Shown here: piece after piece, positions 1 to 64,000 of the stretch | How the letters are laid out: each line of letters starts with the position of its first letter | How positions within the stretch are numbered: the first letter of the stretch is position 1 | DNA from: Paraconexibacter algicola | GTDB taxonomy: Bacteria > Actinomycetota > Thermoleophilia > Solirubrobacterales > Solirubrobacteraceae | Reading direction: 5' to 3' | DNA: 64,000 nucleotides | NCBI RefSeq assembly: GCF_003044185.1 | Contig: NZ_PYYB01000001.1 | Coordinates: forward strand, 2,004,978-2,068,977 | The notes under the pieces: generated by a model | Databases searched by the model: none | The model's input: the letters and a program-made list of their open reading frames with translations, nothing else | What the model was told of the DNA's origin: nothing | Translations under genes and position numbers: made by a program

Positions 1-669
1 CGCGGACACCGGGGCGGGGAGGCAGGTCACGTCGCGGGCGGCGAGCCCGGTGGCGGCGACGAGCAGCTCGGCGAGCGACCGCGGGCCCAGCGGCGCGTGA
101 CGCCAGCGTTCGGGGTCGCGCAGCAGCCGCCGGGCGGCGAGCGCCGCGACCAGCGGGGCGCTGAGCACGAGCGCGGGTCGGGGCTCGGTGGCGGCGGCCG
201 CGACCCGGCCGTGCGCGGCGGCCTCGCGGCGCAGCTCGCGCAGGGTGGCGGCGATCGCGGGGCGGCCCAGCCGCGGCACGCGGGCGGGGACCGCCTCGCA
301 GTGCCAGGCGGGCCCGTCGACCCGCAGCAGCCCGTCGTCCGCGCGCAGGCCGTCGAGCACGCCGAGCAGCGGCGCGCGCAGGTCGGTGCGCGCGTCCAGC
401 CAGACGACCGCGGCGCCGGGCGCGCAGGCGTGCGCATGGGCGAGCGCGGTCACGAGCGCGGCCGTCGCCGATCCACCCGGGGCGCGCAGGACGTCGGGAC
501 CGTCCGGGCCCTCGGGCCACGGCCGCGTGTCCGGGTCGCGGTCGGCGTCCAGGACGACGACGCGGTGCGGGGCGGGCTCGTGGTCGCGCAGGCGGTTCAG
601 CAGCTCTCCGGCGTCGCCGTAGGCGTGCTGTCCGCGTGCGGCGACGATGGCGACGACCGGGTCGGGCAT
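1..669 (-). CDS. Edge-truncated protein of unknown function, possibly GT-A-like
   Basis: The frame starts with ATG at 669 and stays open for 223 codons to the window edge, so the C-terminus is missing. Third-position G+C is strong and fits a real gene. The N-terminus (PVVAIVAARG), then VVVLDAD near residue 40 and AVVWLDARTD near residue 90, give a beta-alpha pattern reminiscent of nucleotide-sugar binding folds of family 2 GTs. I see no classical DxD, so the assignment is weak. Beyond that I do not recognise it. A TAGATT hexamer six bases upstream supports this start. It is divergent from the methyltransferase at 761. Confidence 0.6.
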   Translation of the reverse strand, partial: MPDPVVAIVAARGQHAYGDAGELLNRLRDHEPAPHRVVVLDADRDPDTRPWPEGPDGPDVLRAPGGSATAALVTALAHAHACAPGAAVVWLDARTDLRAPLLGVLDGLRADDGLLRVDGPAWHCEAVPARVPRLGRPAIAATLRELRREAAAHGRVAAAATEPRPALVLSAPLVAALAARRLLRDPERWRHAPLGPRSLAELLVAATGLAARDVTCLPAPVSA

Positions 670-675
670 CGCGAC

Positions 676-681
676 GAATCT
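676..681 (-). promoter_or_regulatory. Putative -10 (TAGATT), near-leaderless start
   Basis: On the minus strand TAGATT matches TANNNT and is followed by six bases and then the ATG at 669. That spacing puts the transcription start at or next to the start codon. No convincing -35 was identified. Confidence 0.45.
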
Positions 682-744
682 ACGGCACCTGCGGGGCCGA
701 CGGGGCGCACGCGCACCGAGGGCTCCGGGGACGGGGGCGGCCGG

Positions 745-750
745 TAGGGT
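745..750 (+). promoter_or_regulatory. Putative -10 (TAGGGT) upstream of methyltransferase
   Basis: TAGGGT lies ten bases before the ATG at 761, close to the spacing seen before other first genes in this window. It could be a short-leader or leaderless promoter. The -35 is not clear. Confidence 0.35.
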
Positions 751-760
751 CCCCCGGCCG

Positions 761-1375
761 ATGGAGTCCCTGCGCGAAGCGGTCTGGCAGGCCGTCCCGG
801 AGGACGTCGAGCCCGAGCGGTTCGCGGTCCGCCGCGCGTTCCTCCTGTCGCACGTCGGTCCCGCGGACCGCGTGCTGGACGCGGGCTGCGGCGCGGGCGC
901 GTTCGCGGCGGCCCTGGCCGACCACGGGGCGGAGGTCGTCGGCGTCGACGTCAGCCACGAGGCGATCCGTCGCGCCCGCCGCGCCCACGCGGGTCGCGCG
1001 ACCGACCTGCGCGTCGTCCCGGAGGGCGTGGCGCTGCCGTTCGAGGAGGACGCGTTCGACACGGTCTGGGCGGGGGAGGTGCTCGAGCACATCGTCGATC
1101 CGGTCGGCTGGCTGGCCGACGTGCGGCGCGTCCTGCGCTGGGGCGGGCGTCTGGTCCTCACCACGCCGTACCATGGCCGCGTGTCCACGGTGCTCCTCGG
1201 GCTGCGCGCCGCTGCGTTCGACGCGCACTTCGACCCGCGCGCCGACCACCTGCGGTTCTTCAGCGCCCGCACGCTCGACGGGCTGCTGCGCGACGCCGGC
1301 TTCGCGGAGGTCGACCTGCGCGCCGTCGGCGGCCCGCCGCTGCTGCGCCACAGCTTCCACGTCGTGGCGAGCTGA
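761..1375 (+). CDS. Class I SAM-dependent methyltransferase
   Basis: A 204-aa protein with SAM-binding motif I (VLDAGCGAG, Asp40), an acidic motif after strand 2 (VVGVDVS) and the post-I sequence typical of Methyltransf_11 (DTVWAGEVLEHIVDP), followed by an LRWGGRLVLTTP strand. It most likely methylates a sugar or lipid intermediate of the glycan pathway; the substrate cannot be read from sequence. ATG at 761 is preferred over an upstream GTG at 647 because the fold begins just after it and a TAGGGT -10 sits ten bases upstream. A GT gene begins four bases after its stop. Confidence 0.85.
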   Translation: MESLREAVWQAVPEDVEPERFAVRRAFLLSHVGPADRVLDAGCGAGAFAAALADHGAEVVGVDVSHEAIRRARRAHAGRATDLRVVPEGVALPFEEDAFDTVWAGEVLEHIVDPVGWLADVRRVLRWGGRLVLTTPYHGRVSTVLLGLRAAAFDAHFDPRADHLRFFSARTLDGLLRDAGFAEVDLRAVGGPPLLRHSFHVVAS

Positions 1376-1379
1376 GCCC

Positions 1380-2447
1380 GTGCGCGTCCTGCTCGACACG
1401 ACCTTCGCGCTGCGCGGCCACTCCGGGACCGGCGTGTACCTCGCGCACCTCTCCGAGGCGCTGCAGCGCCTCGGCGTCGACGTGGTCGAGGCGCGCAACG
1501 AGGGCCGCCGCGCCCCGGGCGGCGGCGTGCGGCGCAGCGTCGTGAACGCGTCCGCGGACCACTGGTGGACGGCGGTGGAGCTGCCGCGCCGCGCCCGCGA
1601 GTGCCGCGCCGACGTCGTGCACCACCCGCTCCCGGCGACCAGTCCGCTGGGGTTCGTGCCGCAGGTCGTCACCGTCCACGACCTCGCGTTCGAGCGGCTC
1701 CCGGACAGCTTCGACGCGCGCTTCCGCGTCTGGGCGCGGCTCGCGCACCGGGCGGCCGCGCGCCGCGCGCAGGCCGTCGTGGCGGTCTCGCGGACCACCG
1801 CGCAGGACGTGATGGCGCGCTGGGGGATCGCGGCCGACCGGATCGTCGTCGCCCGCCACGGGCCGGGGCAGGAGCCCGACGCGGTGCGCCCGCGTGACCG
1901 CGAGCCCGCCCACCTGCTGTACGTCGGGGACGACGAGCCGCGCAAGAACCTCGGGCTGCTGCTCGCCGCCCACCGCCTGTACCGCGAGCACGCGGCGGCG
2001 GTCGCGGGCACCGACGAGGCGTTCGAGCCGCTGCCGCTCGTGCTCGCCGGGAGCGCGCACGCCGAGCAGGAGGGCGTGCGGGTCGTCGAGCGCCCGGACG
2101 CGGAGGCGCTCGCGCGCCTCTTCTCCGGGGCGGCCGCGCTCGTGCACCCGTCGCTGCACGAGGGGTTCGGCCTCACGCCGCTGGAGGCGATGAGCGCCGG
2201 GGTGCCGGTCGTGGCCGCGTGCTCGCCGGGCGTCGTGGAGATCTGCGGCGACGCGACCCTCCTGGTCGACCCGCGCGACGCGCACGCGCTCGCCGCGACG
2301 CTGCGGCGCGTGAGCACCGACCAGCGCCTGCGCCGCGACCTGACCGAGCGCGGCCGGCGTCGCGCGGCGGAGTTCTCGTGGGCGAGGTCAGCGCGCGATC
2401 ACGTCCACGCCTATACGCTCGCGGTGGAGCGAGGTGGGCACGGATGA
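1380..2447 (+). CDS. Family 4 glycosyltransferase
   Basis: A 355-aa GT-B enzyme with GTG start. The N-terminal donor-like half contains VVTVHDLAF and AVVAVSRTT. The C-terminal half has LLYVGDDEPRKNL and the GT4 retaining signature HEGFGLTPLEAMSAGVPVVA with the E-x7-E pair. It should transfer a sugar from a nucleotide-sugar to the growing lipid-linked glycan at the cytoplasmic membrane. It follows the methyltransferase by four bases and its TGA overlaps the ATG of the next GT (ATGA), so the three genes are probably one operon. Donor and acceptor are unknown. Confidence 0.9.
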   Translation: MRVLLDTTFALRGHSGTGVYLAHLSEALQRLGVDVVEARNEGRRAPGGGVRRSVVNASADHWWTAVELPRRARECRADVVHHPLPATSPLGFVPQVVTVHDLAFERLPDSFDARFRVWARLAHRAAARRAQAVVAVSRTTAQDVMARWGIAADRIVVARHGPGQEPDAVRPRDREPAHLLYVGDDEPRKNLGLLLAAHRLYREHAAAVAGTDEAFEPLPLVLAGSAHAEQEGVRVVERPDAEALARLFSGAAALVHPSLHEGFGLTPLEAMSAGVPVVAACSPGVVEICGDATLLVDPRDAHALAATLRRVSTDQRLRRDLTERGRRRAAEFSWARSARDHVHAYTLAVERGGHG

Positions 2448-3631
2448 GAGTGGCGATCCTGGGCACGCGGGGAATCCCGGCGTCCTACAGCGGTTTCGAG
2501 ACGGCGGCCGAGCAGTTGGCCTCGCGGCTGACCGACCGCGGGCACGAGGTGGTCGTGTACTGCCGCCCGCACGTCGTCGACCGGCGGCTGACCGAGTGGA
2601 AGGGCGCGCGCCTGGTCCACCTGCCGACGCTGCGCAACAAGTACCTCGACACGTTCGCCCACACGCTGCTGAGCGCGGTGCACGCGGCGCGGCACGTGCG
2701 GCCGGACGTCGCGCTGTTCTTCATCGCGGGCAACAGCCCGATGTGCCTGATCACCCGCGGGGCCGGCATCCCGACGGTCATCAACGTCGACGGCCTCGAC
2801 TCCGACCGCAGCAAGTGGCCGTCGACCGCCAAGCGCTACCTGCGGTTCGCGGAGCGCAACGCGCCGCGCTGGGCGGACCGGGCGCTGACCGACTCGCACG
2901 CGGTCGCCGAGATCTTCGAGCAGCGCTACGGCCAGCGGATCGGCGTCGTGCCCTACGGGGTCGACGATCCCGGGCACACGGGCACCGAGACGCTCGCGCG
3001 GCTCGGGCTCAAGCCGCGCGAGTACATCCTCTTCGTCGGGCGCCTGGAGCCGGAGAACAACCCGCACGTGCTCGTCGACGCGTTCGCGCGGATCCCCAAC
3101 GAGCGGGCGCGCGGCATGAAGCTCGTCGTCGTCGGGGGCGCCCCGTACGCCGACGAGTACATCACCCAGGTCATGCGCAAGGGCGACCCGCGCGTGATCT
3201 TCCCCGGCTACGTGTTCGGCCGCGGCTACTGGGAGCTGCAGCACCACGCCTACGCGTTCTGCGCGCCGACCGAGGTCGGCGGCACCCACCCGGTGATCCT
3301 CGAGGCGCTGGCGGCCGGGAACTGCGTGATCGTCAACGACCACGCCCCGAACGTCGAGACGGTCGGGGAGGCGGGCCTGACCTTCAGCGGCAGCGAGGGC
3401 GTCCCGTCGCTGACCGCGCAGCTCGAGCGGGTCCTCGACGACCCGGAGATGGTCGCCTCCTACCGCGAGAAGGCCCGCGAGCGCGCGAAGCAGTACTCGT
3501 GGGACGCGGTGACCGACCAGTACGAGCAGCTGCTCCTGGAGGTCTGCGCGGCCGGGGGGCCCGGCGCGCTGCCGGACCACCTGCTCGACCATGACGCGCC
3601 CGGGCCGCCCGCGGTCGCGGGCCAGCCCTGA
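2444..3631 (+). CDS. DUF1972-type family 4 glycosyltransferase (rhamnosyltransferase-like)
   Basis: A 395-aa protein whose start (MRVAILGTRGIPASYSGFET) is the hallmark of the DUF1972 domain found in bacterial GT4 enzymes such as rhamnosyltransferases of capsule loci. The C-terminal GT4 half contains YILFVGRLEPENN and an APTEVGGTHPVILEALAAGNCV loop in place of the usual EGFGL version. ATG overlaps the stop of the preceding GT by four bases, implying coupling. rmlA, rmlB and rmlC in the window make dTDP-rhamnose a plausible donor, by inference only. It ends ten bases from a convergent hydrolase gene. Confidence 0.88.
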   Translation: MRVAILGTRGIPASYSGFETAAEQLASRLTDRGHEVVVYCRPHVVDRRLTEWKGARLVHLPTLRNKYLDTFAHTLLSAVHAARHVRPDVALFFIAGNSPMCLITRGAGIPTVINVDGLDSDRSKWPSTAKRYLRFAERNAPRWADRALTDSHAVAEIFEQRYGQRIGVVPYGVDDPGHTGTETLARLGLKPREYILFVGRLEPENNPHVLVDAFARIPNERARGMKLVVVGGAPYADEYITQVMRKGDPRVIFPGYVFGRGYWELQHHAYAFCAPTEVGGTHPVILEALAAGNCVIVNDHAPNVETVGEAGLTFSGSEGVPSLTAQLERVLDDPEMVASYREKARERAKQYSWDAVTDQYEQLLLEVCAAGGPGALPDHLLDHDAPGPPAVAGQP

Positions 3632-3641
3632 GCGGCGCGCC

Positions 3642-5273
3642 CTACCGGCGCTTCTTCGTGACCTTGAAGGTCGCGCTGCGCGAGATCACGCGCTTGCGCG
3701 ACCCGTCGACCCACACGAGCCGCGCCGACCCGGAGGTCCGGACGCTGACGCGCGTGTCGAGGTAGTGGCGCTGGTTGGTGACGGTCACGGTCTTCGCCCG
3801 CCGCCACTTCGACCCGCGGCGCGCCGAGCGGAGCTCGACGGCGACCCGGACGGGCCGACCGGCCGGCGCGGGCCGCACGAGCCCCCAGACGCGCAGCTGC
3901 TGCCCGCGACGGATCGTCTCCTTCGGCAGCACGATCGGCAGCTTGTACGCGGCGTAGGCGGGCTTGCGCTTGCCGGAGAGCGACAGCAGCCCGGTCTGGA
4001 ACGTGCTGCCCCACGCGGCGGCGGTGTTCTCCGGCACGCCGGGCAGCGGCTTGTCGTCGACGAGGAGGAACTGGGCGTGCGTGCGGACGTCCGGGTCGCG
4101 CGCGGTGACGAACTCGGCGAGGTTCAGGAACCGCGCCTGCGTCGCGAGCGTCACGCCCGTGGGATCCGGCGGGCGGGTCTGGTACCCGAACTCGGTGAGG
4201 TAGAGCGGGACGTTGCGGCCGCCGCCCGGGATCGGCTGCGCGTAGGTGCGGTAGATCGTGGCGAGCAGCCGCTTCAGCGACGACAGGTTCGCGATCGTGA
4301 AGAACTCGCGGTCGGTCGGCCGGCGCGTCGGGGAGAAGGTCAGCTCGTACGGGTGGTGCGCGTAGCCGGTCGCGCGGAACAGGCCCGGGTGGGCGGCGGC
4401 GAACGCCTCGCGGGCGTCGGCGCCGGGCGGGCAGCCGCGGATCTCGGCGGCGGTCCCCTGGAGCGGCACGAGCGCGTCGTCGAGGCAGTAGAGCTGGCGG
4501 ATGAACCGGCCGGGCTTCATCGACCGGGTCGTGCCGGTGATGTTCAGGCCCTTCGGGGCGGTCTCGCCGATCAGGATCGTGTCGGAGCCGTGACCGGTCG
4601 TCTCCAGCGCGCTGAACGACGCGTCGACGAGGTCGCGGTAGAGGCGGGGCGCGGTCTCGACCTGGCCGCTGGGATCGCGCGAGTCCGCGGTCCACTGCGG
4701 GGTCAGCCAGCCCGCCTGGTTCGGCTCGTTCCAGATCGTCCAGTAGTCGACGCGGGGCAGCGGTCCGTCGTCGGGACGCCGCGGATCGGTGAACGACCCG
4801 TTGTAGCGCTCCGCGACGGCCTGCGTGAACAGCCCGAACTCGCGGGCGCTCGGCTCGAACGTCTCGGCGATGTCCTCGCGCTCGGGCGTGCCGGTCGCCC
4901 ACAGCGGGGCGGGCGAGGTGAGGTTGAGGTTGATCGCGAGGCCCCGCGCGGCCGCCTGGCGCAGCAGCGAGTCGTAGCGGTCCCACGAGCCGGGCGGGTA
5001 CGCGGTCGGGTCGCCGGCGTCGAACGCGGGCTTGGTGCGGGACTGGGCGTCGGGCGCCACGATCTTCCAGAACACGCTGACGCGCAGCCGGTCGACGCCG
5101 AGCGCCTTGAGCTCGTCGAGCGTCGCGGCGACGTTCTCGGGCGTGTCGTAGATCAGGCGGTTGTCGTCCTGGAAGGTCGACTCCTGGCTGAGCGCCGCGG
5201 AGGCGGTTCCGGCGCCGGCGGTGGCGCAGAGGACGAGCGCCGCGCAGAGCGCGGCGAGGGGGAGCGTTCGCAT
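3642..5273 (-). CDS. Secreted clan-A glycoside hydrolase-like protein with Ig-like tail
   Basis: A 543-aa protein with a Sec signal peptide (about residues 1-27, ending GTASA-A). The body reads as a (beta/alpha)8 hydrolase: a WNEPNQ motif gives the likely acid/base Glu183 and YLTEFGYQT the likely nucleophile Glu361, as in clan GH-A families such as GH5 and GH39. The last ~100 residues are Lys/Arg-rich beta strands, probably an Ig-like domain. It may trim or remodel the glycan made here outside the membrane; the substrate is unknown. ATG at 5273 is preferred because it begins the signal peptide. It lies four bases downstream of the O-antigen ligase-like gene. Confidence 0.85.
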   Translation of the reverse strand: MRTLPLAALCAALVLCATAGAGTASAALSQESTFQDDNRLIYDTPENVAATLDELKALGVDRLRVSVFWKIVAPDAQSRTKPAFDAGDPTAYPPGSWDRYDSLLRQAAARGLAINLNLTSPAPLWATGTPEREDIAETFEPSAREFGLFTQAVAERYNGSFTDPRRPDDGPLPRVDYWTIWNEPNQAGWLTPQWTADSRDPSGQVETAPRLYRDLVDASFSALETTGHGSDTILIGETAPKGLNITGTTRSMKPGRFIRQLYCLDDALVPLQGTAAEIRGCPPGADAREAFAAAHPGLFRATGYAHHPYELTFSPTRRPTDREFFTIANLSSLKRLLATIYRTYAQPIPGGGRNVPLYLTEFGYQTRPPDPTGVTLATQARFLNLAEFVTARDPDVRTHAQFLLVDDKPLPGVPENTAAAWGSTFQTGLLSLSGKRKPAYAAYKLPIVLPKETIRRGQQLRVWGLVRPAPAGRPVRVAVELRSARRGSKWRRAKTVTVTNQRHYLDTRVSVRTSGSARLVWVDGSRKRVISRSATFKVTKKRR

Positions 5274-5277
5274 CGGG

Positions 5278-7512
5278 TCAGGGCCTCGGGGTGGCGGTGC
5301 CGGACGGCCCGGTGGTCGCACCGGGCAGCGGCGGGGTGACGGGGACGGTCGCGGCGGCGGGCAGGCCCGCGGTCCGGCGACGTGCCTCCAGGAACAGCGA
5401 CACGCCCGTGTTGGAGCGGGGGTCGAGGTAGAGCGCCGGCCCGAGCAGCTGCAGGGCACGCCGGGCGTCACCGGCGACGAGCAGGTGGAACTCGGCGAGC
5501 CGCACCCACGGGGTGGCGTTGGAGGGCTGCAGGCGCACTGCCTGCTCCAACGCACGCTGGGCGTCGTTCTTGCGGCCGGCGGCGAGCTCGACCGCGGAGC
5601 GCTCGAACAGCGGCTCGACCGAGAGGGGGTTGAGGTCGCGGGCGTCGATCGCCTTGCGGCGGGCCTCGTCGAGCTTGCCCTCGTCGATCAGGGCGAGCGC
5701 CTCGTTGCCGGTGTGGAACGAGCGCTCGGGCTGCCAGGTCGCCCAGGCGGCGCCGAGCGCGACGAGCACGACGCCCGCTGCGGCGGCTGCCCGGGTGCGG
5801 TCGCGCAGCCCGCTGCGGACGCGCTCGCGCAGGGCAGCGCTGACGACGGGCCCGCCGACGGGACTGCTCGGTGCGTCCGCGTCCGGGCTCTCGCCCAGGG
5901 GACCGCGCCCGGCGACGTAGCCCGCCGCGAGCAGCGCGAGGATCGCGAGGCCGGGCACGAACCAGGTGAAGTCGACGAGCGAGTGCACGCCGAACGTCAC
6001 GACGACCGCCAGCAGCGTCAGGTGCCCGACGCGCTCCGCGGTCCAGGCGCCCTGCCGCCAGCTGCGGCGGCGCAGGTCGAGCGTGCTGCGCGCGGCGGCC
6101 AGCCAGGCGGCGAGCAGCGCGAGGCTGACGCCGAGCCCGAGCAGGCCGAGGTCGGCGGCGGTCTGCACGAGGTAGCCGTGGGCGTGCCGGACGGCGAGGT
6201 CGTCGGTGCGGAACCGCGGGCGCGCGGTGGCGTACCCGCCCGCGCCGACGCCGTGGAGCTTCTCGGCCCGGAAGATCTTGAGCGCCTGGTCCCAGTAGCG
6301 GGCGCGGACGCTGCCGACCGCGGTGAGCCGTCCGGGGTCGTTGGCGGGGAGCGTCGCGTCCGGGTCGGTGAGCTTCGTCCAGCCGTCGGAGATGCTGCCG
6401 CCCAGGCCCTTCTCGCTGAACGCGAGCGCCCCGATGACCCCGACCGGCACGAGCGCCAGGCCGACGAGCAGGACGGTCCCGGCCTGCCGCCGGGTGGTGG
6501 GCCGCGGCGGGCGGCGGGCCGCGAAGAACAGCAGCGCGAGGCCGACGAGCAGCAGGACGACGAGCAGCGCGAGCATCGCGATGCCGAGCTGGTGCCCGGC
6601 CGAGGCGCGGATGTCCAGCGGCACCTCGTCCTTCGTGAGCTCGTCCTGGGCGAACACCCACCAGCAGACGATCGAGGCCCCCAGCGCGGAGGTGGAGAGC
6701 GCGGCGGCGCCGCGCAGGCGCAGCGGGACGACCGCGAACCAGACGCCGCAGCCGACGACGACCGCCAGCAGCGACCCGCGCGAGTACGCGAGCAGGATCG
6801 TGACGAACAGCAGCCCGAGGATCGGGTAGGCGAGCGCGCTGATCGCGGCGTGCCCGTGCCGGCGGGCACCGAGCCACAGCGCGCCCGGGACGCCGAGCGC
6901 GGCCATCAGGCCGACCGCGTTCCAGTAGCCGAACGGCTCGCGCAGTCGCGCGAACGTCTCGTCGGGCGCGAAGGTGCCGGGCAGGATCTTCGTCAGCAGC
7001 GCGTACGTCGAGATGACCGTCGCGCAGACCACGGTCGCGCCGACGATCGCCGACCAGCGGTGCGGGGCGAGCCGGGCGAGCGCGACGCCGGCGCCGAACG
7101 CGGCGGCGTAGGCGAAGGTGCGGTTGGTCTCCAGCCAGGAGTCGGACGGGTTGACCGACCACCAGATCGACGTGGCGGTGAGGATCGCGAGCAGCCCGAA
7201 CGCCACGAGCGTCGGGGCGCCGTGCAGGCGGCCGCCGTCGCGGACCAGCAGCGCGGTGGCGCCGAGCAGGCCGCCCGCGAGCTGCACGCCCATCTCGACC
7301 TCGGTCGAGCGGCCGAGCTGCAGGCCTCCGCCGGCGCGCAGCGCGATGAACGCGAGGAGCAGGCCGAGGCCGAGCGTCCAGAGCACGTCGTCGGACGGGC
7401 GCGGCAGCGCGCGCAGCTGCGACCCGGCACGGCCCGCGACGGGCGGGAGACCGGGGAGGGCGGGGCGGCGTCGCGCCGCGGGAGCGGGCTCAGTCGCGAC
7501 GGGGGCGGACAC
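5278..7512 (-). CDS. O-antigen ligase/polymerase-like membrane protein with C-terminal TPR-like region
   Basis: A 744-aa protein with about a dozen hydrophobic segments (residues ~40-550). A large loop contains the Wzy_C-type stretch around RYWDQALKIFRAEKLHGVGAGG, as in O-antigen ligases (WaaL) and polymerases (Wzy). The soluble C-terminal ~170 residues (LALIDEGKLDEARRKAIDAR, then ALEQAVRLQPSNATPW) look like TPR repeats, a known fusion in this family. It should join or polymerise lipid-linked glycan units on the outer face of the membrane. The GTG start at 7512 overlaps the end of the upstream secreted-protein gene. Confidence 0.87.
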   Translation of the reverse strand: MSAPVATEPAPAARRRPALPGLPPVAGRAGSQLRALPRPSDDVLWTLGLGLLLAFIALRAGGGLQLGRSTEVEMGVQLAGGLLGATALLVRDGGRLHGAPTLVAFGLLAILTATSIWWSVNPSDSWLETNRTFAYAAAFGAGVALARLAPHRWSAIVGATVVCATVISTYALLTKILPGTFAPDETFARLREPFGYWNAVGLMAALGVPGALWLGARRHGHAAISALAYPILGLLFVTILLAYSRGSLLAVVVGCGVWFAVVPLRLRGAAALSTSALGASIVCWWVFAQDELTKDEVPLDIRASAGHQLGIAMLALLVVLLLVGLALLFFAARRPPRPTTRRQAGTVLLVGLALVPVGVIGALAFSEKGLGGSISDGWTKLTDPDATLPANDPGRLTAVGSVRARYWDQALKIFRAEKLHGVGAGGYATARPRFRTDDLAVRHAHGYLVQTAADLGLLGLGVSLALLAAWLAAARSTLDLRRRSWRQGAWTAERVGHLTLLAVVVTFGVHSLVDFTWFVPGLAILALLAAGYVAGRGPLGESPDADAPSSPVGGPVVSAALRERVRSGLRDRTRAAAAAGVVLVALGAAWATWQPERSFHTGNEALALIDEGKLDEARRKAIDARDLNPLSVEPLFERSAVELAAGRKNDAQRALEQAVRLQPSNATPWVRLAEFHLLVAGDARRALQLLGPALYLDPRSNTGVSLFLEARRRTAGLPAAATVPVTPPLPGATTGPSGTATPRP

Positions 7513-8092
7513 GCCTCATCACCTGCACGCCGGAGGTGGCGAGCCCGACGAGGGCCAGCAGCACCAGGACGGCGATCAGCGGGGTCGGGAGGGACGTGGA
7601 GGACGAGACGCCGATCCGGGGCCCGACGAGGGCGCCGCCGATGTCGATCGGGGTGCGGGCACCGCCCGCGGCCGTCCTGGCCAGTGCGTCCTTCTCCTGC
7701 TGGGTCGCGTTCGCGAGCGCCTCGGTGGCGTTGCTCGACCCGCCGCCGGAGCCCGAGCCGCCGCCCGAGCCGCCGGCCCCGCCGGCACCGGCGACGCCGC
7801 CGGCCGCGCCCTGCGCGCCGCCGGAGCCCGAGCCGGACCCGCCGCCGGACGAGCCGCTGAGGCCGAGCTGCGCGCGGCGGATGACGTCCCGGCAGTCGGT
7901 GTACTCGTCGAGGTCGGTCGGGATGTCCTCGATCGCCTTGCGCAGGTCGCCGCGGCTGTGCTGCTGGTCGAGGCGCCCGTCCTGGCAGTCCTGCAGCACC
8001 GCGTCACGGTCCGCGGAGGCGACGCCGGCGGGCACGCCGAACGCGGCGCAGAGGGCGAGCAGGGCGATGACGAGTCGACGCGCGGTGGTCAT
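7490..8092 (-). CDS. Secreted, C-terminally membrane-anchored protein of unknown function
   Basis: A 200-aa protein with a Sec signal peptide (~residues 1-26, ending GVASA-D), a short Asp/Cys-containing domain with two Cys (DCQDGR, YTDCRD), a long Gly/Ser linker (~residues 75-120), and one C-terminal transmembrane segment (LIAVLVLLALVGLATSGV) followed by basic residues. The predicted topology places the domain outside the cell, held by the C-terminal helix. The family is unknown to me. Its end overlaps the start of the O-antigen ligase-like gene by 23 bases, suggesting co-transcription and a role in assembly or surface display. Confidence 0.78.
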   Translation of the reverse strand: MTTARRLVIALLALCAAFGVPAGVASADRDAVLQDCQDGRLDQQHSRGDLRKAIEDIPTDLDEYTDCRDVIRRAQLGLSGSSGGGSGSGSGGAQGAAGGVAGAGGAGGSGGGSGSGGGSSNATEALANATQQEKDALARTAAGGARTPIDIGGALVGPRIGVSSSTSLPTPLIAVLVLLALVGLATSGVQVMRRVRPRRD

Positions 8093-8159
8093 GCAGCGGG
8101 GTCGCGTCGCGTGGTCGATCCGTGCGCGGCGACGCGGGAGGTTCCGGTCCTCGGGAACG

Positions 8160-8165
8160 AGGCTA
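8160..8165 (-). promoter_or_regulatory. Possible -10 (TAGCCT) for the 8092-3642 operon
   Basis: The 148-base gap 8093-8240 holds TAGCCT on the minus strand about 67 bases before the ATG at 8092. It is the best TANNNT candidate in the gap and would give a leadered mRNA. Nothing else in the gap was recognisable. Confidence 0.25.
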
Positions 8166-8240
8166 CCGACATCGGGTACCCCTCGACCCCGCGGCCCAAA
8201 CGGGCGGGAGGAGGCGCGGCGCCCGGCCGGGGCCGTCGGA

Positions 8241-9302
8241 TCATGCGCGGGCGACCGCCGCGTCGATGCCCTGACGCAGGCCCTCGGCCCACGCGGCGAA
8301 GGTGTAGGGCGCGACGTCGCGGCGCGCGGCGGCCCCGAGGCGCGCGCGCAGCGCCGGATCCTCGCGCAGGGCCACGAGCGCGTCGCGCAGGGCCGTCGCG
8401 TCGCCGGCCGGGACGACGAGCCCGTTGCGGCCGTCGCGCACCAGACCACCGGCGGCGGCGCCGACGGCGTCGGTGGCGATGACGGGGAGACCCTGGTGCA
8501 TGGCTTCGTTGGCGACGAGTCCCCACGGCTCGCGGAAGGCGGGCGTGGCGACCGACGGTACGACCAGAACGTCCGAGTCGGCCAGGAAGTTGCGGACCTC
8601 CTCGGGGGTCGCGGGTCCGTGCGCGGTCACGCCGGGGACGCGTGGGCGGCCGGTGTCGCGCTCGGTGACCCCGACGAGCGACAGGCGGCCGTCGCCGACC
8701 CCCGGCCACGCGTCGAGCAGCACGTCGAGGCCCTTGCCGGGCGCGTGCCGGCCGACGAAGACGGCGGTGAACGGCCGCGCGGTCGGCGCGGCGCCCGGGG
8801 CGGGCGCACCCCAGAACGCGGCGTCGACCGCCTGCGGCGCGGTGTGGATGCACCGCGCGCCCTGGCGTCGCGCGTGCGCGGCGACGTGCGGCCCGTAGAC
8901 CACGACCGCGTCGGCGTCGGCGTGGATGCGGCGCAGCAGCGGGGCGGCGAGCCGGTGGGCGGGGGTGCGCACGGGCGCCCACAGGGCGCTCCAGAGGACG
9001 AACGGGGTCCGTCCGCGCCGCGCACCCGCGTAGGCGGCGGGCAGCGCGATCCTCCCGGCCGTGCCGCACACGACCGCGCGCCACGGACCGCCCCGGGCGG
9101 CGAGCGCCGCGATGTCGCGCTGGGCGACGTGGCGGTGCGGCACGCCGGGGTCCTCGACGCCTCCGGTGGCGTGGTGTGAGCGGCCGCCGAACAGCGCGAG
9201 CTCGATCCCGACGCGCTCGTGCAGCGCGGCGAACGCGCCAGTGCGGTCCGGCGGCACGTGGTTGGTGACGAACAGGACCGGGGCCCCGTCGCGCCCGCTC
9301 AC
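8241..9302 (-). CDS. Family 4 glycosyltransferase
   Basis: A 353-aa GT-B protein. The C-terminal half has TAVFVGRHAPGKGLDVLL, a DVLVVPSVATPAFREPWGLVANEAM motif in which the second Glu of the GT4 E-x7-E pair is kept, and a DGRNGLVVPAGD strand. It should act on lipid-linked glycan in the cytoplasm; donor unknown. The GTG start at 9302 overlaps the TGA of the upstream GT as GTGA, so it is almost certainly translated in a coupled fashion from the 10474 transcript. Confidence 0.88.
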   Translation of the reverse strand: MSGRDGAPVLFVTNHVPPDRTGAFAALHERVGIELALFGGRSHHATGGVEDPGVPHRHVAQRDIAALAARGGPWRAVVCGTAGRIALPAAYAGARRGRTPFVLWSALWAPVRTPAHRLAAPLLRRIHADADAVVVYGPHVAAHARRQGARCIHTAPQAVDAAFWGAPAPGAAPTARPFTAVFVGRHAPGKGLDVLLDAWPGVGDGRLSLVGVTERDTGRPRVPGVTAHGPATPEEVRNFLADSDVLVVPSVATPAFREPWGLVANEAMHQGLPVIATDAVGAAAGGLVRDGRNGLVVPAGDATALRDALVALREDPALRARLGAAARRDVAPYTFAAWAEGLRQGIDAAVARA

Positions 9303-10474
9303 CGCAGTGCCTCCTCGTAGGCGGCGACCGTCGCCTCCCCGCACCGCTGCCAGGTGAACGCGCGCTCGACCGTCTGGCGGGCACGGCGACCGAGCCGTCC
9401 GAGCGCGGCCCGGTCGGCGATCAGCGCGTCGATCTGGCCGGCGAGCGCCTCGACGTCCCCGGGCGGGACGAGCGCGAGCCCGTCCCCGACCTGCGCGATC
9501 TCGCCCGGACCGGGCTCCCCGAGCGACGCGATCGCGGGCACCCCGCCCGCCATCGCCTCCACGTAGGCGACGCCGAACGCCTCGTCGATGCTCGGCATGA
9601 CGAACAGGTCGGCGCCGTGACAGAGCGCGACGGCCTCGTCGTGCGGGCGCTGCCCGGCGAACTCGACGCGGTCCGCCAGCTCGAGGTCCGCGGCGAGCCG
9701 CTCGAGCGTCCCGCGTTCCGGGCCGTCGCCGACGACGAGGTAGCGCAGGTGGGGGTGGCGGTCGCGCAGCAGCCACAGCGCCCGGATCACGTCCCCCTGG
9801 CGCTTGCGGCCGACGAGGTGCGCGACGGTGACGAGCGTCGGGTGGTCGTACTGGCGGGGGGAGGTCGGCGGCACGTCGGCGCCGAGCCGCACGACGCGGG
9901 TGCGCTCCGCGGGCGCCCCGAGCGCCCGGGCGCGGTCGGCGACCCCGTCGGAGTTGGCGAGCACGAGCCGCGCGTGCCCGAACGCGGCGACGACGTTGCG
10001 GTGGCCGTCCGTGAACGCACCGGCGGTGAAGAACACGTCCCCGCCGTGCACGGAGACGACCGCGGGCGCGGCGGGCATCGCGCGGCGCAGCGCGTCGCCG
10101 GCCGGGACGGCGTTGTGGGCGTGCAGCAGGTCGAAGCGGAACGACCGGCGCACGCGGGGCAGCTCGCGGCGCAGGACCGGGGCGGCCCAGGCGCCCCAGG
10201 AGCCGTAGGACCGGGGTCGCGGCGGCGACACGAACGGCACGTAGCGGACGGTCAGCCCGTCGAGCTCCCGCAGGCGCGGGTGGCGCCACAGGGCGAGCGC
10301 GGCGGAGGCCAGCTGCGCCTTCGGGGTGGCGGACGGCGGCACGACGCGGTGCAGCACGAGGACCTGCACGTCGACGCCCGCGTCGCGCGCGGCGAGCGCC
10401 TGCTTGTGCGCCCATATTCCGAGGACCGGGTCGTGGGCCCGCGGGTAGAACTCGGCGACGTGCAGGACCTTCAT
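9299..10474 (-). CDS. Family 4 glycosyltransferase
   Basis: A 391-aa GT-B enzyme. The N-terminus reads MKVLHVAEFYPRAHDPVLGIW, the acceptor half contains LLHAHNAVPAG and SVHGGDVFF, and the donor half has TLVTVAHLVGRKRQGD, YLVVGDGPERG and the retaining signature MPSIDEAFGVAYVEAMAGGVP. It is the first gene of a two-gene GT operon with 8241-9302. A TACCGT hexamer ends nine bases before the ATG and is embedded in a hairpin (see 10481-10501). Confidence 0.9.
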   Translation of the reverse strand: MKVLHVAEFYPRAHDPVLGIWAHKQALAARDAGVDVQVLVLHRVVPPSATPKAQLASAALALWRHPRLRELDGLTVRYVPFVSPPRPRSYGSWGAWAAPVLRRELPRVRRSFRFDLLHAHNAVPAGDALRRAMPAAPAVVSVHGGDVFFTAGAFTDGHRNVVAAFGHARLVLANSDGVADRARALGAPAERTRVVRLGADVPPTSPRQYDHPTLVTVAHLVGRKRQGDVIRALWLLRDRHPHLRYLVVGDGPERGTLERLAADLELADRVEFAGQRPHDEAVALCHGADLFVMPSIDEAFGVAYVEAMAGGVPAIASLGEPGPGEIAQVGDGLALVPPGDVEALAGQIDALIADRAALGRLGRRARQTVERAFTWQRCGEATVAAYEEALR

Positions 10475-10480
10475 CGGCCG

Positions 10481-10501
10481 GGGACGGTACCCGACCGTCC
10501 C
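10481..10501 (-). promoter_or_regulatory. Hairpin overlapping putative -10 (TACCGT)
   Basis: The arms gggacggt and accgtccc form a perfect 8-bp stem with a 5-base loop. It lies 11 bases after the stop of the GT2 gene and contains the TACCGT -10 (10484-10489) of the next gene. There is no T-tract, so it could be a terminator for the upstream gene, an operator, or both. Confidence 0.4.
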
Positions 10502-10511
10502 GGCGTGCCCG

Positions 10512-12200
10512 TCACGGGACGGGGATCCGCCCGGACCGGACGGTGCGGACCTCGTCGCGCGGGACGTACGGGCGCGTGCGCAGGAACGCGGTCGCCTCGG
10601 CGACCGCCTCGTCACGCGGGTAGGTGTCGGCGACGGGCCGCAGCTCGTGCCCGACCGGGGTGGCGTCCACGACGCCGATCGGCCAGCCGTGCTGGGCGGC
10701 GACCGCCGCCCAGTGCAGGTCGAGTCCCCAGCCCATCCGCAGATCGGGGAACGGCAGCAGCGTGCGGAACGTGTCGCGGTGGAACGCGGTGACGGGCCCG
10801 ATCTCCACGAACGTCGTCTCGCGCCAGTCGGCGGCCCGGTCGCGGCGACGGGTGACGTCCCAGGCGGCGTGCGAGGAGAGCCGGTGGGCGGGCTGGGCGA
10901 GCCGCAGGCCCGCCTCCTCGCAGGTGAGGAGGAACACGTCGAGGAACCCGGTGGGCAGGTCGACGTCGTCGTCGATCACCAGCAGCCAGTCGACGCGCTC
11001 CAGCGACGCCTGGGCGAGCAGCCGGTTGAGGTTCTCGAACTTGCCGGCGGTCCCGGCGATCGCGGTGCGGACCTCGACGTCGTGCACGGACCGGGCGAGC
11101 TCGGCGTGCGACGCCGCCATGGTGTTCGCGACGTCGGGACGCTCGACGCCGAGGACGAGGACGCGACGGCGGGGCGCGTCGGGCGCCTCGGCGCGCCGGC
11201 GCAGCGCGCGGCGGCGGCGCCGGGTGCGCCGGTCCAGGTAGCGGTCGCCGTGGCGGCGCAGCACGGCGCGGCGTCCGCCGACGGTCCCGGAGGTGCCGGA
11301 GAGGAAGTCTGGCGTGCCGGCGGCGGCCGGGGCGCGGTGACGCGGGTGCCACTCGGCGAGCAGCTCGCGCACGCGACCGGCGGAGTGCGCGGCGAGCACC
11401 GGGCCGTTCATGCACAGGCGCCGCGGTCCGTGCAGCAGGCAGCCGGCGAGGACCCGCAGCTCCTGCGCGGTGGACGGCTGGGTGCGCTTGAACGCGTCGA
11501 AGCGGCGGCTCGCCCGGCCGCGGCGGAACGCGGCGCGCATGAGCGAGCGCATCCGGGCGTCGTCCCCGGCGCGACGGTGGTCGAGCGCCGCCGCGGCGAC
11601 GTAGCGGATGCGGCCGCCGACGGCGCGCCAGCGGTCCTGCCACTCCTGCTCGTCGCCGTACAGGTGGCGGGACTCGTCGAACGCGCCGACGCGCTCGACG
11701 GCACTGCGGCGCACGGTCATGTTCGCGCCCCAGGCGTGCGGGGCGTCGACGTCGACCGGGCCGAGGTCGAGCTCGGTGACCGGCGCGCCCTCGCGTCCGC
11801 AGCGCCAGAAGCGGTGGTCCTCGAAGCGGGCGCGGATCGGGCCGGTGAGGACGCCGACGTCCTCGGGCAGCTCCTCGGCGGCGGCGAGGAGCGCGGGGAG
11901 CCAGCCGTCGCGGACCTCGACGTCGTCGTCGACGAAGACGAGCAGGTCGGCGTCGGCGGCGGCGGCGATCCCGGTGTTGCGGGCCGCGTTGAGCCCGCTG
12001 GGCCGCTCGTGCGCGACGTACTCCGCGCCGTGCGCGAGCGTCACGCGCCGGGTCTCCTCGCCGGGGCCGTCGTCGACGACGAGCAGCCGAGCGCCCGCCG
12101 CGGTGACCTGCGGGGCGAGCGACGCGAGCGCGACCGCGAGGTAGTCGGGGCGGGCCTGGGTGGGGACGATGACGGCGGCGCGGACGGGCACGGGCACCAC
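10512..12200 (-). CDS. Tandem two-domain family 2 glycosyltransferase
   Basis: A 562-aa protein with two GT-A-like halves. The first (~1-330) has AAVIVPTQARPDYL, LLVVDDG, LNAARNTG and the metal motif FVDDDVEV, plus WGANMTVRRSAVERVGAFDE typical of GT2 acceptor regions. The second (~345-562) begins RRRVLVLGVERPDVANTMAASHAEL, has LLVIDDDVDLP as a second DxD, and WGLDLHW near the end. A fused pair could add two different sugars, or the second half may be regulatory. GTG codons at 12200, 12197 and 12191 are all possible starts. It is divergent from the GT4 gene at 12222. Confidence 0.82.
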   Translation of the reverse strand: MVPVPVRAAVIVPTQARPDYLAVALASLAPQVTAAGARLLVVDDGPGEETRRVTLAHGAEYVAHERPSGLNAARNTGIAAAADADLLVFVDDDVEVRDGWLPALLAAAEELPEDVGVLTGPIRARFEDHRFWRCGREGAPVTELDLGPVDVDAPHAWGANMTVRRSAVERVGAFDESRHLYGDEQEWQDRWRAVGGRIRYVAAAALDHRRAGDDARMRSLMRAAFRRGRASRRFDAFKRTQPSTAQELRVLAGCLLHGPRRLCMNGPVLAAHSAGRVRELLAEWHPRHRAPAAAGTPDFLSGTSGTVGGRRAVLRRHGDRYLDRRTRRRRRALRRRAEAPDAPRRRVLVLGVERPDVANTMAASHAELARSVHDVEVRTAIAGTAGKFENLNRLLAQASLERVDWLLVIDDDVDLPTGFLDVFLLTCEEAGLRLAQPAHRLSSHAAWDVTRRRDRAADWRETTFVEIGPVTAFHRDTFRTLLPFPDLRMGWGLDLHWAAVAAQHGWPIGVVDATPVGHELRPVADTYPRDEAVAEATAFLRTRPYVPRDEVRTVRSGRIPVP

Positions 12201-12202
12201 TG

Positions 12203-12212
12203 AGGCTAGCCT
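12203..12212. promoter_or_regulatory. Palindromic -10 shared by divergent GT genes (AGGCTAGCCT)
   Basis: Only 21 bases separate the two GT starts. The perfect 10-base palindrome reads TAGCCT on both strands. On the plus strand it ends nine bases before the GTG at 12222; on the minus strand it ends two, five or eleven bases before the three GTG candidates at 12200, 12197 and 12191. The arrangement fits a symmetric bidirectional promoter producing leaderless or nearly leaderless mRNAs. Confidence 0.45.
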
Positions 12213-12221
12213 GCAGGCACG

Positions 12222-13385
12222 GTGATCCTCGTCCTGCACCATCGCTATCGGGTCCTCGGCGGCGAGGAGCGCGCGGTCGACGACCTCGTCTGGCTGGCGT
12301 CCTCGCACCTGGGCGAGCGCGTCGAGCGGCTCGAGCGCGACAGTGCCCGCACGACGTCGGCGGCGGCCGCGGTCGGGCTGGTGCGCGGGGGCCTGCGTCC
12401 GGGGGAGGTCGCGGACGCGGTCCGCCGGACCGGGGCGGACGTCGTGCACGCCCACAACCTGAACCCGACGTTCGGCTACCGGGCGCTCGCGGCCGCCCGG
12501 GACGCCGGGGCCCGGGTGGTGCTGCACCTGCACAACTCGCGGCTCGTCTGCGCGGTCGGCACCACGATCGATCCGGACGGCCGGGACTGCACGCGCTGCC
12601 ACGGCCGCGACACCCGGCCCGGGTATCGGCTGCGCTGCCGCGGGGATGCGCGCGAGGCGGCCCTGTACGCGACGTCGCTGGCCGCCTGGTCGGCGCGCCT
12701 GGTTGCGCAGGCGGACGTCGTCGTCGTGCCGAGCGTGAGCGCGCTCGAGCGCCTGCGGGCCCTGGGCGCGCCGCTGCCCGCGGGGGACCGCATCCACGTC
12801 GTGGCGAACCTCGTGCGGTCGCTGGACCGCCCGCCCGGGGTGCCCGAGCCGCAGGTGCCGTCGCGGGCGCCGGACGGTCCGGCGCTGGTCGTCTCGCGGC
12901 TCGCGCCCGAGAAGGGCGTCGAGTTGGCGATCGACGCGTGCCGCGAGGCGGGGGTGCCGCTGGTCGTGGCGGGTGACGGACCGCTGGCGGGGGCCCTGGC
13001 CCAGCGTGCCGCGGGCGCCGACGTCACCTTCCACGGGCACGTCGACGGGGCGGCGCTGGCGCGCCTGCGTGCGGAGGCGAGCGTCGCGCTCGTCCCGACC
13101 CGGGCGCACGAGAGCTTCGGCCTCGCGGCGCTGGAGTCGCTCGCCGCCGGCCTGCCGGTGGTGGCGACCGCGATGGGTGCGCTGCGCGAGCTCGGCGACG
13201 ACGTGACGCTCGTCCCCCCGGGGGACGTGCCGGCGCTGGCCGCGGCGACGCTCGCCGCGCGCGCGGACGCGGACGCCCCGGCCCGCGCCCTGGACGCCGC
13301 CCGCCGCCGCGCGGCCCCCGAGGTCGTCGCCCCGCAGTTGCGCGCGGTCTACGCGGCGGCGCGCGCCGCCACGCGACCGGGATAG
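12222..13385 (+). CDS. Family 4 glycosyltransferase
   Basis: A 387-aa GT-B enzyme with GTG start. It opens MILVLHHRYRVLGGEERAVD, has DVVHAHNLNPTFGY in the acceptor half and a CTRCHGRDTRPGYRLRC insert rich in Cys, followed by ALVVSRLAPEKGVELAI, LVVAGDGPLAGAL and the retaining signature THAHESFGLAALESLAAGLPVVA-type loop (here RAHESFGLAALESLAAGLP). The four-Cys insert is typical of a subgroup of GT4 enzymes and might bind a metal. It is a single-gene unit followed by the convergent repeat-containing gap. Confidence 0.9.
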   Translation: MILVLHHRYRVLGGEERAVDDLVWLASSHLGERVERLERDSARTTSAAAAVGLVRGGLRPGEVADAVRRTGADVVHAHNLNPTFGYRALAAARDAGARVVLHLHNSRLVCAVGTTIDPDGRDCTRCHGRDTRPGYRLRCRGDAREAALYATSLAAWSARLVAQADVVVVPSVSALERLRALGAPLPAGDRIHVVANLVRSLDRPPGVPEPQVPSRAPDGPALVVSRLAPEKGVELAIDACREAGVPLVVAGDGPLAGALAQRAAGADVTFHGHVDGAALARLRAEASVALVPTRAHESFGLAALESLAAGLPVVATAMGALRELGDDVTLVPPGDVPALAAATLAARADADAPARALDAARRRAAPEVVAPQLRAVYAAARAATRPG

Positions 13386-13527
13386 CGCGGCGCCGCGTCG
13401 GAGCGCCCACGTCGAGCCCGGGCGCCCACGCCGCGCCGGAACGTCCGCGCCGCGGCGGGACGCGCGAGCCGCGCCGCGCCAAGCGCCCAACGCCCTCCGA
13501 GCCCGCGGCGCCTCCTGGGCGCGCCGA

Positions 13528-13566
13528 GTGGACGCCTCGTCCTTCCGGGAAGGTGCTGGTGTCCAC
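13528..13566. repeat. 39-bp palindromic repeat, copy 1
   Basis: Matches GTGGAC-N6-TCCTTCMGGGAA-N9-GTCCAC. The outer arms GTGGAC/GTCCAC pair perfectly and an inner CCTTC/GAAGG stem encloses CGG. The same pattern with identical spacing occurs at 13625-13663 and 51171-51209. Confidence 0.8.
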
Positions 13567-13624
13567 AGGTCCGCCGGGCCCGTCTGTCTGCCCGCGCCCA
13601 CCCCGTCCCGCTCGCAGCGGCCCT

Positions 13625-13663
13625 GTGGACGCCTCATCCTTCAGGGAAGGACCAGGCGTCCAC
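13625..13663. repeat. 39-bp palindromic repeat, copy 2
   Basis: The best-paired copy: a 10-bp outer stem (GTGGACGCCT/AGGCGTCCAC), then an inner TCCTTC/GAAGGA stem with a three-base loop. It begins 97 bases after copy 1, in the same convergent gap, and ends 23 bases from the stop of the beta-propeller gene. Confidence 0.82.
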
Positions 13664-13686
13664 TCGGCGGGCTCGGCCGCGCCCGG

Positions 13687-14655
13687 CTACCGCCCGCGGC
13701 GCCGCGGGAGCGTCTGCCACTCGGGCGACTCCTCGACGCCGGGGCTCGCGTACGCGGACCGCTGGGCGCGGCCGTCGCGGCGCATGACCCAGATGTCGCC
13801 CTTGGGATCGGCGCGCTCGCTCGTGAACGCGATCAGCCGGCCGTCGGGCGACCAGGCCGGGCCCTCGTCCTTCGTCGTGTTGGTCGTCAGGCGCTGCTCG
13901 CGGCCGCCGCGCGCGTCCATCGTCCAGATCTCGTCGGAGGCCTCGACCGCCGGGTCGGCGTCGGGGTTCCCGGGCAGCGAGGCGCGCTCGAACGCGATCC
14001 GCCGGCCGTCCGGGGACCATGACGGCGCCGACTCCCAGAGCCCGCTTCCCGCGGTGAGATTGCGGGCGTTGGAGCCGTCCGCGTCCATGATCCAGATGTC
14101 CGGATCGCCGGCGCGGTCGGAGCGGAACGCGATCCGCCGGCCGTCGGGCGAGGACACGGGGTAGAGGTCGTTTGCGTCATCGGCGGTCAGGCGGATCGGG
14201 TCACCGCCGTCGCCTGCGCGGATCGACCACACGTCGTACGGGCCACCCCGGTTGGAGCGCACGAGCAGCCGCTCGCCGTCCGCGGTCCAGCCGGGCTGGG
14301 TGGAGAACCGCAGGTCGCCGGGCGTGTCGGTGAGCGCGCGGGCGGGGCCGCGGCCGTCGAACGGGGCGAGCCAGGTCTCCTCGTCGCGCGGGTCGGCGGT
14401 CACGGTCTTGTAGGCGACGGTCCGGCCGTCCGGGGAGACGGCGGGCTGCTGCTGACGCAGCGGGCCGCCGACGATCATGCGCGGCGCGCGGGCGCCGCGC
14501 GTAAGCGCGTAGATGTCGTGGCTGCCGGCCTTCGTGGAGGTGAAGACCAGGGCGCCGTTGCGGCCGGGGAAGGCGGCGTCGGCCGGCGCGGCCGCGGCGA
14601 GGGCCGCGACGCACCCCAGGAGGGCGGCGGCTCGGGGTCGGGTGCCGGTCGTCAT
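13687..14655 (-). CDS. Secreted TolB-like (PD40) beta-propeller protein
   Basis: A 322-aa protein with a Sec signal peptide (~1-27, ending ADA-A). It carries repeated PD40/TolB blades: QPAVSPDGRTVAYK, YPVSSPDGRRIAFRSDR, APSWSPDGRRIAFE and GPAWSPDGRLIAFTSER, each followed by a DIW.M strand. TolB-like propellers bind proteins or polymers; here it is probably an extracytoplasmic binding protein with no predicted enzyme activity. A good ribosome site (AAGGGAGAG on the minus strand, 14662-14670) sits six bases before the ATG at 14655, which decides the start. Confidence 0.85.
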   Translation of the reverse strand: MTTGTRPRAAALLGCVAALAAAAPADAAFPGRNGALVFTSTKAGSHDIYALTRGARAPRMIVGGPLRQQQPAVSPDGRTVAYKTVTADPRDEETWLAPFDGRGPARALTDTPGDLRFSTQPGWTADGERLLVRSNRGGPYDVWSIRAGDGGDPIRLTADDANDLYPVSSPDGRRIAFRSDRAGDPDIWIMDADGSNARNLTAGSGLWESAPSWSPDGRRIAFERASLPGNPDADPAVEASDEIWTMDARGGREQRLTTNTTKDEGPAWSPDGRLIAFTSERADPKGDIWVMRRDGRAQRSAYASPGVEESPEWQTLPRRRGR

Positions 14656-14730
14656 GACGTGCTCTCCCTTCTCTCGGACGGCGGTGGCCCGCCCCGGCCG
14701 GCGCCCGGGGGCACCGGCGGGGCGAGCCGT

Positions 14731-14748
14731 GTCGGCCCGGGGGCCGAC
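14731..14748. promoter_or_regulatory. 18-base GC-rich palindrome
   Basis: GTCGGCCCGGGGGCCGAC is a perfect inverted repeat in the 178-base gap between the epimerase and the propeller gene. It has no T-tract. It may be a terminator or a protein-binding site. Confidence 0.3.
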
Positions 14749-14758
14749 GCCCACTCTT

Positions 14759-14780
14759 CGTGTGAGGTCCAGTTCACACG
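14759..14780. promoter_or_regulatory. Inverted repeat CGTGTGA-N8-TCACACG
   Basis: Seven-base perfect arms with an eight-base spacer, about 105 bases upstream of the propeller gene. It resembles a CRP-like operator, but the spacer is eight rather than six bases. An operator is the simplest reading; the regulator is unknown. Confidence 0.35.
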
Positions 14781-14833
14781 GAGGTGGGCAACGAACCGTA
14801 CAGAGTGCGACACAGCGCGTCGCAGTTCCTGGG

Positions 14834-15793
14834 TCAGACGACGGTGCGCAGCCAGTCGACGGTGCGGCCGATGCCGTCCTCGACGTCGATCTGCGCCTTC
14901 CAGCCGAGCAGGCGCTCCGCCTTGGAGACGTCGGGCCAGCGGCGCACGACGTCGACCTCGTAGGTGGGCAGGTGCTCGAGCGCGAACGCGTCGGGCGCGA
15001 GGCCGCACTGCTCCCAGATCACCCGGGCGATCTCCGCGACCGTCATCTCCCGGTCGGCGCTGATGTTGAAGTCCTCGAGCAGCCCGGCGGGCGAGCTCAT
15101 CGACGCGACGATGCCGTCGGCGATGTCGTCGATGTGGGTGAGCGTCCGGGTCTGCGTCCCGTCCCCGAAGATCGGCAGCGGCTGCCCGTCGGTGAGCTTC
15201 AGGCACTTCTTGATCACGTCGGGGACCATGTGCGCGATGCCGGGCTCGTCCTCGGGCATCTCGCCCGGTCCGTACGCGTTGAACGGACGGCAGATCGTGT
15301 AGGGCAGGCCGTGCTCGTCGTGCGCGGCGCGGACGTACACCTCGCCGGTGAGCTTGCTGAACCCGTAGGCGCTCTTCGGCACCGGGCAGGTCCAGATGTG
15401 CTCCTCGGTGGTCGGGTACTCCGTGGCGCGCTCGAACACCATCGAGCTCGACACGTAGACGAACCGCTCGACGCCGAGGTCGATCGCCGCCCGCACGACG
15501 CCGTTGTACAGGCCGTTGTTCATCTCGGTCAGCGTGTACGGCAGCTTGTGGAAGTTGCCGATCCCGCCGACGATCGCGGCGAGGTGGATGACGTGCGTGC
15601 AGCCCTGCGTGGCGGCGCGCGCCTCGTCGAGGTCGCGCAGGTCGCCCTGGTGGACCTCGCAGCCCTCGCGCATCCACTGCGGCGCCTCGCGCTGGTCGGA
15701 CACGCGCACCTCGTAGAGCGGGTCGCGGAGCAGACGACGGACGACGGCGGCGCCGATGGTGCCGGCACCGCCGGTGACGAGAACGCGGTTCAT
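14834..15793 (-). CDS. NAD-dependent nucleotide-sugar epimerase/dehydratase (extended SDR)
   Basis: A 319-aa extended SDR with the NAD motif TGGAGTIG at the N-terminus, catalytic Ser in VYVSSSMVF and YxxxK in SAYGFSK. The sequence NNGLYNGVVRAAIDLGVERF and the RPFNAYGPGE motif place it with nucleotide-sugar epimerases, with some resemblance to GDP-mannose 3,5-epimerases. I cannot fix the substrate, and it does not look like RmlD. It lies alone between two gaps, divergent from the methyltransferase at 15894. A TACGCT hexamer ends ten bases before the ATG. Confidence 0.85.
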   Translation of the reverse strand: MNRVLVTGGAGTIGAAVVRRLLRDPLYEVRVSDQREAPQWMREGCEVHQGDLRDLDEARAATQGCTHVIHLAAIVGGIGNFHKLPYTLTEMNNGLYNGVVRAAIDLGVERFVYVSSSMVFERATEYPTTEEHIWTCPVPKSAYGFSKLTGEVYVRAAHDEHGLPYTICRPFNAYGPGEMPEDEPGIAHMVPDVIKKCLKLTDGQPLPIFGDGTQTRTLTHIDDIADGIVASMSSPAGLLEDFNISADREMTVAEIARVIWEQCGLAPDAFALEHLPTYEVDVVRRWPDVSKAERLLGWKAQIDVEDGIGRTVDWLRTVV

Positions 15794-15803
15794 AGCGCCC
15801 GCC

Positions 15804-15809
15804 AGCGTA
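15804..15809 (-). promoter_or_regulatory. Putative -10 (TACGCT) for epimerase gene
   Basis: Ten bases separate the hexamer from the ATG at 15793, compatible with a very short or absent leader. Confidence 0.35.
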
Positions 15810-15878
15810 GTGGACGGGGCCGCGCCGACCGGTGCCGACGCGCCTGTCCCACGGCGCGGCCGGGGCACGCCGAGGTGC

Positions 15879-15884
15879 TAGCGT
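15879..15884 (+). promoter_or_regulatory. Putative -10 (TAGCGT) for methyltransferase-cysC
   Basis: The hexamer ends nine bases before the ATG at 15894, suggesting a leaderless or near-leaderless transcript. Confidence 0.4.
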
Positions 15885-15893
15885 CGGCGCCCG

Positions 15894-16529
15894 ATGGACG
15901 TCGAGACCCTCGTCGCAGAACTCGGTGACCTGGCGGCGGGCGGCTCGTTCGAGGGCGGCTCCAGCGTCGCGCAGCGCCGGCACTTCCAGCGGCTCGTGCG
16001 CGGGCTCGGCGACCGCCGGGTACGGGTCGTGGAGATCGGCTTCAACGCGGGCGCCGGGTCCGCGGCGTTCCTCACGGCGACCGACGCGGTCGAGGTCGTG
16101 GCGTTCGACCTGGGCCTCCACGAGTACGTCGCGCCCTGCTCCGCGCACCTGTCCGACCGCTTCGGCGACCGCTTCTCGCTGGTCCTCGGGGACTCGCGGG
16201 AGACGCTGCCCGCGTTCGCGGCGGAGCGTGGCGCGTGGGCGGACCTCGTGCTGGTGGACGGCGGCCACACCGAGGAGGTCGCCCGCTCGGACGTCGAGTG
16301 GGGCTCCCGCGCCGCGACGGCCGAGGCGCTGATCGTCGTCGACGACCTCCTGCCGCAGGCTCCCTGGGGGGTGGAGGTCCAGCGCGTCTGGGACGACCTC
16401 GTCCTCCGCGGCATCCTCGTCCGGCCGCAGGTCTGGTGCTCGGTGGAGGGCGACGACGACCCGCACCCCGACGACGACGCCTCCGTGCCCGGCCCGGACC
16501 GGCGCTGGGGTGTCGCGCAGCGTGCCTGA
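15894..16529 (+). CDS. Class I methyltransferase (Methyltransf_24-like)
   Basis: A 211-aa protein with motif I VVEIGFNAGAGSAAFL, acidic motif VVAFDLG and the strand DLVLVDGGHTEEVARSDVEW, the arrangement of Methyltransf_24 proteins (often small-molecule or sugar methyltransferases). The Asp-rich C-terminus (GDDDPHPDDDASVPGPDRRWGV) is probably disordered, and the very end reads through the start of cysC in another frame. The two genes overlap by 20 bases or less and share a promoter. Confidence 0.82.
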   Translation: MDVETLVAELGDLAAGGSFEGGSSVAQRRHFQRLVRGLGDRRVRVVEIGFNAGAGSAAFLTATDAVEVVAFDLGLHEYVAPCSAHLSDRFGDRFSLVLGDSRETLPAFAAERGAWADLVLVDGGHTEEVARSDVEWGSRAATAEALIVVDDLLPQAPWGVEVQRVWDDLVLRGILVRPQVWCSVEGDDDPHPDDDASVPGPDRRWGVAQRA

Positions 16530-17064
16530 CGGCGCCACCGTGTGGCTCACCGGCCTCTCGGGGGCCGGGAAGACGACGATCGGGGACGCGCTCGTCCCCG
16601 CGCTCGCCGCGACGGGCGCGCGCGCCGTCCTGCTGGACGGGGACCGCCTGCGCCGCGGGCTCAGCCGGGACCTGGGGTTCAGCCCGGCGGACCGCGCCGA
16701 GCAGGCGCGTCGCACGGCGCAGCTCGCCGCGCTGCTGGCGGGCGACGGTCTCGTCGCGGTCGTGGCGCTCGTCTCGCCGCTGCGCGCCGACCGGGCGGCC
16801 GCACGGACGGCCCACGTCGCGGCCGGCGTGCCGTTCCTGGAGGTGTGGGTGCGCACGTCGCTGCGGGAGTGCGAGCGCCGCGACCCCAAGGGTCTCTACG
16901 CCCGGGCCCGCGCGGGTGAGCTGACCGGCCTGACCGGGGTCGACGCCCCGTACGAGCCCCCGTGCGCCGCGGAGCTCGTCGTCGCGACCGAGGAGGAGTC
17001 CGCCGCGCGGGCGGCCGCCCGGATCGCTCAGGCCGTGCGCAGCGCCGCGAGCTCGCTCGCGTAG
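16510..17064 (+). CDS. cysC: Adenylylsulfate (APS) kinase
   Basis: A 184-aa cytoplasmic kinase of normal family length. It has the P-loop GLSGAGKTT (~15-23), the APS-binding region LLDGDRLRRGLSRDLGFSPADR, and the later ARARAGELTGLTGVDAPYEPP segment typical of CysC. It phosphorylates APS to PAPS, the sulfate donor of sulfotransferases. No ATP sulfurylase (CysDN/Sat) or PAPS reductase is near, so the role is probably sulfation rather than cysteine synthesis. This fits the GT-sulfotransferase fusion at 61608-63746. Alternative start: GTG at 16522. The 3' end overlaps the convergent dehydrogenase gene by 37 bases. Confidence 0.9.
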   Translation: MSRSVPDGATVWLTGLSGAGKTTIGDALVPALAATGARAVLLDGDRLRRGLSRDLGFSPADRAEQARRTAQLAALLAGDGLVAVVALVSPLRADRAAARTAHVAAGVPFLEVWVRTSLRECERRDPKGLYARARAGELTGLTGVDAPYEPPCAAELVVATEEESAARAAARIAQAVRSAASSLA

Positions 17065-18287
17065 CCGAAGACCTGGCCGGCGCCCCAGCAGTTCCAGGGG
17101 TCGATCACCAGCGCCGACGGTGTCGCGCACGCGGCGATCGCGGCGAGCGTCTCCGCCGTGCAGAACTCCGGGTGGTTGGCGGCGACCATCACCGCGTCGG
17201 CGCCGTCGAGCGCGTCGGTGAGCGGCTGCGTCGGCGTCGTGACCCACGGGTCGTGGACCGCGACGTCGGCGAGCTCGCGCTCGAGCAGTCGGATGAGCTT
17301 GTGGGACAGCGAGTCGCGCTCGTCGTCGGTGGCGGACTTGAACGCGAGGCCGAGCACCGCGACCTTCTTGTTCTCCAGCGACCCGAGGCGGCGCTTGGCG
17401 CCCTCGACGAGGAACAGCGGCACGCTCTCGTTCACCCGCGAGGCGGCGAGCAGCATGCCGGGCGCGGTCGAGCGCTCCTCGCTGAACGCGAAGTCCTTGC
17501 GCAGGCACGTCCCGGCGGTGAAGCCGGGGAGCTTCATGCCGCCGCGCGGGTAGTCGCGGTTGATCAGGTCGATGACCTCGAAGACGTTCGCGTCGTACTG
17601 CTCGCAGTCCATCATCAGGAGGTTCGGCAGCGCGAACGTCGCGTAGCGGAGGATGTTCGTCCAGATCTTCGCGAGCTCCGCCTGCTCGGGCGTGGTCTGC
17701 ACGATCGGCGCGCCGAACACGGAGAACAGCTCGCCCACGACCTCGCCGGAGCGCTCGCCGACGCCGCCGACGATGCACGGCAGCGACACGATCTCCTCGA
17801 AGAAGCGCCCGGCGGCGATGCGCTCGGGGGCGTGCGCGACGAAGACGTCCTCGCCGATGCGGAAGTCACGGTGCTTGCGCAGGTAGCCGGCGACGAACGC
17901 GGTGGTGCGCGGCGCGATCGTCGAGCGCAGCGTCAGGCTCGTGCCGGGGCGCAGGTGCGGCAGGAGGTCGTCGAGGACCGAGCGGATGTCGCGCAGGTCG
18001 ATCTCGATGTGGCTGAACGACGGGGTTCCGAGCGTGATCACGACGTGGTCGGCGGCCGCCGCGTCGGCGACCCGGTCGGACCAGCTGATCGTCCCGGCGG
18101 CGGTGACGCGCTGCAGGACCTCGGGGGCGCCGGGCTCCTCGAACGGCATCCGCCCGTCGCGGACCGCCTCGAGGATCTGCGGCGAGCGGTCGACGCCCAG
18201 CACGTTGAGGCCCCGGTCGGCGAAGGCCAGGGCGAGGGGCAGGCCGACGCGGCCGGTCCCGATCACTGCGACGTCGAGGGTGCTCAT
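17028..18287 (-). CDS. Nucleotide-sugar (UDP-sugar) 6-dehydrogenase
   Basis: A 419-aa protein of the UDP-glucose/UDP-ManNAc dehydrogenase family. It has the N-terminal NAD fold (VAVIGTGRVGLPLALAFADRG), the central helix with EQAELAKIWTNILRYATFALPN, the active-site Cys in FTAGTCLRKD (the common form is GGxCxPKD), and a C-terminal UDP-binding domain (VAVLGLAFKSATDDERDS). It oxidises C6 of a UDP-sugar to a uronic acid. Whether the substrate is UDP-GlcNAc, UDP-ManNAc or UDP-Glc is unresolved. No WecB-type epimerase is present in the window. Confidence 0.9.
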   Translation of the reverse strand: MSTLDVAVIGTGRVGLPLALAFADRGLNVLGVDRSPQILEAVRDGRMPFEEPGAPEVLQRVTAAGTISWSDRVADAAAADHVVITLGTPSFSHIEIDLRDIRSVLDDLLPHLRPGTSLTLRSTIAPRTTAFVAGYLRKHRDFRIGEDVFVAHAPERIAAGRFFEEIVSLPCIVGGVGERSGEVVGELFSVFGAPIVQTTPEQAELAKIWTNILRYATFALPNLLMMDCEQYDANVFEVIDLINRDYPRGGMKLPGFTAGTCLRKDFAFSEERSTAPGMLLAASRVNESVPLFLVEGAKRRLGSLENKKVAVLGLAFKSATDDERDSLSHKLIRLLERELADVAVHDPWVTTPTQPLTDALDGADAVMVAANHPEFCTAETLAAIAACATPSALVIDPWNCWGAGQVFGYASELAALRTA

Positions 18288-18296
18288 CCGGCTCCC

Positions 18297-18302
18297 AGGG
18301 TA
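18297..18302 (-). promoter_or_regulatory. Putative -10 (TACCCT) for dehydrogenase gene
   Basis: The hexamer ends nine bases before the ATG at 18287. The intervening GGGAG could also act as a weak ribosome site. Confidence 0.4.
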
Positions 18303-18380
18303 CCGGCGCGGGGTTCGCTGCTCATGCCTGCAGGAACGGCTGCGGTGCGCCGAAGTGGCGCAAACCGCGACGGGTCGTCG

Positions 18381-19904
18381 TCAGACGCCGTGGCGGCGCA
18401 GCACGATCGCCGCGGTCCGCAGGAGGATCTTGAGGTCGTTCCACAGCGACCAGTTGGCCGCGTACAGGTAGTCGAGCTTCAGCATCTCGCCCATCGGGAT
18501 CCGCCGGTGCGAGCCGAGGATCTGCCACGGACCGGTCATGCCCGGGGTCAGCTCGAGCCGGCGACGGTCCAGGCCGGTGATGCGCTCGTCCTCGTTGCGG
18601 ATCAGCGGTCGCGGGCCGACGACGCTCATCTGGCCGCGCAGCACGTTGTAGAGCTGCGGCAGCTCGTCGAGGTGCGTCTTGCGCAGCAGCCGCCCGACGC
18701 GGGTCACCCGCGGGTCCTCCGCGATCTTGAACATCCCGTCGGCGACCTCGTTCTGCGCGGCGAGCTCGCCCTTCATCGCGTCGGCCCCGTCGACCATCGT
18801 GCGGAGCTTCACCATCCGGAAACGGCGGCCGCGGAAGCCGATCCGCTCCTGGCGGAAGAACACGGGGCCGGGGGAGTCGAGCTTGATGACGATCGCGGCG
18901 AGCGCCACGACCGGCAGCGCGACGAGGCCGGCGAGCACCGCCACGGTGATGTCGAAGCCGCGCTTGACGGCGCGCGAGGAGCGGGTGAGCCCGAACCGGC
19001 GGACGCCCAGGAGGGTGACGCCGAAGACGTCGTCGAACTCGACCTGGGAGCCGACGACGTCCAGGACGCCCGGCAGGACCGAGACGCGCACGCCGGCGGC
19101 CTTCGCGGCCCGGATCAGCTCGGGCGTGTCGGTGGCGGCGGCGAGGTCCGACGGCACGATGATCACGCGGTCGACGTCGAAGGCGCCGACGAGCCGGCGG
19201 AGGTCCTCGTGGCTGCCGACGCGCTCCAGCGGGACGGCGCCGACGAACTCGGCCCCGACGCGGCCGGCGGCGCGCTCGTGGAGGTTGCGCTCCGCCTCGG
19301 CGCTGCCGAGGACGAGGATGCGCTCGGGCTGGCTCATGCCGCCGGCGACGCGCCGCGCGAGCATGCGGCAGACGGTCGTCAGCGAGACGAGCAGGCCGCA
19401 GAGCGCGAGCGCCTGGCGGTCACCGACCTCGCCGATGCCGAGGTGGCCGTCGGCGATGACGATCACGAGCGTGGCGAGGACCGCGTGCTGGAAGAGCTTG
19501 GGGACCTCCTCGATCGTCGTCTTGCGGACGAGCAGGTCGTCGCGGTCGTAGAGGCCGTGGAGCTTGGACAGTCCCGCGAGGAGCGGCAGCGCGAACAGGG
19601 CGGCGGGCGCGGACATCGTGTCGGCGCCCAGGACGGCGAGGCTCAGGACGAGCGCGAGGAGCCCGGCGACCAGGTCGGCGGCGAACAGCGACCGGCGGTA
19701 GTTGCGCTCGCGCTCCAGGAGCCGGCGCGGGACGGCCTGCTGCGGGTAGTCGCCGAGGACGTCGCGCGGGCGCTGCCGACGCTCGACCCGCAGGGACGGG
19801 TCCGTGGCCGGGCCGACGCCCCGCGGACGGAAGCGGCGGCGCAGCGCGGTCGGGGCGCCGCCGTGGCCGGAGTCAGGTTTCTTGGCGCGTGCTGGAGTTC
19901 CCAT
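18381..19904 (-). CDS. Polyprenyl-phosphate sugar-1-phosphotransferase (chain-initiating)
   Basis: A 507-aa WbaP/ExoY-type enzyme. After a basic N-terminus come four hydrophobic segments (~70-170), a Rossmann-like CoA_binding_3 domain (RILVLGSAEAERNL ... VDRVIIVPSDL), a further membrane hairpin (RGFDITVAVLAGLVALPVVALAAIVI) and the catalytic bacterial-sugar-transferase domain: DSPGPVFFRQERIGFRGRRF, VKLRTM, LRKTHLDELPQLYNVLRGQMSVVGPRP, LTPGMTGPW. It transfers a sugar-1-phosphate to undecaprenyl phosphate and starts the glycan. ATG at 19904 is chosen; a GTG at 19955 would add 17 residues. The WecG-like gene lies upstream on the same strand. Confidence 0.92.
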   Translation of the reverse strand: MGTPARAKKPDSGHGGAPTALRRRFRPRGVGPATDPSLRVERRQRPRDVLGDYPQQAVPRRLLERERNYRRSLFAADLVAGLLALVLSLAVLGADTMSAPAALFALPLLAGLSKLHGLYDRDDLLVRKTTIEEVPKLFQHAVLATLVIVIADGHLGIGEVGDRQALALCGLLVSLTTVCRMLARRVAGGMSQPERILVLGSAEAERNLHERAAGRVGAEFVGAVPLERVGSHEDLRRLVGAFDVDRVIIVPSDLAAATDTPELIRAAKAAGVRVSVLPGVLDVVGSQVEFDDVFGVTLLGVRRFGLTRSSRAVKRGFDITVAVLAGLVALPVVALAAIVIKLDSPGPVFFRQERIGFRGRRFRMVKLRTMVDGADAMKGELAAQNEVADGMFKIAEDPRVTRVGRLLRKTHLDELPQLYNVLRGQMSVVGPRPLIRNEDERITGLDRRRLELTPGMTGPWQILGSHRRIPMGEMLKLDYLYAANWSLWNDLKILLRTAAIVLRRHGV

Positions 19905-19994
19905 GTACGACGACAGGTGTCGCTCATGGCCCCCCTGCCGTGTGAACCGTCGCACAGAAGTCGGGTCGAAAGCAAGCGCGAAACCGATTGGTCA

Positions 19995-20013
19995 CGTTTC
20001 CGCGGGGGAAACG
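19995..20013. terminator. Hairpin CGTTTCC-GCGGG-GGAAACG after wecG-like gene
   Basis: A perfect 7-bp stem with a 5-base loop, 19 bases after the stop of the WecG-like gene and before the phosphotransferase gene on the same strand. The following minus-strand sequence (TGACCAATCGGTTT) is only modestly T-rich. It may be a weak terminator or an operator; it shares CGCGGGGGAAA with the element at 20917-20948. Confidence 0.35.
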
Positions 20014-20031
20014 GGACGAGATGTGGCGCGC

Positions 20032-20880
20032 TCAGACGCCGAGGCGCGCGCCGGCCCACTGCCGCGCGAACCCGAGGACGAACCACGGGTTGTACTTCGC
20101 GTAGCGCTTCCACAGGCGCTTGGGCTCGCGGCTCAGCCGGTAGGCCCACTCCATGCCCAGCGACTGCACCCAGTTGGGCGCCTGCGCGACGAGGCCGGCG
20201 TGGAAGTCGAAGGCGGCGCCGACGCCGATCAGGACCGGGGCGTCGAGCTTGTCGCGCATCGCGGCCATCCACTTCTCCTGCTTCGGCACGCCGATGCCGA
20301 CCCAGACGACGTCCGCCCCGGAGCGGTTGATCTCGTCGGCGACGCCCTGCTCCTCCTCGGCGGAGAGCTGCCGGAACGGCGGGCTGTAGCCACCGACGAT
20401 CTTCAGGCCGGGGTAGCGTCGGCGCAGGTTCAGCGCGAGCTGCACGAGCGCGCCCTGGTTGCGACCGCCGTAGAGGAAGATCCGGGTGCCGGTGCGGGCG
20501 GACCGCTCGCAGTGGCGGGCCATCAGCTCGGGCCCGTAGACCCGCGACGGCAGGTTGCTCCCGAGCGCGTTCATCGCCCAGACGAGCGGCTGGCCGTCCG
20601 GGACGGTCAGCGACGAGTTGAGGACCGCGCGGCGCAGCTCCTCGTCCTCCTGGCAGGCCATGACGGTGTGGACGGCGGCGACGCAGACGTAGCCCTTCTC
20701 GCCTGTCTCGACGCGCGCGTCGATCCACTCCATCGCCCGCTCGTACGTCGTCAGCGCGAGCGGCACCCCGAGGACGTCGACGCTCGGCGGCGGGACCGCG
20801 GCCTCGTCGGGTTCGACGAGCTGTGCGGGCTCGAAGCTGTGCGCGGGATTCTGAAGGCTCAAGGCGTGCTCGGAACTCAT
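20032..20880 (-). CDS. WecG/TagA/CpsF-family glycosyltransferase
   Basis: A 282-aa enzyme of the GT26 family. Diagnostic segments are VDVLGVPLALTTYERAMEWI, VAAVHTVMACQEDEELRRAVLNSSLTVPDGQPLVWAMN, RVYGPELM, RIFLYGGRNQGA, ADVVWVGIGVPKQEKWM and GVGAAFDFHAG. Members add N-acetylmannosamine or its uronate to an undecaprenyl-diphosphate-sugar, the second step of lipid-linked glycan synthesis. This fits the neighbouring phosphotransferase and the dehydrogenase. The ATG lies 22 bases after a TACCCT -10. Confidence 0.9.
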   Translation of the reverse strand: MSSEHALSLQNPAHSFEPAQLVEPDEAAVPPPSVDVLGVPLALTTYERAMEWIDARVETGEKGYVCVAAVHTVMACQEDEELRRAVLNSSLTVPDGQPLVWAMNALGSNLPSRVYGPELMARHCERSARTGTRIFLYGGRNQGALVQLALNLRRRYPGLKIVGGYSPPFRQLSAEEEQGVADEINRSGADVVWVGIGVPKQEKWMAAMRDKLDAPVLIGVGAAFDFHAGLVAQAPNWVQSLGMEWAYRLSREPKRLWKRYAKYNPWFVLGFARQWAGARLGV

Positions 20881-20902
20881 GGGGACGTCCCCCGGAACGG
20901 CG

Positions 20903-20908
20903 AGGGTA
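20903..20908 (-). promoter_or_regulatory. Putative -10 (TACCCT) for wecG-like gene
   Basis: The hexamer ends 22 bases before the ATG at 20880, giving a short leader. The inverted repeat at 20917-20948 covers the place where a -35 would lie. Confidence 0.4.
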
Positions 20909-20916
20909 CGTCAGTC

Positions 20917-20948
20917 GGAACGCGCTTCGCGGGGGAAAGTCGCGTTCC
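20917..20948. promoter_or_regulatory. Candidate operator GGAACGCG-N16-CGCGTTCC
   Basis: Two exact 8-base arms flank 16 bases that include CGCGGGGGAAA, also present in the hairpin at 19995-20013. The element lies in the 148-base divergent gap, just upstream of the wecG-like -10, and could control that promoter, the gmd-like promoter, or both. Confidence 0.4.
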
Positions 20949-21015
20949 TTCTGTCGTGACTACTCCAGAATTCCCCCGAAGTTGCCCGGGGCAAACCCTG
21001 GGCGGGTTCCTGCAC

Positions 21016-21021
21016 TACCCT
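21016..21021 (+). promoter_or_regulatory. Putative -10 (TACCCT), leaderless start of gmd-like gene
   Basis: Exactly seven bases separate TACCCT from the GTG at 21029, the expected spacing for transcription starting on the start codon. The string TACCCTCC recurs at 23882 and 46207 at the same place relative to start codons. Confidence 0.5.
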
Positions 21022-21028
21022 CCGCGGC

Positions 21029-21991
21029 GTGCCTCGCGCCCTCATCACCGGCATCGCCGGCCAGGACGGCTCCTACCTGGCGGACCTGCTGCTGGAGGAC
21101 GGGACCGACGTCGTCGGCCTGATCCGGGCGGAGGACCGGGACGGCCCGAACCTCGCGCATCTGACCGGTCGCGTCCGGCTGGTCGAGGGCGATCTGCTGG
21201 ACCCGGCGTCCCTGCGCGCGGCGGTCGGGGACGTCGAGCCCGACGAGCTCTACCACCTGGCCGCGCCGACGTTCGTGCCCGCCTCCTGGGACGACCCGAC
21301 GACGACCGTGGCGGCGATCGCGGGCGCGACCTCGACGATCCTGGCCGCGGCCCGCGAGACGGACCCGGCGATGCGCGTGTACGTCGCGACCTCCAGCGAG
21401 ATCTTCGGTGATGCGGGCGTGTCCCCGCAGGACGAGGACTCGCCCAAGCGGCCGCGCAGCCCGTACGGGGTCGCGAAGCTCGCCGCCCACCAGCTGATCG
21501 CCCTCCTGCGCGAGCGTCACGGCCAGCACGTGAGTGCCGGCATCACGTTCAACCACGAGTCCCCGCGGCGTCCGCCGCACTTCGTGCCGCGCAAGATCAC
21601 GCGCGGCGCGGCGGCGATCTCGCTGGGCCTGCAGGACGAGCTGCGGCTCGGGGATCTCGGTGCGCAGCGCGACTGGACCGATGCGCGCGACGTCGTGCGC
21701 GGCGCGGTGCTGGCCCTGCGCCACGACGTCCCGGGCGACTACGTGTTCGCGTCCGGGGTGCCGCGGACCGTCAAGGACCTCGTCGACGCGGCGTTCGCGC
21801 ACGTCGGCGTGGATCCCGCGGGCCGGGTCGTCGTCGACCCGGAGTTCGTCCGTCCGCCCGAGCCGACGCAGCTGCTCGGCGACCCGACCCGGGCACGCGA
21901 GGTGCTCGGCTGGGAGCCCCGCATCGGCTTCGCGCAGATGATCGGCGAGATGGTCGAGACCGATCTCGCCGAGCTCCGCGCCGCGGGCTGA
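21029..21991 (+). CDS. GDP-mannose 4,6-dehydratase-like extended SDR
   Basis: A 320-aa protein with the Gmd fingerprint: [52 protein letters not shown] (YxxxK) and FNHESPRR, then GDLGAQRDWTDARD. Gmd converts GDP-mannose to GDP-4-keto-6-deoxymannose. A second, more canonical Gmd lies at 24918-25886; this one is more divergent and could act on another nucleotide sugar or as a reductase-like partner. GTG start; the promoter looks leaderless. Confidence 0.82.
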   Translation: MPRALITGIAGQDGSYLADLLLEDGTDVVGLIRAEDRDGPNLAHLTGRVRLVEGDLLDPASLRAAVGDVEPDELYHLAAPTFVPASWDDPTTTVAAIAGATSTILAAARETDPAMRVYVATSSEIFGDAGVSPQDEDSPKRPRSPYGVAKLAAHQLIALLRERHGQHVSAGITFNHESPRRPPHFVPRKITRGAAAISLGLQDELRLGDLGAQRDWTDARDVVRGAVLALRHDVPGDYVFASGVPRTVKDLVDAAFAHVGVDPAGRVVVDPEFVRPPEPTQLLGDPTRAREVLGWEPRIGFAQMIGEMVETDLAELRAAG

Positions 21992-21997
21992 CCCTTC

Positions 21998-24893
<2,896 letters not shown>

Positions 24894-24917
24894 GCCCGGG
24901 CGGCGCGCCGGTGGGCG

Positions 24918-26048
<1,131 letters not shown>

Positions 26049-26049
26049 C

Positions 26050-26055
26050 TACGCT
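26050..26055 (+). promoter_or_regulatory. Putative -10 (TACGCT), near-leaderless methyltransferase start
   Basis: Six bases separate TACGCT from the GTG at 26062. It heads the operon running through at least 28070-29203. Confidence 0.45.
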
Positions 26056-26061
26056 GCCCGC

Positions 26062-26874
26062 GTGAGCGACGACTTCGTCCTGACCACCCAGCAGTACGTC
26101 CGCGCTGGCCTGCGCCGGATGCCAACGCGGGATTGGCTGCTGCAGGGGCCCGACTATTCGCGCGCGGTCGAGTACCCGCTCGCCGCGCGCCTCCTCGAGG
26201 CGCGCGCGGGGCACACCCTGCTCGACGTCGGTGCGGGAAGGCGAGCGGAGTTCAGCCAGCACGCCGCCGAGGCCGGGCTGCGGGTCACCGCGATCGACCT
26301 GCGCGACGACATCGGTGCGGAACTCCCGCCCGGCACCGGGATCGAGGTGGTGTCCGCGGACGCGACGCAGTTGCCCTTCGCGGACGAGACGTTCGATCGG
26401 ATCGCCGCGATCTCCACGATCGAGCACATTCCTGACGGTGACGACCGCGCGATGGCCGAGCTCGCACGTGTCCTCAAGCCGGGCGGCCGACTCGTCGTCT
26501 CGGTGCCGTTCAACCCGCTGCGGAGCGGCACGATCAGCAAGCGTGGCGACGTCTATGGACGCAGCGGCGAAAAGGTGTTTTTCGAGCACCTCTACGACGA
26601 ACAGCTCCTGCAGGACCGGATCGTCGGCCCGACCGGCCTGGTCGTGTCTCACCGGGTCAACCTCGCCGAGCCCGGGGCGAAGCTCTCCCGCTGGTACTAC
26701 GAGCCGCGGTCGCAGCCGCTGCACGCCCTGCGCTTCCGGCTCCCGTGGGGCTGGGTGATGGCGCTGCTGGCCCCGCGCTTCCTGCGCCCGGCCGACATCG
26801 CCGAGTACGACGGCGACGACTGGATCGGCTCGCCCGCGATGATCGCGCTCACGAAGCCGGTCGCGGTCGCGTGA
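26062..26874 (+). CDS. Class I SAM-dependent methyltransferase
   Basis: A 270-aa protein with motif I LLDVGAGRRAEF, acidic motif VTAIDLRDD, ADATQLPFADETFDRIAAISTIEHIP and VLKPGGRLVVSVPF, a Methyltransf_11 pattern. The C-terminal ~100 residues contain Trp/Tyr-rich stretches and may bind the acceptor. The substrate is not deducible. GTG start six bases after a TACGCT -10. Its TGA overlaps the GTG of the following GT as GTGA, so it is the first gene of an operon. Confidence 0.85.
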   Translation: MSDDFVLTTQQYVRAGLRRMPTRDWLLQGPDYSRAVEYPLAARLLEARAGHTLLDVGAGRRAEFSQHAAEAGLRVTAIDLRDDIGAELPPGTGIEVVSADATQLPFADETFDRIAAISTIEHIPDGDDRAMAELARVLKPGGRLVVSVPFNPLRSGTISKRGDVYGRSGEKVFFEHLYDEQLLQDRIVGPTGLVVSHRVNLAEPGAKLSRWYYEPRSQPLHALRFRLPWGWVMALLAPRFLRPADIAEYDGDDWIGSPAMIALTKPVAVA

Positions 26875-28070
26875 GCGGCCGTCTCGACGTCGCCGTCATT
26901 CACGACCTCCCCGAGGCCGGAGGCGCCTACCGCGTCCTGGCCGAGGTGCTCGCCCAGCTCCCGCAGCATCGCTTCACGGTCTACACGCCGCGCCCCGAGC
27001 CCGCGTCCGGGGCGCGCCTGGTGGGCCTCCCGGCGGGAGTGTCGGTCACGCGGATCGTGCCGCCCGCGCTGCGACCCAGCACTCCGGCCGACCGGTATCG
27101 CGAACTGTGGGCCCTGCCGCGCCGCGGACGGGTCCTGGCCCGGGCGGTCGACGGCGGCGGCCACGACGTCGCGCTGGTCCTGCCGACTGAGCTGACCGGT
27201 GGCTCCGAGGTCCTCCCGGCTCTCGCCACGACGCCGTCGCTGACCTATGTGCCGGAGCCGCTGCGCACCGCCTACGAGCCCGAGCCCGATTTCGCGCGGC
27301 CGGAGGGCCTGCGATGGACGTTGACGCGGCGTGGACTGAACCCCTTCGAGCGCAAGCGGATCGCGCTCGACCAGCGGGCCGTCCGGGCGGCGACGCGCGT
27401 CGTCACGCACTCGGACTTCACTGCCGCCGCCGTGCGCGACCTCTACGGGCGAGACGCGGAGGTCGTTCCGCTTGGTGTCCGCGTCGAGGACTTCGCGCCG
27501 CCGGTCGGCGCCACCGACGACCTGCGCCCGCGTGAGCGGCGCGTCCTGGCCATCGGCGCGCTGCACCCGCTGAAGGGCCACGACTTCGTCATCGAGGCGC
27601 TCGCGACGATTCCGCGGTCGCGACGCCCGCCGCTCACGATCGTCGGTGACCGAGGGCTCGTCGAGCGGCAGCTTCGCGACCTGGCGGCGGCCCGCGGGGT
27701 CGAGCTCGACCTCCGGCAAGCGATTCCGTTCCCCGAGCTCGTCGGGCTCTATCACCGATGCGGGGTCCTGGCCGCCGGCCAGATCCGCGAGCCCTTCGGA
27801 CTCGTCACGCTCGAGGCCATGGCGGCCGAGCTCCCGGTCGTCGCGGTCGACGAGGGGGGATTTCGTGAGACCGTCCATGCGGGCGTCACCGGCCTGCGCC
27901 TCCCACGCGACGCGCAGCAGTTCGGCGCGGCGCTGGTCGCCGTGCTCGACGGGGAGGACGGTGCGGTCGCTGAGCGGGTCGTGGCCGCTGCCGCGGACGT
28001 CCGCGAACGCTGGGGCTGGGCGTCGACGGCGGCGGCGTACGAACGACTGCTGATCGAGGTTGCCGCGTGA
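26871..28070 (+). CDS. Family 4 glycosyltransferase
   Basis: A 399-aa GT-B enzyme beginning LDVAVIHDLPEAGGAYRVLAEVL. The C-terminal half has VLAIGALHPLKGHDFVIEAL, LTIVGDRGL and the retaining motif GQIREPFGLVTLEAMAAELPVVA with both Glu residues. It also contains TYVPEPLRTAYEPEP, typical of mannosyltransferase-like GT4 enzymes. It is coupled to the upstream methyltransferase and followed with a one-base overlap by another GT4. Confidence 0.9.
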   Translation: MSGRLDVAVIHDLPEAGGAYRVLAEVLAQLPQHRFTVYTPRPEPASGARLVGLPAGVSVTRIVPPALRPSTPADRYRELWALPRRGRVLARAVDGGGHDVALVLPTELTGGSEVLPALATTPSLTYVPEPLRTAYEPEPDFARPEGLRWTLTRRGLNPFERKRIALDQRAVRAATRVVTHSDFTAAAVRDLYGRDAEVVPLGVRVEDFAPPVGATDDLRPRERRVLAIGALHPLKGHDFVIEALATIPRSRRPPLTIVGDRGLVERQLRDLAAARGVELDLRQAIPFPELVGLYHRCGVLAAGQIREPFGLVTLEAMAAELPVVAVDEGGFRETVHAGVTGLRLPRDAQQFGAALVAVLDGEDGAVAERVVAAAADVRERWGWASTAAAYERLLIEVAA

Positions 28071-29203
28071 TGCGCGTAGGGCTCAACCTCCTTTACCTCG
28101 TCGAGCGAAGCGGTGGGGTCGGTCGTTACATGCGCGAGCTCACCGCGGGCCTGGTGCGGTCGGGCGTCGAGGTCGTCGGCTTCGCGTCGCGCGACCTGCC
28201 GGCCGACGTGCGTCGTGCCGACTGGGCCGCGGCGGTCGAGTGGGTCGAGCTGCCAATCCGCGTCACGGCAGGGCCACCCGGCTGGATCCTCGCGACGACC
28301 GGAGCGCAGTGGCTCGGTCTTCCGGCGCTCGCCCGCCGCCATCGTCTGGACCTGATCCACGGCCCCGCCTACATCGCGCCGCCGGTGTCACCCGGGGTCC
28401 GGAGCATCGTGACCATCCCCGACCTCGTCTACACCCGTTACCCCACGTTGCTGGACGCCCGCACCCGTCTCGGAATGCGACTCACCGTCCGTCCCAGCGC
28501 CCGCGGTGCCGACCGCGTGATCGCCATCTCCCGAACGGTCGCCGACGACGTGGTCGCCACCCTGGGGATCAAGCCGGGGAAGGTCGACGTCACCGCGCTC
28601 GGCGGCGAGGTCGCCTCCCGGGCAGTCCCAGCGCCCCGGGAGGAGCTCGGTCTCGCCCTTCCCGACGGAACACCCCTCGTCCTCTGCGTTGCGCAGAAAC
28701 GTGTGCACAAGAACCTCCAGAGACTGCTGGAGGCGGTGGCGCAGATCCAGGAGCCGCTGGTGCTCGCCCTGGTCGGGTTCCCCACGCCGCACGAGGAGGA
28801 GCTCCGCGCGACCGCCGACCGTCTCGGGGTGGCCCACCGCGTCCGGTTCGTCGGCTGGGTGTCGGAGGAGCACCTCGAGGGCTTGTACGCGGCAGCGACC
28901 TGCTGCTGCCTTCCGTCGCTCGAAGAGGGGTTCGGGCTCCCGGTGCTCGAGGCCATGGCCCGTGAGGTCCCGGTCGCCTGCTCGGGCACCGGAGCGCTCG
29001 GGGAGGTCGCAGGGAGTGCGGCGGAGCTGTTCGACCCGCTCGACCCGGCGGCGATCGCGGCAGCACTCCGACGCCTGCTGCAGGACGCGCGCCGACGCGC
29101 CGAGCTCGTCGATCGCGGTCGCACGCGCGCTGCGGAGTTCACCTGGGACCGCTGCGCCCGTGAGACCCTCGCTGTCTACGAGCGCGCGCTCGCCGGTCCG
29201 TAG
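28070..29203 (+). CDS. Family 4 glycosyltransferase (tandem paralogue group)
   Basis: A 377-aa GT-B enzyme beginning MRVGLNLLYLVERSGGVGRY. It has IVTIPDLVYTRYP, RVIAISRTVADDVV, LVLCVAQKRVHKNLQRLLEA and SLEEGFGLPVLEAMAREVPVACS. It is clearly paralogous to the GTs at 30678 and 31806, which share the VLCVAQKR.HKNL and EGFGLP.LEAMAR signatures. The ATG at 28070 overlaps the upstream TGA by one base; a GTG at 28067 is an alternative. Confidence 0.9.
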   Translation: MRVGLNLLYLVERSGGVGRYMRELTAGLVRSGVEVVGFASRDLPADVRRADWAAAVEWVELPIRVTAGPPGWILATTGAQWLGLPALARRHRLDLIHGPAYIAPPVSPGVRSIVTIPDLVYTRYPTLLDARTRLGMRLTVRPSARGADRVIAISRTVADDVVATLGIKPGKVDVTALGGEVASRAVPAPREELGLALPDGTPLVLCVAQKRVHKNLQRLLEAVAQIQEPLVLALVGFPTPHEEELRATADRLGVAHRVRFVGWVSEEHLEGLYAAATCCCLPSLEEGFGLPVLEAMAREVPVACSGTGALGEVAGSAAELFDPLDPAAIAAALRRLLQDARRRAELVDRGRTRAAEFTWDRCARETLAVYERALAGP

Positions 29204-29206
29204 GCT
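29201..29206 (+). promoter_or_regulatory. Possible -10 (TAGGCT) upstream of flippase gene
   Basis: The TAG stop of the preceding GT forms the first half of TAGGCT, which ends eight bases before the GTG at 29215. It could give the flippase its own leaderless transcript, but chance is not excluded. Confidence 0.25.
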
Positions 29207-29214
29207 CACGCACC

Positions 29215-30681
29215 GTGCCCGCGCCCGAAGGCGACCTTCTCGACTCCCCCGACGCCGGGGGCGCTGCGATCCGCGGCGGTGCGTTGCGCGTCGTCGGCTA
29301 CGCCCTCGGGATCGTCCTGTCGCTTGGATCGGCTGCCGTGCTCTTCCGGCACCTCGGGGTCGAGGACGGTGGCCGCTACGTCTCGGTTCAGGCTCTTGCC
29401 CTGCTGGCCGCCGGCATCACCGACGCGGGTCTGACCATCATCGCGGTGCGCGAATACGCCACGAGAAGCGGGGAGGAGCGCGACCGCATCCTGCGCGACC
29501 TCCTCGGCCTGCGCCTCGTGCTGACCCTCGTCGGGGTGCTCGTCGCGGTCGCGGTCGCCGCAGCGATCGGGTACGACTCGACGCTCGTGGCCGGCACGGC
29601 CGTGACCGGTGTGGCGGTCGTGTTCACGGTGCTGCAGAACGCCTACGGTGTCGGTCTGCAGGCCCAGCTGCGCCTGGGCTGGGTCACGGCGGCGGACGTG
29701 CTGCGCCAAGCCGCGACCGCGGTGGCGGTGGTCGTACTCGTCGTCCTCGACGCGAGCCTGCTCGAGCTCTTCCTTGCCGCGTTCGTCGGCAACCTCGTCG
29801 CGCTCGTGTTCATCGCGCTGGCCGCCCGCGGGACGATGCCGCTGCGCCCCGCCTTTCATCTGCGGCGCGCCATCGCGCTGCTGCGCGACACGCTCGTCTA
29901 CGCGATCGCGACCGCGATCGGAGCGCTGTACTTCCGGCTCGCCGTCGTGCTGGTGTCGCTCATCGCGACGGCGGACGAGACCGGCTACTTCGGCGCGTCG
30001 TTCCGCGGCGTTGAAGCGCTCATCGCCGTCCCTGCGCTGCTCGTCGGCACCGCCTTCCCGATCCTCGCCCGGGCAGCGCGCGACGACCACTCGCGTCTCG
30101 CCTACGCCCTCGGCCGGATCCTCGACGTCTCGTTGGTTCTCGGTGTGGGTGTGGCCGTAGCGCTCGTCGTCGGCGCGCCGGTGGTCATCGACGTGGTCGC
30201 CGGAGCGGAGTTCGCCCCGGCGGCGGACGTGCTTCGCATCCACGGCGTCGGCCTGGTGGCGTCGTTCCTCGCCGCGGGTTGGGGGTACGCCGCCCTCGGA
30301 TTGCACCTGCACCGCGGCGTCCTCTACGCGAACCTGGGGGCGCTGGTCGCGTGCGTAGTCCTCGTCCCCACGTTCACCGCCACCTGGGGTGCCACGGGTG
30401 CGGCGGTCGCCACCGCGACCGCCGAGGTGACGCTGGCCGTCGGCAACGCCCTGATCGTTCACCGTGCCGGTGTCGCACTGACCGCCGAGCTGCGGGCGGT
30501 GCCAAAGGTCCTGCTGTCGGCGGCGGCCGCGGTCGGCGTCGGCCTGTCCAGTGGTTTCCCCGCACTCCCAGGCACGCTGGTCGCCGGAGTCATCTACCTC
30601 GGGCTCGTGATCGCCCTGCGCGCACTCCCGCGCGAGATCCAGGACCATCTGCCCGGCCCGCTCGGCACCCGCAACGCATGA
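29215..30681 (+). CDS. Wzx-like polysaccharide flippase (MATE/MOP superfamily)
   Basis: A 488-aa integral membrane protein with about 12-14 hydrophobic segments. Typical features are GGALRVVGYALGIVLSLGSAAVLFRHLGV near the N-terminus, YFRLAVVLVSLIATADETGYFGASFR in the middle and GFPALPGTLVAGVIYLGLVIAL at the end, as in Polysacc_synt/Wzx proteins. It should flip undecaprenyl-linked repeat units to the outer face for the ligase/polymerase at 5278-7512. GTG start; it overlaps the next GT as ATGA, so flippase and GT are coupled. Confidence 0.87.
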   Translation: MPAPEGDLLDSPDAGGAAIRGGALRVVGYALGIVLSLGSAAVLFRHLGVEDGGRYVSVQALALLAAGITDAGLTIIAVREYATRSGEERDRILRDLLGLRLVLTLVGVLVAVAVAAAIGYDSTLVAGTAVTGVAVVFTVLQNAYGVGLQAQLRLGWVTAADVLRQAATAVAVVVLVVLDASLLELFLAAFVGNLVALVFIALAARGTMPLRPAFHLRRAIALLRDTLVYAIATAIGALYFRLAVVLVSLIATADETGYFGASFRGVEALIAVPALLVGTAFPILARAARDDHSRLAYALGRILDVSLVLGVGVAVALVVGAPVVIDVVAGAEFAPAADVLRIHGVGLVASFLAAGWGYAALGLHLHRGVLYANLGALVACVVLVPTFTATWGATGAAVATATAEVTLAVGNALIVHRAGVALTAELRAVPKVLLSAAAAVGVGLSSGFPALPGTLVAGVIYLGLVIALRALPREIQDHLPGPLGTRNA

Positions 30682-31790
30682 AGATCGGCCTCAACCTCAC
30701 CTTCCTCGCGACCGACTCCGGCGGCAGCGCCACCTACGCGGAGGGGCTGATCCGCGGGATCCGGGCCGTGGAGCCGGCCGCGGAGTTCACCGCCTGGGTC
30801 GGGCGCGACGCGCCGCAGGAGCCGTGGCTGCAGGACGTGGACGTCATCCGCCTGCCGGTCGTGGGCGTCGGCGGGGTCGCGCACTACGCGTGGGACCTGG
30901 CCGCGATGGTGCCGCAGGCGCGCCGGCGCGGGCTCGACGTGCTGCACGGCCTGGCGTTCGTCGCGCCGCCGGTCCATCCGGGGCTGCCGGTGGTGGCGAC
31001 GATCCTCGACACGACCTGGCAGCGCTATCCGGCTTCGATGGAGTGGAAGGGCCGCGTCGTCTTCGGGGTGATGTCGCGCGTGCTCGGACGCACGGCCAGC
31101 CGCGTCATCGCGATCTCCGAGGCCGGAGCGCAGGATCTCGTGACCGACCTCGGGATCCGGCGGTCCCGCATCGACGTCACGCCGCTGGCGGTCGACCCGC
31201 CGGCACGGCGCGAGCCGGTGTCGGACTCTCCGGCGCTCCGCGAGCGCCTCGGGATCGGCGCGGAGCCGGTCGTGCTCTGCGTCGCGCAGAAGCGCGCCCA
31301 CAAGAACCTCGAGGCGGCGATCGAGGCGCTCGCGCTGCTCGACGCTCCGGCGCAGCTCGTGCTGCCGGGGTCGCCGAACGCCTACGAGGCGTCGCTGCGT
31401 GACCTGGCGGTCGCCCGCGGGGTCGCGGACCGCGTGCGCTTCATCGGCTGGGTCGACGACGACGACCTCGAGGCGCTGTACGGCATCGCGCGCTGCCTCG
31501 TCTTCCCGTCGCTCATGGAGGGCTTCGGGCTGCCGCTGCTGGAGGCCATGGCGCGCGACGTCCCGGTCGCCTGCTCGAACGTGAGCGCGCTGCCCGAGGT
31601 CGCTGGGGACGCGGCGCGGCTGTTCGACCCGCACGACCATCGGGCGATCGCCGACGCGCTGCGGCGGCTGCTCACCGACGAGCCGCTCCGGGCGCGGCTC
31701 ATCGCGGCCGGCCACGACCGCGTCGCGGCGTACACGTGGGAGAACACCGCCCGCACGACGCTCGCGTCCTACGCGAAGGCGATCGGCTGA
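30678..31790 (+). CDS. Family 4 glycosyltransferase (tandem paralogue group)
   Basis: A 370-aa GT-B enzyme. It begins MKIGLNLTFLATDSGGSATY, has VATILDTTWQRYPASM and RVIAISEAGAQDLV, then VVLCVAQKRAHKNLEAAIEAL and SLMEGFGLPLLEAMARDVPVACS. Close similarity to 28070-29203 over the whole length indicates duplication and divergence. The ATG overlaps the flippase stop by four bases, and the next GT follows after 15 bases. Confidence 0.9.
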   Translation: MKIGLNLTFLATDSGGSATYAEGLIRGIRAVEPAAEFTAWVGRDAPQEPWLQDVDVIRLPVVGVGGVAHYAWDLAAMVPQARRRGLDVLHGLAFVAPPVHPGLPVVATILDTTWQRYPASMEWKGRVVFGVMSRVLGRTASRVIAISEAGAQDLVTDLGIRRSRIDVTPLAVDPPARREPVSDSPALRERLGIGAEPVVLCVAQKRAHKNLEAAIEALALLDAPAQLVLPGSPNAYEASLRDLAVARGVADRVRFIGWVDDDDLEALYGIARCLVFPSLMEGFGLPLLEAMARDVPVACSNVSALPEVAGDAARLFDPHDHRAIADALRRLLTDEPLRARLIAAGHDRVAAYTWENTARTTLASYAKAIG

Positions 31791-31805
31791 CGGCCGGGAC
31801 GGCAC

Positions 31806-32948
31806 GTGCACGTCGGCTTCAACCTCATCTTCCTCGTGCCCGGCGAGACCGGCGGCATGGAGGTCGCGGCGCGCGAGATGCTGCAGCGGATCGACGGTGC
31901 GGCGCGCGCCGCCTCGGGCGGGACCCCGGTGCGCCTGACGGCGTTCGTCAACCGCGAGGCCGCGGGCGGCGGATGGGGGCCGGGCGTCGAGGAGGTCGTC
32001 GTCCCGGTCAACGCGACGGACCGCAAGCAGTGGGTGTGGGGCGAGCAGCGTCATCTCCCGCCGCTCGCCGCTCGCGCGGGCTGCGACGTCGTGCACTCGC
32101 TCGGCTCGACCGCCCCGCTGTGGGGGAGCTTCGCCCGGGTGACGACGATCCACGATCTCAACTACAAGCTCGTGCCGGACGCGCACTTCGGGGTGCGCGG
32201 CAAGGTCATGGGGGTCCTGGTGCCGTCCGCTGCGCGTCGCTCGCACCGGATCGTCGTGGACGCGGCGTCGACCCGGGACGACCTGTTCGAGCACCTCGGG
32301 ACGCCGCGGGAGAAGGTCGACGTCGTCCCGCTCGGCGTGTCGCCCCGCCCGGCGGTGACCCCACGCGACGAGCGGGAGCTCCGCGCGGAGCTCGAGCTGG
32401 GGGAGCGCCGGATCCTGTTGAGCGTCTCGGCCAAGCGCCCGCACAAGAACCTGCTCGCGCTCATCGAGGCGTTCGCGGGCCTCCCGGCCGCCGACCGTCC
32501 GGTGCTGGTCCTGCCCGGCTATCCCACCGAACACGAGGCCGAGCTGCGTTCCCGCGCCGCGGCGCTGTCGGTCGCGGACGACGTGCGGTTCCCGGCCTGG
32601 CTCTCGACGGAGGACCTCGAGGGCCTGTACGCGGCGGCCGACGTGTTCGTCTTCCCGTCCCGCTACGAGGGGTTCGGGCTCCCGGTCCTCGAGGCGATGG
32701 CGCGCGGCGTCCCGGTCGCCACCTCGGGTGTCTCGTCGCTCGGCGAGGTGGCGGGGGACGCGGCGCTGCAGTTCTCCCCCGACTCGGTCGACGACATCCG
32801 CGGGGCGATCGCGCGCCTGCTCGCGGACGGGGCGCTGCGCGAGCGGCTCCGCGCCGCGGGCGTCGCCCGGGCGGCCGAGTTCACCTGGGAGCGCACGGCA
32901 GCGCTGACCTTCGCCGCGTACGAGCGCGTGCTCCGCGACCGCGGCTGA
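31806..32948 (+). CDS. Family 4 glycosyltransferase (tandem paralogue group)
   Basis: A 380-aa GT-B enzyme beginning MHVGFNLIFLVPGETGGMEV. It has TTIHDLNYKLVPDAH, RILLSVSAKRPHKNLLALIEAF and RYEGFGLPVLEAMARGVPVATS. It is the third member of the tandem group with 28070 and 30678, but the most diverged. GTG start. It ends eight bases from a convergent GT gene, so the plus-strand operon finishes here. Confidence 0.9.
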   Translation: MHVGFNLIFLVPGETGGMEVAAREMLQRIDGAARAASGGTPVRLTAFVNREAAGGGWGPGVEEVVVPVNATDRKQWVWGEQRHLPPLAARAGCDVVHSLGSTAPLWGSFARVTTIHDLNYKLVPDAHFGVRGKVMGVLVPSAARRSHRIVVDAASTRDDLFEHLGTPREKVDVVPLGVSPRPAVTPRDERELRAELELGERRILLSVSAKRPHKNLLALIEAFAGLPAADRPVLVLPGYPTEHEAELRSRAAALSVADDVRFPAWLSTEDLEGLYAAADVFVFPSRYEGFGLPVLEAMARGVPVATSGVSSLGEVAGDAALQFSPDSVDDIRGAIARLLADGALRERLRAAGVARAAEFTWERTAALTFAAYERVLRDRG

Positions 32949-32956
32949 CGACTGCC

Positions 32957-34102
32957 TCAGCCGCCCGCGTAGCGCTCGACGACCCGCTCGAGCGACGTGC
33001 GCAAGGCGAGGTCCTCGGCGTTGCGGGCGAACCAGTCGGCGGTGCTCTCGCGCAGTGCCGCGCCGCCGCGATGGACGCGGACGATCGCTCCGGCGAGGTG
33101 CTGCGGTGCGGGGCTGTCGGCGATCACGCCGTTGACCCCGTCCTCGACGAGCTCGACCGCGGCGTTGTCCTCGCCGCGCACGACGATCGCAGGGACCCCG
33201 ACCGCCGAGGACTCGACGACCACGAGCCCGTAGCCCTCGCGCGACGAGGGCAGGATCGTGCACAGCGCGCTGCGGAACGCGGCGTCGACCTCCTCCCCGG
33301 GGGCGAAGCCGGGAGCGTCGACCAGGCCGGGGTCGGGGAGGGCGGCGATCGCCGCGTCGAGCTCCGCCCGCTGCGGGCCGTCGCCGAAGATCCTGGCGCG
33401 CAGCTCCGGGACCTCCTCGGCGGCGAGCGCGATCGCGGGGGGGATGGCCGGGACGCGCTTCTCCGGGATGAACCGCCCGGCGAACACCACGGTCGAGGAC
33501 GCTGGGGCGGGCTGCGGGCGGTCGGTCGACCCCGGGAAGAGCCCACGCAGGACGGTCGGCTCGCGGCGCACGCCGATCTCCCGCAGGCGGCGGGCGTGCA
33601 GGTCGCTGAAGCAGAACGCGTCTTGCCGGACCCGCGCGCACGCCCGCTGGATCCGCCGCGCCACCTGCGCCTTCGGCCCACCCACGTAGGCGGTCCAGTA
33701 GGAGTCGCTCCAGACCTCGAACCAGTCGGTGACGAGCCGGTAGCCGGCGCGGCGCCGCACGGTGGCCGCGGCGAGCAGGCTGAAGTACGGGAACGAGCAG
33801 GTGTGCACGACGTCGTACTCGGACCCGTGGCGGGCGAGGTGCCGCAGGACCCCGATCCCGAACCTGACCGGCTCACCGATCGTGCGGTTGCCGTCCGGTC
33901 CGTAGAGCTCCTCGCGTCGGCTCACCGGGATGACGGTGACGCCGGGGATCGCGGGCGCGTCGGTGTCGTCCCACTGCAGGCGCGTCAGGTACGTGATCTC
34001 GTGGCCTTCGGCCGCAAGGGCCTCGGCGAGGGAGCGCATCCACCGTTCGGCGCCCCCGACGGTCCAGGGGAACAGGCAGTCGTAGACGAGGCAGATCCGC
34101 AT
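32957..34102 (-). CDS. Family 4 glycosyltransferase
   Basis: A 381-aa GT-B enzyme opening MRICLVYDCLFPWTVGGAERW, with DVVHTCSFPYFSLLAA and DWFEVWSDSYWTAYVG in the acceptor half, and VVFAGRFIPEKRVPAIP, ARIFGDGPQRAEL and SSREGYGLVVVESSAVGVPAIV in the donor half. The second Glu of E-x7-E is retained. It is a single-gene unit divergent from the GT2 at 34275. GACCCTCC ends four bases before the ATG, similar to the TACCCTCC start elements but with G in place of the first T. Confidence 0.88.
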   Translation of the reverse strand: MRICLVYDCLFPWTVGGAERWMRSLAEALAAEGHEITYLTRLQWDDTDAPAIPGVTVIPVSRREELYGPDGNRTIGEPVRFGIGVLRHLARHGSEYDVVHTCSFPYFSLLAAATVRRRAGYRLVTDWFEVWSDSYWTAYVGGPKAQVARRIQRACARVRQDAFCFSDLHARRLREIGVRREPTVLRGLFPGSTDRPQPAPASSTVVFAGRFIPEKRVPAIPPAIALAAEEVPELRARIFGDGPQRAELDAAIAALPDPGLVDAPGFAPGEEVDAAFRSALCTILPSSREGYGLVVVESSAVGVPAIVVRGEDNAAVELVEDGVNGVIADSPAPQHLAGAIVRVHRGGAALRESTADWFARNAEDLALRTSLERVVERYAGG

Positions 34103-34274
34103 CGCGCTGGAGGGTCGCAGAGGCGCGCCCGGCGCGGCGCCCGACGTTGCGGCGTCGCACCCAAGGGCGCGACTTCCGCGCGCGGCGCGCGTTACCGCAA
34201 GTGCGCCCCGGGGTAGCCAGTCCCGAGGCGTGGGATCCCTTCGCGCCGCGCACGACGCAGGAAGCACCACCTTC

Positions 34275-35453
34275 ATGAGCCTTCTCGAGCAGACCGACAC
34301 CGCCAACCGGGGCATGCCCGTCGACGAGTTCACGGTCTCCGTCGTGATCCCGTGCCTCAACGAGGAGGAGAACATCGAGGCCTGCGTCACGCAGGCGCTC
34401 GAGGCGATGGAGCGCGCCGGGATCGACGGTGAGGTCGTCGTCGCCGACAACGCCTCCGAGGACCGCAGCGCCGAGCTCGCCACCGCCGCGGGGGCGCGCG
34501 TGGTGTCGGAGCCGCGCCGCGGGTACGGGTCCGCGTATCTGGCGGGGTTCGCCGCCGCTCGCGGCAAGTACATCGTCATGGGCGACGCCGACCTGACGTA
34601 TGACTTCAACGAGATCCCGAAGTTCGTCAAGCACCTCGACGACGGCGCCGAGCTCGTCATGGGCGACCGGATGGACAACATCCAGCCCGGCGCGATGCCG
34701 TGGCTGCACCGCTACGTCGGCAACCCGGTGCTCAGCGGCATCCTGAACTTCTTCTTCAAGACGGGCATCAGTGACGCGCACTGCGGCATGCGCGCACTGC
34801 GGCGCGACGTGCTGCCGCGGCTGGACCTGCGGACGACCGGCATGGAGTTCGCGTCCGAGATGGTGATCCGGGCCGGCAAGGAGAACCTCCGCATCTCCGA
34901 GTTCCCGATCGACTACCACCCTCGCGGCGGCGAGTCGAAGCTCAACACGTGGAGCGACGGGTGGCGCCACCTGCGTTTCCTGCTGGTGCACTCGCCGACG
35001 CACCTGTTCGTCGCCCCGGGCGCGATCCTCGCCGGACTCGGCCTGCTCGTCTCGCTGATCTCCCTGCTGCAGATCGACCTGTTCGGTCGCGAGTGGCAGC
35101 TGCACACGATGATCGCCGGCGCGCTCCTGACGATCGTCGGAACGCAGATCGTCGCCCTGGGCCTCTGCGCCCACGCCTACGGCGCGTACTTCATGGGCGA
35201 GAAGGACCCCTGGTTCGACCGCATGCGCGACCGCTTCCGGCTCGAGCACGGCCTCGTCCTCGGGGGCGTGATCGCCACCGTCGGCTTCATCGTCGCCGCA
35301 GTCATCGTCGGTCAATGGATCGCCGACGGCGCGGGCCAGCTGTCCGAGGAGCGCACCGCCATCGCCGCCACGATGCTGATCATCGTCGGCGTGCAGGTGT
35401 TCTTCTCCTCGTTCCTGCTGAGCATCCTGGGCCTTCGGCGCCGGGACTCGTAG
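34275..35453 (+). CDS. Membrane-anchored family 2 glycosyltransferase (dolichyl-phosphate sugar synthase-like)
   Basis: A 392-aa protein. The GT-A domain (~20-250) has VSVVIPCLNEEENIEACV, EVVVADNASEDRS, the metal motif MGDADLTYDFNEI (DAD) and SDAHCGMRALRRD, as in the DPM1/GtrB-like GT2 group. Four hydrophobic segments follow (~255-390). Such enzymes charge a polyprenyl phosphate with a sugar that is then used on the outer face by GT-C enzymes. The DUF2142-like protein right behind it (3-base gap) could be that GT-C partner. ATG at 34275 is chosen; a GTG at 34230 would add 15 residues. Confidence 0.88.
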   Translation: MSLLEQTDTANRGMPVDEFTVSVVIPCLNEEENIEACVTQALEAMERAGIDGEVVVADNASEDRSAELATAAGARVVSEPRRGYGSAYLAGFAAARGKYIVMGDADLTYDFNEIPKFVKHLDDGAELVMGDRMDNIQPGAMPWLHRYVGNPVLSGILNFFFKTGISDAHCGMRALRRDVLPRLDLRTTGMEFASEMVIRAGKENLRISEFPIDYHPRGGESKLNTWSDGWRHLRFLLVHSPTHLFVAPGAILAGLGLLVSLISLLQIDLFGREWQLHTMIAGALLTIVGTQIVALGLCAHAYGAYFMGEKDPWFDRMRDRFRLEHGLVLGGVIATVGFIVAAVIVGQWIADGAGQLSEERTAIAATMLIIVGVQVFFSSFLLSILGLRRRDS

Positions 35454-35456
35454 TAC

Positions 35457-37679
35457 GTGGCGTCAGTGGCGCCCCCCGAGTCGCGGATGACGCGACTACG
35501 GACACTTGTGCTCCCGGGTGCTCGGGCCACGTGGATCGCCGCCCTGCTGGGCTTCTTGGTTTTCGCCGTACTGACAGCGCGAATGTTGTCAGCGACGACA
35601 GCGTCTCTCACGGGCACGAACAGCGTCGGTGTTGGGACGGTTATTGCGAAGGCCAACCCAGGCGAGCGAACCTGCATTCGCGGCCTCGTCGTTCCCCGAG
35701 GGACGGGGCAGGTCGGAGTGTGGTTGTTCGGCGAGCAAATTCGGCGTGGCGCTCGTGTTTCAGCGTCGATTACTTCGGGAGGCCCGGCGCGGCTCGCCCT
35801 CATCGACCGGTCGGTCTCCGGGACCGGGGACTTCGCCTACTTCCGGTTGCGGCAACCCGTCGCGAAAGAGATCCGAAACGCGACTCTCTGCGTGACCGGT
35901 CGCCGGACAGCGCTGGGATTTGGAGGGGCGTCCGTCCAGCGTTTGCCAGCGGACCCAGTCTCGACTCTAGGAGGCCGACCGATGGTCGGCCAAGACATCT
36001 CGGTTCGCTTTGCTTTGCCCGCGGGCGTGTCACGGAGTTTCGGGTCGCAGATCGACGACGCCCTGCGGCGCTCAACGGTTTTCGAGCCTCTAGCTGGACG
36101 AGTCTTGACGTGGAGTGCGCTTCCCCTGCTCCTGTTGGTGATGTATTTCGCAACTCGCGTCGCGGCTACGGCACAGCTGCGGAGCCAGAGGTACTTGGTC
36201 GTAGCCGCTTGCGGTGTGGCACTGGCCCATGGAGCGACGTGGGCTGTGCTGCTTCACCCGTTTCACGGAGCTGATGAGAGCGAGCATTTCGCATACGCAC
36301 AGCACCTCGCGGCCACTAACGATCGCCCGGACGACTCAGCCGATTCGCAAAGGCCGCCCTACTCCTCGGCCGAAGAGCGCCTCATGGCGGCGCTTCATCA
36401 CAACTCAACCACGCTCAATCCATCGTCGCGCCCAAGATGGGACGAGTTCTGGGAGACGCGGTGGCGAGAGGCGCTTCGCGGAACGAGCCCGAGCGATGGC
36501 GGCGGGTTTACCGAGAGCGGAACAGGGCACGGACCGCTCTACTACGGCCTAATCGGGCTCCCGCTACGCGTTTTCGATGCGCCAGCGCAGCAGCCGAGTG
36601 TGCTTCTGATGATGCGGCTTCTCAATGCGGTCCTTGCGGCACTCGTTGCCGGCATCGCAGTGATCGTCGCGGGACTTCTGTTTCCCCGACGCTCGGAGCT
36701 TCAGTGGCTCGCGGGAGTCCTCGCCGGGATGCAACCGGTGTTTGGCAGTGTCGCAGGTTCGGTCAACAACGACACGGCGGTCAACGTTGCAGCGGCAGTG
36801 ATGGTCCTGCTGTTGGTTACTAGCGTCGTCCGCGGTCCGTCGACGCGTCTAGCTGCGTGTGTTGGGGCGCTCATGGTTGTCCTGCCTCTGGCGAAGATCA
36901 CGGGCTTCGGCGTAGTTCCCGTGGTCGGGGTAGCCGCTTTCGTCCTCGCAATTCGGTACGGCGCCGGGGCAGCCGCGCGGTGGGCGATTACGGCACTCGG
37001 GCTGGCAGCCTGTTGCGCAGTCGCCTGGATCTTTGTGATCTCTCCGCTGATGGGAACAGGAAGCGGGAGCCTCGTCTATCGCCACCCAGCCGTGGCGAGC
37101 GCGCCCAACGGGTCGCCGACTCCAGGCCCGCCGGGACCGACTCCCATTCAGAAGGCTGAGTACGTAGCGCAGACCTTCATTCCTGGTTTGTCTGTGGGGG
37201 GGAGAAGGTTTGCGCTCCCAGGCGCGTCAGCACTAGAGCGCTGGCCGGCCTACCGCATCTACGTTGACCGTGGCTATGGCCTGTTCGGTTGGAAGTCGAC
37301 CAATCTGACCATCGGTCTCCTGCGTGGAATCTTTGCTGGTCTCTTGGTGGGCTGGATGCTCGCTATCGCGGCCGCGATCCGCCACCGCTCTCGCTGGAGA
37401 GAGTGGGCAGGGCCAGTGACGGTCCTTCTGGGCGCCATTGGCAGCGTGTTGCTCTTCGTCTCGTGGGCGTATGCGTCGCTCGATGTGCGCACAGACCTTG
37501 GAGAACAAGGGCGCTACATCTTCCCCGCGCTTGTCCCGCTGTCTGTGCTCTTGGTTTCCGGCGGAATGCTGGTGAAGAAGGCGGCCTACCGGCAGGCGTT
37601 TGCCGGGCTCGGCACCGTCGCTGCCTCCGGGCTCGCTGTTTTGACTTGGACCAGTGCCCTTCGTGGCTGGTTCACCTAG
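35457..37679 (+). CDS. DUF2142-like multi-pass membrane protein, candidate GT-C enzyme
   Basis: A 740-aa protein with one N-terminal TM, an extracytoplasmic domain (~50-210), then about ten TMs. The segment HPFHGADESEHFAYAQHLA in the first loop after the TM block, with an acidic DE pair, is typical of DUF2142 proteins thought to be polyprenyl-phosphate-sugar-dependent GTs. GTG start at 35457, with ATG at 35487 as an alternative. Codon use is clearly less G+C-biased than its neighbours, which suggests recent acquisition. The stop codon lies inside the stem of the terminator at 37675-37704. Confidence 0.8.
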   Translation: MASVAPPESRMTRLRTLVLPGARATWIAALLGFLVFAVLTARMLSATTASLTGTNSVGVGTVIAKANPGERTCIRGLVVPRGTGQVGVWLFGEQIRRGARVSASITSGGPARLALIDRSVSGTGDFAYFRLRQPVAKEIRNATLCVTGRRTALGFGGASVQRLPADPVSTLGGRPMVGQDISVRFALPAGVSRSFGSQIDDALRRSTVFEPLAGRVLTWSALPLLLLVMYFATRVAATAQLRSQRYLVVAACGVALAHGATWAVLLHPFHGADESEHFAYAQHLAATNDRPDDSADSQRPPYSSAEERLMAALHHNSTTLNPSSRPRWDEFWETRWREALRGTSPSDGGGFTESGTGHGPLYYGLIGLPLRVFDAPAQQPSVLLMMRLLNAVLAALVAGIAVIVAGLLFPRRSELQWLAGVLAGMQPVFGSVAGSVNNDTAVNVAAAVMVLLLVTSVVRGPSTRLAACVGALMVVLPLAKITGFGVVPVVGVAAFVLAIRYGAGAAARWAITALGLAACCAVAWIFVISPLMGTGSGSLVYRHPAVASAPNGSPTPGPPGPTPIQKAEYVAQTFIPGLSVGGRRFALPGASALERWPAYRIYVDRGYGLFGWKSTNLTIGLLRGIFAGLLVGWMLAIAAAIRHRSRWREWAGPVTVLLGAIGSVLLFVSWAYASLDVRTDLGEQGRYIFPALVPLSVLLVSGGMLVKKAAYRQAFAGLGTVAASGLAVLTWTSALRGWFT

Positions 37680-37704
37680 CGCGTCGCCGGAGCGACGCGC
37701 TAGG
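37675..37704. terminator. Perfect hairpin terminator between convergent genes
   Basis: A 13-bp perfect stem (core CTAGCGCGTCGC/GCGACGCGCTAG) with a CGGA loop, centred between the 3' ends of 35457-37679 and 37711-39789. It includes the TAG stop of the plus-strand gene. There is no long T-tract, but the size and position argue for a bidirectional terminator. Confidence 0.75.
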
Positions 37705-37710
37705 CCTCTG

Positions 37711-39789
37711 TCAGCCAACACGGACGGTGGCCGTCCTCCCCCTCGAGGTCCCGACCGCGAACGGGTAGCCGTCGGTCGGCATGGTCCGTGCGCGGAAGCT
37801 GTACCGACCGTAGGCCGCGGTGCCGAAGCGGTACTTGACGCTGAAGCGACCGTCGCGGCCCACTCGGAAAGTTCCGATCGTGCGCCAACTGCGACGGAAG
37901 TAGACCTGGAACTCGACGAGCTTCTCCCGACTGTTCGTGTGACCGCCTCGAAGCTGTCCGCGGAACTGTGCAAGTCCGCCGGAGCGGATCTTCTTGCGGA
38001 TCGCCCGTAGGGTGACGTGGGCCGTTACGCGCTGCCGCACGGTGAGCGTTGCGGCGTTGACGCCGTCACCTGCCGCCACGACCAGCGTCCGGCTGGGCCC
38101 GCGAGGAATCTGGAATGCCCAGTTGCCGTCCGGATCGGTGACGGTGCTCCCGAGCGCGACGGTCTTGCCGTTGACCGCCTGAGTGACGAACAGCTTGAGT
38201 CCGCCCATAGGTGAGCCGTCCGGACGCGTCAGGCGCCCGCGCATCTTGAAACTGGACCGCACCCAGCGTGCCTGCTTGCCAACGTAGACCGCCGTCTCTC
38301 GGCCAAGAAGGAACCTCACGGTGCCCGCAGCCCCGACGGTCGTTCCGCCCACAAGGGTGGTGCTGCTGTTCGCAGTCGAGCTGGTGTTGGTCGTCGTACT
38401 GCTTGAGCCAGGTGACGCGACGCTTCCGGGCCGGCTCGAGTCGTACGGAGCGCTGTCCGCCAGGTTCGGGACGCCATCCCCATCGAGATCGTCGTCGTTC
38501 CGATTCGCGATTCGGTCGCCGTCGAGGTCGCCGCACTCATCCGTCGAGCCGGTGGGGCGATTGCTGCAGTACGTGCTGACCAGCTGGCCATCTGCGAACG
38601 GAGGCTGCGTGATCGACGACTCCCGATCCGCTGTGCCGCCGTTGTCCGTGGCACTTACGCGACAGATCAGCTTTCGCCCCACATCGGCCGCAGAGATGGC
38701 GTAGGCGGCGTTCGTCGCCCCGGGAATCTCGTACCGCGCGCTGCCGTCGCTGGCAGCGCGAATCCACTGAAACCGCACATCCGGGATCTGGCCAGCGACC
38801 GGGGCCGTGCACGTCAGGACATCGCCCTCACGTGCCGTCCCGGAGAGCGCCGGGGCACCGACGGCAGGAGGCACATTGTCCACGGTGATCGTCCAAGGCC
38901 CGTGGAGCCGCTTGTTCTCGTCGGTGGCGTCACGGACGTCGAGTACGAGCTGATGCGTCCCGTCACTCAGGGTGCTGGTGTCGAAACTAACCGAGCCGCT
39001 CACATCTGGCTTGCACGGGGTTGGCGTCGTGAAGGGGAGGACGCACCGTCCGCCGTTAGCGTCCGCCAGTTCGGTGCTTCTTTCCGAGCCATCAACGATC
39101 AGGCGCTCGCGAAACACTCCGCCGCCAGCGTCTGTCGCGTCGTACGTCAGCGACCGGACTCGCGCGCGATCTGTCTCGCTCCGCAGCGTGCCCGCCACGT
39201 TGGCGAGATTTGGCGCCTGATTGTCGCGGAGCCGGATCTCGATGTCTTGCAGCGAGTACGACGTATCGCCCACGGGGCAGCCTGATGTGCCTTCGCAGTA
39301 CGCTCCCCAGGAGACGGACCGGTCCCCGTCTAGGGCGAGCGCCATCATGCCCTGTCCACTCGCAGGGTAGCCGGCGACAGCCGCGAACGCTTCGCGCGAG
39401 CCTGAGGGGATCGACGAGAGACGGGCCACGGGAGCACCGTTCGCGCGAGCTGCCCCAGCTGTGGCTGTCCGTCGCGCGCTAATCGAGTCCAGGCTTGTGC
39501 CTTGCGGAGCGCTAAAGGTCACCTGCGCGAACTCGCCGCCCGAACGCTCTCCGGATGCCGTCAGCGCGGCCCCGACGGTCCGGGAGCTCGGGTCGCAAGC
39601 TTGATTGGTGTACGCGTACGCGCCCTGGAAGCTGCCGACCAGCCCGCTGACGGCATAGTTGCTCTGGCTGTGGCACTGCTGGATCGTGTACGTGGCCGCG
39701 TGGGTTGCTGACGGGGCCGCGAGGATGCCGGCGGCGGTCAGGGTCGCGGCCACCAGGCCGAGAGCTCGGTGGCGTGGCCGGGGGTGCAT
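37711..39789 (-). CDS. Large secreted surface protein with Ig-like and TSP3 calcium-binding regions
   Basis: A 692-aa protein with a Sec signal peptide (~1-31, ending THA-A). An N-terminal ~250-residue Cys-containing domain (YTIQQCHSQSNYAVSGL start) is followed by Ig-like strands (DRARVRSLTYDATDAGGGV), a thrombospondin-type-3 calcium motif (DLDGDRIANRNDDDLDGDGV), a Ser/Thr linker and two C-terminal beta domains ending in a Gly/Arg-rich strand. No sortase motif or TM helix was seen. It is likely a calcium-stabilised surface or matrix protein. A ribosome site (AGGAG) sits nine bases before the ATG. Lower G+C than its surroundings. Confidence 0.82.
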   Translation of the reverse strand: MHPRPRHRALGLVAATLTAAGILAAPSATHAATYTIQQCHSQSNYAVSGLVGSFQGAYAYTNQACDPSSRTVGAALTASGERSGGEFAQVTFSAPQGTSLDSISARRTATAGAARANGAPVARLSSIPSGSREAFAAVAGYPASGQGMMALALDGDRSVSWGAYCEGTSGCPVGDTSYSLQDIEIRLRDNQAPNLANVAGTLRSETDRARVRSLTYDATDAGGGVFRERLIVDGSERSTELADANGGRCVLPFTTPTPCKPDVSGSVSFDTSTLSDGTHQLVLDVRDATDENKRLHGPWTITVDNVPPAVGAPALSGTAREGDVLTCTAPVAGQIPDVRFQWIRAASDGSARYEIPGATNAAYAISAADVGRKLICRVSATDNGGTADRESSITQPPFADGQLVSTYCSNRPTGSTDECGDLDGDRIANRNDDDLDGDGVPNLADSAPYDSSRPGSVASPGSSSTTTNTSSTANSSTTLVGGTTVGAAGTVRFLLGRETAVYVGKQARWVRSSFKMRGRLTRPDGSPMGGLKLFVTQAVNGKTVALGSTVTDPDGNWAFQIPRGPSRTLVVAAGDGVNAATLTVRQRVTAHVTLRAIRKKIRSGGLAQFRGQLRGGHTNSREKLVEFQVYFRRSWRTIGTFRVGRDGRFSVKYRFGTAAYGRYSFRARTMPTDGYPFAVGTSRGRTATVRVG

Positions 39790-39877
39790 CGTGCGGTGCT
39801 CCTGGAGGTGGTTTGGAGGGCTCATCTGTCCGTGATGAGTCGTCGTGGACGCGGGCTGCTGGAAAAGTTCGTGGGCC

Positions 39878-41287
39878 TCATGGCAGGAACGCCTCCTGGC
39901 CGGCGGGGTCGGGCGCGGCCGGCGCGGTCGAGCCGCCTCCGGAGGAGGTGCTGCCGGAGGGCGCGGGGGCGCTTGAGGCGCTGCTCGCGGAGGGAGCGCC
40001 GCCGGACGCGACCGTGCCGAGCTCGAAGACGTCCTCCCGGCGCTCCGCCGCGCGCTGCCGTGCAGCGGCACGCTCGGCCGACCGCTCGGCACGCTGCTCG
40101 GCCGCCCGCTCACGCGCGCGCTCGCGGCGCACCGGGGCCTGCCGCTGCTCCTCGGATGCGCGGCGGATGACCGCCGGTGCCGGCGTGGCGGCGGACACCG
40201 CCACCGCCGGCCGGGCGACCGCGGTGATGGTCGGGCGGCTCGGGCTGGCGGCGCGGTCCTCCCCGCCGCCGGCGACCGTCCCGGCGCCCACGGCCACCGT
40301 GGCGGTCGTCGCGACCACCGCGCCGACCTTCGCGACGCCGGCCAGGCCACCGCCACCGAGGATCGCGCTGCCGACCATCTCGGTCCGCCCGCCGCCGCCA
40401 CCGCCGAACGGCACCAGATCCGCCAACCGCTCCACGAGCGTCCGGCCGTGCTCGCCGGCCGCCGCCCCCGGCAACGGCAGCACGCCCGCGGCGAGGCGGC
40501 CGGTCCGCCGGACCTGCGCCGCGTACGCGCGGCGGCACACGGCGCAGGCGTCCAGGTGCGCCATCGCCCGCCGGGCCGTGCCCTCGTCGTCGGAGCCGCC
40601 GAGCATCCGCAGGATGTCGCTCTCGCGCCGCCCGCACCACTCGCCGGCCCGCCGGATGCCGAGGAACACCTCGAGCTTGCGACCGGCGGCCTCCAGGTGC
40701 TCGGCGGTGGCGTGGCGGCTGATGCCCAGCTGGCGGGAGGTCTGCGCGACGGACAGCTCTTCGCCGTGGACGAGCTTCCACACCTCCGCCTCGCGCGGGG
40801 TCATCGCCGCGAGGAAGTCGCGGACGACGAGCAGCTCCTGCTCGTGGCTGATCCGGTCCTCGTGGTCGGCGAGGTCGTCGGGCAACAGGTCGAGCGCGTC
40901 GTTGTCCAGCTCGAACCCGCGGCGCTGCCGCCGCCGGAACACGTCGCGCGCCCGCAGCTCCATGCCGGTCCAGAGCGAGGCGCGCACGTGGTCGGCGTTC
41001 TCGAAGCGGTCGGCGCGGCCGACGAGGATCTCGGACGTCGCGTCGAAGAGCTCCTCGACGTCGTGCTCGGAGAGGCCGCTGAACCGCGGGTGTCGGGCCG
41101 CGCTCGTGGTCATGCGCGCCCGAGCGCTGACGACCATCTCGGCCACCTCGTCCGCGGAGAAGGCGCGCGGAGCTGCCGCTTCCGCCCGGTCTGTCGTGCT
41201 CCGCTGCCCGTCCCGTTCCTGCTGCGCCGCCAAGGTCGCCCCGCCTGCCGTGTGTCGCCCTACGTCGGCTCCGAGGGCCGACCCCAT
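39878..41287 (-). CDS. Sigma-70-like factor fused to zinc-finger and membrane tail
   Basis: A 469-aa protein. Residues ~50-130 match sigma region 2 (LSEHDVEELFDATSEILVGR ... LRARDVFRRRQRRG), ~155-215 region 4 (TPREAEVWKLVHGEELSVAQ, then TSRQLGISRHATAEHLE as the helix-turn-helix). Then comes an anti-sigma-like zinc finger (AHLDACAVCRRAY, HxxxCxxC), one hydrophobic segment (~290-330) and an Ala/Glu/Arg-rich C-terminus. A sigma factor with its own membrane tether could respond to an envelope signal and control the locus (inference). ATG at 41287; a GTG at 41314 is possible. Confidence 0.78.
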   Translation of the reverse strand: MGSALGADVGRHTAGGATLAAQQERDGQRSTTDRAEAAAPRAFSADEVAEMVVSARARMTTSAARHPRFSGLSEHDVEELFDATSEILVGRADRFENADHVRASLWTGMELRARDVFRRRQRRGFELDNDALDLLPDDLADHEDRISHEQELLVVRDFLAAMTPREAEVWKLVHGEELSVAQTSRQLGISRHATAEHLEAAGRKLEVFLGIRRAGEWCGRRESDILRMLGGSDDEGTARRAMAHLDACAVCRRAYAAQVRRTGRLAAGVLPLPGAAAGEHGRTLVERLADLVPFGGGGGGRTEMVGSAILGGGGLAGVAKVGAVVATTATVAVGAGTVAGGGEDRAASPSRPTITAVARPAVAVSAATPAPAVIRRASEEQRQAPVRRERARERAAEQRAERSAERAAARQRAAERREDVFELGTVASGGAPSASSASSAPAPSGSTSSGGGSTAPAAPDPAGQEAFLP

Positions 41288-41381
41288 GTGTCGAGTACGT
41301 CGACGAACGTGCACGGTAACGCCATGCGGTTCGGGGGCGAAGCAGTTGACACGAAATCGGCGCGAACGCCGAACGAACCCG

Positions 41382-42554
41382 TTACGAACCGCGCATCGCG
41401 TCGCGCAGCCCGGTCTCGACCTGCCTGGACGCCGCCGCCCATGAGCGCTCGGCGGCCAGCGTGAGCCCGTCGCGCGTGCGCTCCGCGCGCGCGAGCAGGT
41501 CGTCGAGGAGCGTCTCGATCGCGTCGGCGATCGCCACCGGATCGACCGGCGCCAGCGCGATGGGGCCGTCGTCGCCGAAGGTCGCGCGCATCGACGGCGT
41601 CGCGAGGTCCACGACGGGCAGCCCGCAAGCGAGCATCTCGGTCGGCACCAGCGACGGGTTCGTCAGCGAGAGCACGAGACCGACCGACGCGCTGTTGTAG
41701 GCGTGCGCGAGCCCCTCGGGGTCGAGGACCCCCAGCTCGCGCGCCGGGTACGGCACGTCGAGCGGCCGCGCCTCACCGAAGTGCGCGATCTCCACCGACG
41801 GACGACGACGGTGCAGCTCCTCCAGGGCCAGGACGCCGAGCGGGACCGCGCGCCGCGGCGTCACCGCGCGCGCGTAGAAGAGCACGAGGTCCTCGCGGCG
41901 GTGAACGGCCTGCGTGCGGTAGGCGTCATGGTCGACGCCGAGGTCGAACGACGACGCGCTGCCCCCGTACTCCTCACGCACGATCGAGGCGAGCCACGGG
42001 GACGCGCAGATCGCGTGCAGGCCCTGCCGGTAGGTCCAGGCCGCCCACTCGCGCTCGACCGAGGTCGCGTAGAACTCCGGCTCGTGGTCCTGCACGAGGT
42101 ACGCGCGCGACCGCGCGCCGCGCAGGCGCAGCACCGCCGGCACGGTCTGCCAGCCGGTCGCGACCACGACGTCCACCGGGCGGTCCGACAGCGCTGCGGG
42201 ATGCAGGCGCGCCACATCCGCGCGCATCGCCCCGAAGAACTCGTGGAACTGCGAGCGCAGATCGGCGTCCGAGGCGCCCCCGTGACGACCCTCCTCGTCG
42301 ACGACCCACAGCGAGAGCCGGTGCCCGAGGCCCTCGAGCCCGCGCACGAGATCCGCGATCGTCTTGTGCCCTCCGCTGCCGCGCCGGAACTGCGGGACGA
42401 CCACCGCGACCTCGAGCGTGTCCGCGTCCGCCCGGTCGGTCGCCCCCGGCGCGAGCGGCACGGCGCCGTCCCGCAGGGCGGCGAGCATCCCGGGGGCGAG
42501 CCGGACGGCCAGCGGCTCGTTCGTCGCGCCGCCGCGGCGCAGCAACGGGCTCAA
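41382..42554 (-). CDS. WsaF-like family 4 glycosyltransferase
   Basis: A 390-aa GT-B protein related to WsaF rhamnosyltransferases: VAVVVPQFRRGSGGHKTIADLV, VVVATGWQTVPAVL, YLVQDHEPEFYATSVE, DLGVDHDAYR, LVLFYARAVTPRRAV and LVLSLTNPSLVPTEMLACGLPVVDL. It is paralogous to the second half of the gene at 43776. The only upstream in-frame initiator is TTG at 42554, which overlaps the TGA of a possible 9-codon leader ORF (42551-42580) as TTGA, the same overlap style as other coupled genes here. dTDP-rhamnose is the likely donor by family analogy. Confidence 0.85.
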   Translation of the reverse strand: MSPLLRRGGATNEPLAVRLAPGMLAALRDGAVPLAPGATDRADADTLEVAVVVPQFRRGSGGHKTIADLVRGLEGLGHRLSLWVVDEEGRHGGASDADLRSQFHEFFGAMRADVARLHPAALSDRPVDVVVATGWQTVPAVLRLRGARSRAYLVQDHEPEFYATSVEREWAAWTYRQGLHAICASPWLASIVREEYGGSASSFDLGVDHDAYRTQAVHRREDLVLFYARAVTPRRAVPLGVLALEELHRRRPSVEIAHFGEARPLDVPYPARELGVLDPEGLAHAYNSASVGLVLSLTNPSLVPTEMLACGLPVVDLATPSMRATFGDDGPIALAPVDPVAIADAIETLLDDLLARAERTRDGLTLAAERSWAAASRQVETGLRDAMRGS

Positions 42555-42580
42555 CGGAGCAGAAGGGAGGAGACGGGCAC
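42551..42580 (-). CDS. Possible leaderless 9-aa leader peptide
   Basis: GTG at 42580 opens a frame encoding (M)PVSSLLLR that ends in TGA overlapping the TTG start of the WsaF-like GT. A TATCCT -10 lies exactly seven bases upstream. It would provide translation initiation for the otherwise weak TTG start by coupling. Too short to judge by codon use. Confidence 0.3.
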   Translation of the reverse strand: MPVSSLLLR

Positions 42581-42587
42581 GCGCGCG

Positions 42588-42593
42588 AGGATA
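42588..42593 (-). promoter_or_regulatory. Putative -10 (TATCCT) upstream of WsaF-like GT
   Basis: The hexamer sits immediately beyond the stop of the DUF1697 gene and seven bases before the GTG of the leader ORF. It would start transcription at position 42580. Confidence 0.35.
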
Positions 42594-42594
42594 G

Positions 42595-43173
42595 TCAGGC
42601 GGTGCCGTCGAGCATCGCCAGCAGCTGCGTCATCGTCCGCCAGTTGCGGGCGGTCGCGTTGCGGGCGGGCGACCCGTCGCGCCCCCCGAGGGTCAGCGCC
42701 TGCGCGAGGACGCTGCGCCCGTACCCGTCCGGGGTGGACACGTACAGCGTCGTGCCCACCAGTGCGAGCTCGTCGCGCGAGCCCGCCGCCCGCGCCCTCT
42801 CGCGCGCCCGCTCGATCGTCTCGAGCTCCGCGTCGGTGACCGGCCCGTCACGCAGCATGGCGTGCAGCAGCCGGCCGTCCTGCGGCTCCCCGAACGGGTT
42901 GGCGTCCAGCTCGGCGGCGAACGCGTCACGGTCGCGGACGACGAACGGCACGTCGATCCCGAGCCGCGCGTCGAGCGCGGACCGGAGCGCGGTCGCGAGC
43001 GCCGCGGGCGCCGCGGTCCCACCCGGTCCCGGGGTGAACACCAGGTTCCCGGACTGGATGTAGGTCGCCACCTCGTCGTGTCCGCACTCCGCGGCGGCGG
43101 CGCGCAGCTCGGCCATCGGCACCTTCACGCCGCCGACGTTGATCCCGCGCAGCAGCGCGACGTGGGTTGGCAT
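42595..43173 (-). CDS. DUF1697 family protein
   Basis: A 192-aa cytoplasmic protein with the family fingerprint HVALLRGINVGGVKVPMAELR, YIQSGNLVFTP and the C-terminal ARNWRTMTQLLAML. The family is widespread and has no established biochemical role. It is not obviously part of glycan synthesis and may be a bystander. A TAGGAT hexamer six bases before the ATG suggests a near-leaderless transcript of its own. Confidence 0.88.
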   Translation of the reverse strand: MPTHVALLRGINVGGVKVPMAELRAAAAECGHDEVATYIQSGNLVFTPGPGGTAAPAALATALRSALDARLGIDVPFVVRDRDAFAAELDANPFGEPQDGRLLHAMLRDGPVTDAELETIERARERARAAGSRDELALVGTTLYVSTPDGYGRSVLAQALTLGGRDGSPARNATARNWRTMTQLLAMLDGTA

Positions 43174-43179
43174 GGCCCG

Positions 43180-43185
43180 ATCCTA
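43180..43185 (-). promoter_or_regulatory. Putative -10 (TAGGAT), near-leaderless DUF1697 start
   Basis: Six bases separate the hexamer from the ATG at 43173. Confidence 0.45.
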
Positions 43186-43292
43186 TGCCCGTCGAAGAAC
43201 CACGTAAACGCGCCTGCGGGCTCCTGACGAACGACGCGCCGCGTGCGTCTCCTCAGGCAGATTCCCACCACCCGCAAGGAGCTCGACACCCG

Positions 43293-43772
43293 ATGCCGTC
43301 CATCCGTACCGCCGTCGCCGTCCTCGGCACCTCCGTCCTTCTCGGTGGCCTCGCCACCCCCGCGCTCGCGCAGGAGGCCGGCAGCTACCCGACCGACACG
43401 ACCACGCAGCAGACCGCCAAGAAGAAGGGCAAGAAGGGCAAGCGCCACGCGCCGCGTCTGACCGACGCGCAGCTCACGACCGTCGCCGAGCAGCTCGGCG
43501 TCACGCTCGAGCAGCTGAAGACCGCGATCGCCGAGGTCAAGGCGGCCGTGAAGGCCACCGAGGCGCGCGAGACGAAGGCCCAGGAGCAGGCGCTGCTGGC
43601 CGAGAAGCTCGGCAAGACCGCCGCCGAGGTCAAGGCCGCGTTCGACAGCGTCCGCCCGGCCCGCGGCGAGGGCGACCGCCGCGGCGGCTGCAAGAAGCCC
43701 GCCGCCGGCAGCACGACCGACACGGGCGCGGACTACCCGACGACCGACTACCCGACCACGACGACGAGCTAG
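43293..43772 (+). CDS. Small secreted Lys/Ala-rich protein
   Basis: A 159-aa protein with a Sec signal peptide (~1-27, ending ALA-Q), a basic stretch (AKKKGKKGKRHAPR) and a helical region with two similar segments (LTTVAEQLGVTLEQLKTAIAEVKAAV and LLAEKLGKTAAEVKAAF), then a Thr/Tyr/Asp-rich tail with repeated YPTTD. Such helical repeats are common in small secreted actinobacterial proteins of unknown role. The AAGGAG ribosome site at 43276-43281 decides the start. It ends three bases from the convergent GT gene. Confidence 0.78.
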   Translation: MPSIRTAVAVLGTSVLLGGLATPALAQEAGSYPTDTTTQQTAKKKGKKGKRHAPRLTDAQLTTVAEQLGVTLEQLKTAIAEVKAAVKATEARETKAQEQALLAEKLGKTAAEVKAAFDSVRPARGEGDRRGGCKKPAAGSTTDTGADYPTTDYPTTTTS

Positions 43773-43775
43773 CCC

Positions 43776-45917
43776 CTACCGCGACGGGGCCGCGAGGCGC
43801 AACGCGAGCGCCTCGCGGATCCCGGCCTCGACCTGCCGGGCCGCGACGTCCCACGTGCGGCCCTGCACGAACGCCAGGCCGGCCTCGTGCCGGCGCTGCC
43901 ACTCGGCGCGGTCGGTCAGCAGCCGCTCCACCCGGTCGGCCAGCGCGATCGGATCGAACGGGCTGAGCGAGACCGGCCCGTCGGCACCGAACACGCCCTC
44001 CGCGGAGATCCCCTCGAGGTCGACGCACGGCAACCCGCAGGCCAGCATCTCCTGGGGGATCAGCGAGTAGTTCGTCAGCGACAGCACCAGTCCGACGGTG
44101 GCCTCGTTGTACGCCTGTGCGAGCTCGTGCGGGTCGCGGATCCCGAGGTGCTCGTAGGGGACCGGCATGTCGATCTCGAAGTCGTTGCCGAACGACAGCA
44201 CCCGGAACTCCAGGCCGCGGTCGGCGAGCTCGCGCAGCGCGAGCTTCGCCAGCGAGACCGCGCGACGCGGGGTCGCGTCACGGCCGTAGAACAGGATCGT
44301 CGCCTCCTGCCGCGGGACCTCGATGGGCCGGTAGACGTCGTGGTCGACGCCGAAGTCGAACAGCGACGAGGTCCGCCCGTAGCGCGACGAGACGATCTCC
44401 TGCAGCCACGGCGACGAGCAGATCATGTGCATGTCCAGGCCGTAGGAGGCCTCCGCGAACCGGGACTCCACCGACGTGGCGTAGAACTCGGACTCGTGGT
44501 CGTGGATCAGGTAGACCCGCGACCGGCAGTTCGGCAGCAGCACGACCTCATGCGCGGTCTGCCAGCCGGTGGCGACGACCACGTCCGCGCCGAACCACTC
44601 GTCGAACTCCTTGTAGACCGGGCCTTCGATCGGCGCGAACCACTCGCGAATGTTGCGGCGGATCCGCGCGGGCCGCTCGTGGTCCTTGTGCCCGTGCTCG
44701 TCGTTGATCCAGATCGACACCGTGTGGCCAGCCTGCTCGAGCCGCCACATCGTCTGGAAGATCGAGTTGTGTCCGCCCGACCCGCGGTCGAACGGCGGGA
44801 TCACGCACGCGATGTGCAGCGGCGCGTCGGCGTCCTGACCGGGCAGCGGAGCCAGCAGCGGGGCCGCGCCGTCGCGGGCGTAGCGACGCACCGCGTCCCA
44901 GACGACGGGACGCGCACCGATCGGCTTGCCGGAGATCGGCGCGCGCGGACCCCGATCGGCCGCGAGCGGACCGGGATCGGCCGCGCCGACCGTCCCCTCC
45001 AGCGAGAGCCGTCGCTGCACCGCCGGCGGCATCCCGTGGGCGCGGGAACCCAACGCGGCGAAGACCTGTCGTGACGCGTGGTGCAGCCCCGAACGTGCCG
45101 TCCAGCGCGCGAGGTCCCGCGGCGCGTAGCCCTGCTCGCGCATCCAGGCGCGGTCCCCGGCGACGAGGTCGCGGACCGTCCGGGTGGTCGAGCGGACCCC
45201 GAGGTGCTCCACGTGCCCGATCGTCTCGCGCAGACCGCGGTACTCGTCGAAGTAGCGGCGCGCGAACTGCACCGGCGGGTAGTCGTGGGCGTGCAGGACC
45301 GCCGCCTCGGGCACGTACGCCTTCGCCCATCCCGCCTCGAGCGCCGCGCCCGCGAAGCCCTGGTCCTCGGCGTACGGGACCTCCGGGAAGCGCACCGCCG
45401 CCCAGCAGTCGCGGCGGTAGGCGGCGTTGACGTTCGACAGCCATGCGTCGCCGCCGGCGCGCTCGACCTGCGGGCCGCCGTCCGGCGCGGCCTTCGTGGC
45501 GAAGAACGCGGCGAGCTCACGGGCGATCATCGGCGAGGTGTCCGGGCGCGCGAGGTGCGGACCGAACACGATCCCGACGTCGTCGGCGAGCGCGAAGCCC
45601 GCGAGCAGCGCGTCGACCCAGCCGGCGACCGGGGTCGCGTCCTGGGTGAGGAAGGCGATGACGTCGCCCGAGGACCACTCGGCCCCGAGGTTGCGCGTCC
45701 GGCCGTGCTGGAACGTCGACGGCTCGATCTCCACGACCCGCGCACCCGTCGCGCGCGCGAGCTCGCAGCTGCCGTCCGTCGAGCCGCTGTCCACGATCAG
45801 CACGTCGACCGGCACGCCCGAGGACGAGGTCGCCGGGATCGCGGCGAGGAGCTCGGCCAGGTAGCGCCCGCCGTCCTTGACCGGGACGACGACCGAGACG
45901 CTCCCGATCGCGCTCAT
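43776..45917 (-). CDS. Bifunctional GT2-GT4 (WsaF-like) glycosyltransferase
   Basis: A 713-aa fusion. Residues ~5-250 form a GT2 domain: VSVVVPVKDGGRYLAELL, VLIVDSGSTDGS, RTRNLGAEWSSGDVIAFLTQDATP and the acceptor segment YAEDQGFAGAAL. Residues ~350-713 are WsaF-like GT4: CVIPPFDRGSGGHNSIFQ, VVVATGWQTAHEVV, YLIHDHESEFYATSVE, DFGVDHDVYRP and LSLTNYSLIPQEMLACGLPCVD. Two different transfers by one polypeptide are likely, with rhamnose a plausible sugar. The ATG overlaps the TGA of the small coiled-coil gene upstream. Confidence 0.88.
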   Translation of the reverse strand: MSAIGSVSVVVPVKDGGRYLAELLAAIPATSSSGVPVDVLIVDSGSTDGSCELARATGARVVEIEPSTFQHGRTRNLGAEWSSGDVIAFLTQDATPVAGWVDALLAGFALADDVGIVFGPHLARPDTSPMIARELAAFFATKAAPDGGPQVERAGGDAWLSNVNAAYRRDCWAAVRFPEVPYAEDQGFAGAALEAGWAKAYVPEAAVLHAHDYPPVQFARRYFDEYRGLRETIGHVEHLGVRSTTRTVRDLVAGDRAWMREQGYAPRDLARWTARSGLHHASRQVFAALGSRAHGMPPAVQRRLSLEGTVGAADPGPLAADRGPRAPISGKPIGARPVVWDAVRRYARDGAAPLLAPLPGQDADAPLHIACVIPPFDRGSGGHNSIFQTMWRLEQAGHTVSIWINDEHGHKDHERPARIRRNIREWFAPIEGPVYKEFDEWFGADVVVATGWQTAHEVVLLPNCRSRVYLIHDHESEFYATSVESRFAEASYGLDMHMICSSPWLQEIVSSRYGRTSSLFDFGVDHDVYRPIEVPRQEATILFYGRDATPRRAVSLAKLALRELADRGLEFRVLSFGNDFEIDMPVPYEHLGIRDPHELAQAYNEATVGLVLSLTNYSLIPQEMLACGLPCVDLEGISAEGVFGADGPVSLSPFDPIALADRVERLLTDRAEWQRRHEAGLAFVQGRTWDVAARQVEAGIREALALRLAAPSR

Positions 45918-46195
45918 CGGACGCCGCGCACCCGGCGCGACGTGACGCGCACCCAGCGGATCACCGAGCGCACCGACTTCAGCGCCTCCAGCGCGGGGAT
46001 CGCCCCCGGCTTGGCCATGACGCGGTCGAGGTCGACGTTCCACCGCTCGAGCCAGTAGAGCTTCTCCTGCGAGCGCGCGACGAGCGCGTTGGTCGCGCGG
46101 GACTGCTCGGCGAGCTGGGCCTCGAGCTCGGCGACGCGGGCGCGCAGCGCGAGCACCTCGTCGCTCTCGGTGACGGTCGTGGAGTCGTCGGACAC
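45914..46195 (-). CDS. Small coiled-coil protein
   Basis: A 93-aa cytoplasmic protein with an N-terminal acidic segment, a heptad-rich helix (EVLALRARVAELEAQLAEQSRATNAL region, ~13-45) and a basic C-terminus (WVRVTSRRVRGVR). No known family. It is translationally coupled (ATGA) to the GT2-GT4 fusion and may scaffold or oligomerise it. GTG start seven bases after the shared palindromic -10 at 46203-46212. Confidence 0.7.
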   Translation of the reverse strand: MSDDSTTVTESDEVLALRARVAELEAQLAEQSRATNALVARSQEKLYWLERWNVDLDRVMAKPGAIPALEALKSVRSVIRWVRVTSRRVRGVR

Positions 46196-46202
46196 TCCCC
46201 CG

Positions 46203-46212
46203 AGGGTACCCT
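46203..46212. promoter_or_regulatory. Palindromic -10 shared by rmlC and coiled-coil gene (AGGGTACCCT)
   Basis: The gap between the two start codons is only 23 bases. The palindrome reads TACCCT on both strands, ending six bases before the rmlC ATG and seven bases before the minus-strand GTG. Both transcripts would be leaderless. Same architecture as 12203-12212. Confidence 0.55.
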
Positions 46213-46218
46213 CCGCGG

Positions 46219-46785
46219 ATGCCCTTCGAGGTCCTGCCGTCCCGCTTGGACGGGCCCAAGCTCCTGCAGCCGACCGTGTTCCCGGACGAGCGCGGCTTCT
46301 TCTGCGAGACCTACCGGGAGAACCAGCTCGCCGAGCACGGCATCGACGACGCGTTCGTCCAGGACAACCACTCACGGTCCTCCTACGGCGTCATCCGCGG
46401 CATGCACTTCCAGATCGGCGCGGGCTGCGGCAAGCTCGTCCGCTGCGGTCGCGGCACGATCGTGGACGTGGTCGTGGACCTGCGGCGCTCGTCGTCCACC
46501 TACGGGGAGTGGGAGGCGTTCGAGCTCTCCGACGAGACCATGCGCGCGCTCTACGTGCCTGTCGGCTTCGGGCACGGCTTCGCGGTGACGAGCGAGATCG
46601 CCGACGTGCTCTACAAGCAGTCCGCCTACTACTCCGCCGACGTCGAGCGGGGCATCTCGTTCCTGGACCCGGCGGTCGGGATCGACTGGCCGATCCCGCA
46701 GGCCGACCGCGTCTTCAGCGAGCGCGACGCGGACGCGATGACGCTCGAGCAGTTCGCGGCGTCCGGCGAGCTGCCGGACTGGTAG
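46219..46785 (+). CDS. rmlC: dTDP-4-dehydrorhamnose 3,5-epimerase
   Basis: A 188-aa cupin enzyme of normal length. It has FPDERGFFCETYREN, VIRGMHFQ with catalytic His63, YVPVGFGHGFAV and Tyr132 in ADVLYKQSAYY, and DPAVGIDWP near the end. It epimerises dTDP-4-keto-6-deoxyglucose at C3 and C5, the step before RmlD. It is monocistronic, with a six-base gap from a TACCCT -10 to the ATG, and convergent with the ABC exporter genes. Confidence 0.95.
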   Translation: MPFEVLPSRLDGPKLLQPTVFPDERGFFCETYRENQLAEHGIDDAFVQDNHSRSSYGVIRGMHFQIGAGCGKLVRCGRGTIVDVVVDLRRSSSTYGEWEAFELSDETMRALYVPVGFGHGFAVTSEIADVLYKQSAYYSADVERGISFLDPAVGIDWPIPQADRVFSERDADAMTLEQFAASGELPDW

Positions 46786-46794
46786 ACGCAGCGC

Positions 46795-47598
46795 CTAGAG
46801 GTTCTCGGCGATCCGCGGGCTCGCCCGGCGGAACACGAACGCCCCGGCCACGAACGCGCCCGCGATGATCCCCAGTGGGATCAGCAGCTCCGCGTAGCCC
46901 CCGATCAGCGACACGGTCGTCGGCGCGTCGGAGTCGATCACCGCGTGCCGCATCTGCGTCGTCAGCGACGCGATCGGGTTGTACAGCAGCGCCTGCTGGT
47001 ACTTGTCGGGCACGGTCGGATCCACCACGTACAGGACCGCGGACGCGTAGAAGAGGATCTGGCTCATGACCTCCCAGATCGGGAAGACGTCGCGGTACCG
47101 CACGTACAGGGAGCTCAGCAGCATCCCGATGCCGGTCGCGAAGATCGCCAGCAGCAGCACGATCGGGATCAGCTGCAGCCACATGAGCGTCGGATAGACG
47201 CCGTTGGCGAGCGCGAAGATCAGGGCCGCCCCGAGCGTCGTCATGAGGTTCATCAGCCCTGTCGCCGTCACCGACAACGGGATCACGATCGGCTCGAAAG
47301 CCATCTTCCGCAGCAGGCTCTCCCGCTCGACCAGGCACTGCACCGACGTGACCGTCACCTCGGCGAAGAAGTTGAACAGCACCATCGCGAACAGGATGTA
47401 GACGCCGTAGTTCTCGACGTTCGCGTCGAGCCCGGCGATCTCCGTGAAGACGAAGTAGATGACGCCGAAGAACGCGAACGGCCGCACGAGCGTCCACAGG
47501 ACGCCGAGCGTCGAGCCGTAGAAGCGCAGGCGGAAGTCGGTGACCGCCAGCGTCCAGACGAGGTTGAAGATCCGGCGTAGCTCGGACGTCGAGATCAT
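46795..47598 (-). CDS. wzm: Polysaccharide ABC exporter, permease subunit (Wzm-like)
   Basis: A 267-aa ABC-2-type permease with six hydrophobic segments. Typical landmarks are the amphipathic start (LRRIFNLVWTLAVTDFRLRFYGSTLGVLWTLVRP region), LVERESLLRKMAFEP and the YVRYRDVFPIWEVMSQILFYASAVLY segment. With the ATPase it exports a finished lipid-linked polysaccharide across the cytoplasmic membrane. The ATG overlaps the stop of the ATPase gene (ATGA), so the two are one transcript with the ATPase first. Confidence 0.92.
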   Translation of the reverse strand: MISTSELRRIFNLVWTLAVTDFRLRFYGSTLGVLWTLVRPFAFFGVIYFVFTEIAGLDANVENYGVYILFAMVLFNFFAEVTVTSVQCLVERESLLRKMAFEPIVIPLSVTATGLMNLMTTLGAALIFALANGVYPTLMWLQLIPIVLLLAIFATGIGMLLSSLYVRYRDVFPIWEVMSQILFYASAVLYVVDPTVPDKYQQALLYNPIASLTTQMRHAVIDSDAPTTVSLIGGYAELLIPLGIIAGAFVAGAFVFRRASPRIAENL

Positions 47599-48851
47599 CC
47601 GCGCTCGACCTCGAGCGAGTACGGCAGGTGGAGGATCGCGCCCGTGTCCTGGGTGGCGTGCACGTAGAGGGTCGCGAGGTCCTCGCGGAGGTCCATCGTG
47701 TCCGCCCCCGACCCGGCGCGCGCGACCGACGGCGTGAGCTTGTACAGCGAGGTCGCGAGGACCGCGTGGAACTCCATCCGCACGACCGCCTCCTCACCCG
47801 CCGCGTAGCTGCCGGTCTCCGTGCCCTTCCACTCGGAGGAGGCCGCGAACACGGTGTGGCCGATCTCGTTGCGCAGCGTGAACGCGAACACCGGGTTCTC
47901 GACCGCCTGATGGAAGTGGACCCGCATCGCGGCGGTCAGCCCGGTCCCGGTCCCGATCTGCGCGACGCGCTCGCCGAACGCCTCGAACCACGCGTCGGAG
48001 ATCTCGCACGCGACCTGGTCGCCGTAACGGCCCTCCTCGGTCGGCGTGTCGTGCACGAGCCGGCCGAAGTTCAGCTCGTTGTACGCCTGCGCGATCTCGT
48101 GCGGACCGGCGATGTCGAGCACGTCCCCGCGCTCGATCAGCATCGCCCGGTCGCAGAACCGCTCGACGGCGGCCATGTCGTGCGTGACGAACACGATCGT
48201 CTTGCCGGACGCGCGCAGCCGCGTGAACTCCTCGAAGCACTTCTGCTGGAAGGCCGCGTCGCCGACCGCGAGCACCTCGTCGACGAGCAGCACGTCCGCG
48301 TCGACCTGGATCGCGGTCGCGAACCCGAGCCGGACCGCCATGCCCGACGAGTAGTTCTTGAGCTTCAGATCCACGAACTCCTGCAGCTCGGCGAACTCGA
48401 CCACCTGATCGAACGCACGGCGCGCCTCGCGGCGGGTCAGGCCCATCATCACCGCGTTGATGACGACGTTGTCGCGTGCCGTCAGATCCGGGTTGAACCC
48501 GACGCCGAGCTCGATGAACGGGGACAGGCGGCCGTGGAGCTTCACGCGCCCGTGGTCGGGCCGGTAGATCCCCGCCAGGCACTTCAGCAGCGTGCTCTTG
48601 CCGGACCCGTTGCGCCCGACGATCCCGAAGAACTCGCCCTGCCGGATCGTCACGTCGACGTCCTTCAGCGCGTGCAGCTCGTCGTAGGTCATCGACCGCA
48701 TCGGGTGCAGCACGCGCTCCTTGAGCGTGTGGAACTGCTGGTGGGGCAGACGGAACGTCTTGCTGACGTGATCGACCTCGACAGCCGGTGGGGCGGCCGC
48801 GAGCCGCTCCTTGCGGCGCGCCTCGCGAGCCGTTGATGGTGCGCTGCTCAC
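47595..48851 (-). CDS. wzt: Polysaccharide ABC exporter, ATPase with C-terminal substrate-binding-like domain (Wzt-like)
   Basis: A 418-aa protein. The ABC domain (~20-265) has Walker A GRNGSGKST (79-87), signature YSSGM (167-171) and Walker B VLLVDE (187-192). A further ~150 residues (~270-418) contain VENPVFAFTLRNEIGHTVFAASSE and AGEEAVVRMEF, matching the carbohydrate-binding Wzt_C domain that recognises the modified end of a chain before export. That links it to a chain-end modifying enzyme such as the methyltransferase-containing protein at 53532. GTG start, nine bases after a TACCGT -10. Confidence 0.92.
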   Translation of the reverse strand: MSSAPSTAREARRKERLAAAPPAVEVDHVSKTFRLPHQQFHTLKERVLHPMRSMTYDELHALKDVDVTIRQGEFFGIVGRNGSGKSTLLKCLAGIYRPDHGRVKLHGRLSPFIELGVGFNPDLTARDNVVINAVMMGLTRREARRAFDQVVEFAELQEFVDLKLKNYSSGMAVRLGFATAIQVDADVLLVDEVLAVGDAAFQQKCFEEFTRLRASGKTIVFVTHDMAAVERFCDRAMLIERGDVLDIAGPHEIAQAYNELNFGRLVHDTPTEEGRYGDQVACEISDAWFEAFGERVAQIGTGTGLTAAMRVHFHQAVENPVFAFTLRNEIGHTVFAASSEWKGTETGSYAAGEEAVVRMEFHAVLATSLYKLTPSVARAGSGADTMDLREDLATLYVHATQDTGAILHLPYSLEVERG

Positions 48852-48860
48852 GAGAGCAGA

Positions 48861-48866
48861 ACGGTA
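48861..48866 (-). promoter_or_regulatory. Putative -10 (TACCGT) for wzt-wzm
   Basis: Nine bases separate the hexamer from the GTG at 48851 in the 81-base divergent gap. Confidence 0.4.
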
Positions 48867-48918
48867 TCGGGGTCGGGGAGTTGCGGGTCGGGCGGGTTCG
48901 GGCGCGGCTCGTGGCGCA

Positions 48919-48924
48919 TATCCT
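48919..48924 (+). promoter_or_regulatory. Putative -10 (TATCCT) for the 48933 operon
   Basis: Eight bases separate the hexamer from the ATG at 48933. Confidence 0.45.
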
Positions 48925-48932
48925 CGCCCTCG

Positions 48933-51197
48933 ATGACCGCCACACTGCTCTGCGCCGCTCTTGTCGTCGTCGGATCGCTCACGGTGGGGCAGGCTGTCCT
49001 GCGCCTCTGCGGCGCCTCGTCCTTCAGCTGGCTGTCGGCCCCGGTCGGCCTCAGTGCGCTCATGGTCCTCGGCAGCATCGCGGTCCATGTCCCGGGGCGC
49101 GCGAACACGACGGCGCTGCTGCTCGGTCTCGTGATCGTCGCCTCCGTGGTCCTGCAGGTCCGCGAGCCGGCGCAACGCCCGCCGCTCCTCGGACTCGCCG
49201 CAGCGCTCCCGGTACTCGGCCTCGTGCTGGTCCCGTTCGTCGCGGCGGGACATGGCGGGATCCTCGGGGTCAGCTTCAACAACGACACGGCCGCGCACCT
49301 CTTGCTGGCTGAGACGTACGGCGACGCCGCCGTTCAGCGCTTCTCGGAGCTCAAGCCGGTCGGCTACCCGCTGGGGCCGCACGCGCTGATGACGACCGTT
49401 GCCCACGTATTCGGCGTCCGCACCGACCACGCGCTCACCGGCTTGACCCTTGCGGTCCCGTTGCTGCTCGGGTGGACCGCACTCGGGGCACTCCAGCATC
49501 CGCGTCGATGGGCCGCACCGTTCGTGTGCCTCGTCGCGGGCATGCCGTACCTCGTGGCCGCGTACTACGGGCAGGGCGCGTTCAAGGAGCTCGTGCAGGC
49601 GCTCTTCGTGCTCGGCGCGGCGGTGGCGCTTGCCGTGCCGCCTGCCTTGCGGGCCCGGGCGAGGTGGGTGCCGTTCGCCATGGTGCTGGCAGGCACCGTG
49701 TCGGTCTACTCGACCGTCGGCATGGCATGGCCACTCGCGTTCGCTGCGGTCTGGCTCGCCTTCGAGGCGCTGGCGGTGCTGCGAGCGGGCGGAGGTCTCC
49801 GCGCGCTCCTGACCGCCGCCCGTGACGGCCTGGGTGCCGTGCTGATCGGGGTCGGGGTGCTCGTCGCCGTGCTGCTGCCCCAGCTCGGTCGGATCCTGGA
49901 CTTCGTCGGCAGCGACGCCGCCACGATCGAGGACAGCGATCTCGGAAACCTCGTCGGCCCGCTGCCTTTCGGGCAGGCACTGGGCATCTGGGACAACCCG
50001 GACTTCCGCTTTTCCGCGCTGAACGACAGGGCGATGCGGCTCTGGGCGGCGTTCGTCGGCGTGTTGCTCCTGGTGGCGCTGGTGCGCGCCGTCGGGCGCC
50101 GCAGGCTCATGGTGCCCGCGTGCGCCGCAACGGCTGCCGCGATCTGGGCGGTCTCGGATGCGAGCCAGTCCCCGTACGTCGCCGGCAAGGCGCTGATCAT
50201 CGCGTCGCCGCTGCTCCTGCTGATGGCGGCTCAGGCCCTCGTCGAGGGCGATGGGGCGATCGATCGCCGGCTCGGGCGGTTGCGCCTGATCGCGCCCATC
50301 GCCGCGATCGTGCTGGCCGTCGGCGTCACGGACGCCAGCACCAGCGCGCTGCGATTCGCGAAGGTCGGGGGCACGAGTCACGCTGACCAGCTCCGCGCGC
50401 TGCGTTCGACGCTCGACGCGCGTCCGACGCTCTTCCTCGGCAACGACGACTTCCTGCGCTGGGAACTCGCAGGGGTCCCTGTGGAAGCGCCGTTCATCGG
50501 ATTCCAGGTCCTGCCGATCAGGTCCGGGAAGCCCGCAGACGCCCTGGGTCCGTTCGATGTCGACAGCCTCGAAGCGTCGACGCTCAACCGCTTCACCTGG
50601 GTCATCGCGCCGCGCGATGCAACCGCGAGCAGCGTCCCCCGACAGCTCCGCCCGATCCGACGTACCCGCGACTTCGTGCTCTATCGGCGTACGGGCACGA
50701 TCGCCGAGCGCGAGATCCTCCCGACCGAAGGGGGCAATGGGGCGGCTCCCTTGGACTGCAGCACTCCTGAGGGTCTGCGCCTGAGTCGTCGCACGGGGAT
50801 CGCCGGCGTTCGGGCGCCCGCGGTCGGCGTCGAAGCCCCGCCCGTTCCTCCCGGTGGGCAGATCACGGTCACCCTTCAGCTGACTGCCGGATTGTGGGAC
50901 CTCGTCGCGCCGTACAGCGGACCACGGCCGCTCGAGGTCCGCTCCCCGGGCGGGTTCGCCCGCCGGCTGGAGCCGAACCTGGACCGGGGAGTGACGCGTT
51001 TCCCGATCGGGCGACTGCGGGTTCGCCGAGCAGGTCCGGTCGGGGTGACCTTCACCGCGATGGACACGCCGCTGACGGCCTCGTCCGACGTCACGACGGT
51101 CGGTGCCGTCATCGCGGTCCCGGTCGCCCCGGAGACACGGCTGCCACTGCCCGAGGCGTGCGGCAAGCTCGTGGACTGGTACTCCTTCCGGGAATGA
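48933..51197 (+). CDS. Large multi-pass membrane protein (DUF6541-like), candidate GT-C or polymerase
   Basis: A 754-aa protein with about 12 TMs in the first ~480 residues and a C-terminal extracytoplasmic beta-rich region (~480-754). The loop GVSFNNDTAAHLLLAETYGDAA contains an acidic Asp after a TM, as in GT-C-like proteins, and AYYGQGAFKELVQALFVLG is a typical large-membrane-GT segment. It may transfer a sugar or polymer outside. The last eight residues (VDWYSFRE) and the stop lie inside copy 3 of the 39-bp repeat, so the C-terminus appears to have been supplied by the repeat. Confidence 0.75.
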   Translation: MTATLLCAALVVVGSLTVGQAVLRLCGASSFSWLSAPVGLSALMVLGSIAVHVPGRANTTALLLGLVIVASVVLQVREPAQRPPLLGLAAALPVLGLVLVPFVAAGHGGILGVSFNNDTAAHLLLAETYGDAAVQRFSELKPVGYPLGPHALMTTVAHVFGVRTDHALTGLTLAVPLLLGWTALGALQHPRRWAAPFVCLVAGMPYLVAAYYGQGAFKELVQALFVLGAAVALAVPPALRARARWVPFAMVLAGTVSVYSTVGMAWPLAFAAVWLAFEALAVLRAGGGLRALLTAARDGLGAVLIGVGVLVAVLLPQLGRILDFVGSDAATIEDSDLGNLVGPLPFGQALGIWDNPDFRFSALNDRAMRLWAAFVGVLLLVALVRAVGRRRLMVPACAATAAAIWAVSDASQSPYVAGKALIIASPLLLLMAAQALVEGDGAIDRRLGRLRLIAPIAAIVLAVGVTDASTSALRFAKVGGTSHADQLRALRSTLDARPTLFLGNDDFLRWELAGVPVEAPFIGFQVLPIRSGKPADALGPFDVDSLEASTLNRFTWVIAPRDATASSVPRQLRPIRRTRDFVLYRRTGTIAEREILPTEGGNGAAPLDCSTPEGLRLSRRTGIAGVRAPAVGVEAPPVPPGGQITVTLQLTAGLWDLVAPYSGPRPLEVRSPGGFARRLEPNLDRGVTRFPIGRLRVRRAGPVGVTFTAMDTPLTASSDVTTVGAVIAVPVAPETRLPLPEACGKLVDWYSFRE

Positions 51198-51209
51198 GCG
51201 CACGTCCAC
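51171..51209. repeat. 39-bp palindromic repeat, copy 3, across a gene junction
   Basis: Matches GTGGAC-N6-TCCTTCMGGGAA-N9-GTCCAC with the same 39-base length as the two copies near 13.6 kb. It encodes the last eight residues and the stop of the membrane protein and, in the overlapping frame, the first five residues (MSARP) of the next gene; the ATGA overlap is inside it. Confidence 0.8.
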
Positions 51210-52369
51210 TCCTCCGCAACGAGATAATGGCGCTCTACGAGCAGCTGCTCGGGCGTACCCCCGCCGACGCAGAGGTCGATGCGCAGCTCGAAGCTGCACC
51301 CGACCTGCAGATGCTGCTGCGCGTCATCGTCGACTCCCCGGAGTACGCCCTGCGGCTCGCCACACCCCGCGAGCAATCGCCGCCCCCGCCGCCCGCGCGG
51401 GTCAACATCCACCATGCCGACCTCGCCGAGTGGGCCCACCCGGTAGGGGCCGAATCCGAGGACGGGGTGGCCACCGTCGGTCGCGACGGTTACCTGTTCC
51501 TCACCGGGGGAACCAACGCGAACGTCGCGCAGTTCACGGGCCGTTGGACCGCCCCGGACGGCTGGCTCGACGCCTGGGCCACAGGGGTTGCCAAGCGATT
51601 CGCGGACCTCGAACGGCTCGGAGCACGCGGCGTCCTCCTGGTCGTCCCCGACAAGCTCTCGATCCTGCCCGAGCTGCTGCACGAGCCGCTGGAGGTCGTC
51701 GGGCCCAGCCCCGTTCGGCGCCTGCAGGACGAAACCGATCTGCCGGTGCTGCACCCGGTCCACGAGCTGCTCGCGACGACGGCCGAGCCGTGCATGCGGA
51801 CCGACTCGCACCTGACCTTCGAGGGGAATCGAGCGCTGGCGTCGCTCTTGGCCGACCCGCTGGAGGCGCCGGCCCTGCGCGACGCGTGGTCGGGGACTCC
51901 GCGGGCGTACCTCGCCGCGGGAGACCTCGGCAGGCGATTCGCGCCACCGGTCGTCGAGGTCATGCGCCACACGGACCCCCTTGGGAACGCCCGAATGTCG
52001 TTCGACAACGCGGCCGAGGTCATGGGCGTCGGGGGGCACATCGGACTGCGCCAGGTGCTCGTGAACGATCACGCGCCGGATCCGCGAACGATTGTCGTCT
52101 TCGGGGACTCCTACGCGTTCAGCGGCCCCGGATACCAGGGGCTGGTCTTCTTCTTGGCGCAGGTCTTCGCCGAGGTGCATTTTGTCTGGATCCCGTTCGG
52201 CTGGGACCCGGAGTACGTGCGGCGAGCAGGTGCGCAGCTCGTCGTCTTCCAGGGCGCCGAGCGGTTCGCCGGGCGCGTTCCGAGGCCGCGGGTCGACGCG
52301 CGGGCGCTCGCGGAGGAGACCCTCGCGCGCAAGCGGGCCCTGGGGATCGAGACCGCCTTCGGCGCGTGA
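51194..52369 (+). CDS. AlgX/AlgJ-like SGNH protein, candidate glycan O-acetyltransferase
   Basis: A 391-aa protein. The N-terminal ~55 residues resemble DUF4214 (LRNEIMALYEQLLGRTPADAEVD). After a Pro-rich linker comes an AlgX/AlgJ-type SGNH domain: VGRDGYLFLTGGTN, VLLVVPDKLSILPE, the Asp-x-His pair in RTDSHLTF (Asp204, His206) and the nucleophile block VVFGDSYAF (Ser306). Relatives acetylate exopolysaccharides. No signal peptide is visible, which is odd because AlgX and AlgJ act outside the membrane. The ATG lies inside repeat copy 3 and overlaps the upstream stop. Confidence 0.8.
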   Translation: MSARPLLRNEIMALYEQLLGRTPADAEVDAQLEAAPDLQMLLRVIVDSPEYALRLATPREQSPPPPPARVNIHHADLAEWAHPVGAESEDGVATVGRDGYLFLTGGTNANVAQFTGRWTAPDGWLDAWATGVAKRFADLERLGARGVLLVVPDKLSILPELLHEPLEVVGPSPVRRLQDETDLPVLHPVHELLATTAEPCMRTDSHLTFEGNRALASLLADPLEAPALRDAWSGTPRAYLAAGDLGRRFAPPVVEVMRHTDPLGNARMSFDNAAEVMGVGGHIGLRQVLVNDHAPDPRTIVVFGDSYAFSGPGYQGLVFFLAQVFAEVHFVWIPFGWDPEYVRRAGAQLVVFQGAERFAGRVPRPRVDARALAEETLARKRALGIETAFGA

Positions 52370-52378
52370 GAACGACGC

Positions 52379-53221
52379 TCAGAGCGGAAGTTCGAGCGCG
52401 ATGCAGATGACCGCCCGCGCCGCCGGTGCGCGGTCCGCGACTGGGCTGCGGTCGGCGAGGAAGTCGCGGTAGCGCTCCTGCGCGGCGTCATCGGGCGAGC
52501 ACCGGCGCCACCCGTCGAGTGCGTAGCGGTAGACGACGGCGGAGTGCCGCTGAACCGGCCCGAAGGCGGCGACCAGCGTCTCGACCGCTGCAGCGTCGAA
52601 CTGGCGGAACCAGCCGTGGTCCGTCTCGCGACCGAACGGGAGGCTCAGAAGGATTCGGCCTCCGGGGCGTGTGACTCGCCGCAGTTCGGCGGCTGCTCGA
52701 GCCGCTTCGGCGACCGGGTCCTCCGCTCGGGCCGCATTGCTGCCGTAGTGCGACGTGTCCATTCCTACGTGCTCGAGCGTCGACAGCGAGACGGTGACAT
52801 CGAACCGGCCATCCCTGAACGGGAGGTCGCGCAGGTCGCCGAACACGTAGGAGATCCCGCGCTCCCAGAAGGCGTGCGCCTCGGGGACCAGCGTCGTGAT
52901 CGTCAGCTCGTCCATGGTGGGCAGGAGCGCGTCGAGGACATGCTCATGGTTCAGCGTCGACCCGGCGTCGAGGACGCGCCCCGTCGGCCGCTGACCCGCC
53001 AGCCATGGGAACTCGATCACGCGCTCGTCGAAGCCACCGCCGTAGCCCGCTGGAGGAGGGGACCCGGCTGCGATCGCGGCCACGAGCGCTTCGTCCGCGA
53101 GGGCGGCGGCCACCAGGTCGCGATGCGTCTCTCCGTACGCGAGGCTCCACTCCTCATCCGGTGGCGGGAAGCGTCTCGCCCAATCGGAATCGGGGCCGCG
53201 GCGGCGCAGGAACGAGGGCAC
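52379..53221 (-). CDS. Class I methyltransferase with atypical motif I
   Basis: A 280-aa protein. The SAM-binding strand reads RVLDAGSTLNHEHVLDALL instead of the usual DxGxGxG, followed by ITTLVPEAHAF, DLRDLPFRDGRFDVTVSLSTLEHVGMDTSHY and VTRPGGRILLSLPFG. This GSxLN variant is common among methyltransferases in polysaccharide loci. The substrate is unknown. The GTG at 53221 is supported by a TACTCT -10 exactly seven bases upstream. It ends nine bases from the convergent AlgX-like gene. Confidence 0.82.
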   Translation of the reverse strand: MPSFLRRRGPDSDWARRFPPPDEEWSLAYGETHRDLVAAALADEALVAAIAAGSPPPAGYGGGFDERVIEFPWLAGQRPTGRVLDAGSTLNHEHVLDALLPTMDELTITTLVPEAHAFWERGISYVFGDLRDLPFRDGRFDVTVSLSTLEHVGMDTSHYGSNAARAEDPVAEAARAAAELRRVTRPGGRILLSLPFGRETDHGWFRQFDAAAVETLVAAFGPVQRHSAVVYRYALDGWRRCSPDDAAQERYRDFLADRSPVADRAPAARAVICIALELPL

Positions 53222-53531
53222 GGCGTCAAGAGTACGCGCGGCCGAGCAGTCGCGTTCGCGCGAGCGCGCGCACGCTGTCGCAGCTCGTTGGTGGCAGGAT
53301 TCGCGGAGATGCTCGATCCTCAGCAGCTCGAGGCGGCGGCTCCGACTCGCGCGGTGACGGTCGAGACGTGCGCCGGGTTGCTGCTCGGGCACGGACACGA
53401 CGCGGCGATGTCCCCGGCCGCGCGAGTCGAGCGCCGGGAAGCGAGTTTGGACGGGCTGACCGACGGCGTCCGACAGCGTCGATCGCCCACCGACTAGCCT
53501 CCTCGAGCCCGGAGGCACCCGAAGGACGCCC
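53222..53531. other. 310-base divergent intergenic region
   Basis: No gene was recognised; frames on both strands lack domains and a credible start. It holds the leaderless-type -10 for the methyltransferase at one end, and a TAGCCT hexamer about 34 bases plus a GAAGGA ribosome site (53521-53526) before the ATG at 53532 at the other. The rest shows nothing clear. Confidence 0.6.
53229..53234 (-). promoter_or_regulatory. Putative -10 (TACTCT), leaderless methyltransferase start
   Basis: Seven bases separate TACTCT from the GTG at 53221, which fixes that start. Confidence 0.5.
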
Positions 53532-56500
53532 ATGGACATCTGCACCATCATCGCCAAGAACTACCTCGCCCACGCTCGCGTCCTGGCGCGGTCGTTCGCG
53601 GAGCACCACCCGGATGGCACGTGCCACGTGCTCGTCATCGACGAGGTCGACGGGTACGTCGACGCGGCTGACGAGCCGTTCGCGCTCGTGCGCCCCGGCG
53701 AGATTGGCCTCGGTGACGCCTGGGACGAGATGCGCGGTGCGTACGACGTCATGGAGCTGTCCACGGCGGTCAAGCCGTGGCTGCTGCGGTGGATGCTCGA
53801 CCACCACGACGACGGCTCAGGGATTGCGTACTTCGATCCCGACATCCGCGTGGTCACCCGCATGGTCGAGCTCGAGGCGGCGCTGCGCGAGCACGCCGTC
53901 GTCCTCACCCCGCACGTGACTCAGGGAATGCCGCGCGACGGCCGCAAGCCGACCGAGCAGGACATCCTGATGGCCGGCGTCTACAACCTCGGGTTCATCG
54001 GGCTCTCCGACCGGCCGGACGCGCGACTGCTCGTGGATTGGTGGTCCGAGCGCCTGCGCCGTGACTGCCACGTCGCCCCCGAGCGCGGGTTCTTCGTGGA
54101 CCAGCGCTGGGTCGACTTCGTCCCCGGGCTCGTCGAGGACCTCCTGATCTTCCGTCACCCGGGGTACAACGTCGCCTACTGGAACCTGCCGGAACGCGCG
54201 CTCGGCCGTGATGCTGACGGCTCGTTCACGAGCAACGGCGAGCCGCTGCGCTTCTTCCACTACAGCGGCTACTCGCCCGAGCGGCCGACGTTGCTGAGCA
54301 AGCATCAGGACCGGGTGCGCATCGCTGACAGCGATGAGCTCGCCGCCCTCTGCGACGCGTACGGGAAGGCGCTCGTCGCCGACGGGTTCCACGAGGTCCG
54401 GACGCTGCCCTACGAGTACGACCAGCTGCCGTCCGGCATGCGGATCGTGCCCGTGATGCGACGGCTCTACCGGTTGGCGCTCGAGCTCGAGCAAGCTCCT
54501 GCGTCGCTCTTCACGCGATCGGGGGAGGAGGACTTCCGCCGCTGGCTCGCCGAACCCGCGCCCGACCTGCCCGTCCTCGACCGGCTGCTCGCCCAGATCT
54601 GGCAGACCAGGGAGGACGTCCGGGCGGTCTACCCGCACGTCCAGGGCGATGACCTCGAGGGCTATCTCGGGTGGATGGTCGTGCACGGTGCGGGCCAGAT
54701 CGGACTCGACGACGCACTGCTGCCAGAGGCGCTCGTCGCGCGGTTCGGCTCCCTCCGGGAGTCGGTGACCCCGACGCGCCCCCAAGAAGCGCCGCAGGCG
54801 GCCGATGAGTCCCTTCCCGAGCCGGTCGGGCTCGATGAGCTGCGCACTCCCCGTGCCTTCGGGGTGAACGTCGCCGGCTACCTGCGAGCGGAGCTCGGCA
54901 TCGGCGAGGTCGCCCGTCAGATGATCGGCGCGCTCGACGCGGCCGGGGTGCCGGTCGCCGCCGTCGGCCTGCACGCGCCGCTCAGCCGTCAGGGTCACGA
55001 CTACGTCGCCAGCCGGGAGCTCGACGCGCCGTATCCGGTGAACCTCGTCTGCGTGAACGCGGACGGCCTGCCCGCGTTCGCCAAGGAGGCCGGCCCGGCG
55101 TTCTTCCGCGACCGTTACACGATCGGCGTGTGGTGGTGGGAGACCAGCGAGTTCCCTGAGCGGTTCCACGACGCCTTCCAGTTCGTCGACGAGGTCTGGG
55201 TCGGCACCGAGTTCATCGCCCGCGCGCTCACCGCGGTGTCACCGGTGCCGGTCGTCCACGTGCCGGTGCCCGTCGAGCTCAACGACCACGCGCCACTGCA
55301 GCCGGGCGAGCAGGACTGGCCGGACGGGTTCAGCTTCTACTTCTCCTGGGACTACAACAGCATCGCGAAGCGCAAGAACCCCCTCGGGCTCGTCGAGGCG
55401 TACACGCGCGCCTTCGGTCCGGAGGACGGCGTGCACCTCGTCCTCAAGTGCATCAACGCCGAGCATGCCCCGGACGCCCATCGGCGTGTCCGCGAGGCCG
55501 TGGCCGACAGGCCCGACATCGTGCTGGTCGATCGCTACGTCGACGTCGAGACGAAGAACCGCCTGATGGCCAGCTGCGACTGCTACGTGTCGCTGCACCG
55601 CTCCGAGGGGTTCGGCCTGACCATGGCCGAGGCGATGCTGCTCGGCAAGCCCGTGATCGCCACCGGGTACAGCGGCAACCTCGACTTCATGTCGCCGGCG
55701 AACAGCTATCTGGTGGACCACGAGCTCGTGCCGATCGGGCCGGGTGCCGAGCCGTACGACCCGGACGGGACCTGGGCCGAGCCCGACCTCGAGCACGCTG
55801 CCGCGCTCATGCGCGAGGTCGTTGCCGACCCGGAGACTGCCCGGGAGCGGGGCGCCCGCGCGGCTGCCGACCTGCGCGCGGCGCACAGCCGGCACGCCGT
55901 CGGGGAAGCGCTGGAGGCGCGGCTGGAGCGCGTGGCTGCGCGGCTGCCCGAGGCGCCCCCGATCGAGCTGCGGCCGACCGGGGACGAGGGGCGCGTCGCG
56001 TACCTCGCCGAGATCGTCGCCCGTGGCTCGACCCCGGCGCGGCGCTCGCGTCTGGGGAAGGGCGGCAGCGCGGTGCGCAAGGCAATCCTCCGGGCGATGA
56101 AGCCGTACACCGCCTACCAGGAGACCATCAACCGCGGGATCGCCGAGCAGCTGCAGCAGAGCCTCGAACGCGAGAAGCTCGCCGACGCGCGCGAGCGGGC
56201 TCGCATCGCCGAGCTCGAGCAGCGCCTCGCGGTCACCGAGGCACGGCTCGCCGCCGAGCAGCGCCGCCAGCGGCAGGAGATCGTCCGCGGCGACGGCGCC
56301 ACCGGCGTCCTCCACGCGCGCACGACGGCGCTCGAGGCGTTCGCCGCCCGCTCGACGTACGAAACCCGGGCGCTCCCCTACACCGCCTCGGATCTTCTCG
56401 GGACCCGGGAGGTCGACGGGGTCGGCCGCGTCCTGGGGTACCAGGACGCCGACGCGTCCGCCGCCGGCGACGACGCCTACCGGGCCTTCGAGGAGCTGTT

Positions 56501-57065
56501 CCGGGGCAGCGAGCCGTTCATCGCCGCGCGGCAGCGGCGCTACCTCGACCTGGTGGCCGGCCACGCCCCCGCGGTCGACGTCGGCTGCGGACGCGGCGAG
56601 TTCCTCGACCTGCTCGCCGAGGCCGGCGTCCCGGTCGTCGGGGTCGACGCCGACGCCGGCATGATCGCGCGCTGTCGGGCCAAGGGCCACGAGAACGTCG
56701 TGCACGGCGACGCGGTCGCCTACGTCCGTGAGCTGGAGGCGGGCTCACAGGGCCTCATCTTCAGCGCCCAGGTCGTCGAGCACCTGCCACCGGACGCGCT
56801 CCTCGCGCTGATCTCGGGGGCCGCGGCAGCGCTGCGCCCTGGTGGCCTGTTCATCGCCGAGACGGTCAACCCGCACGCGCCGCCGGCGCTCAAGACGTTC
56901 TGGATGGACATCACCCACCAGCACCCGCTGTTCCCGGAGGCGCTGCTCGCGTTCTGCCACAGCGCCGGCTTCCGTGACGCCTACGTCTTCCACCCCAACG
57001 GCGAGGGCGACGTCGAGACCGACCGCTACACGACCGGCGAGTACGCGATCGTCGCCACGCGCTGA
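53532..57065 (+). CDS. Multidomain GT - GT4 - coiled coil - methyltransferase protein
   Basis: A 1177-aa protein. Residues ~1-290 are a GT-A-like nucleotide-sugar transferase (MDICTIIAKNYLAHARVLARS; YFDPDIRV with DPD at 102-104). Residues ~440-820 are GT4 (FGVNVAGYLRAELGIGEVAR, FYFSWDYNSIAKRKNPLGLVEA, HRSEGFGLTMAEAMLLGKPVIA near 690). A coiled coil covers ~872-917 (QQSLEREKLADARERARIAE region). The C-terminal domain has SAM motif I DVGCGRG (1016-1022) and FSAQVVEHLPPD. The coiled coil next to a methyltransferase recalls WbdD, which caps O-antigen chains and sets their length. GAAGGA sits five bases before the ATG. Confidence 0.88.
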   Translation: MDICTIIAKNYLAHARVLARSFAEHHPDGTCHVLVIDEVDGYVDAADEPFALVRPGEIGLGDAWDEMRGAYDVMELSTAVKPWLLRWMLDHHDDGSGIAYFDPDIRVVTRMVELEAALREHAVVLTPHVTQGMPRDGRKPTEQDILMAGVYNLGFIGLSDRPDARLLVDWWSERLRRDCHVAPERGFFVDQRWVDFVPGLVEDLLIFRHPGYNVAYWNLPERALGRDADGSFTSNGEPLRFFHYSGYSPERPTLLSKHQDRVRIADSDELAALCDAYGKALVADGFHEVRTLPYEYDQLPSGMRIVPVMRRLYRLALELEQAPASLFTRSGEEDFRRWLAEPAPDLPVLDRLLAQIWQTREDVRAVYPHVQGDDLEGYLGWMVVHGAGQIGLDDALLPEALVARFGSLRESVTPTRPQEAPQAADESLPEPVGLDELRTPRAFGVNVAGYLRAELGIGEVARQMIGALDAAGVPVAAVGLHAPLSRQGHDYVASRELDAPYPVNLVCVNADGLPAFAKEAGPAFFRDRYTIGVWWWETSEFPERFHDAFQFVDEVWVGTEFIARALTAVSPVPVVHVPVPVELNDHAPLQPGEQDWPDGFSFYFSWDYNSIAKRKNPLGLVEAYTRAFGPEDGVHLVLKCINAEHAPDAHRRVREAVADRPDIVLVDRYVDVETKNRLMASCDCYVSLHRSEGFGLTMAEAMLLGKPVIATGYSGNLDFMSPANSYLVDHELVPIGPGAEPYDPDGTWAEPDLEHAAALMREVVADPETARERGARAAADLRAAHSRHAVGEALEARLERVAARLPEAPPIELRPTGDEGRVAYLAEIVARGSTPARRSRLGKGGSAVRKAILRAMKPYTAYQETINRGIAEQLQQSLEREKLADARERARIAELEQRLAVTEARLAAEQRRQRQEIVRGDGATGVLHARTTALEAFAARSTYETRALPYTASDLLGTREVDGVGRVLGYQDADASAAGDDAYRAFEELFRGSEPFIAARQRRYLDLVAGHAPAVDVGCGRGEFLDLLAEAGVPVVGVDADAGMIARCRAKGHENVVHGDAVAYVRELEAGSQGLIFSAQVVEHLPPDALLALISGAAAALRPGGLFIAETVNPHAPPALKTFWMDITHQHPLFPEALLAFCHSAGFRDAYVFHPNGEGDVETDRYTTGEYAIVATR

Positions 57066-57071
57066 CCGCCC

Positions 57072-57905
57072 GTGAGCATCACGTTCACCTACGACCTCGA
57101 GGACTCCCGGACCGATCGTTCCCGTCCGCCGCGGTTCGAGCACGTCACCGACGTGGTGCTCGAGTTCCTCGCCGAGCGTGCGGTTCGGGGGACCTTCTTC
57201 GTCGTCGGAGAGCTGGCGGAGAGCCACCCGCAGATGGTGCAGCGAGTGCGGGACGCAGGCCATGAGCTCGCACTCCACGGCTACAAGCACGTTCCGCTCA
57301 CGCGGTTGGACGCCCGATCGTTCGCCGAGGACCTGCGTCGCGGACGTGGATCGATCGAGGACGCCGCCGGCGTCGCCGTCGAGGGATATCGAGCGCCGAT
57401 CTTCTCGCTGACCCCCGGAACTGCGTGGGGCGTGCAGGTCCTGACCGACGCCGGCTTCACCTACTCGTCAAGCGTCCTCCCGGCGGTCAACCCGCTCAAC
57501 GGCTGGCCGGGGGCGCCGCGAGCGCCGTTCGCCTGGTCGACCGGGTTGCTCGAGATTCCGGTGCCCGTCGCCGGACGCGGACGGGTCTGCGTCCCGTTCA
57601 TGGGGGGGATCTACCTCCGCTACCTCCCGATGCCGCTCGTCGAGCGATGCGCCACGGCCGCCGGCCGTGAGGCGCACGCGCTCCCATGGATCTACTGCCA
57701 CCCGTACGACTTCGATCCCGAAGAGCCGTTCGACATCCTGCCCGAGGCCAGTTGGCTGACCAGCCGCCTGCTGCATCTCCGCCGGGGCGGCACCTTCGAC
57801 CGGGTAGAGCGCTTGCTGCGGGAATGCATCCCGGGCGCGCCGCTGAGAGAGCGATGCCGGGGGTTCGCGAGTCGCGACGACCTGCCGACCCTGGTGGCGG
57901 CGTGA
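57072..57905 (+). CDS. Polysaccharide deacetylase (CE4)
   Basis: A 277-aa CE4 enzyme. Motif 1 is FTYDLED (Asp8, with Asp11), motif 2 HGYKH (His69 and His73), motif 3 GYRAPIFSLTP and a late CHPYDFDPEE, with a C-terminal region like that of DUF3473-type deacetylases. It removes N-acetyl groups from amino sugars in a metal-dependent reaction. No signal peptide or TM is seen, so it probably acts on cytoplasmic lipid-linked intermediates. GTG start six bases after the large GT gene; its stop overlaps the next start as GTGA. Confidence 0.9.
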   Translation: MSITFTYDLEDSRTDRSRPPRFEHVTDVVLEFLAERAVRGTFFVVGELAESHPQMVQRVRDAGHELALHGYKHVPLTRLDARSFAEDLRRGRGSIEDAAGVAVEGYRAPIFSLTPGTAWGVQVLTDAGFTYSSSVLPAVNPLNGWPGAPRAPFAWSTGLLEIPVPVAGRGRVCVPFMGGIYLRYLPMPLVERCATAAGREAHALPWIYCHPYDFDPEEPFDILPEASWLTSRLLHLRRGGTFDRVERLLRECIPGAPLRERCRGFASRDDLPTLVAA

Positions 57906-58864
57906 AGCGGCTCACCGGCCGGGTCCTCGGCTCGATCTGGACGCGGATCCTCGTGACCCTCGGGCTCCTCGCCGTCGTCGCGGCGAACGTGGACTGGTCG
58001 CTGATGCGCGACCGCGTGAGCGCGGGGGAGCCCGGATGGGTCCTCATCGCGGTCATGCTCGTGGTGGCGGCGCTCGCGGTCGGGTTGGTCCGCTGGTGGC
58101 ATCTGCTGACCGTCGCCGGGGTGCGGCTCGATACTCGCCGTGTCTCCCGCGTGTACGCCGTCTCGACCTTCAGCAGCACCTTTCTGCCGACCTCGGTCGG
58201 AGGCGACGTCGCGCGTGCGCTGCTCGTCGTCCGCCGCGGCCCGCTGCTCGCGCGGGTCGCCATGTCGGTCGTGGTCGATCGAATCGGTGGACTCATCGGG
58301 TTGCTCGGTGTCGCGTGGATCGCGTTGCTCGCCGATCCCCAGGCCGCGCCGTACGACGTCCGCGTCTTCTTCGCGTGGGTGACGGCGGTGTTCGGGATAG
58401 GCGGCCTTCTCGGGCTGGCCGTCGTGCTCCGGGCGCGAGCGCTCTCGCGGTTCGTCCCGCGGCGTCTCCAGGCGACGCTCGCGCGCGCCCGTCAGGTGCT
58501 TCTGGACTACACCGCGGACCCGCGCCTGGTCCTCTCCCTGGTGTTCACGAGCCTCGTCTTCCAGGCACTGGTGGCACTCTCGGTCGTCGCGCTCGCCCGT
58601 GCCATCGACATCGAGCTCACGTTCGCGACCGCGGCCGTGACCATCACCCTGATGACCGTCGCCACGCTGGTGCCGCTGTCGATCGCGGGGTTCGGCGTCC
58701 GAGAGGCGTCGTACGTCGTCGTGCTCGGCGAGTCCGGGGTGTCTGCCACCGATGCAACGCTGATCTCCCTGCTCACCGTCGTGACCCTGCTCATCGCCAG
58801 TCTCCCCGGGGCCTACCTCCTCGCCCGCCATGGCACGACCCCAGCCCTGGAGACGGCCACGTGA
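57902..58864 (+). CDS. Flippase-like membrane protein (LPG_synthase_TM / AglD-C family)
   Basis: A 320-aa protein with about eight TMs. It has the family landmarks FSSTFLPTSVGGDVARALLV, VVDRIGGLIGLLGV and LVPLSIAGFGVREASYVVVLG. Relatives are the MprF flippase domain and AglD2-like proteins, thought to move lipids or lipid-linked sugars across the membrane. It starts with GTG overlapping the deacetylase stop and its own stop overlaps the next gene, making a strictly coupled module. Confidence 0.87.
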   Translation: MKRLTGRVLGSIWTRILVTLGLLAVVAANVDWSLMRDRVSAGEPGWVLIAVMLVVAALAVGLVRWWHLLTVAGVRLDTRRVSRVYAVSTFSSTFLPTSVGGDVARALLVVRRGPLLARVAMSVVVDRIGGLIGLLGVAWIALLADPQAAPYDVRVFFAWVTAVFGIGGLLGLAVVLRARALSRFVPRRLQATLARARQVLLDYTADPRLVLSLVFTSLVFQALVALSVVALARAIDIELTFATAAVTITLMTVATLVPLSIAGFGVREASYVVVLGESGVSATDATLISLLTVVTLLIASLPGAYLLARHGTTPALETAT

Positions 58865-59220
58865 GCGTCCAGGCGATCGTCTCGATGATCGGCGCGCTCG
58901 GCCTCCTGTCGTCGACCGTGGTGCTGGTCCGCCTGCGCCTGCTGTCGATCCGCTACGGGTTGGGCTGGATAGCGGTCTCGCTGCTCGGACTGCTAGGTGC
59001 GCCGCTCCTGGACGTGCTCTCGGGGGAGGTCAGCACACTCGGCTTCACCGCCACCGGCTTCTCCCTCGGGATCGTCATCATCTTCCTCGGCCTGGTCTGC
59101 TTGCAGCTGTCGATCTCGCTCTCGGGAGTGCATCGCAGCGTGCAGGACCTGACCGAGCACGCCGCGCTCGTGGAGCACCGGCTGCGGCTGCTGGAGCGCG
59201 AGAACGAGGAAGCCCGGTGA
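58861..59220 (+). CDS. DUF2304 membrane protein
   Basis: A 119-aa protein with three TMs and a C-terminal heptad helix (LVEHRLRLLERENEEAR). It matches DUF2304, small membrane proteins that are frequently next to polyprenyl-phosphate GT2 genes, as here. It may anchor or activate the GT2 that follows. GTG start, four-base overlaps on both sides. Confidence 0.85.
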   Translation: MSVQAIVSMIGALGLLSSTVVLVRLRLLSIRYGLGWIAVSLLGLLGAPLLDVLSGEVSTLGFTATGFSLGIVIIFLGLVCLQLSISLSGVHRSVQDLTEHAALVEHRLRLLERENEEAR

Positions 59221-59984
59221 GCGCAGACGCCATCCCTCGCCCTCTCGGCCGAGTGCTCATCCTCATGCCGGCGTACAACGAGGAGCGCTCCGTCGCCGCC
59301 GTGGTCACCCGAGCGCGTGAGGCGGGATACGACGTCTGCGTCGTCGACGACGGCTCGGCCGACCGCACCGCGCAGGAGGCAGCGATGGCCGGGGCCGACG
59401 TGGTGCGATTGCCGCTCAACCTCGGCGTCGGGGGCGCGCTGCGGTGCGGCTTCCGCCGGGCGCTCGACGGCGGGTACGACGTCGTCGTGCAGGTCGACGC
59501 GGACGGGCAGCACGATCCTGGTCGGGTCGCGGCGCTGCTCGAGACGATGGTCGCGTCCGGCGCGGACATCGTCGTCGGGTCGCGATTCGCCGAGGGCTCG
59601 GAGCACTTCGACGTCACGGGAGGCCGACGCTTCGCGATGCGCGTCCTGGCCCGGCGGGTCTCCCGTGCCGCCGGGCAGCCGTTGACCGATGTCACGTCTG
59701 GCTTCCGGGCGATCCGCCGCCCACTGCTGGACGACTTCGCCGACGACTACCCCGTGGAGTATCTGGGGGACACCGTCGAGGCTCTCGTGCTCGCGGCTGC
59801 CCGCGGCGCGGTGATCGCCGAGCGCCCCGTGGGGATGAGTCAGCGGGAGCACGGGACGGGGAGCGCCGGGGTGCTGGCGAGCATCTGGTACATCGTGCGC
59901 GTGCTTGCCGCCATCGAGCTCATGCACGGGCGTCGGCGGCGGCAGCCGCCCGCGCTCCCCAGCGACCATGGAGGCAAGCCGTGA
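59217..59984 (+). CDS. Family 2 glycosyltransferase (polyprenyl-phosphate sugar synthase-like)
   Basis: A 255-aa GT2 without TMs. It has VLILMPAYNEERSVAAVV, VCVVDDGSADRT, GVGGALRCGFRRALDGG, the metal motif VQVDADGQHDP, SRFAEGSEHFD and TDVTSGFRAIRR. It belongs to the DPM1/GtrB-like group that loads polyprenyl phosphate with a sugar. The adjacent DUF2304 protein is the likely membrane partner. GTG start, coupled on both sides. Confidence 0.9.
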   Translation: MSADAIPRPLGRVLILMPAYNEERSVAAVVTRAREAGYDVCVVDDGSADRTAQEAAMAGADVVRLPLNLGVGGALRCGFRRALDGGYDVVVQVDADGQHDPGRVAALLETMVASGADIVVGSRFAEGSEHFDVTGGRRFAMRVLARRVSRAAGQPLTDVTSGFRAIRRPLLDDFADDYPVEYLGDTVEALVLAAARGAVIAERPVGMSQREHGTGSAGVLASIWYIVRVLAAIELMHGRRRRQPPALPSDHGGKP

Positions 59985-60895
59985 GCGACCTGGAGGCGAC
60001 CGCCGAGCTGCTTGCCGCGACCTTTCCCGAAAGCGGTGTCGGGGACGTCTCGTACCTGAGATGGCTGTACCGCGAGGCGCCCGACGGGCCGGTGATCGAG
60101 ACCAACCTTGACGACGCTCTGGGCCGGGCGGCCCACTACGCGCTTGTTCCCGTCCCGCTCACGGTCGATGGCGCGCCGGTCGCCGGAGCCGTCTCGTTGA
60201 ACACCGCGGTCCATCACCGGGCGCGCGGGGGAGGCGTTTTCACCCGGTTGGCGCAGGACACCTTGGGCCTCGCGGTCGACCGGGGTGTCGAACTCGTCGT
60301 CGGGGTGGCGAACGCCAACTCGACTCCTGGCTTCACCCGGCGCCTGGACTTCACCTCCCTCGGGCCGCTGCCCGCGCGCGTCCATCTGCCGACCGGTCCG
60401 GGGCGGGGGGTGTCCGGCACCCGCGTCGATCAGGCACTGCTGGCGGACCCGGCGCTGCGCGAGGAGCTCGCGCGGCGCCTCGCCGTCGCCCCAAGGGGTT
60501 CTGGCATCACGCGTCGATGGACCGTCGATGCCCTTCTCTGGCGTCTGGCCCGTCCGGGCGCGCGCTACAGCTTGCACCGGCTCCCAGGAGTCCTGGCCGT
60601 CAGCACGGTGCAACGGACTCACGGTGTTCCGGTCGCCGTGGTCCTGAAGGTGCTTGCCGACGACCTGCTCTCGCCCCGCGAGGCGCGACGGCTCGTCAAC
60701 GGCATCTGCCGTCATCACCGCGCGCCGTTGGGTCTCCACGTCGGCGTTGCCCCGGCGCTGCCACTACGGAATCTGCGACTGCCGGATCGCCTGAGGCCGT
60801 CACCCCTGAACTTCATCGTCCGGGCGCTCCCGGACGGGACGATCGCACCAGCATCGCTGGGCACGTTCGAACTGCTGGACTTCGACGCCTACTGA
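59981..60895 (+). CDS. GNAT-like N-acyltransferase
   Basis: A 304-aa protein. The N-terminal ~140 residues read as a GNAT fold: LLAATFPESGVGDVSYLRWLYREAP, AGAVSLNTAVHHRARGGGVFTRLAQDTLGLAVDRGVELVVGV and ANANSTPGFTRRLDF. The C-terminal half is less clear and may be a second, degenerate GNAT. It could re-acylate the amino sugar exposed by the deacetylase in the same operon (inference). GTG start overlapping the GT2 stop; the 3' end overlaps the convergent acyltransferase gene by seven bases. Confidence 0.78.
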   Translation: MSDLEATAELLAATFPESGVGDVSYLRWLYREAPDGPVIETNLDDALGRAAHYALVPVPLTVDGAPVAGAVSLNTAVHHRARGGGVFTRLAQDTLGLAVDRGVELVVGVANANSTPGFTRRLDFTSLGPLPARVHLPTGPGRGVSGTRVDQALLADPALREELARRLAVAPRGSGITRRWTVDALLWRLARPGARYSLHRLPGVLAVSTVQRTHGVPVAVVLKVLADDLLSPREARRLVNGICRHHRAPLGLHVGVAPALPLRNLRLPDRLRPSPLNFIVRALPDGTIAPASLGTFELLDFDAY

Positions 60896-61611
60896 CCTTC
60901 GAGCAGATCCTCATCCATGACGGTGCCGCGGACCCGTCCCGGGATGCCCATCACGATGGCCCGCGCCGGCACGTCAGCCGCGACCACCGCCCCCGCTGCG
61001 ACGAACGCCTCCTCGCCCACGACCACCCCGGGAGTCAGCAGAGCTCCGCCGCCCACGCGGCAGCCCCGCCGCAGCGTCGGCCCGACCAAGGGCTGGCCGG
61101 GGGCGAGTCGGGCCATGGTGTCGTCGTTCATCGTGACAACCCCAGGACCGACGAACACGTCGTCTTCCACCGTCGTCCAGCCGGTGATCCATGAGTGCGA
61201 CTGGATGCGCACCCGAGCGCCGACTCGCGCGTGGACGCCCAACGCGCTACCCCTGCCCAGGACGGACTCGGGCCCGAGCACGGCACGATCCCGGACGTTC
61301 GCCTGGTCGCCGACGATTGCCCCCGCGCCGATCGCCGCCCCTGCGTAGACGACCGCACCGGCGCAGATCACAGCGCCGGCTTCGACGATCAGCGCACCCG
61401 GGTCCTCGCGGGGTGCGCTGGAGCGCGCGCTCAGCGACGCCCGCCGGCCGAGGACCGCGCCGTCGTGCACGACGACACCCGGCCCGAGCTCGACACCGGC
61501 GTGCAGCACGACGCCGACGCCGAAGGTGACATCGTCGGCGATTCGCACACCCGGAGCGGCCCAGAGGCCGGGGCCACGCGGGTCGGGCTGCAGCTCGAAC
61601 GGTCGGGTCAT
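60889..61611 (-). CDS. Left-handed beta-helix (hexapeptide) acyltransferase
   Basis: A 240-aa protein dominated by hexapeptide repeats (GPGVVVHDGAVLG, AGAVVYAGAAIGAGAIVGDQANV, HARVGARVRIQSHSWI, GGGALLTPGVVVGEEAFVAAGAVVAADVP) and a terminal GIPGRV segment. WbbJ/WbpD-like enzymes of this class O- or N-acetylate nucleotide sugars. The ATG overlaps the stop of the GT-sulfotransferase gene (ATGA), so it is downstream in the operon with the sulfotransferase. Confidence 0.88.
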   Translation of the reverse strand: MTRPFELQPDPRGPGLWAAPGVRIADDVTFGVGVVLHAGVELGPGVVVHDGAVLGRRASLSARSSAPREDPGALIVEAGAVICAGAVVYAGAAIGAGAIVGDQANVRDRAVLGPESVLGRGSALGVHARVGARVRIQSHSWITGWTTVEDDVFVGPGVVTMNDDTMARLAPGQPLVGPTLRRGCRVGGGALLTPGVVVGEEAFVAAGAVVAADVPARAIVMGIPGRVRGTVMDEDLLEGQ

Positions 61612-63746
61612 CGGTCCCCCGATGAGATCGGCGCGGTCAGGTCGTAGCCGAGTTCCACGAGCAGGTCGCCGGCGACTGCTTCGAACCGCCCGACGTCCTG
61701 CGGGGTCAGCAGGGTGCGCCAGCGCGCGTCGCGGGACGGATCGGGCGGCTCGGCGAGCATCGTGTGGATCGACCAACGGGCTTCTCGGGAGTGCTGCGGG
61801 CGGCCGTCCGGGGCCTCGGCGAGATCGTCGAAGCGCGCCCGCGCGCGTTCGTGAGCGCGGAGCATCGCCGGGTCGAACGACAAGCGCAGCCAGCCGCAGA
61901 GGTCGCGGAGCACCCGCTCGGTGTTCATGAGCATGTCCTCGTACCGGACCTCGCGATAGTGCGGGACGTTGCCGGCAGCCACGTGCGCCCGCAGATCGCG
62001 GATCGTCGTCTCCCAGTCGCGCGCGACGGCCTCCACGGACCCATCGCCTGGAGCGAACGGCAGGTCCCGGACACTGGCGAGCACGCCGCGCCCGTCTCGG
62101 ATGACGTGCACGATGTGCGCTTCGGGAAGGAGCGCCGCGATCTCGGTTGCATGGGCCGCGTGCCGCGGCGTCTTCTCGCCCCAGCGCGGCTTGCCCTGTC
62201 GCGCGGCATACATGGCGAACACGGTGCGGATGCCGGAAGCCAGAGACCAGCTCGGCAGGCCGCTCAGTGCGGTCCGGACCTCGTCCGGCGTGAGGCGCAG
62301 ATCTGGGAACGTTCCGAGCGAGATGATCGCTTCCCCGGTCTCGCGAGCGTCCGCGTCGATCGAACGCAGGTAGTTCAGGGGGAACGCGATTCCCGTCTCC
62401 GGGCCGATCGCGAGATCGGGGTGCGCGTCAAGCTGCATGCGCAGAAGCGTCGTCCCGGACCGCGGCACGCCGACGATGAACGGTACGGGCGGTTCGCCCG
62501 GCGGCGGGACGAGTCCTCCTGCTGTCTGGTCGGCCCGCCGCCGTAGCCCCCGGCGCCTGGGCGCCGGGGCCTCGGCGTGCGCCGCGAGCTCCGCGCGCAA
62601 CGCGTCCACCTCCGCCTGGAGCCTGCGCGCGTGATCCTGCTGGCTCAGCGCCTCCTTCTCGTGGGCCGCGAATGCCTCGCGCAGCGCGTGTCGGTCGTCG
62701 GCAGCGTCCGCGAGCACGATGCTCAGACGCTCGATCTCTGCCTGCAGCGCGAACTGGCGGAGGTCCTGCCGCGCGGCTAGGCGCACCAGTCGAGCCAGCT
62801 CGTCGAGCGGAGCCCGGGGCACCGGACGCGGAGCGAGGCGTCGGACGACCTCGACGAGCCTCGCTGCATGCCGCGAGGCGGAGTGGTGCGTGACCGCCAG
62901 GTCGCGGTTGGCGAGTCCCATCCGCGCCTGGTAGCCGCCGATCTGCTCCGCCAGGCGGTCCGGGTGGTCGACCGCCGGGCCCTGCTGTCCGCCGAAGTTG
63001 TCCGCCACCATGTCGTCGTAGCGTTCCGGGGTCACCCAGCCGTCCGCGCCGTTGTGGTCGTAGACGAAGACGGCGCGGCCGCAGGCCATCGCCTCGACGA
63101 CGACCCGTGCCTTGCCGAAGACGATGTCGGCGGCCGCGTAGCGCAGCTCAGGGCTTGCTGTCGGCCCGTCCTTCGCGTGCACGCCTGCAGTCTGCAGCTC
63201 GATGCCGTTTCGGGCGCAGGCCTCTCGCAGCACGTCCAGGCGCGGCCCACGCACGTAGTTGCCGAGCGCCAGCGCGACCCGCGGGCGCTGCGGAAGCGGT
63301 CGCAACGGCGCGAACCGGGTCACGTCCACGGGCTGGCGCAAGCGAACGATCTCGACCGGTTCGGCGAGCGCCCTGACGCGTTCCTCCACTCGGTCGTACA
63401 GTGCGACGATCACCTGCGTCAGGCCTGGCACCTGCAGTGGGAGCTGGTGGTCGAAGACGTCACTGTGGGCCACGAACACCTGCGGGACTTCGCCGCGTGC
63501 CGCGGCGAGGTCGGCGGCGACCGCTCCGTCCTGGACGAGCGCCGCGTCAAGTCCGTCGGGGAGATCGGCCGTGCTGGCGGCAACTCGGACGCCGAGGTCG
63601 TAGGCGCGACGGGCCGCCTCGCCGTGTCTCGGCGAGTAGAGCACGACGTCGTGGCCGAGACGCTGCAAGGCGTCGGCCACGGTGAGCGCGTAGGTCTCGC
63701 TCCCACCCAGCCCCTCAAGCGCCTCGGTGGCGAGAACGAGCCTCAT
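61608..63746 (-). CDS. GT4-sulfotransferase fusion protein
   Basis: A 712-aa protein. Residues ~1-310 are GT-B/GT4-like (MRLVLATEALEGLGGSETYAL, YAAADIVFGKARVVVEAMACGRAVFVYDHNG). A coiled coil covers ~330-395. Residues ~420-712 are a sulfotransferase: GVPRSGTTLLRMQ (426 onward) is the 5'-phosphosulfate-binding loop, WGEKTPRHAAHATEI the catalytic/acceptor segment, and VIRDGRGVLASVRD the 3'-phosphate-binding motif. It should add a sugar and transfer sulfate from PAPS to the glycan. The ATG overlaps the BKACE stop. APS kinase (cysC) at 16510 could supply PAPS. Confidence 0.88.
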   Translation of the reverse strand: MRLVLATEALEGLGGSETYALTVADALQRLGHDVVLYSPRHGEAARRAYDLGVRVAASTADLPDGLDAALVQDGAVAADLAAARGEVPQVFVAHSDVFDHQLPLQVPGLTQVIVALYDRVEERVRALAEPVEIVRLRQPVDVTRFAPLRPLPQRPRVALALGNYVRGPRLDVLREACARNGIELQTAGVHAKDGPTASPELRYAAADIVFGKARVVVEAMACGRAVFVYDHNGADGWVTPERYDDMVADNFGGQQGPAVDHPDRLAEQIGGYQARMGLANRDLAVTHHSASRHAARLVEVVRRLAPRPVPRAPLDELARLVRLAARQDLRQFALQAEIERLSIVLADAADDRHALREAFAAHEKEALSQQDHARRLQAEVDALRAELAAHAEAPAPRRRGLRRRADQTAGGLVPPPGEPPVPFIVGVPRSGTTLLRMQLDAHPDLAIGPETGIAFPLNYLRSIDADARETGEAIISLGTFPDLRLTPDEVRTALSGLPSWSLASGIRTVFAMYAARQGKPRWGEKTPRHAAHATEIAALLPEAHIVHVIRDGRGVLASVRDLPFAPGDGSVEAVARDWETTIRDLRAHVAAGNVPHYREVRYEDMLMNTERVLRDLCGWLRLSFDPAMLRAHERARARFDDLAEAPDGRPQHSREARWSIHTMLAEPPDPSRDARWRTLLTPQDVGRFEAVAGDLLVELGYDLTAPISSGDR

Positions 63747-64000
63747 CGTGCGGTCTGGAGGAGGCCGACCGTCATCTGGGCCTGCTCAGGATCCGCGATC
63801 GGGCGCCGGAGGACCTGCGCGTGCGCGATCGCTCGCTTCACGAGGGCGTCGTTCGTCGCCGGCTCACGCGTGCTGTGGTCGAGGAACGGGTTGTCCTCCA
63901 GGCCTGTGCGGACGTGCCCGCCCATCGCGACGGCCAGCGCGGTCGTGATGTCCTGGAAGGCGCCGAAGCCGGCCGCCGCCCAGGAGGTGCCACTCGGCAG
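63743..64000 (-). CDS. C-terminal part of a BKACE (DUF849) beta-keto acid cleavage enzyme
   Basis: The frame is open to the window edge, giving the last 85 residues. SGTSWAAAGFGAFQD followed by AMGGHVRTGLEDNPFLD is the conserved end of the DUF849/BKACE family (3-keto-5-aminohexanoate cleavage enzymes and relatives), which cleave beta-keto acids with acetyl-CoA. Its stop overlaps the ATG of the GT-sulfotransferase gene by three bases, so they share an operon. Why such an enzyme is in a glycan locus is unclear. The N-terminus is outside the window. Confidence 0.82.
   Translation of the reverse strand: MPSGTSWAAAGFGAFQDITTALAVAMGGHVRTGLEDNPFLDHSTREPATNDALVKRAIAHAQVLRRPIADPEQAQMTVGLLQTAR

What the first reader, a model, noticed from the sequence alone, without database searches (positions are those of the whole stretch)
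35457..39789. Lower-G+C island with a DUF2142-like protein and a calcium-binding surface protein
Both genes use many A/T third positions, unlike everything around them, and are separated by the only long perfect hairpin in the window. The pair looks newly acquired or under different codon pressure and could be a serotype-type cassette.
Basis: seen in the sequence. Interest (0 to 1): 0.5.

Follow-up and report, generated by a model that had tools for sequence, protein, structure and literature searches.

The report
Swappable sugar-transferase slot beside conserved partner
Two genes with unusually few G and C bases sit in a surface-sugar gene cluster of a soil actinobacterium; one looks like a membrane enzyme that decorates the outer sugar coat using a donor made by the conserved gene just before it, and related bacteria often carry a different gene in that place.

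Summary
DUF2142 (35457 or 35487-37679 +) and the secreted Ig-like protein (37711-39789 -) have GC3 0.71 and 0.79; 0 of 327 genes sampled elsewhere in this genome lie at or below 0.80. The 13-bp perfect hairpin between them is the longest in the window and, as a sequence, unique in the genome; I read it as a bidirectional terminator between convergent genes.

DUF2142 is predicted to be a GT-C glycosyltransferase with an N-terminal jelly roll. It directly follows a highly conserved GtrB/ArnC-like polyprenyl-phosphate-sugar synthase (34275-35453). In 35 Solirubrobacterales loci the place after that synthase holds DUF2142 (13), another polytopic protein (9), or something else (13). That is the layout of multi-component transmembrane glycosylation (serotype-conversion-like) systems: constant donor maker, exchangeable transferase.

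'Newly acquired' is not shown. The gene falls in a clade with its congeners' copies, two of which are equally low in GC3, and a second genus shows a low-GC3 DUF2142/surface-protein block in the same slot. Because low GC3 otherwise marks island DNA here, exchange of cassettes within the lineage is my preferred but unproven account. Sugar, acceptor and serology are untested.

The parts
34275..35453 (+). GtrB/ArnC/DPMS-like membrane GT2: polyprenyl-phosphate-sugar synthase, the constant partner (about 4 predicted TM segments)
   Evidence: PF00535 E 1.5e-28; PDB relatives ArnC 9hwj E 8.5e-20, dolichol-P-mannose synthase 5mlz 3.5e-18, sll0501 5eke 5.5e-7; 78-83% identical in 6 of 7 other genomes of the genus searched
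35457..37679 (+). DUF2142 protein (GTG 35457 or ATG 35487): predicted GT-C glycosyltransferase, TM helix + jelly roll (about 41-176) + GT-C membrane core (about 228-730, numbering from 35487); variable partner, GC3 0.71
   Evidence: PF09913; model pLDDT 82, pTM 0.87; VIA-align Z 18.4 to Pmt4, 17.1 to ArnT; PMT_2 matched by 3 of 18 aligned relatives; D-E-x-x-H in 16 of 16 core-bearing rows
35747..36013 (+). approximate middle of the jelly-roll-like N-terminal domain of DUF2142
   Evidence: beta strands 41-176 in the model; weak Foldseek matches to CBM61 (E 0.024) and CBM6 (E 0.04)
36273..36287 (+). D263-E264-x-x-H267 motif in the loop after the first helix of the GT-C core, candidate catalytic acid pair
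   Evidence: catalytic role is inferred
37675..37704 (.). 13-bp perfect hairpin, overlapping the DUF2142 stop codon and ending 7 nt before the stop codon of the surface protein; probable bidirectional terminator without T-tract
37711..39789 (-). secreted surface protein (signal-peptide-like start, Ig-like beta domains, Ser/Thr-rich linker, one Asp-rich TSP3-like stretch), GC3 0.79
   Evidence: SCAB-Ig 1.6e-6, TSP_3 0.67; homologues in 52 of 61 related genomes
39878..41314 (-). ECF-sigma-like protein with C-terminal extension, upstream of and co-directional with the surface protein
   Evidence: TIGR02937 E 5.4e-11, 42.4 bits against cut-off 42.9
46795..48851 (-). Wzm/Wzt-type polysaccharide ABC exporter: glycan export machinery of the locus
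   Evidence: PF01061, PF00005, PF14524
48933..51197 (+). 754-aa polytopic protein of the family that replaces or accompanies DUF2142 behind the synthase in other genomes
   Evidence: no Pfam match

Best explanation
The DUF2142 gene encodes the acceptor-specific GT-C transferase of a GtrB/GT-C module. The neighbouring GT2 (34275-35453) charges a polyprenyl phosphate with one sugar on the cytoplasmic side; a flippase encoded elsewhere turns the carrier over; DUF2142 transfers the sugar outside the membrane onto the surface glycan of this locus, its jelly roll perhaps holding the acceptor. The synthase is constant in the order, whereas the slot behind it is a variable site whose transferase is replaced or moved between lineages, as in serotype conversion. 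The low GC3 of DUF2142 and the facing surface-protein gene is the mark of genes exchanged as cassettes among related Solirubrobacterales, not of one recent capture by this strain. The hairpin ends both converging transcripts. Shown: composition, conservation, adjacency, slot variability. Predicted: GT-C fold. Inferred: reaction, acceptor, flippase, cassette exchange, termination.
For: GT-C: model pLDDT 82.1, pTM 0.87; VIA-align Z 18.4 Pmt4 (368 residues, 3.4 A), 17.1 ArnT, 15.8 PglB, 15.4 AftB; Foldseek's two matches with E below 0.001 are both EmbB; PMT_2 or PMT Pfam matches in 3 and 2 of 18 relatives; D-E-x-x-H in 16 of 16 rows with the core. Donor maker: synthase relatives in PDB are ArnC, DPMS, sll0501. 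Pairing: in 146 genomes of the family, 23 of 75 synthase places (21 of 73 genomes) have DUF2142 directly downstream on the same strand, 13 more within 5 kb; jelly-roll-fused DUF2142 lies directly behind the synthase in 15 of 24 places against 3 of 66 core-only ones. Slot: of 35 loci, 13 DUF2142, 7 of the 48933 family, 2 other polytopic, 5 other co-directional genes, 6 convergent genes, 2 contig ends. Synthase identity in genus 78-83%, DUF2142 39-45% by search and 47% in the local BLAST to G004. Low GC3 in 5 of 20 DUF2142 genes and by 0.07 or more in 6 of 9 surface-protein genes. Literature: PMC8035078, PMC11127046, PMC3259042, PMC3688519 (passages).
Against: No flippase gene of the GtrA family in the window; two PF04138 genes lie elsewhere. 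39 of 75 synthase places have no DUF2142 match within 5 kb (many are on short contigs). DUF2142 in G002 and G007 is not beside the synthase. 15 of 20 DUF2142 genes have host-like GC3, so low GC3 is not general. The fused-versus-core contrast is biased, because the profile was built mostly from synthase neighbours. Foldseek TM-scores to EmbB are poor (0.27, rmsd 25 A). No sequence match of DUF2142 to PDB; the profile's 8 weak hits (best E 0.13) include no glycosyltransferase. Acceptor and sugar unknown.
Confidence: 0.6

Rival explanations
1. The two genes were recently captured as one segment from a lower-GC donor outside the genus.
For: Extreme and uniform GC3; a separate low-GC3 island in this genome carries a sigma plus surface-protein pair with SIR2-like and PIN-TPR proteins and a weak TcpC match; slot empty of DUF2142 in G003 and G005.
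Against: DUF2142 groups with three congeners at 100/99 and with the same four-taxon split as the synthase; two congeners' copies are as low in GC3; no mobile genes, tRNA or strong flanking direct repeats at the ends; no phage or plasmid match.
Confidence: 0.17
2. Low GC3 is kept by selection or weak codon selection (slow translation, low expression) in genes that were inherited vertically.
For: Low GC3 in G000, G002 and G007 copies that differ by more than half of their residues, so synonymous sites should be saturated; the surface-protein gene is low in 6 of 9 cases.
Against: G004's copy, nested in the same clade, has GC3 0.97; 15 of 20 DUF2142 genes are at host level; two further own-genome loci matched by the surface protein have GC3 0.98.
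Confidence: 0.2
3. DUF2142 is a protein O-glycosyltransferase whose substrate is the adjacent secreted protein, so enzyme and substrate travel together.
For: Best structural neighbours include protein O-mannosyltransferases; the window's surface protein has a 40-residue stretch with 53% Ser+Thr; DUF2142 and surface protein are close together in the window, L108, L111 and L132.
Against: The three other DUF2142-linked surface proteins have no such linker (best 0.28-0.33), while L100, not linked to DUF2142 on its contig, does; the surface-protein family occurs in 52 of 61 genomes, DUF2142 in 34 of 61.
Confidence: 0.12
4. DUF2142 polymerises or ligates glycan repeat units (WpsI or WpsJ role in lactococci) and does not add side branches.
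For: DUF2142 proteins are assigned such roles in Lactococcus and Pseudolactococcus (PMC12599335, PMC9746298; passages).
Against: The GtrB-like partner makes a monosaccharide donor; the locus has a Wzm/Wzt exporter that usually carries finished polymer.
Confidence: 0.2

Closest known systems
Gtr serotype-conversion systems (gtrA-gtrB-gtr(type)) of Shigella and Salmonella
   Same: Conserved polyprenyl-P-sugar synthase followed by a divergent membrane transferase; gtrA and gtrB conserved and interchangeable, gtr(type) specific (PMC3259042 passages); GtrC families share little identity (PMC3688519 passages)
   Different: No gtrA next to it, no phage, chromosomal glycan locus, actinobacterial DUF2142 transferase with N-terminal jelly roll
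Multi-component transmembrane glycosylation systems of Gram-positive bacteria (CsbB/GtcA/YfhO, CsdA/CflA/CsdB)
   Same: Membrane GT-A plus GT-C, flippase gene may lie elsewhere; some GT-Cs carry carbohydrate-binding domains (PMC8035078 passages)
   Different: Different transferase family; acceptor unknown; slot contents vary across an order
Citrobacter youngae O1 ORF12 (GT136) three-component system
   Same: GT-C with an extra carbohydrate-binding domain, acting after polymerisation on an ABC-exported O antigen (PMC11127046 passages)
   Different: Donor there is made by a phosphoribosyl route, not by a GT2
Lactococcal and streptococcal DUF2142 proteins (WpsI/WpsJ type)
   Same: DUF2142 polytopic proteins in cell-wall polysaccharide loci; a bactoprenol glycosyltransferase next to DUF2142 is noted in Pseudolactococcus (PMC12599335 passages)
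   Different: Assigned there to polymerisation or side-chain transfer, without biochemical proof; different phylum

Membership tests
Pfam DUF2142 (PF09913) | match above the curated cut-off | tested here: met
   62.8 bits against 30.1
GT-C fold glycosyltransferases | polytopic membrane core with GT-C arrangement | tested here: met
   predicted model only: 37 of the 50 listed VIA-align rows are GT-C enzymes or complexes by their titles as I know them, Z up to 18.4 over 368 residues
GT-C fold glycosyltransferases | conserved acidic residues in the first outer loop | tested here: met
   D-E-x-x-H after the first core helix in 16 of 16 rows; catalytic role not tested
Multi-component transmembrane glycosylation (Gtr-like) system | polyprenyl-phosphate-sugar synthase beside the GT-C | tested here: met
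   homology to ArnC, DPMS, sll0501; adjacency 23 of 75 places in the family; activity not tested
Multi-component transmembrane glycosylation (Gtr-like) system | dedicated flippase | tested here: inconclusive
   two GtrA-family genes elsewhere in the genome; a Wzx-like protein at 29215-30681; no link to this pair shown
Classical three-gene gtrABC cassette | gtrA directly with gtrB and gtrC | tested here: not met
   both PF04138 matches lie outside the window
Phage-borne serotype-conversion cassette | carried by a temperate phage | tested here: not met
   tblastn of DUF2142 found no match in 50,697 phage records; no phage genes in the scanned neighbours
Serotype-determining locus | changes surface glycan structure or antigenicity | not testable with these tools
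   needs glycan analysis of mutants
TSP3 calcium-binding surface protein | TSP3 repeat match above cut-off | tested here: not met
   PF02412 E 0.67, 10.1 bits against 25
Intrinsic terminator | GC-rich hairpin followed by a T-tract | tested here: not met
   hairpin present, no T-tract; a terminator without T-tract is not excluded

The most novel reading that the evidence does not exclude
The place behind this synthase is an order-wide exchange site for glycan decoration in Solirubrobacterales: one constant GtrB-like donor maker whose transferase partner (jelly-roll GT-C DUF2142, the unnamed 48933 family, or others) is swapped as a low-GC cassette, often with a sigma-controlled surface protein, giving the equivalent of serotypes in a group where none are described in the papers I could search.
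Probability: 0.3. Interest if true: 0.6.

Novelty: new member of a known kind. Interest (0 to 1): 0.42.

Why it matters
If right, it gives a concrete function to a DUF2142 branch (GT-C partner of a GtrB-like synthase) and a marker for surface-glycan diversity in Solirubrobacterales, soil actinobacteria whose surface polysaccharides I found hardly treated in the library searched. The constant-plus-variable layout makes the question testable: delete the slot gene and look for one missing sugar. It also cautions that a G+C outlier can be a long-lived, lineage-wide trait of a slot and need not be a fresh capture.

Tried and rejected
Hairpin as a member of a repeat family or recombination site: the core pattern occurs at one palindromic place in the held assembly. 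Direct repeats as cassette borders: only short two-copy matches, the longest 23 nt at 74%. RNA family: no Rfam match in 30-45 kb. tRNA as insertion site: none in the window. Promoter scan: none found, 0.3 expected. PDB by sequence for DUF2142: nothing; with the profile only weak, unrelated hits. Fold of the surface protein: model too weak (pLDDT 64.7, pTM 0.40); its Foldseek list is led by complement-type proteins with TM-scores near 0.15, which I take as generic strings of beta sandwiches and do not use. 48933 family as a GT-C: profile comparison with DUF2142 aligns only 23 columns at the DE motif (83%), suggestive, not claimed. Pairing outside the order: no DUF2142 profile match in 46 more distant synthase-like loci. 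Protein-substrate idea: not supported by the linkers of DUF2142-linked surface proteins. L130's slot protein first counted as polytopic transferase is a GGDEF protein and was moved.

Limits: the family counts scored only the best candidates per genome, so they are lower bounds; many assemblies are fragmented; I kept 105 matches as core places and 14 N-terminal rows apart, and left out one second-half row of G036; one of the 105 fits neither class. The 24-versus-66 contrast is biased by a profile built mainly from synthase neighbours and is not corrected for kinship.

Full report
What is there. The window is 64 kb of a 4.74-Mb genome (contig C1, 2004978-2068977) of 72.7% G+C. The genus is probably Paraconexibacter, since one genome of the same genus (G007) has the contig length of NZ_CP098502.1, P. 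antarcticus. The region is a surface-glycan locus: glycosyltransferases, WsaF-like transferases, a Wzm/Wzt exporter, RmlC, a GDP-mannose dehydratase family protein, a Wzx-like protein and a sugar-phosphate transferase.

The observation. DUF2142 (35457 or 35487-37679) has GC3 0.705 and the convergent secreted-protein gene (37711-39789) 0.790. Expected from the codon usage of the other window genes: 0.934 and 0.925; they are the two lowest of 50 genes by this measure. In 327 genes from 20 evenly placed stretches of the genome the median is 0.978, sd 0.020, and 0 of 327 lie at or below 0.80. At fourfold sites A+T is 32% in DUF2142, 22% in the surface-protein gene and 5% in the synthase. The wider locus is also depressed: 12 of 52 window genes have GC3 below 0.90 against 4 of 382 sampled genes. 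The caller was home-made and trained on window genes including these two.

The hairpin. At 37675-37704 lie 13 perfect pairs with a loop of four, overlapping the DUF2142 stop codon. It is the longest perfect hairpin of the window; 20 Markov simulations gave at most 12 pairs. Its core occurs once in the held assembly. Local folding energy at this border is as low in only 0.7% and 0.3% of 400 random 90-nt windows on the two strands; the next strongest border is also between convergent genes (43772/43776, 1.3% on both strands). Of nine convergent borders four reach 5% on at least one strand, of eleven tandem borders none. There is no T-tract and the consensus terminator scan did not list it. I read it as a bidirectional terminator without T-tract; this is inference.

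What DUF2142 is. Pfam gives PF09913, E 3.4e-17. With 18 rows from the window and named loci AlphaFold2 gave pLDDT 82.1 and pTM 0.87: one TM helix, an outer beta domain (41-176), then a helical core. VIA-align's best rows are Pmt4 (Z 18.4, 368 residues, 3.4 A), ALG12, ArnT (17.1), an archaeal oligosaccharyltransferase, PglB (15.8) and AftB (15.4). Against this: such Z-scores can reach about 14 in unrelated helical models according to the tool's note, and Foldseek alone found only two matches below 0.001, both EmbB, with poor TM-scores. Independent support: 3 of 18 aligned relatives match PMT_2 and 2 match PMT in Pfam. D-E-x-x-H follows the first core helix in 16 of 16 rows with a core. Acidic motifs in this loop of GT-C/PMT enzymes are described in PMC7801869 (passages). 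The beta domain resembles jelly rolls, with weak matches to carbohydrate-binding modules (CBM61 E 0.024, CBM6 E 0.04).

Its partner. The gene directly upstream (34275-35453) is a membrane GT2 related to ArnC, dolichol-P-mannose synthase and sll0501. In the genus it is 78-83% identical in 6 of 7 other genomes (G001 has only distant matches), whereas DUF2142 is 39-45% by search and 47% to G004 in the local BLAST; G003 has only fragments, G005 and G006 have no match. In several loci the two genes overlap or lie within a few bases (start codons as called by my script).

The slot. Among 35 loci (34 named, fetched by the synthase, plus the window), the next gene is DUF2142 in 13 (three as a separate N-domain gene first, one behind a 129-aa ORF, one a fragment), a member of the family of window gene 48933-51197 in 7, another polytopic protein in 2 (L106, L112), another co-directional gene in 5 (one cut off by a contig end), a convergent gene in 6, and a contig end in 2. 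Inside the genus clade of the synthase tree the slot differs from genome to genome: DUF2142 (window, L101), a 300-aa gene (L100), convergent genes (L102, L104, L121). Over 146 genomes of the family, 75 synthase places in 73 genomes were found; 23 places in 21 genomes have DUF2142 directly downstream on the same strand, 13 more within 5 kb otherwise placed, 39 none. DUF2142 with the jelly roll fused lies directly behind the synthase in 15 of 24 places, core-only forms in 3 of 66 (Fisher p 1.6e-8), split pairs in 5 of 14. The profile was built mostly from synthase neighbours, which biases this contrast.

Origin. In the DUF2142 tree the copies of G000, G002, G004 and G007 form one clade (100/99), with G000 and G002 together (98/92). 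The synthase tree gives the same split of the four (L101 = G004 and L104 = G007 together in a fork of support 98). Low GC3 occurs in 5 of 20 DUF2142 genes: G000 0.71, G002 0.66, G007 0.70, L108 0.75, L132 0.70; G004, nested in the clade, has 0.97. In G002 and G007 the gene sits beside WsaF-like genes, not beside the synthase. In L108, L111 and L132 the slot holds DUF2142, a 48933-family gene and the surface protein in differing order; GC3 of the surface gene is 0.79, 0.82 and 0.84. A fresh capture by this strain is therefore not shown. Yet low GC3 here goes with island DNA: 2462-2478 kb of contig C1 has called genes of GC3 0.71-0.84, encoding a SIR2-like protein with HEAT and weak NACHT matches, a sigma plus surface-protein pair, a PIN-TPR protein and a weak TcpC match, while two other loci matched by the surface protein have GC3 0.98. 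I therefore prefer repeated exchange among relatives.

The surface protein. It begins with a signal-peptide-like stretch, has Ig-like matches and homologues in 52 of 61 related genomes. Its Asp-rich TSP3-like stretch is present only in the window's copy among 8 aligned. A sigma-like gene stands next to it in the window, in G003 and G018 (the G003 protein had only a weak BLAST match to the window's and no sigma match in Pfam or NCBIfam) and in P. antarcticus.

Comparison with the literature. Multi-component transmembrane glycosylation systems have a membrane GT-A, a flippase often encoded elsewhere, and a GT-C (PMC8035078, passages). Such systems also act on ABC-exported O antigens, and some GT-Cs carry carbohydrate-binding modules (PMC11127046, passages). 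In Shigella gtrA and gtrB are conserved and interchangeable while gtr(type) is specific (PMC3259042, passages); in Salmonella GtrC families are far more divergent than GtrA and GtrB (PMC3688519, passages). DUF2142 proteins are proposed as polymerases or side-chain transferases in lactococci and streptococci, once beside a bactoprenol glycosyltransferase (PMC12599335, PMC9746298, passages). The library holds three papers with 'DUF2142'; searches listed none on this locus. The library covers open-licence PMC papers only.

Verdict. A real outlier; a probable GtrB/GT-C glycosylation module with an exchangeable transferase, a new member of a known kind. Biochemistry is untested.

Noticed in passing
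L099 (own genome C1:2462000-2478000): Separate low-GC3 island (called genes 0.71-0.84) with a SIR2-like protein (HEAT, weak NACHT matches), a sigma-like plus surface-protein pair paralogous to the one in the window, a PIN-TPR-GreABC protein and a weak TcpC (conjugation) match: looks like a defence-carrying mobile element.
   Followed up: partly
window 39878-41314 and L097, L082, L104: Sigma-like or sigma-position proteins with long C-terminal extensions stand next to the Ig-like secreted protein, sometimes with 4-nt overlap; a possible dedicated control of surface-protein expression.
   Followed up: partly
window 48933-51197: 754-aa polytopic protein without Pfam match; its family occupies the slot behind the synthase in 7 of 35 loci and has an invariant Asp aligned with the DUF2142 DE motif.
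   Followed up: partly
L107 10914-12997, L115 11218-13301, L120 2724-4953: DUF2142 is split into an N-domain gene and a membrane-core gene, suggesting that the fused form arose by joining two neighbouring genes (or the reverse).
   Followed up: partly
L104 14300-15486: IS3-type transposase gene pair directly beside the surface-protein gene in Paraconexibacter antarcticus.
   Followed up: no
L111: Record titled Bifidobacterium breve MAG groups with Solirubrobacterales by gene content and synthase tree; the title looks wrong.
   Followed up: no
L123 13687-15316: Two co-directional ORFs with GC3 0.63 and 0.56 and no Pfam match, right behind DUF2142.
   Followed up: no

What the first reader, a model, noticed from the sequence alone, without database searches (positions are those of the whole stretch)
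53532..57065. A 1177-aa GT-GT4-coiled-coil-methyltransferase protein: possible chain-terminating molecular ruler
Two transferase domains, a coiled coil (~872-917) and a C-terminal methyltransferase (motif I at 1016) are joined. In WbdD, a coiled coil next to a methyltransferase sets the length of ABC-exported O-antigen by capping it. Here an exporter with a substrate-binding-like tail is about 5 kb away. A single protein that polymerises, measures and caps would be an unusual solution.
Basis: inference. Interest (0 to 1): 0.68.

Follow-up and report, generated by a model that had tools for sequence, protein, structure and literature searches.

The report
Sugar-chain builder fused to swappable cap
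A soil-type actinobacterium encodes one large enzyme that probably lengthens a surface sugar chain and then stops it by methylation, and its relatives carry the same chain-building part with different end-capping parts behind the same rod-like linker, so the chain end seems to evolve by swapping caps.

Summary
Window 53532-57065 (+) is one intact 1177-aa gene: a GT8-like glycosyltransferase (1-290), a helical region, a GT4 glycosyltransferase (441-805), a basic amphipathic motif (~841-869), one unbroken helix (857-917) with a moderate single-register coiled coil (870-919), and an intact class I methyltransferase (~979-1177). The exporter 4.7 kb away is real (Wzm plus Wzt with a Wzt_C tail) and is the only Wzt_C gene in the genome. 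The best reading is a polymerase-ruler-terminator that works like WbdA/WbdD, WbbB, WsaE and Klebsiella O7 ORF6, so 'one protein polymerises, measures and caps' is known in principle. New here: (1) reversed order, with the cap at the C-terminus; (2) in Solirubrobacterales the same GT-GT-linker core carries three different cap domains (two methyltransferase types and a FkbM-like one); this protein's closest core relative, in the same genus, has another cap, and the tree needs 6 cap changes; (3) split versions occur as GT-GT plus motif-CC-methyltransferase, mirroring WbdA plus WbdD. Chain capping, length control and the sugar are inferred, not shown. Wzt_C sequences do not track cap type (P = 0.87).

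The parts
53532..57065 (+). GT8-like / GT4 / amphipathic motif / coiled coil / methyltransferase protein, 1177 aa (P0001)
53532..54431 (+). N-terminal GT-A, GT8-like glycosyltransferase domain (aa 1-300; FDPD at the DxD position)
   Evidence: AF2 pLDDT 93; VIA Z 17.1 to glycogenin, 15.8 to LgtC; no Pfam hit
54852..55946 (+). GT4 (GT-B) glycosyltransferase domain, aa 441-805, EX7E intact (E692, E700)
   Evidence: Pfam, fold Z up to 34.3, invariant residues
56052..56138 (+). conserved basic amphipathic motif, aa 841-869 (RKAILRAMKPYTAYQ), candidate membrane/docking helix
   Evidence: highest hydrophobic moment of the linker, 0.5-0.58 against a protein mean of 0.24; retained in many relatives
56139..56288 (+). 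coiled coil aa 870-919, within AF2 helix 857-917
56466..57062 (+). class I SAM methyltransferase ('MTA' cap), aa 979-1177
   Evidence: Pfam; PDB 3dli E 1.2e-30; motifs conserved
46795..47598 (-). Wzm-type ABC-2 permease
   Evidence: PF01061
47595..48863 (-). Wzt ATPase with Wzt_C carbohydrate-binding tail (start approximate); only PF14524 gene in the genome
46219..46785 (+). RmlC, dTDP-rhamnose pathway
   Evidence: TIGR01221 over cut-off
52379..53221 (-). stand-alone methyltransferase of the 'MTB' type, the cap fused to the same core in relatives (GTG start inferred)
41382..42554 (-). WsaF-like (rhamnosyltransferase-type) GT
   Evidence: PF22772/PF21374
43776..45935 (-). GT2 plus WsaF-like GT fusion
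48933..51197 (+). membrane protein with ~10 predicted TM segments, no family
51188..52369 (+). weak AlgX/SGNH-like protein
   Evidence: PF16822 E 0.002, below its cut-off
61608..63746 (-). GT4-like / coiled coil / sulfotransferase fusion, possible second cap protein
   Evidence: PF13469 E 9.9e-30, COILS 360-390

Best explanation
P0001 is a single-chain polymerase-ruler-terminator for a cell-surface glycan, probably rhamnose-containing, exported by the neighbouring Wzm/Wzt. The GT8-like and GT4 domains add sugars to the non-reducing end of the lipid-linked chain. The basic amphipathic motif (841-869) holds the polymerase end at the membrane. The helix/coiled coil (857-919) oligomerises and holds the C-terminal methyltransferase about 75-90 angstroms away, so only chains that reach it are O-methylated at the end, which stops growth and marks them for export through the Wzt carbohydrate-binding tail. 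In relatives the C-terminal cap has been exchanged for other domains behind the same anchor and linker. Shown here (sequence, prediction, comparison): domain content, intact active-site motifs, continuous helix, exporter linkage, cap exchange, split versions. Inferred: donor sugars, membrane anchoring, terminal methylation, length control, recognition by Wzt.
For: Domains and folds; methyltransferase motifs invariant in 9 relatives. The genome's sole Wzt_C gene lies 4.7 kb away. Of 25 loci with a fused cap, 18 have Wzm or polysaccharide-type Wzt inside the stretch fetched (up to ~10 kb each side), and 4 more have Wzt_C on the same contig within 20 kb; these genomes usually hold one to a few Wzt_C genes, so about 1% is expected by chance. 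GT4-to-cap linker 139-187 aa in 25 fused relatives whatever the methyltransferase-fold cap. Cap exchange: nearest core relative, same genus, 63% identical over the core, carries MTB; 6 changes of cap type on the tree; its cap region aligns at 27%, while the MTA relative L110 is 67% identical there. In several split forms the motif and CC stay with the methyltransferase and the GT-GT gene ends shortly after GT4, as in WbdD/WbdA. RmlC and WsaF-like GTs nearby. Precedents WbdD, WbbB, O7 ORF6 and WsaE (PMC11231755, PMC2943079, PMC3482155).
Against: No biochemistry. Wzt_C sequence does not covary with cap type among 25 loci (P = 0.87). The coiled coil is moderate (39 of 1000 shuffles as good) and many fused relatives have none predicted, although their linker length is kept. 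Near-constant linker length gives no sign of tuned rulers. Wzm/Wzt was not clearly found near three capped loci (L123, L129, L130), of which L123 starts at a contig end. [quoted passage not shown]
Confidence: 0.55

Rival explanations
1. The methyltransferase caps the chain, but the coiled coil is only an oligomerisation and anchoring element; length is set by relative rates or another factor, as suggested for WsaE.
For: Coiled coil moderate in P0001 and not predicted in many relatives; [quoted passage not shown]
Against: Linker length kept at 139-187 aa across three cap types; coiled-coil length sets chain length in the WbdD system (PMC11231755).
Confidence: 0.22
2. The methyltransferase decorates internal repeat-unit sugars, and the fusion only channels substrate; it does not stop growth.
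For: Some S-layer glycans carry O-methyl groups (PMC2943079); a second stand-alone methyltransferase lies next door, so methylation may have more than one role.
Against: Exchange of the whole C-terminal domain behind a constant linker, close linkage to a Wzt_C exporter, and the same linker logic in split genes.
Confidence: 0.12
3. P0001 makes an adaptor or side branch rather than the polymer backbone, and the neighbouring WsaF-like GTs polymerise.
For: Several other GTs in the cluster; wsaE homologues in E. coli group 3 capsule clusters are assigned to linker synthesis (PMC10433991).
Against: A terminator module fused to non-polymerising GTs has no precedent among the systems read here (inference).
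Confidence: 0.11

Closest known systems
Klebsiella pneumoniae O7 ORF6 (methyltransferase-kinase / CBM / coiled coil / two GT2)
   Same: One polypeptide with terminator, coiled coil and two rhamnosyl GT modules; Wzm/Wzt export; rml genes in the cluster (PMC11231755).
   Different: Terminator N-terminal, with kinase and CBM; GTs are GT2. Here the GTs come first (GT8-like, GT4), the methyltransferase is C-terminal, and no kinase or CBM is seen.
Geobacillus stearothermophilus WsaE
   Same: Trifunctional: two GT domains plus an O-methyltransferase that caps an exported rhamnan; Wzm/Wzt, rml genes and a WsaF partner (PMC2943079).
   Different: Methyltransferase at the N-terminus.
WbdD/WbdA (E. coli O8/O9a)
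   Same: Methyltransferase plus coiled coil plus amphipathic membrane element; the terminal mark is read by the Wzt CBM (PMC11231755, PMC3482155). Split relatives of P0001 have the same GT-GT plus CC-methyltransferase layout.
   Different: WbdD methyltransferase matches only at motif I (phmmer E 0.55); order reversed; no kinase (O9a type); polymerase fused instead of recruited.
WbbB (Raoultella / Klebsiella O12)
   Same: Polymerisation and termination in one protein (PMC11231755).
   Different: Terminator is an N-terminal beta-Kdo transferase, not a methyltransferase.

Membership tests
GT4 | GT-B fold, Glycos_transf_1 profile, EX7E | tested here: met
GT8-like GT-A | GT-A fold with DxD | tested here: met
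   fold Z 15-17 to GT8 enzymes; DPD motif in the family consensus; CAZy family assignment not tested
Class I SAM methyltransferase | motif I (DxGCGxG) and acidic residue after the second strand | tested here: met
   DVGCGRG 1016-1022, GVD 1037-1039
ABC-transporter-dependent glycan pathway with Wzt CBM | Wzm/Wzt with Wzt_C close to the polymerase/terminator gene | tested here: met
WbdD family | sequence homology to the WbdD methyltransferase beyond the SAM motif | tested here: not met
   phmmer E 0.55 over residues 1014-1056 only
WbdD family | N-terminal methyltransferase (with kinase in the O9a type), C-terminal coiled coil | tested here: not met
   methyltransferase is C-terminal; no kinase family found
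Coiled-coil terminator (functional class) | coiled coil adjoining the terminator domain | tested here: met
   870-919, moderate; helix 857-917
Coiled-coil terminator (functional class) | coiled-coil length sets chain length; terminal residue is modified | not testable with these tools
   needs glycan analysis
WsaE | domain order methyltransferase-GT-GT | tested here: not met
   order is GT-GT-methyltransferase
WsaE | sequence homology to WsaE | not tested
   no WsaE sequence was obtained with the tools
WbbB | N-terminal retaining beta-Kdo transferase | tested here: not met
   N-terminal domain is GT8-like GT-A

The most novel reading that the evidence does not exclude
A modular, evolutionarily re-plugged polymerase-ruler-terminator family in Solirubrobacterales: one conserved GT8-GT4 polymerase, membrane motif and spacer helix, onto which different C-terminal cap domains (two distinct methyltransferase types, a FkbM-like domain, a second GT8-like GT) are exchanged, so that the chemistry of the chain end, and so what the exporter accepts, is an exchangeable cassette.
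Probability: 0.45. Interest if true: 0.65.

Novelty: new variant of a known kind. Interest (0 to 1): 0.52.

Why it matters
Chain-end capping couples glycan length to export in ABC-transporter pathways, known mainly from Gram-negative O-antigens and Geobacillus S-layer glycans. Here the same logic appears in a deep actinobacterial order, in mirror-image domain order, in both fused and split forms, and with natural cap swaps on closely related polymerases. That gives ready-made chimeras for asking whether the cap, the coiled coil or the Wzt tail decides length and export.

Tried and rejected
Covariation of Wzt_C with cap type, as a test that the exporter reads the cap: no signal (25 loci, permutation P 0.87; residual on the ATPase part P 0.85); samples for MTB and FkbM are tiny. 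Direct homology to WbdD: none beyond motif I. Degenerate methyltransferase: rejected, though one relative (L025/L128) does look degenerate, having lost motif I. Broken coiled coil: rejected. Name for the N-terminal domain by Pfam: none; resolved by fold. The COILS matrix and parameters were written from memory and checked on the GCN4 zipper and on shuffles only. My unusable searches had wrong ids, coordinates or limits.

Full report
What is there. The gene at 53532-57065 is intact with a plausible ribosome-binding site. It lies in a member of the order Solirubrobacterales: named relatives found with its profile include Solirubrobacter taibaiensis and Svornostia abyssi, and the window maps to G000:C1:2004978-2068977. 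From N to C the protein has five parts. (i) Residues 1-300: no Pfam family, but a confident AF2 model (pLDDT 93, pTM 0.92) with a GT-A, GT8-like fold (glycogenin Z 17.1, LgtC 15.8, the O-antigen enzyme WbbM 15.3). (ii) A helical segment to about 412. (iii) A GT4 domain 441-805 (fold Z up to 34) with E692/E700 invariant. (iv) A linker 806-978. (v) A class I methyltransferase with conserved SAM-binding and further motifs.

The linker. AF2 makes 857-917 one uninterrupted helix, preceded by a short helix 846-855. Whole-protein shuffles do not reach the score (maximum 1.41 against 1.61, 50 shuffles), but shuffles of the segment itself do so in 3.9%, so the signal is moderate. Just before it lies a basic amphipathic motif (RKAILRAMKPYTAYQ) with the highest hydrophobic moment of the linker, recognisable in many relatives. 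By analogy with the membrane-associated amphipathic helix of WbdD (PMC11231755) I take it as a membrane/docking element; this is inference.

Neighbourhood. Within about 12 kb are RmlC, two WsaF-like GTs, Wzm and a Wzt with the Wzt_C tail, a stand-alone methyltransferase (52379-53221, minus), a 10-TM membrane protein, a deacetylase with DUF3473, a flippase-like membrane protein, a GT2, acyltransferase-like genes, and a GT4-coiled coil-sulfotransferase fusion. The genome has exactly one PF14524 (Wzt_C) gene, and it is this one. Of 25 loci with a fused cap, 18 have Wzm or polysaccharide-type Wzt inside the stretch fetched, and 4 more (G063, G127, G133, G147) have Wzt_C on the same contig within 20 kb; of the other three one (L123) begins at a contig end. 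These counts were made by eye from the tables. Chance would give about 1% (my estimate from one or two Wzt_C genes in 3-5 Mb).

The family is modular. With P0001 as query, 46 of 151 genomes of the order have relatives. Domain HMMs show the same GT8-GT4 core followed by a 139-187 aa linker and then one of several caps: this methyltransferase (MTA), another methyltransferase (MTB), or a FkbM-like domain; one relative has a second GT8-like GT after 133 aa. Across 232 genomes of the order the MTA cap region is found in 28, about 17 of them in long fused frames; MTB is found in 8 with five fusions to the core, and two FkbM-like fusions are seen. In the wider phylum the methyltransferase is mostly in frames of 200-530 aa, so the fusion is largely a feature of this order. 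A tree of the core puts P0001 beside a same-genus protein with the MTB cap (98% SH-aLRT) and needs six changes among MTA, MTB and FkbM. Pairwise, P0001 and that relative are 62-69% identical in the two GT domains and 66% in the amphipathic motif, then drop to 33% in the coiled coil and 27% in the differing cap; an MTA-capped relative is 67% identical in the cap. The window's own stand-alone methyltransferase is of the MTB type, and Svornostia (L119) shows the same pair of a fused MTA and a free MTB.

Split forms. In several genomes (L136, L137, L139, L141) a GT-GT gene sits beside a gene with amphipathic motif, helix and MTA; where examined (L136, L139, L141, L142) the GT-GT gene ends 10-45 aa after GT4. 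That is the WbdA/WbdD layout. So fused and split polymerase/terminator systems coexist in one order.

Mechanism. The best-supported model is polymerisation by the GT domains near the membrane, a rigid spacer of about 75-90 angstroms (50-61 residues at 1.5 each), and end-methylation by the C-terminal domain, producing the mark that the Wzt tail accepts. The evidence is anatomical and comparative. Terminal methylation, length control and donor sugars are not shown. A test of whether Wzt_C tracks the cap type failed to find a link; either the tail reads something else, or the sample is too small, or caps with the same product (O-methyl) need no new tail. I hold about 0.55 for the full model, and more for the weaker claim that the methyltransferase is the chain terminator.

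Known or new. One-protein polymerisation and termination is described for WbbB, Klebsiella O7 ORF6 and WsaE, and coiled-coil rulers for WbdD (PMC11231755, PMC2943079, PMC3482155). P0001 works like these but is not a member of any of them by the features tested: the order is reversed, there is no kinase, CBM or Kdo transferase, and the methyltransferase matches WbdD only at motif I. The reversed order and the exchange of caps behind a conserved core are what I did not find described in the papers read; the literature search covered only open-access papers.

Noticed in passing
61608-63746 (-): GT4-like domain, coiled coil (360-390) and sulfotransferase (PF13469) in one 712-aa protein: possibly a second GT-CC-cap protein in the same cluster with a sulfate cap.
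   Followed up: partly
52379-53221 (-): Stand-alone MTB methyltransferase, divergent from P0001 and homologous to the cap fused to the same core in relatives; a fused MTA with a free MTB is also seen in Svornostia abyssi (L119).
   Followed up: partly
L128 / L025 (G028): A relative whose C-terminal methyltransferase has lost motif I and much of the domain: a natural degenerate cap.
   Followed up: partly
L036 9770-14698: A 1643-aa Actinomycetes relative with the same core plus coiled coil and a C-terminal DUF4915 domain (E 1.1e-21): possibly another cap type.
   Followed up: no
L124, L134 (genus g17): Wzt with a very divergent C-terminal tail (27-37 bits) next to an MTA-capped protein.
   Followed up: no
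48933-51197 (+): 754-aa membrane protein with ~10 TM segments and no Pfam family beside Wzt; could be an extracytoplasmic glycosyl- or acyltransferase.
   Followed up: no
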